The notes under the pieces were generated by a model. The model had not been told where the DNA came from. It ran no database searches and worked only from the letters and a program-made list of their open reading frames with translations. A stretch of DNA of 12,518 nucleotides from an uncultured Erysipelotrichaceae bacterium. GTDB taxonomy: Bacteria; Bacillota_I; Bacilli_A; RF39; UBA660. Position numbers and translations under genes: made by a program. The DNA is taken from positions 1-12,518 of the forward strand of contig CADBRE010000124.1 in the NCBI GenBank assembly GCA_902797005.1, given 5' to 3'. Shown here piece after piece: positions 1 to 12,518 of the stretch. The first letter of the stretch is position 1. Every line of letters starts with the position of its first letter.

Positions 1-86
1 AAAAAAAAGTATGATATCATTAAATCAAGATAGTAGAAGAAATGTCTTTACTATTCAAATAAATCTTATGTTAGGAGGTATTATTT

Positions 87-1313
87 ATGGGATTTATTAA
101 AGCATTTAGTGGCGCAGTCAGCGGCGCTTTCGCAGATCAATGGAAAGACTTTTTAATGCCTAAGTCTGGAGTTGCAGCATCTGCAGGATTATTTAAAGCA
201 GTACCAAATGGTACTAATAACGGAAGGGGGGAAAATTATAAGGGCAATGATAACATTATTACAAATGGTAGTAAGATAGTTGTACCAGAAGGAACTGCAT
301 TAATAACAGTTCAAGACGGAAAAATTACTGGTGTTGTTACTGAACCTGGAGGATTCATTTTTAGTAGTGATGATGCTAATTCACAATCAGTTTTTGCTGG
401 CAATATACCATTTGGATCAATGTGGGATAAAATGACATTTGGTGGCCAACCAGGTAGTCAACAATTAGCATTTTATGTTAATTTGAAAGAGATTCCAGGA
501 TTAAAAATTGGAACTCAATCACCAGTGCCATATGATGATGCATTCTTAGAAACACAGGTTTCTGTTGTTGCAAGAGGGTCATACTCATTAAAAATTGTTG
601 ATCCTGTTTCATTTGTTCAAAATTATGTTCCTGTTAAATATTTACAACCGGAATCTTTAGATTTTGACTTTGCAGATATGGATAACGAGGCCGGAGAACA
701 ATTATTTACAGAGGTAGTATCATGTCTTGGAGGAGCATTCACAGCTTATTCAAATGACGCAGAACATGGTGGAAGACTATCTGGAATAATGCAACATCAA
801 GATGATTTCGCCTTGACATTAAGTGGTGAAGTTGAAAATCATTATCAATGGAAAAGTACTAGAGGGTTAGAAATCGTAAGAGTTGCTATTAATGTTGAAT
901 ATGATGAAAAAACTCAAGCATTACTTGACACTGTTAGAGAAGACGATGTTGAAATCAGAAGAGCAAAGCGTATGGGCGCTGCTTATTCAAACAATATGCC
1001 TGGAATGATGGCTGCTGCTAGTGGACAAGCCATGCAAAGTGCTGCATCTAATGAAAATGGTGCGATGATGGGATTTATGGGAATGAATATGGCCCAGAAT
1101 CAAGGATCTAACATGCTTAACACTGTAAATCAAATGAATACTCAACCAGCTTCAGTTCAAACTACAGAATCAAATGTAAACGTTGCTAGTGAGTCAACAG
1201 TTGCTAGTGAAGACCCAATGGCAAAACTAGCTAATGCCAAAAAGATGCTTGATGCTGGATTAATAACTGAAGAAGACTACAATAGTTTAAAATCACAATT
1301 GTTAGGACTATAG
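87..1313 (+). CDS. SPFH-domain protein, COG4260/YdjI type, with C-terminal SHOCT motif
   Basis: A 408-residue protein of the stomatin/prohibitin/flotillin superfamily, which forms membrane-associated scaffolds. The N-terminus (GFIKAFSGAVSG, then DQWKDFLMPK) and the following NGSKIVVPEGTALITVQDGK stretch are typical of the YdjI/COG4260 'virion core-like' subfamily. The SPFH core spans roughly residues 50-300. Residues 300-360 form a low-complexity Met/Ala/Asn/Gln-rich linker. Residues 376-408 (DPMAKLANAKKMLDAG, then LITEEDYNSLKSQLL) are a SHOCT oligomerisation motif. COG4260 members usually end in a zinc ribbon, which is absent here; the next gene supplies two. No transmembrane helix is evident, so membrane association is presumably peripheral. 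The start is supported by AGGAGGT at 73-79, seven bases before the ATG. It is the first gene of a six-gene operon. In B. subtilis, YdjI with YdjG and YdjH links PspA to the membrane; a similar role here is inference. Confidence 0.9.
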   Translation: MGFIKAFSGAVSGAFADQWKDFLMPKSGVAASAGLFKAVPNGTNNGRGENYKGNDNIITNGSKIVVPEGTALITVQDGKITGVVTEPGGFIFSSDDANSQSVFAGNIPFGSMWDKMTFGGQPGSQQLAFYVNLKEIPGLKIGTQSPVPYDDAFLETQVSVVARGSYSLKIVDPVSFVQNYVPVKYLQPESLDFDFADMDNEAGEQLFTEVVSCLGGAFTAYSNDAEHGGRLSGIMQHQDDFALTLSGEVENHYQWKSTRGLEIVRVAINVEYDEKTQALLDTVREDDVEIRRAKRMGAAYSNNMPGMMAAASGQAMQSAASNENGAMMGFMGMNMAQNQGSNMLNTVNQMNTQPASVQTTESNVNVASESTVASEDPMAKLANAKKMLDAGLITEEDYNSLKSQLLGL

Positions 1314-1317
1314 AGCT

Positions 1318-2751
1318 ATGGATGAAGAGTTAAAAGCCAATAGCTCTCTTTCTGATGTAAATGAAACTGTAGATAATGTTCAAAACTCTGTAAAAATTGT
1401 TCAAACTGATACAGATGCAAAAGATGGGCAAAATAAATGCCCTAAATGTGGGGCAACTGATATTTCACTTAGCGCGAAAAGTGGAAACCTAAGATGCAAC
1501 TATTGCCGTTTTGAGTTTCCAGCACAGAAAGTTGAAGGATTAGAAACTGATATAAGTAATTTAACTGGTGAAGTTATTGCATCTGGTTCATCTGATATTA
1601 GTGAAGATGCAAACAACATTATTACATTAAAGTGTTCTAGTTGTGGAGCAGAGGTGGTTATAGATACTGCCAATGCTCCTCAAGCTAGATGCCACTGGTG
1701 TCGAAATACTTTATCAATTAATCAGCAGATTCCTAATGGGTCAATTCCAGATACTGTTTTGCCTTTCAAATTATCAAAAGAAGAAGCACAATCTGAGATT
1801 GAAAAATTTGTGGGAAAAAGAAAGTTCTTTGCACACCCTAAGTTTAAAGAAGAATTTACTACTAATAATATAATGGGAGTTTACTTTCCATATATGTTAG
1901 TAGACATTAATGCACATGCATATTTAAATGGAGAAGGTGAACATGAAAAAAGAAGATATACCAGAGGAGAAGGAAATAACAGAAGAACATATTATGATGC
2001 TGATGTTTATGAAGTAACAAGAGACTTTGATATAAGCATTAAAGGTTTATCTATTGAATCAAGCGCAGATAGGCTTAATACTACATCTAAAGATAAAACA
2101 AATAATATAATAAACTCTATAATGCCGTTTGATACAGAAAACTTAGTTAAGTTTAATGCAAATTACATTAATGGATTTACATCTGAAAAAAGAGATACTA
2201 ATATTGAAGAACTAAAACCTTTAGTAAAAACTAAAGCAGAAGATATTGCGAGATTTGCTGCAAATGATTCATTAAACAATTATGATAGAGGAGTTCATTG
2301 GTCTGACGAAAGGTTAGACGTAAAAGGACAACAATGGCAATCATCATATTTGCCAGTCTGGCTATATAGCTATCAAGAAGAAAATAAAGGTAAGAAACTG
2401 CTTCATTATGTAGCAGTAAATGCAAGAACAAAAGAAACTATGGGTAGTGTTCCTATTCATATTCCTAAACTTATTGGAATTTCAATTATAGTTGAAATTA
2501 TTGCAATAATATTAATGCTATTTACAGATTGGGATTATGATTGGATATTCTTATCAGCAGGATTCATATATTATTTTGCTATTTATTCTAGATATAGAAA
2601 TCAAAGTGCTAGACACATGCACGAAGTTGAAACAAAAAAACAAATAAATAATTTAATACAAAATGATGTTTATAAGGGGACCAGAACAGGTCTTACCAAT
2701 TCAAAAATGTCAAATGCCAATAACGATAAAGTAAATGGCTTAAACAGATAG
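1318..2751 (+). CDS. YdjG-like membrane protein with two N-terminal zinc ribbons
   Basis: A 477-residue protein resembling the 'TFIIB-type zinc ribbon-containing protein' family (B. subtilis YdjG). After an acidic, polar leader of about 40 residues come two zinc ribbons: C41/C44 with C60/C63, and C106/C109 with C125/C128. Residues about 140-385 form a large soluble domain rich in Lys, Asp and Asn, with an Arg/Tyr-rich patch near residues 210-225. Two hydrophobic helices follow at about 387-402 and 409-424, separated by an acidic Trp-rich turn (DWDYDW), and a polar tail ends the protein. The soluble part and zinc ribbons are probably cytoplasmic, with the helices forming a hairpin in the membrane. 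The start lies four bases after the SPFH stop codon, with the AGGA of its ribosome site inside the preceding gene, so translational coupling is likely. The zinc ribbons probably mediate protein contacts; no enzymatic motif is visible. Confidence 0.85.
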   Translation: MDEELKANSSLSDVNETVDNVQNSVKIVQTDTDAKDGQNKCPKCGATDISLSAKSGNLRCNYCRFEFPAQKVEGLETDISNLTGEVIASGSSDISEDANNIITLKCSSCGAEVVIDTANAPQARCHWCRNTLSINQQIPNGSIPDTVLPFKLSKEEAQSEIEKFVGKRKFFAHPKFKEEFTTNNIMGVYFPYMLVDINAHAYLNGEGEHEKRRYTRGEGNNRRTYYDADVYEVTRDFDISIKGLSIESSADRLNTTSKDKTNNIINSIMPFDTENLVKFNANYINGFTSEKRDTNIEELKPLVKTKAEDIARFAANDSLNNYDRGVHWSDERLDVKGQQWQSSYLPVWLYSYQEENKGKKLLHYVAVNARTKETMGSVPIHIPKLIGISIIVEIIAIILMLFTDWDYDWIFLSAGFIYYFAIYSRYRNQSARHMHEVETKKQINNLIQNDVYKGTRTGLTNSKMSNANNDKVNGLNR

Positions 2752-2760
2752 GAGTAAAAA

Positions 2761-3495
2761 ATGGAAATAATTAATAATTTAAAAAATAAAAGAATTTTGG
2801 GATTGATAGGCATAATAAGTCTATTACTAGGTGTTATGACACCATATATAATTATAACAGTATTTGGAATTTCACAGTCCCTATCTCTATGGAGTTACTG
2901 GGAAGGAAAAGTAATATTTTTATTAACAATAGCTAATGTTTTATTTATATTTAAAGATTATGTGGAAAAATATGTTTCTCAAGCATTTAATTCAAATATA
3001 GGATCAAAAATAAAAAATGCGAGTCCTAAAATGTCACTAATACCAACAATATTAGTTGTAGTATTCATTATTTATGTAAATACTACAATCAGCACTGATT
3101 CAGCATTCTTCAAACATGGAATTGGATTTTGGTTACTATGGTTAGGCATAGTTGCACTTGTATTACATGCAATTATATATAAAGGTAATGGCGAAACTGA
3201 GAATGTTATTATGGCATCAAATACACCTAACCAAAACTATAATTATTTACAAAATCAAGAATTTAATAACAATAATATTCAATCACAACAAACAAATCAA
3301 AGCATTAGCAATAATAATATGGGCCAATACACTAATGAAGTTAATCAAAATTCATTTGTTAATACTCAAGCAGTTGTAAATGCAAATCCAATTGCTAATA
3401 ATACTACACCGAGCTTTAAATATTGCACAGCATGTGGTACTCAGCTAAATCAAACTGATACTGTATGCAGTAATTGTGGTAAGCAAATAATGTAA
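2761..3495 (+). CDS. Four-helix membrane protein with Asn/Gln-rich tail and C-terminal zinc ribbon
   Basis: A 244-residue protein that I do not recognise as a named family. Hydrophobic segments at about 12-34, 47-64, 92-107 and 119-140 suggest four transmembrane helices. They are followed by about 60 residues very rich in Asn and Gln (about 155-215), which looks disordered. The chain ends in a zinc ribbon with C222/C225 and C236/C239 (CTACG, then CSNCG), of the zinc_ribbon_2 type often found at the ends of Firmicute membrane proteins. With four helices both termini should lie on the same side, most simply the cytoplasm, where the zinc ribbon could contact the neighbouring SPFH and zinc-ribbon proteins. 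AGGAG at 2750-2754 overlaps the stop codon of the previous gene and lies six bases before this ATG. By position and type it may play the part of YdjH in the B. subtilis module, but similarity was not tested. Confidence 0.75.
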   Translation: MEIINNLKNKRILGLIGIISLLLGVMTPYIIITVFGISQSLSLWSYWEGKVIFLLTIANVLFIFKDYVEKYVSQAFNSNIGSKIKNASPKMSLIPTILVVVFIIYVNTTISTDSAFFKHGIGFWLLWLGIVALVLHAIIYKGNGETENVIMASNTPNQNYNYLQNQEFNNNNIQSQQTNQSISNNNMGQYTNEVNQNSFVNTQAVVNANPIANNTTPSFKYCTACGTQLNQTDTVCSNCGKQIM

Positions 3496-3516
3496 AATCA
3501 ATTAAAGGAGGATAAG

Positions 3517-4467
3517 ATGTCTAAAGTAAAAAAAACAATATTAATAATAATTGTGTTAATTGCACTAGGTTTATCAGGAATGATATTCTCATTTTTATTA
3601 ACGGATGAAGAACGTGGTGTTAAAAAGATGATTGAAGCGGATTCAACTTTTGAACGCACTGAACAAGGGTATGCCCTTAAGGATGCGCAGGGGAATGTAC
3701 TAATTGATAATTTAGCTTCTCCGGGATTCTTTTGTAACGGTTTCGCAAAAGTTAGAAACAACAACGGCGAACACGGAATCATAAACAGTAAAGGAGAAAT
3801 GTTAGTAGAATTTGGAAAGTATAAATATATTTTTCAATATTCAAACTGGGGTGGCGTACATTATTGTTTCTATGATGCAACCATAGAAAATCCATATCAA
3901 AGCGTAATTCTAAAGTATAATGGAGAAATACTATACAAAGATGACGAAGATATATTTTTAGATAATGTAAAATTAAAGACATATTATGACAACAGGTTTG
4001 CAGTTTTAGAAACTAAAGATAGTTTTAGACTAATTGATTTTACTGGGGAAACATTTGAAACATTTAAAAAGTCAAGTGAAGATTCATCAATAACTATAGA
4101 TAGAGAAGAAGCTAAAGATTATATATCTGTAACCTTTGAAGATACAACCATTATTTATAGCTTAAAAACTTTTAAACCGTACTTTGGACCTATAAAAGGC
4201 ACTTACAAGATAGAAGGGTTTAATACTACACGAGAGACTGAAATATTATTTGGTATTGAAGGTAAAGAGAAAACTCATGAATATATGATAGTGGGCGATC
4301 AAGAAGACTCTGGATCTGTTTATTATCTTTATGATGGAAAAGTAAGATTTGAAAAAGATAATTGTAAACTGCCATTGCTAAGAAATAGAGTATTAAGTTG
4401 CACTACTAATTCAAATCGAGTTTATTATGATGAGTATGGAAAAATGGTAGATGGTGATAATTCATGA
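3517..4467 (+). CDS. Membrane-anchored protein with WG-like beta repeat
   Basis: A 316-residue protein with a single N-terminal hydrophobic helix (about residues 7-28) preceded by Lys residues (SKVKK). This predicts an N-in, C-out signal anchor with the rest of the protein outside the membrane. No lipobox is present. Residues about 75-105 (GFAKVRNNNGEHGIINSKGE) match the pattern of a degenerate WG repeat, in which a 'G-hAkV-x-n-G-x-h-Gfid-x-G' unit forms beta hairpins; the usual Trp is replaced by His. The remainder is rich in Tyr, Phe, Asp and Glu and looks all-beta, with further possible 'Y-K-I' and 'G-K-V-R-F' strand units. No catalytic motif is visible. A clear AAAGGAGG at 3504-3511 lies five bases before the ATG. 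The TGA stop overlaps the next start (ATGA at 4464-4467), so the two are translationally coupled. It is probably the extracytoplasmic partner of the operon. Confidence 0.7.
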   Translation: MSKVKKTILIIIVLIALGLSGMIFSFLLTDEERGVKKMIEADSTFERTEQGYALKDAQGNVLIDNLASPGFFCNGFAKVRNNNGEHGIINSKGEMLVEFGKYKYIFQYSNWGGVHYCFYDATIENPYQSVILKYNGEILYKDDEDIFLDNVKLKTYYDNRFAVLETKDSFRLIDFTGETFETFKKSSEDSSITIDREEAKDYISVTFEDTTIIYSLKTFKPYFGPIKGTYKIEGFNTTRETEILFGIEGKEKTHEYMIVGDQEDSGSVYYLYDGKVRFEKDNCKLPLLRNRVLSCTTNSNRVYYDEYGKMVDGDNS

Positions 4468-5027
4468 AAAAGTTTTTAGAATACTTGTGTAGTATGCCAG
4501 TAATATTACTTGTTTTATACTTTATTCCGTTTTTAGGAATATGCTTAATACTATTTAGATATTATATCTATAAAGAAGATAAGTTTTTTAAAGCTCCAGT
4601 AACACTTATTATAGTAAGCCTATTATTGCTTATTCCAAAACTATTAGAATTAATTATAAATTTATCTGGTTTTGGAATTAAAAACGTACCTTATTTAGAG
4701 AAAGTGATTTCTTCAGATATTTACACTAAATTAGTTTCATATAGTAAGACATTAATAATAATTGGAGTAATAACATTAATTGTTTCATATTTACTAAGGG
4801 AATTAATAAAAAAAATGACATCAAAAGTATCTAATGGATTTAATAATTATGTAAAAAAGCAACAAGAACAAGAATACAAGATTGCTAAAGAAAACGACTT
4901 AATAATGCAAGAAAAAAGAGAGAAAGCAAAAAACACACATGCTGTTATCTGCCCGAATTGCGGACATACAAATTTATTAACTGAAGAATATGGAAGATGT
5001 AAGTATTGTAGGAGTAATATCGGGTGA
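4464..5027 (+). CDS. Small membrane protein with three helices and C-terminal zinc ribbon
   Basis: A 187-residue protein of unknown function. Three hydrophobic segments are visible at about 8-35, 42-69 and 97-115. A charged, Gln/Lys/Glu-rich segment follows at about 118-158 and could form a short coiled coil (KKQQEQEYKIAKEND, then MQEKREKAK). A zinc ribbon ends the protein with C163/C166 (CPNCG) and C179/C182 (CKYC). The start overlaps the previous stop as ATGA, with a weak GGTGA at 4453-4457 as the ribosome site, so its translation probably depends on the upstream gene. It repeats the design of the third gene in this operon (a membrane block, a polar spacer and a C-terminal zinc ribbon) without obvious sequence identity. 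The ribbon is probably on the cytoplasmic side next to the positively charged spacer. No enzymatic role is suggested. Confidence 0.7.
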   Translation: MKKFLEYLCSMPVILLVLYFIPFLGICLILFRYYIYKEDKFFKAPVTLIIVSLLLLIPKLLELIINLSGFGIKNVPYLEKVISSDIYTKLVSYSKTLIIIGVITLIVSYLLRELIKKMTSKVSNGFNNYVKKQQEQEYKIAKENDLIMQEKREKAKNTHAVICPNCGHTNLLTEEYGRCKYCRSNIG

Positions 5028-5075
5028 CTTTAGAGAAAGAAGCTTGATAGGAAAGCGATAAAAAGAGGTGAGAAA

Positions 5076-7868
5076 ATGCATTGCGCTAATTGTGGTGCTA
5101 AACAGAATGGAGATGAAACTTATTGTGCAAATTGTGGTTCAATGGTTCAAAAAATAAGCAACAATATAAACCCCAATCAAATAAGCAAAAGTGGAGTTCC
5201 TGAAATTCTTAAAAAAATAGGAAATTTATTATCTCATATTTACGATAAAATAAGAATTATTGCTGGCAAATATAAAAAACGTATTTTGATTATTTTAGCT
5301 ATTTTAACCGTTATATTTATGGTAATGCTTTCATACAACAAATTTATAGGATTTGAAAAGCTAAGTTGGGATGAAACATATTTATATAATAATACGAAAT
5401 ATTTAACTCAATCCACAATAAAACTAGGTGTTAATTTTACTAATGAGCAGAAAATAAATGATATTAAATATGAAACAACTTGTGGTGAATTAATAACTGA
5501 TGGATTAGAATTAACATGGAATTTATCTGATGCCACTGGAAAATGTGAAATAAGAGCTTCGTACAAATTTAAAACTATTTCAAAGACACTGTACGTAATG
5601 GCTTTTGACTTAGAAAACCGTGATTTTGCTTTGGAATATAGTATTAATGAAGACTCAGAAGAAGACTTAGATTTTGATGGCTTAACAAATAAGCAAGAAA
5701 AAGAATACAAAACAAATCCTCAAGTTGCTGATACAGATTTAGATGGATTAGATGATAATTATGAAATATTTACAAGTAAAACTGATCCAAATAAAAAAGA
5801 TTCAGATGATGATGGTTTGAGTGATTATGATGAGATTAAACAAGGATTAGACCCATTGAAAAAGGATTCAAAAGGTGATGGAATTAGTGATGGTGAAAGA
5901 GAATTAACATATAATTATGACTCTGACAAATTAAAAATTTCTATTACTGGAAATGGCAACATATCAAGTACAATAGCGCAGATTAATTCAAACACAAAAA
6001 TTAGTAGTAAACTAGGAATTATAGATAATCTTTATACATTATATACAGATGGCACAATAAAAGAAGCAACATTAACAATTACATATACTGATGAAGAATT
6101 AGCAGAATTCGAAATAAATGAAGAGGATTTATCAATTTATTATTATAATGACAAAGAACAAAAATATGAAAAGATAGAAAGTACAATAGACAAAGAGAGC
6201 AAGACTGTTAGTGCGAAGCTAAATCACTTTTCAAATTATGTGCTAGGGGATTCTTCAAAAGTAAAAGAAACAAATACTAATCAATTACTATTCATACTAG
6301 ACAATTCATGGAGTATGTATAATAACGAACAGTATAAAAAAATTACAGGTAAAGATTATTATGGAGGATTATTTGGAACGCTGGAATTGGCTGGATATGA
6401 CTCAGAAGGCTTAAGGTTTACTTTAACAAGCAATCTAATATCAAAACTATCTTCTAAAAATTTTCAAATTGGCTTATCTGAATTTAGAAGTGACTATGCC
6501 AATGCAGCACCAATTGGAAGTGACAGCGAAACATTAGAGAAACAATTAGCCAAAATGAATGGGAACTTTATTACAAGCATCGCTGGAACTGATATAGAAT
6601 ATGCACTAAAAGAAGGCATAAAAGAGTTTTCGAAAGAGAGTGACAATAAGTATATAATTATTCTTACAGATGGAGAAGATAGTAGCTTAAGTAGTTATAC
6701 AAAGTCTATTATAGAAAAAGCCATTTCAAAAGATGTCAAAATTTGCTCCATTGGATTTGGCGGCGGGACCAATAATGTTGAGCTATCAAAGATTTCTAAT
6801 GGAACAGGGTGTAAGTTTTATTCATCAAGTAATGCAATGGGATTAGTAGAATTGTTTAATAATTTAGAAACTGAATTAAATGACAATTTGGTAGATGTTA
6901 CATCAGATAATAAACCGGATGGGATACTTTTAGCAGACAGCGGATTTGTTGTTAATCGAGATGGGTTTTCGTTTGGCAATTATGGGTCTAATTTAACTAA
7001 TGGCCATTGCTATGGAATGGCTACGGTTGCAGAATTATATTATAAAAAACTTCTTCCATTAAAGATGGAGTCAAAAACAGTTAACAATCTAAAATCTTAT
7101 GCTTATAATCTTGAGAATACATATTTTAAAAACTATTCAAATTTATATGATTATAAATTAAAAACAAATGTATTAAAGTATACTTTTGGCTATGAGATAT
7201 TTGATGAAGAACAACCTGCAGATCTTCAATATTTAAATGGAGAAACATTAGGAATAAATGAGATATATAAAAAAGAAATGCAAAACTCAGGTTTTTATGA
7301 TTTTTATAAAGAGAAGTCTAAGCTGGATAGTAAAGCTCAACTTAAAAAAAGAGGCTTTACGTACTCCGATGTAGAAAACTATATCATTAATGAAGACCAC
7401 ATGCAAAAAAGCTCAATAATAGAAAACTCAGATCTACAATTATTAAATGCAATTTATGCAGCGTTCATAAGGCAAAAAAAAGTCGCGCACTATGCTTCAT
7501 CTTCAAACTTTATAATGTGGTTAAGAAATGTGATAGGAACTGAGCAAACTGATTATGTTGGTGCAACAGGATTTATAAATATTCTAAAAGAAAGATTAAA
7601 TGATAAAGATGCACCCGTTATATCATCAAGTTACAGTGGAGGATTACACGCGATAAATGCAATTAGTTTGGCGCAAGATATAGAAAATCCAAATGTATAT
7701 TATATTGGCGTTTATGACAACAATTACCCGGGAGAAAAAAGATATGTAGATGTGGAATGTAATAAAAACACTTGTGTAACTAAAGCTAACAGTTATTACA
7801 CAGCTTCCGGCGAGCCAATAAGAATAACACCTTCGTTAGAATATGATTTAGAATACTTTAATGAATAA
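5076..7868 (+). CDS. Large single-pass surface protein: zinc ribbon, TM, TSP3-type repeats, ZU5/GAIN-like region, VWA, papain-like domain
   Basis: A 930-residue multidomain protein. Residues 1-22 are a zinc ribbon (C3/C6, C17/C20). After a basic stretch (KYKKR) a single helix spans about 70-87, predicting the N-terminus inside and the rest outside. Residues 95-180 look Ig-like, with C136 and C157 able to form a disulfide. Four thrombospondin type 3-like calcium repeats begin at D197, D219, D242 and D264, spaced 22-23 residues apart; the last is degenerate (DSKGDG). Residues about 285-395 form a beta domain ending in the motif H384-F-S. The VWA domain (about 404-600) has a complete MIDAS: D409-x-S411-x-S413, T505 and D532. 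The C-terminal domain (about 610-930) has NGHC645YGM, GGLH858A and VYD881NN, the pattern of a papain-like Cys-His-Asp/Asn triad; C895 and C900 may pair. AGAGGTG at 5064-5070 marks the start. A role as a surface sensor or protease is inferred from the domains. Confidence 0.85.
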   Translation: MHCANCGAKQNGDETYCANCGSMVQKISNNINPNQISKSGVPEILKKIGNLLSHIYDKIRIIAGKYKKRILIILAILTVIFMVMLSYNKFIGFEKLSWDETYLYNNTKYLTQSTIKLGVNFTNEQKINDIKYETTCGELITDGLELTWNLSDATGKCEIRASYKFKTISKTLYVMAFDLENRDFALEYSINEDSEEDLDFDGLTNKQEKEYKTNPQVADTDLDGLDDNYEIFTSKTDPNKKDSDDDGLSDYDEIKQGLDPLKKDSKGDGISDGERELTYNYDSDKLKISITGNGNISSTIAQINSNTKISSKLGIIDNLYTLYTDGTIKEATLTITYTDEELAEFEINEEDLSIYYYNDKEQKYEKIESTIDKESKTVSAKLNHFSNYVLGDSSKVKETNTNQLLFILDNSWSMYNNEQYKKITGKDYYGGLFGTLELAGYDSEGLRFTLTSNLISKLSSKNFQIGLSEFRSDYANAAPIGSDSETLEKQLAKMNGNFITSIAGTDIEYALKEGIKEFSKESDNKYIIILTDGEDSSLSSYTKSIIEKAISKDVKICSIGFGGGTNNVELSKISNGTGCKFYSSSNAMGLVELFNNLETELNDNLVDVTSDNKPDGILLADSGFVVNRDGFSFGNYGSNLTNGHCYGMATVAELYYKKLLPLKMESKTVNNLKSYAYNLENTYFKNYSNLYDYKLKTNVLKYTFGYEIFDEEQPADLQYLNGETLGINEIYKKEMQNSGFYDFYKEKSKLDSKAQLKKRGFTYSDVENYIINEDHMQKSSIIENSDLQLLNAIYAAFIRQKKVAHYASSSNFIMWLRNVIGTEQTDYVGATGFINILKERLNDKDAPVISSSYSGGLHAINAISLAQDIENPNVYYIGVYDNNYPGEKRYVDVECNKNTCVTKANSYYTASGEPIRITPSLEYDLEYFNE

Positions 7869-7897
7869 AAAATCAGAAATCCAAATATGAATTAAGC

Positions 7898-7927
7898 AAA
7901 AACAAGATTTAAAAAGTCTTGTTTTTT
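7898..7927 (+). terminator. Rho-independent terminator closing the SPFH operon
   Basis: AAAAACAAGA (7898-7907) pairs exactly with TCTTGTTTTT (7917-7926) around a nine-base loop, and the right arm runs into a T tract (7922-7927). The stem is AT-rich, as expected in this genome. It lies 30 bases after the stop of the large surface protein and directly before the next promoter, so it separates the two operons. Confidence 0.8.
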
Positions 7928-7928
7928 C

Positions 7929-7956
7929 TTGCATTTATACAAATAAGTAGTATAAT
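7929..7956 (+). promoter_or_regulatory. Sigma-A-type promoter of the Fur-family operon
   Basis: TTGCAT at 7929-7934 (consensus TTGACA, four of six) and a perfect TATAAT at 7951-7956 are separated by 16 bases. The -35 begins just after the T tract of the preceding terminator. Transcription should begin near 7962-7964, inside the Fur-type box, leaving a short leader of about 33 bases before the repressor ATG at 7997. Confidence 0.75.
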
Positions 7957-7957
7957 T

Positions 7958-7976
7958 GAAAACGAAAATCATTTTC
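7958..7976 (+). promoter_or_regulatory. Fur-family operator box over the transcription start
   Basis: GAAAACGAAAATCATTTTC matches the 19-base Fur consensus GATAATGATAATCATTATC at 15 of 19 positions. Its right-hand part is a perfect 6-1-6 palindrome (GAAAAT-C-ATTTTC, 7964-7976), which fits the 7-1-7 form of Firmicute Fur, PerR and Zur sites. A wider dyad (TTGAAAA at 7956-7962 with TTTTCAA at 7972-7978) suggests overlapping sites. It starts two bases after the -10 element, so bound repressor would block transcription. The gene directly downstream encodes a Fur-family protein, so autoregulation is the simple reading. Which metal is sensed is not shown by the box. Confidence 0.8.
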
Positions 7977-7996
7977 AAATTGAAGGGAATGGGTTT

Positions 7997-8392
7997 ATGA
8001 CTTACAACACTAAACAAAAGGACATTATTTTAGAAGTTATTCAAAAGCAAAGAAAAGAATTCGCTATAAAAGATATTTATCATGAGTTAAATGGTAAAGT
8101 GGGATTAACTACTATATATAGATTAGTAGATAAACTAGAAAAGGAAGGACATTTAAAGAAGATTAATCATCAAGATGATACTTTCTATTACCAATACTTA
8201 GAAGAATGTAATGAAGAAAATCACTTTTATTTAAAGTGCGATAAATGTGGAAATCTCATACATATAGACTGTGATTGCATAAATGATCTTTATGAACATA
8301 TCAGTTATGAACATAATTTTAAATTAAATAAAGAAAACATAATCATTAATGGATTATGTAGTAAATGCACTAAAGGAGGAAAACAAAAATGA
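7997..8392 (+). CDS. Fur-family metal-responsive repressor, probably Zur-like
   Basis: A 131-residue protein, close to the usual Fur-family length. Residues 1-65 form the winged-helix DNA-binding domain, with the recognition helix in GLTTIYRLVDKLEKEG (36-51). The C-terminal dimerisation domain holds the structural zinc site C81/C84 (CDKCG) and C121/C124 (CSKC). Candidate sensor ligands are C71, H76, H89, C92, C94, H101 and H106. The many Cys residues near positions usually filled by His or Glu in iron-sensing Fur suggest zinc sensing, though iron or manganese cannot be excluded. I chose ATG 7997, with GAAGGGA at 7982-7988 eight bases upstream. A longer in-frame TTG start at 7919 would place the terminator, promoter and operator inside the coding region, so I reject it. 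The stop overlaps the next start (ATGA at 8389-8392), which ties the repressor to the permease genes. Confidence 0.9.
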   Translation: MTYNTKQKDIILEVIQKQRKEFAIKDIYHELNGKVGLTTIYRLVDKLEKEGHLKKINHQDDTFYYQYLEECNEENHFYLKCDKCGNLIHIDCDCINDLYEHISYEHNFKLNKENIIINGLCSKCTKGGKQK

Positions 8393-9228
8393 TAGATGTA
8401 ATATTAGATGCACTTTTAGATACTGTAAAGATTTTACCTTATTTACTTGTAACATTTATAGTCTTAGAGTTTTTAGAACATAAACTAGAAGGTAAAAATC
8501 AAAAAATATTAGAAAAGAATAAAAAAGTTGGCCCATTAGTAGGCGGGCTACTAGGTGCTTTACCTCAGTGTGGTTTCTCAGCAGTTGCTTCAAGTTTATA
8601 TTCAAGCAGAGTAATCACAATGGGGACAATAATTGCAGTTTTCTTATCAACGAGTGATGAAATGCTACCAATCATGATAAGTGAACAAGCTTCCATAACT
8701 GTATTACTAAGAATAATTGGCTTTAAAGTTCTAGTAGGTATAATAATAGGTTTTATAGTAGATTTAATATTTAGAAATAGTAAGAAAGAAGGAAGCCATA
8801 TAACTGAAATGTGCAATGAAGAACACTGTCACTGCGAACATGATGGAATAGTTTTATCAGGACTAAAACATACATTAAAAATAGGATTTTTCATATTACT
8901 AGCCAATCTTCTTATAAGCTTAGTAATACACTTTATTGGAGAAGAAACTCTATCTAATTTACTACTTAATAAAAATATACTAACTTACTTTATAGCAAGT
9001 CTAATAGGCTTAATTCCTAACTGTGCATCTAGTGTAATAATAACTGAATTATACTTATCTAATCTAATAACAATTGGTACACTTTTAAGTGGGCTTTTAA
9101 CAGGAAGCGGACTAGGCATATTGCTATTATTTAGAAATAACAAAAACATAAAAGAAAACATAACCATTCTATCTATAATATACTTTGTTGGAGTACTAAT
9201 AGGTATAATTGTTGATATACTTATATAG
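8389..9228 (+). CDS. ArsP_2-type permease (putative heavy-metal or manganese exporter)
   Basis: A 279-residue polytopic membrane protein matching the family variously named 'arsenic efflux protein' or 'putative manganese transporter' (ArsP_2, PF11449). Diagnostic stretches are EFLEHKLEGK near residue 30, GGLLGALPQC61GFSAVASSLY, VITMGTIIAVFLSTSDEMLP, and a second-half copy around IPNC212ASSVI. The two halves are an internal duplication, as in many transporters. Between them a soluble loop at 142-151 is metal-ligand rich (C142, H146, C147, H148, C149, H151). I count roughly eight to ten hydrophobic segments. AAAGGAGGA at 8372-8380, inside the end of the repressor gene, is its ribosome site. The arsenic or manganese names come from the family. 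Placement under a Fur-family box with a Cys/His loop favours a divalent transition metal, and the direction of transport cannot be read from the sequence. Confidence 0.85.
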   Translation: MIDVILDALLDTVKILPYLLVTFIVLEFLEHKLEGKNQKILEKNKKVGPLVGGLLGALPQCGFSAVASSLYSSRVITMGTIIAVFLSTSDEMLPIMISEQASITVLLRIIGFKVLVGIIIGFIVDLIFRNSKKEGSHITEMCNEEHCHCEHDGIVLSGLKHTLKIGFFILLANLLISLVIHFIGEETLSNLLLNKNILTYFIASLIGLIPNCASSVIITELYLSNLITIGTLLSGLLTGSGLGILLLFRNNKNIKENITILSIIYFVGVLIGIIVDILI

Positions 9229-9237
9229 GAGGAAACT

Positions 9238-10122
9238 ATGGATATTTTAAAAAATGTATCAATCATATTTATGTCTATATTCTTTGAAAGTTTACCATTT
9301 TTATTACTTGGCTCATTTCTATCTTCAATTATAGAAACTTATGTATCAAATGAAACTATTGCCAAATTAATACCAAAAAATAAAGTGCTAGGATCACTTG
9401 CAGGAGTGTTTTTAGGATTCTTTTTACCAGCTTGTGACTGCGCAGTTATACCTGTATCAAAAAGACTATTAAAGAAGAAAGTACCTGTTAATGTAGTAGT
9501 ATCATCCATGCTTGCTTCACCAATCATAAATCCAGTAGTGCTTCTTTCAACATACTATGCTTTTTACAAAACTAATAGTGAAATATTTTGGTATAGATTT
9601 ATGCTTGGAATAGTAGTGGCCCTAGTAATAGGAATAATAATGGGAATAATATTTGGAAATAAAGAAGTAGTAAATGATTGTGAAGATGAAGAATGCTCTT
9701 GCTGCCATAGTCATAGTTCAAAAAATAAAATACTTGAAGTTATAAAACACACTGGAATAGACTTATTTGACGTAGTTAAATACTTGATGCTTGGTGCTTT
9801 AATTGCAAGCTTAGTACAAACTCTTTTACCTAGAAACATTTTGTCTTTCTTTAATGAAAGTAAAGCTTTATCAGTAATAGCACTAATGTTATTTGCATAC
9901 TTAATATCACTTTGTTCTACATCAGATTCTTTTGTAGGCAAATCTCTTTTATCATCATTCTCTAAAGTGTCAATTATAGCTTATCTTCTAATCGGACCAA
10001 TGATAGACATTAAAAACACTTTTGTTTTATTAGGAAACTATAACAAGAAATTTGTTTTAACACTTATATCTTTAATATTCTCAATAATATTAATAGTATC
10101 AATGGTGGTGAGTGTAGCATGA
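9238..10122 (+). CDS. ArsP_1/UPF0718 family permease (COG0701, YcgR-like)
   Basis: A 294-residue polytopic membrane protein of the COG0701 permease family. Family signatures are ESLPFLLLGSFLSS near the N-terminus, FLGFFLPAC66DC68AVIPVSK, LASPIINPVVLLST, and in the second half SLC226STSDSFVGKSLLS followed by GPMIDIKN. A central cytoplasm-sized loop at 148-159 is rich in Cys and His (C148, C153, C155, C156, H157, H159), much like the loop of the preceding permease. C66 and C68 within the membrane-embedded PACDC motif correspond to the conserved Cys pair of the family. It has AGGAGG at 9227-9232 overlapping the stop of the upstream gene, and its own stop overlaps the next start (ATGA at 10119-10122). 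COG0701 permeases are usually found beside a TIGR03943 protein, as here. The transported substrate is not known for this subfamily; a transition metal is inferred. Confidence 0.88.
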   Translation: MDILKNVSIIFMSIFFESLPFLLLGSFLSSIIETYVSNETIAKLIPKNKVLGSLAGVFLGFFLPACDCAVIPVSKRLLKKKVPVNVVVSSMLASPIINPVVLLSTYYAFYKTNSEIFWYRFMLGIVVALVIGIIMGIIFGNKEVVNDCEDEECSCCHSHSSKNKILEVIKHTGIDLFDVVKYLMLGALIASLVQTLLPRNILSFFNESKALSVIALMLFAYLISLCSTSDSFVGKSLLSSFSKVSIIAYLLIGPMIDIKNTFVLLGNYNKKFVLTLISLIFSIILIVSMVVSVA

Positions 10123-10934
10123 AAAAGTTTTTAGGATTTATATGTTTACTTTATTCGGCTATAATTGCTTATGTTTGGTTTAGTGGATCACTATCTAATT
10201 TCCTAGCGCCAACACTAAGTTTATACATAAAAATAAGCTTATTACCATTATTAATAATAGGATTAGTATTACTCATAAACAATAATTTACATTGTAACTT
10301 TAAATGGACGGATTTGATTCTAATTCTTCCTTTAGTAATGATATTTTTAGCAGGAGATGGAAGACTAACATCAAGTATAGCAACAAATAGAATGTTTACT
10401 GCACCAGCAACTCCAGCTAAAGAAGAAATAATTAAAGAAGAAGAAAAACCTGATGAAAGCAAAACTATCATTGAAGAAACACTTAATGATGACAAACAAG
10501 AATATGACTTCACAAACGTTGATTTTGACATAATTGACGAAAGCTATGAATACTTAGCAGGATATATGAATAGTAAAGAAGATGCTTTTAAACAAGTGGG
10601 TAAAACAATCAGAGTAAGAGGCTTCATTGTAAAGAACGACTACATGGGAGAAGACTATTTTGCAATAGGCAAATACAATATTAGTTGTTGCGCTGCTGAT
10701 GCTACATTTGCTGGTTTCATTTCAAAATATAATAATAGTTTAGTAAAAGCTGATAGCTGGTACGAAATAGAAGGCATACTTCAAAAAGGAAAAACAAAAG
10801 ATAATATTGATATGATGTATATAGAAGTTATAAACATTAAAGAAATAGACAAAACAAAAGAAGAACAATACATTTATCCATGCTACACTTACGATGATTC
10901 TTGCTCAGTAATAATGCAATATAAATTATATTAA
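10119..10934 (+). CDS. TIGR03943/DUF1980 family permease-associated protein (YcgQ-like)
   Basis: A 271-residue protein of the TIGR03943 family, the usual partner of COG0701 permeases (as in B. subtilis YcgQ with YcgR). The N-terminal part has three hydrophobic helices at about 3-22, 28-52 and 62-79. An acidic Lys/Glu-rich linker follows at about 100-130. The C-terminal domain (about 135-271) has the family hallmark: a GF-x-V strand (RVRGFIVKND), then F-x-I-x-KYNISC190C191AADA. A second Cys pair occurs near the C-terminus (YPCYTYDDSC). The C-terminal domain is probably on the outer face of the membrane, so the conserved Cys residues could bind or hand over metal to the permease; this is inference. 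Translation is coupled to the permease by the ATGA overlap, with GGTGGTGAG at 10104-10112 as the ribosome site. It is the last gene of the repressor-led operon, and no clear terminator follows. Confidence 0.85.
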   Translation: MKKFLGFICLLYSAIIAYVWFSGSLSNFLAPTLSLYIKISLLPLLIIGLVLLINNNLHCNFKWTDLILILPLVMIFLAGDGRLTSSIATNRMFTAPATPAKEEIIKEEEKPDESKTIIEETLNDDKQEYDFTNVDFDIIDESYEYLAGYMNSKEDAFKQVGKTIRVRGFIVKNDYMGEDYFAIGKYNISCCAADATFAGFISKYNNSLVKADSWYEIEGILQKGKTKDNIDMMYIEVINIKEIDKTKEEQYIYPCYTYDDSCSVIMQYKLY

Positions 10935-10989
10935 AAAGTAGTTTCATATAAAAACAAATACAATCAAAAATGTAAGGTGTGTGGTTTGA

Positions 10990-12518
10990 ATGATAGTAAA
11001 TAATTTAAATTATGTAGTGAGTGGAAACAAAATTATAGATAGTGTTTCTTTTAGTTTAAACCCTAAAGATAAAATTGCATTAGTTGGCCCTAATGGGGCT
11101 GGAAAAAGTACTTTGTTAAAATTAATATGTGGACTGTTAAAAAAAGAATCAGGAAGCATTAAAACAAATAATGAAATCGTTTCTTATTTAAAACAGGAAA
11201 TAGATTATGAAGATTATAATTTAACAATTGAAGAATATATAAAAAAAGATACTAACCTAGCATTTTTAGAAGAAAGATTAGATTATTTGCAGTCTAATTT
11301 AACTGATGAAAATATGAATGAATATTCTGATGTTTTAAATGATTATTTAATATTAGATGGGTATAACTTTGACACAAATTTAAAGGCAGTAATGAATGGT
11401 TTGAACATCAAAGAAAGTTTTGATACAAAAATATATACTTTATCAGGTGGAGAAAAAATGAAAGTTTTACTTTCAGCTTTGTTACTTAAAAACTCAGACA
11501 TTATTTTATTAGATGAACCCACTAATAACTTAGATTTAGCTGCAATAAAGTGGCTTGAAAATTATTTAAGAACATGTAACAAAGAAGTAATACTTATTTC
11601 ACATGATGAAGAATTATTAAATAATATAGCTAATAAAATCTTTGAACTTAATAATGGTTCTTTAAAAGAATATAATCTAAAGTATAATGAATATTTGAAA
11701 GAAAAAGAATTGGAATATGAAAAATTACAAAGTGACTATATTAAAGCAAAAGAACAAAAAGACAAACTAAAAAAGCAATTACAAAAAGCAAAAACCTGGG
11801 CTAATCATGGATATTCAGCAAAAAGTAGTGATAATGATAAAATAGCATTTAACTATTCTAAAGAAAGAACAAATTCAGGAAATATTTCTAAATTAAGTAA
11901 AGCTTTGGATAATATTGAAGTTCCTTATTTTGAAGAAAAAAAGCATATAGATTTTACATTTGATTTTGATGAAGAAAAGGGCTCAAAAGATATTGAGCTT
12001 ATAGACTTAGTCTGTGGCTACAGTAACTTTAAAACTCCTGAAATCAACCTATTTATTCCTTATGGAACTAAATTAATGATTAATGGCTCAAACGGAAGCG
12101 GCAAATCAACTCTAATTAAAACTTTGATTAAAGAATTAGAACCAATAAATGGACGAGTAATTTTAGGAGCAGATATTAAAATAGGATATATATCTCAAGA
12201 CACTATATTTGCTAATGACGAAAGCACTATAATTAATTTTCTTACAAAAGATCAAGATAATATTGATATTTCTTATTTATTTACTTTACTTGATAAGTTT
12301 AACATAGATTATGATGATAAAGACAAAAAATATAATATACTATCTCCAGGAGAAAGAACTAGAGTTAATCTTGTAAAAATAGCTCTTAATAAGATTAATG
12401 TATTAGTACTTGATGAAATAACTAACCATTTAGATAAAGATGCTTTGGAACTTATCTATGAATTGATTAATAGTTTTAAAGGAACAATTATTAGTATTTC
12501 ACATAATAGAAAATATAA
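10990..12518 (+). CDS. ABC-F family ATPase (ribosome-associated or antibiotic-resistance type), 3' end cut by the window
   Basis: About 509 residues of an open reading frame with no stop before the window edge. It has two tandem ABC domains and no membrane segments, the hallmark of ABC-F proteins, which act on ribosomes. Domain 1: Walker A GPNGAGKST (33-41), signature LSGGE (151-155), Walker B LLDEP (173-177) with catalytic-position E176, and H205. The linker (about 230-290) is a Lys/Glu/Gln coiled coil with the tip segment KTWANHGYSAKSSDNDK, the part that reaches the ribosomal centre in this family. Domain 2: Walker A NGSNGSGKST (365-374), signature LSPGERT (451-457), Walker B LVLDEI (472-477) with E476, and H505. 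The LSPGE form and linker resemble Lsa/Vga/Msr-like members, but drug protection cannot be deduced. Few residues should be missing. AAGGTG at 10974-10979 lies ten bases before the ATG. Confidence 0.9.
   Translation, partial: MIVNNLNYVVSGNKIIDSVSFSLNPKDKIALVGPNGAGKSTLLKLICGLLKKESGSIKTNNEIVSYLKQEIDYEDYNLTIEEYIKKDTNLAFLEERLDYLQSNLTDENMNEYSDVLNDYLILDGYNFDTNLKAVMNGLNIKESFDTKIYTLSGGEKMKVLLSALLLKNSDIILLDEPTNNLDLAAIKWLENYLRTCNKEVILISHDEELLNNIANKIFELNNGSLKEYNLKYNEYLKEKELEYEKLQSDYIKAKEQKDKLKKQLQKAKTWANHGYSAKSSDNDKIAFNYSKERTNSGNISKLSKALDNIEVPYFEEKKHIDFTFDFDEEKGSKDIELIDLVCGYSNFKTPEINLFIPYGTKLMINGSNGSGKSTLIKTLIKELEPINGRVILGADIKIGYISQDTIFANDESTIINFLTKDQDNIDISYLFTLLDKFNIDYDDKDKKYNILSPGERTRVNLVKIALNKINVLVLDEITNHLDKDALELIYELINSFKGTIISISHNRKY

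Follow-up and report, generated by a model that had tools for sequence, protein, structure and literature searches.

A six-gene SPFH and zinc-ribbon locus of an uncultured Erysipelotrichaceae bacterium: a possible PspA-free membrane platform with a putative surface cysteine protease

The window analysed here, a stretch of 12,518 nucleotides from an uncultured Erysipelotrichaceae bacterium, carries six + strand open reading frames between positions 87 and 7868 (genes A to F), separated by 4, 9, 21, -4 and 48 nt. An intrinsic terminator at 7898..7926 (+), a hairpin with a closing T run, lies between F and the next gene, of the Fur family, and closes the operon; its dG is -11.8 kcal/mol (z -3.9) and none of 200 shuffled sequences gave an equally good structure. 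A simple terminator scanner, which works by a rule of three G-C pairs, does not report this hairpin; it places two + strand terminator-like sites, inside A and B, and none between the six genes. The unit of six tightly spaced genes with one closing terminator, as proposed in the first-pass annotation, is thus borne out by the ORF coordinates, the gaps and the hairpin. The contig starts with window base 1, 86 bases 5' of A, and the region further upstream lies outside the sequence.

Gene A (87..1313, +) encodes a Band_7_1/SPFH protein (PF13421, 37.1 bits against a cut-off of 24) with a SHOCT-like C-terminal tail (PF09851, 25.9 bits, under the cut-off of 27). It contains no zinc ribbon and no hydrophobic 19-residue stretch above 1.1, and the homologues examined for transmembrane segments also lack them, in contrast to the flotillins FloA and FloT, whose SPFH protein bears its own membrane anchor. 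Gene B (1318..2751, +) combines two zinc ribbons, a middle domain and C-terminal hydrophobic segment(s), the hydrophobicity scan finding one helix; its first ribbon lies at 1435..1506 (+; PF08271 at residues 40-63, CxxC pairs from residue 41) and its second at 1627..1713 (+; residues 104-132, matching RNA polymerase subunit P, CxxC from residue 106). Gene C (2761..3495, +) has three transmembrane helices by the scan, mostly four in homologues, and a C-terminal ribbon at 3415..3486 (+; residues 219-242, CxxC at 222), and gene E (4464..5027, +) has three transmembrane helices and a C-terminal ribbon at 4941..5015 (+; residues 160-184, CxxC at 163). Gene D (3517..4467, +) encodes a single N-terminal anchor followed by a divergent WG-repeat-like outer part. 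Its own match to the WG model is weak and below cut-off (PF14903, E 0.16, 12.5 bits against 25.6), so that D is WG-like to a weak degree; by blastp it is linked to the protein of locus L015 of a relative (E 1.65e-8), itself a PF14903 protein (E 6.9e-15). Together with the ribbon of F, five ribbons are found in four genes, all of them coding for membrane proteins, as had been claimed; the call comes from plain CxxC pairs and the hydrophobic helices of B, C, E and F, the ribbon Pfam models being all below their curated cut-offs in the Pfam scan of the six proteins.

Gene F (5076..7868, +) encodes a large multidomain protein. An N-terminal zinc ribbon, predicted to be cytoplasmic (5079..5141, +; CxxC at residue 3), precedes a single transmembrane helix (5283..5339, +), TSP3-like repeats with an invariant Asp ladder (5664..5900, +; residues 197-275, PF18884, 33.2 bits), a VWA domain (6273..6887, +; PF00092, 51.2 bits, both matches over cut-off) and a papain-like cysteine protease domain (6888..7865, +; residues 605-930). 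The helix is oriented N-in/C-out by charge, with more K and R before than after it both in F (6 vs 3) and in 21 of 21 homologues, in agreement with the proposal that the ribbon lies inside and the remainder outside. The C-terminal part was folded alone because searches with the whole F fold were filled by VWA matches; it was predicted confidently (pLDDT 92.9) with a fold like that of papain-like proteases, which backs the original papain-like call. The catalytic residues are presumably Cys645 (7008..7010, +), His858 (7647-7649, +) and Asn882 (7719-7721, +), roles assigned from motif knowledge rather than by superposition. Of the 22 F proteins, 21 keep all three residues, and in the remaining one, from genome G209, Ser replaces the Cys as well as the Asn; the MIDAS residues (DxSxS, T, D; in F itself D409, S411, S413, T505 and D532) are complete in all 22. 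F has the fold and the Cys-His-Asn triad in common with streptopain, IdeS and staphopain of clan CA, at about 10-13 % identity, and differs from them in that the protease domain is part of one protein with VWA, TSP3 and a membrane anchor; phmmer against the PDB gave no sequence match at E <= 0.01. Compared with BatA/BatB-type VWA proteins, F adds the protease and the ribbon, and its NCBIfam Bat score is 26.1 bits against a cut-off of 380. Taken together, the domains point to proteolysis and metal-dependent binding as the outer activities, and F is likely to bear a protein-cleaving enzyme exposed at the surface of the cell. A comparable topology has been predicted for TcaA of Staphylococcus aureus, with an intracellular zinc finger, a single transmembrane helix and most of the protein outside; the likeness is one of described topology, and a VWA/papain part like that of F goes unmentioned in the available part of that account (PMC10328498).

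The first two genes resemble a known pair. In the portions of the literature available, YdjG, YdjH and YdjI of Bacillus subtilis are described as a stress-induced complex (PMC8581546), YdjI being an SPFH protein and YdjG a two-ribbon membrane protein that also has a middle domain and a transmembrane segment (PMC11237479); the Band_7_1 model also matches in B. subtilis, and B is likened to YdjG by this architecture rather than by sequence comparison with it. The ydjGHI likeness claimed for the locus therefore holds for A and B and fails for three other elements, PspA, the TPM partner and the C-terminal ribbon of the SPFH protein. As far as those sources describe it, YdjI ends in a zinc ribbon, unlike A with its SHOCT-like tail, and the order here is I-G with surface cargo behind, unlike the pspA-ydjGHI module. 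PspA (PF04012) exceeded the cut-off in none of 145 family genomes, with one weak match in G027 and no match in the own genome, a 90.67 % complete MAG, while 9 of 14 named control genomes matched, E. coli and B. subtilis included; the suggestion of a pspA homologue is accordingly not upheld. The TPM domain of YdjH (PF04536) is absent from the own genome, and it occurs in 1 of 14 genomes with a B protein close to that of the window, against 30 of the 31 whose B is YdjG-like; this split indicates a distinct platform type. Operons of the ydjG-H-I kind exist within the same family and share with A and B the SPFH protein and the two-ribbon membrane protein, but have an adjoining TPM gene. Among 11 loci, picked for having all three genes close on one contig, 9 show the order G-H-I and the other 2 I-G-H. 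Their ribbon-ended SPFH proteins fall on a separate side of the tree from A: the 30 A matches that came with loci, to which tail typing was limited, divide into 15 SHOCT-like and 15 ribbon-ended proteins on the two sides of a 100/100 branch, in a tree that carries a long-branch warning. Genome G102 was considered as an intermediate of the two types and rejected, its A sitting inside the SHOCT-tail clade; it looks like a later mixture. B adjoins A in all 14 close-type genomes, a set from which the B proteins of G139 and G025, at 42-46 %, were left out, and precomputed PF13421 matches show a truncated SPFH domain joined to B in 5 of the 120 B homologues listed, one of which (P0162) was rescanned.

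The gene neighbourhood was surveyed in 22 distinct genomes with a near full-length F, leaving out duplicate contigs (L016/G080, L018/G303 and L020/G245, as well as L021, a near-copy of L015), the F fragments of G077 and G251 and a split, divergent copy in G110; run labels came from simple ORF picking and blastp on the same strand with gaps of at most 300 nt, and small genes may be missed. F stands in one gene run with the A-B pair in 10 genomes, 10 others have no close B, and 13 B-anchored runs contain no F, although some of these stop at a contig end (e.g. G110). A fixed six-gene unit, as first envisaged, fails in its strict form. The statistical tie of the large protein to the SPFH pair does hold: F was found in 4 of 14 genomes with the close pair vs 2 of 131 others (p = 7.6e-4), and in 3 of 13 vs 2 of 131 when the window's own genome was removed (p = 0.005). 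The precise composition of six genes varies, and the association of F with the pair is loose but significant. An extended run, A>B>Yip1-ribbon>WG>C>lipoprotein>F>E, recurs in 3 of 22 genomes, once with an extra small gene, with shorter versions elsewhere; E is in the same run as F in 8 of 22. At the place of F, G089 encodes a different ribbon-TM protein, which contains an HExxH motif. In L020 and L023 a divergent gene for an HTH_3 regulator precedes A, and the EFTu-labelled gene of G129 is an ordinary-looking EF-Tu gene. In a class-wide search of 395 genomes, with E <= 1e-20 and a maximum of two scored candidates for each genome, the F profile matched in five, all from the own family. Among the 31 genomes with a YdjG-like B, a near full-length F is present in two (G019 and G043), on another contig.

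The F ribbon is present in 114 of 120 listed homologues and in 21 of the 22 F proteins of the locus set; a 56-row alignment, made from 55 of 60 diverse picks, overstates its invariance, as three of the five left-out proteins lack it. The exception in the locus set is F of G277, which lies beside A-B and starts just after a stop that is preceded by half a ribbon motif. All 10 F proteins from genomes without a close B keep the ribbon, that of G019 being among the F proteins with one; because of this, and of the ribbonless F of G277 beside A-B, the F ribbon is independent of this platform type. P0010, one of the six listed homologues whose first 70 residues contain no ribbon, is a fusion of C to F with one common ribbon, known from a single contig that may reflect an assembly or a rare event. 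Zn_Ribbon_1 matches are more numerous in genomes with any A homologue (mean 5.5, n=50, vs 2.8, n=95; p 7e-8), an excess inflated because the YdjI-type A proteins themselves carry a ribbon, and are not raised in the close A-B genomes (mean 4.1, n=14, vs 3.7, n=131; p 0.45), both tests ignoring relatedness and genome size. The idea that the ribbon is a tag found strictly with A-B is not upheld, in view of these flat counts and of the ribbons kept by F without a close B.

These data are best accommodated, tentatively and at a little under even confidence, by an SPFH platform that lacks PspA and assembles exchangeable membrane proteins with zinc ribbons around it, the one at this locus being a surface cysteine protease. 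A and B would form a sister type of the YdjI/YdjG membrane platform of Bacillus, without PspA and TPM, in which A may assemble at the inner face of the membrane, held by B with its two ribbons and C-terminal membrane segment. The downstream genes would then represent a changeable membrane-protein cargo, many members of which have a cytoplasmic zinc ribbon, and the ribbons might provide protein-protein contacts that draw this cargo round the platform. F would be the main cargo at this locus, a surface-tethered protein with putative proteolytic activity, whose TSP3 calcium stalk may raise the MIDAS-type VWA domain so that the VWA grips a partner and the papain-like domain cuts that partner or a neighbour. 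The A-B adjacency, the A-B and C-F fusions, the enrichment of F, the ordered runs, the HExxH protein in the place of F in G089, the fold, triad, MIDAS and charge pattern of F and the higher, though inflated, ribbon counts of genomes with any A count for a platform with cargo; against it count the ribbon-bearing F proteins without a close B, the ribbonless F of G277, the flat ribbon counts of the close A-B genomes and the behaviour of a SHOCT domain which, according to the part of the report available, did not oligomerise in another system (PMC3581485).

The strongest competitor, which we consider rather improbable yet a serious possibility, is that A-B is a general membrane-organising pair and that F with its Yip1-ribbon and WG neighbours is an independent adhesin-protease inserted behind it, the genes being linked by co-transcription only and the ribbons being structural or metal/redox-sensing with no docking to a platform. 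It accounts well for the 10 of 22 genomes in which F does without a close B and always keeps its ribbon, a Yip1-ribbon gene adjoining F in three of them and a WG gene in three (four with the ribbon-WG protein of G284), and for the equal Zn_Ribbon_1 counts; the co-occurrence of F with the pair, which persists without the own genome, the recurrence of ordered runs and both kinds of fusion argue against it. It is improbable that F of these gut Bacilli cuts animal mucosal proteins and that the platform merely places it, since the fold similarity, at about 10-13 % identity and with no PDB relative by phmmer at E <= 0.01, is uninformative on the target, and the cell's own surface proteins are equally possible. 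Least probable of all is an envelope-stress sensor, as the first-pass annotation proposed, whose outer VWA/papain-like part would perceive damage and relay it by way of the ribbons to the SPFH protein: the stress-induced YdjG/H/I relatives, as described for B. subtilis (PMC8581546), and the divergent HTH_3 genes would suit it, but no PspA exceeds the cut-off in the 145 genomes, the TPM protein is missing from the own genome, the intact protease triad speaks for an enzyme, and any stress promoter is out of view at the contig start.

Further readings were set aside. A mobile-element origin is not supported: no F relative was confirmed in viral contigs, and the 19 plasmid records that match all stay under 60 % identity, without a single location in any of them that spans 80 % of F. 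Nor is anti-phage defence supported, the PADLOC matches of B and E, to PDC-S64, being weak and at the level of the ribbons; a wall-less cell is contradicted by transpeptidase domains in 18 of 20 genomes searched, the own genome included. The statement of the first-pass annotation that no described system is known to have this composition agrees with the open-licence literature, in which no matching system was found, preprints and most subscription papers lying outside this scope, and the gene arrangement appears new. A broader proposal, speculative and on balance unlikely, is that in some gut Bacilli an SPFH platform of the YdjI/YdjG type has shed PspA and YdjH and now serves for the docking of swappable surface proteins. 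These would join by a cytoplasmic zinc ribbon and differ in what they display outside, be it a papain-like protease together with VWA, a protein with an HExxH motif, WG repeats or an EF-Tu-like domain that is exported; this would constitute a membrane-microdomain system building surface enzyme clusters. If the preferred platform-with-cargo reading is true, the locus would show an SPFH/zinc-ribbon platform working without the ESCRT-III-like PspA, would open the function of ribbon-tagged Firmicutes membrane proteins to testing, in particular whether the ribbons dock to the SPFH platform, and would define a surface protease family of gut bacteria.

All six open reading frames lie on the forward strand between 87 and 7868, separated by 4, 9, 21, -4 and 48 nt, and the run ends in a hairpin followed by a T run at 7898-7926 (z -3.9), which bears out the description of six tightly spaced genes with one terminator. 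In Pfam, the first product (A) is an SPFH protein whose SHOCT-like tail scores 25.9 bits against a cut-off of 27. Pfam and the sequence together identify a membrane protein with two zinc ribbons (B), two multi-transmembrane proteins with C-terminal ribbons (C and E), a membrane-anchored, weakly WG-like protein (D) and a large ribbon-TM-TSP3-VWA protein (F). The block 3' of the hairpin (Fur family, ArsP_2, ArsP_1 and DUF1980/TIGR03943) is separate from the six genes; ahead of it, at 7929-7976, TTGCAT-16-TATAAT precedes a palindrome at 7958-7976 that by eye resembles a Fur box, and these motifs suggest that the block probably has its own, putative metal-regulated promoter. No upstream region is visible because the window begins at base 1 of its contig, which starts too late to include the HTH_3 regulator gene found in relatives upstream of the operon and divergent from A (L020:2405-2836 (-); L023:14756-15178 (+)). 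Relatives of this organism, itself an uncultured relative of gut Bacilli, include goat-cecum and 'Lapin' MAGs.

The first-pass annotation had read the six genes as one unit. Gene runs were read for 22 genomes with a near full-length F. The run that contains F also includes A and B in 10 of them; in 11 it has a ribbon protein with a Yip1 domain (PF04893 was checked for L016) and in 10 a WG-type gene, counting gene D. E appears in 8 of these runs, C in 5 and a lipoprotein-like gene in 4. B of the window's kind is absent from 10 of the 22 (G308, G158, G288, G175, G253, G195, G284, G209, G019 and G043); in G252 the A-B pair sits on a contig other than that of F, and the contig of Lapin-016 bin38 begins 322 bases before F. 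Among 13 runs anchored on B and lacking F, A adjoins B in 11. Since F often stands without this B, and B without F, a strict six-gene unit is refuted; what survives is a looser link between F and the pair. Among own-family genomes, F is present in 4 of the 14 that have a pair of the window's kind and in 2 of the other 131 (Fisher p 7.6e-4, kinship ignored); with the own genome left out, the figures are 3 of 13 and 2 of 131 (p 0.005, kinship ignored). Fusions give the loose link more weight: a truncated SPFH domain starts 5 of 120 B homologues among the matches listed, and in P0010 (one contig, three member sequences) gene C is joined to F through one ribbon.

The B family is common (6507 of 8000 scored candidates matched), and names of listed homologues include TFIIB-type zinc ribbon-containing protein (P0158) and RPC12/RpoP (P0227). 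Of 145 own-family genomes, 50 have a match to A and 46 a match to B, and two kinds can be told apart. A SHOCT-like tail is common to 15 of the 30 A loci read, the window among them (identity at least 48.9 %), and the other 15 end in a zinc ribbon (identity at most 34.3 %); Pfam SHOCT was checked in two of these proteins, the window's (25.9 bits) and that of G277 (35.2 bits, over the cut-off). The two tails fall on opposite sides of one fully supported branch, in a tree that carries a long-branch warning. The ribbon-tail A is accompanied by a TPM protein and by a more distant, YdjG-like B: of 31 genomes with that B, 30 have a TPM domain, whereas among the 14 whose B is of the window's kind only 1 does. 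In 11 loci chosen for having all three genes close together on one contig, the order is G-H-I in 9 and I-G-H in 2 (G111 and G102), in every case on one strand. The family therefore has ydjGHI-like operons of its own, beside which the window's A-B is a different, TPM-free kind. One operon, L099 (G102), is mixed: its SPFH protein has the SHOCT tail, and next to it lie a YdjG-like B gene and one for a TPM protein.

In B. subtilis, PspA is brought to the membrane by YdjI with YdjG/H (PMC8581546), whereas none of the 145 own-family genomes has PspA over the cut-off (one weak match, G027); the function of A-B thus cannot simply be a YdjI-type recruitment of PspA. The proposed likeness to ydjGHI holds for architecture, in the SPFH and two-ribbon membrane proteins, and fails for PspA, the TPM partner and the SHOCT-like tail.

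In G089, a different ribbon-TM protein of 820 aa (L091:8851-11313 (-)) replaces F behind A-B-Yip1-WG; it has a HELFHH motif read by eye, and neither a Pfam peptidase match nor a useful PDB sequence match was obtained for it. In the F homologue of G209 (L139:9170-11944), Ser stands in for both the catalytic Cys and the Asn, with the MIDAS intact; this protein may be a protease that has lost its activity and is retained for binding. In G277 (L137:9295-11940) the F homologue adjoins A-B and begins just past the zinc ribbon, with an in-frame half ribbon motif and a stop upstream of its start; those of L135, L138 and L139 show several overlapping N-terminal CxxC ribbon matches, not one. Haloarchaeal, Vibrio and Ruminococcus plasmids carry F-like TSP3/VWA stretches (25-37 % identity among the ten matches listed) with most of the protease part missing. 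The operons of relatives also encode membrane-anchored EF-Tu-like proteins (L015:12461-13696 and 13713-14642; L133:12902-14029; L091:7135-8061 (-)). One of them combines a G domain with domain III, others have just domains II-III, and one bears an N-terminal zinc ribbon. The charge around the TM segment suggests that the EF-Tu part lies outside the cell; a dedicated exported EF-Tu paralogue, on which a search of open-licence papers found nothing, would be unusual if true.

SPFH-SHOCT proteins, YdjG-like proteins, papain-like enzymes and VWA domains are all known already. Band 7 (PF13421) is the commonest partner of SHOCT according to PMC3581485, so the architecture of A itself is not new; ribbon-TM-outer-domain proteins are known too, TcaA (PMC10328498) being one. 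A search of open-licence papers found neither the ribbon-TM-TSP3-VWA-papain architecture nor an SPFH pair that lacks PspA and TPM and is joined to exchangeable, ribbon-tagged surface proteins. Within that literature the statement that no system of such composition has been described stands.

Several results count against a scaffold that gathers proteins through their ribbons: the ribbon is kept in all 10 F proteins from genomes without the window's kind of B, and Zn_Ribbon_1 counts are not higher in genomes with a pair of the window's kind (mean 4.1, n=14, versus 3.7, n=131; p 0.45). They are higher in genomes with any A (5.5, n=50, versus 2.8, n=95; p 7e-8), an excess that stems in part from the ribbon on the YdjI-type A proteins themselves. 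A SHOCT domain tested elsewhere did not oligomerise (PMC3581485), which also counts against such a scaffold. The analysis shows the domains and the fold, the conserved residues, the charge-based topology, the co-occurrence and the fusions; the assembly of a scaffold, the ribbon contacts, the enzyme activity and the target of F are what we infer. The best-supported picture is one in which an SPFH scaffold on the inner face of the membrane, held by B, would gather ribbon-tagged membrane proteins, with a tethered surface protease as its main cargo.
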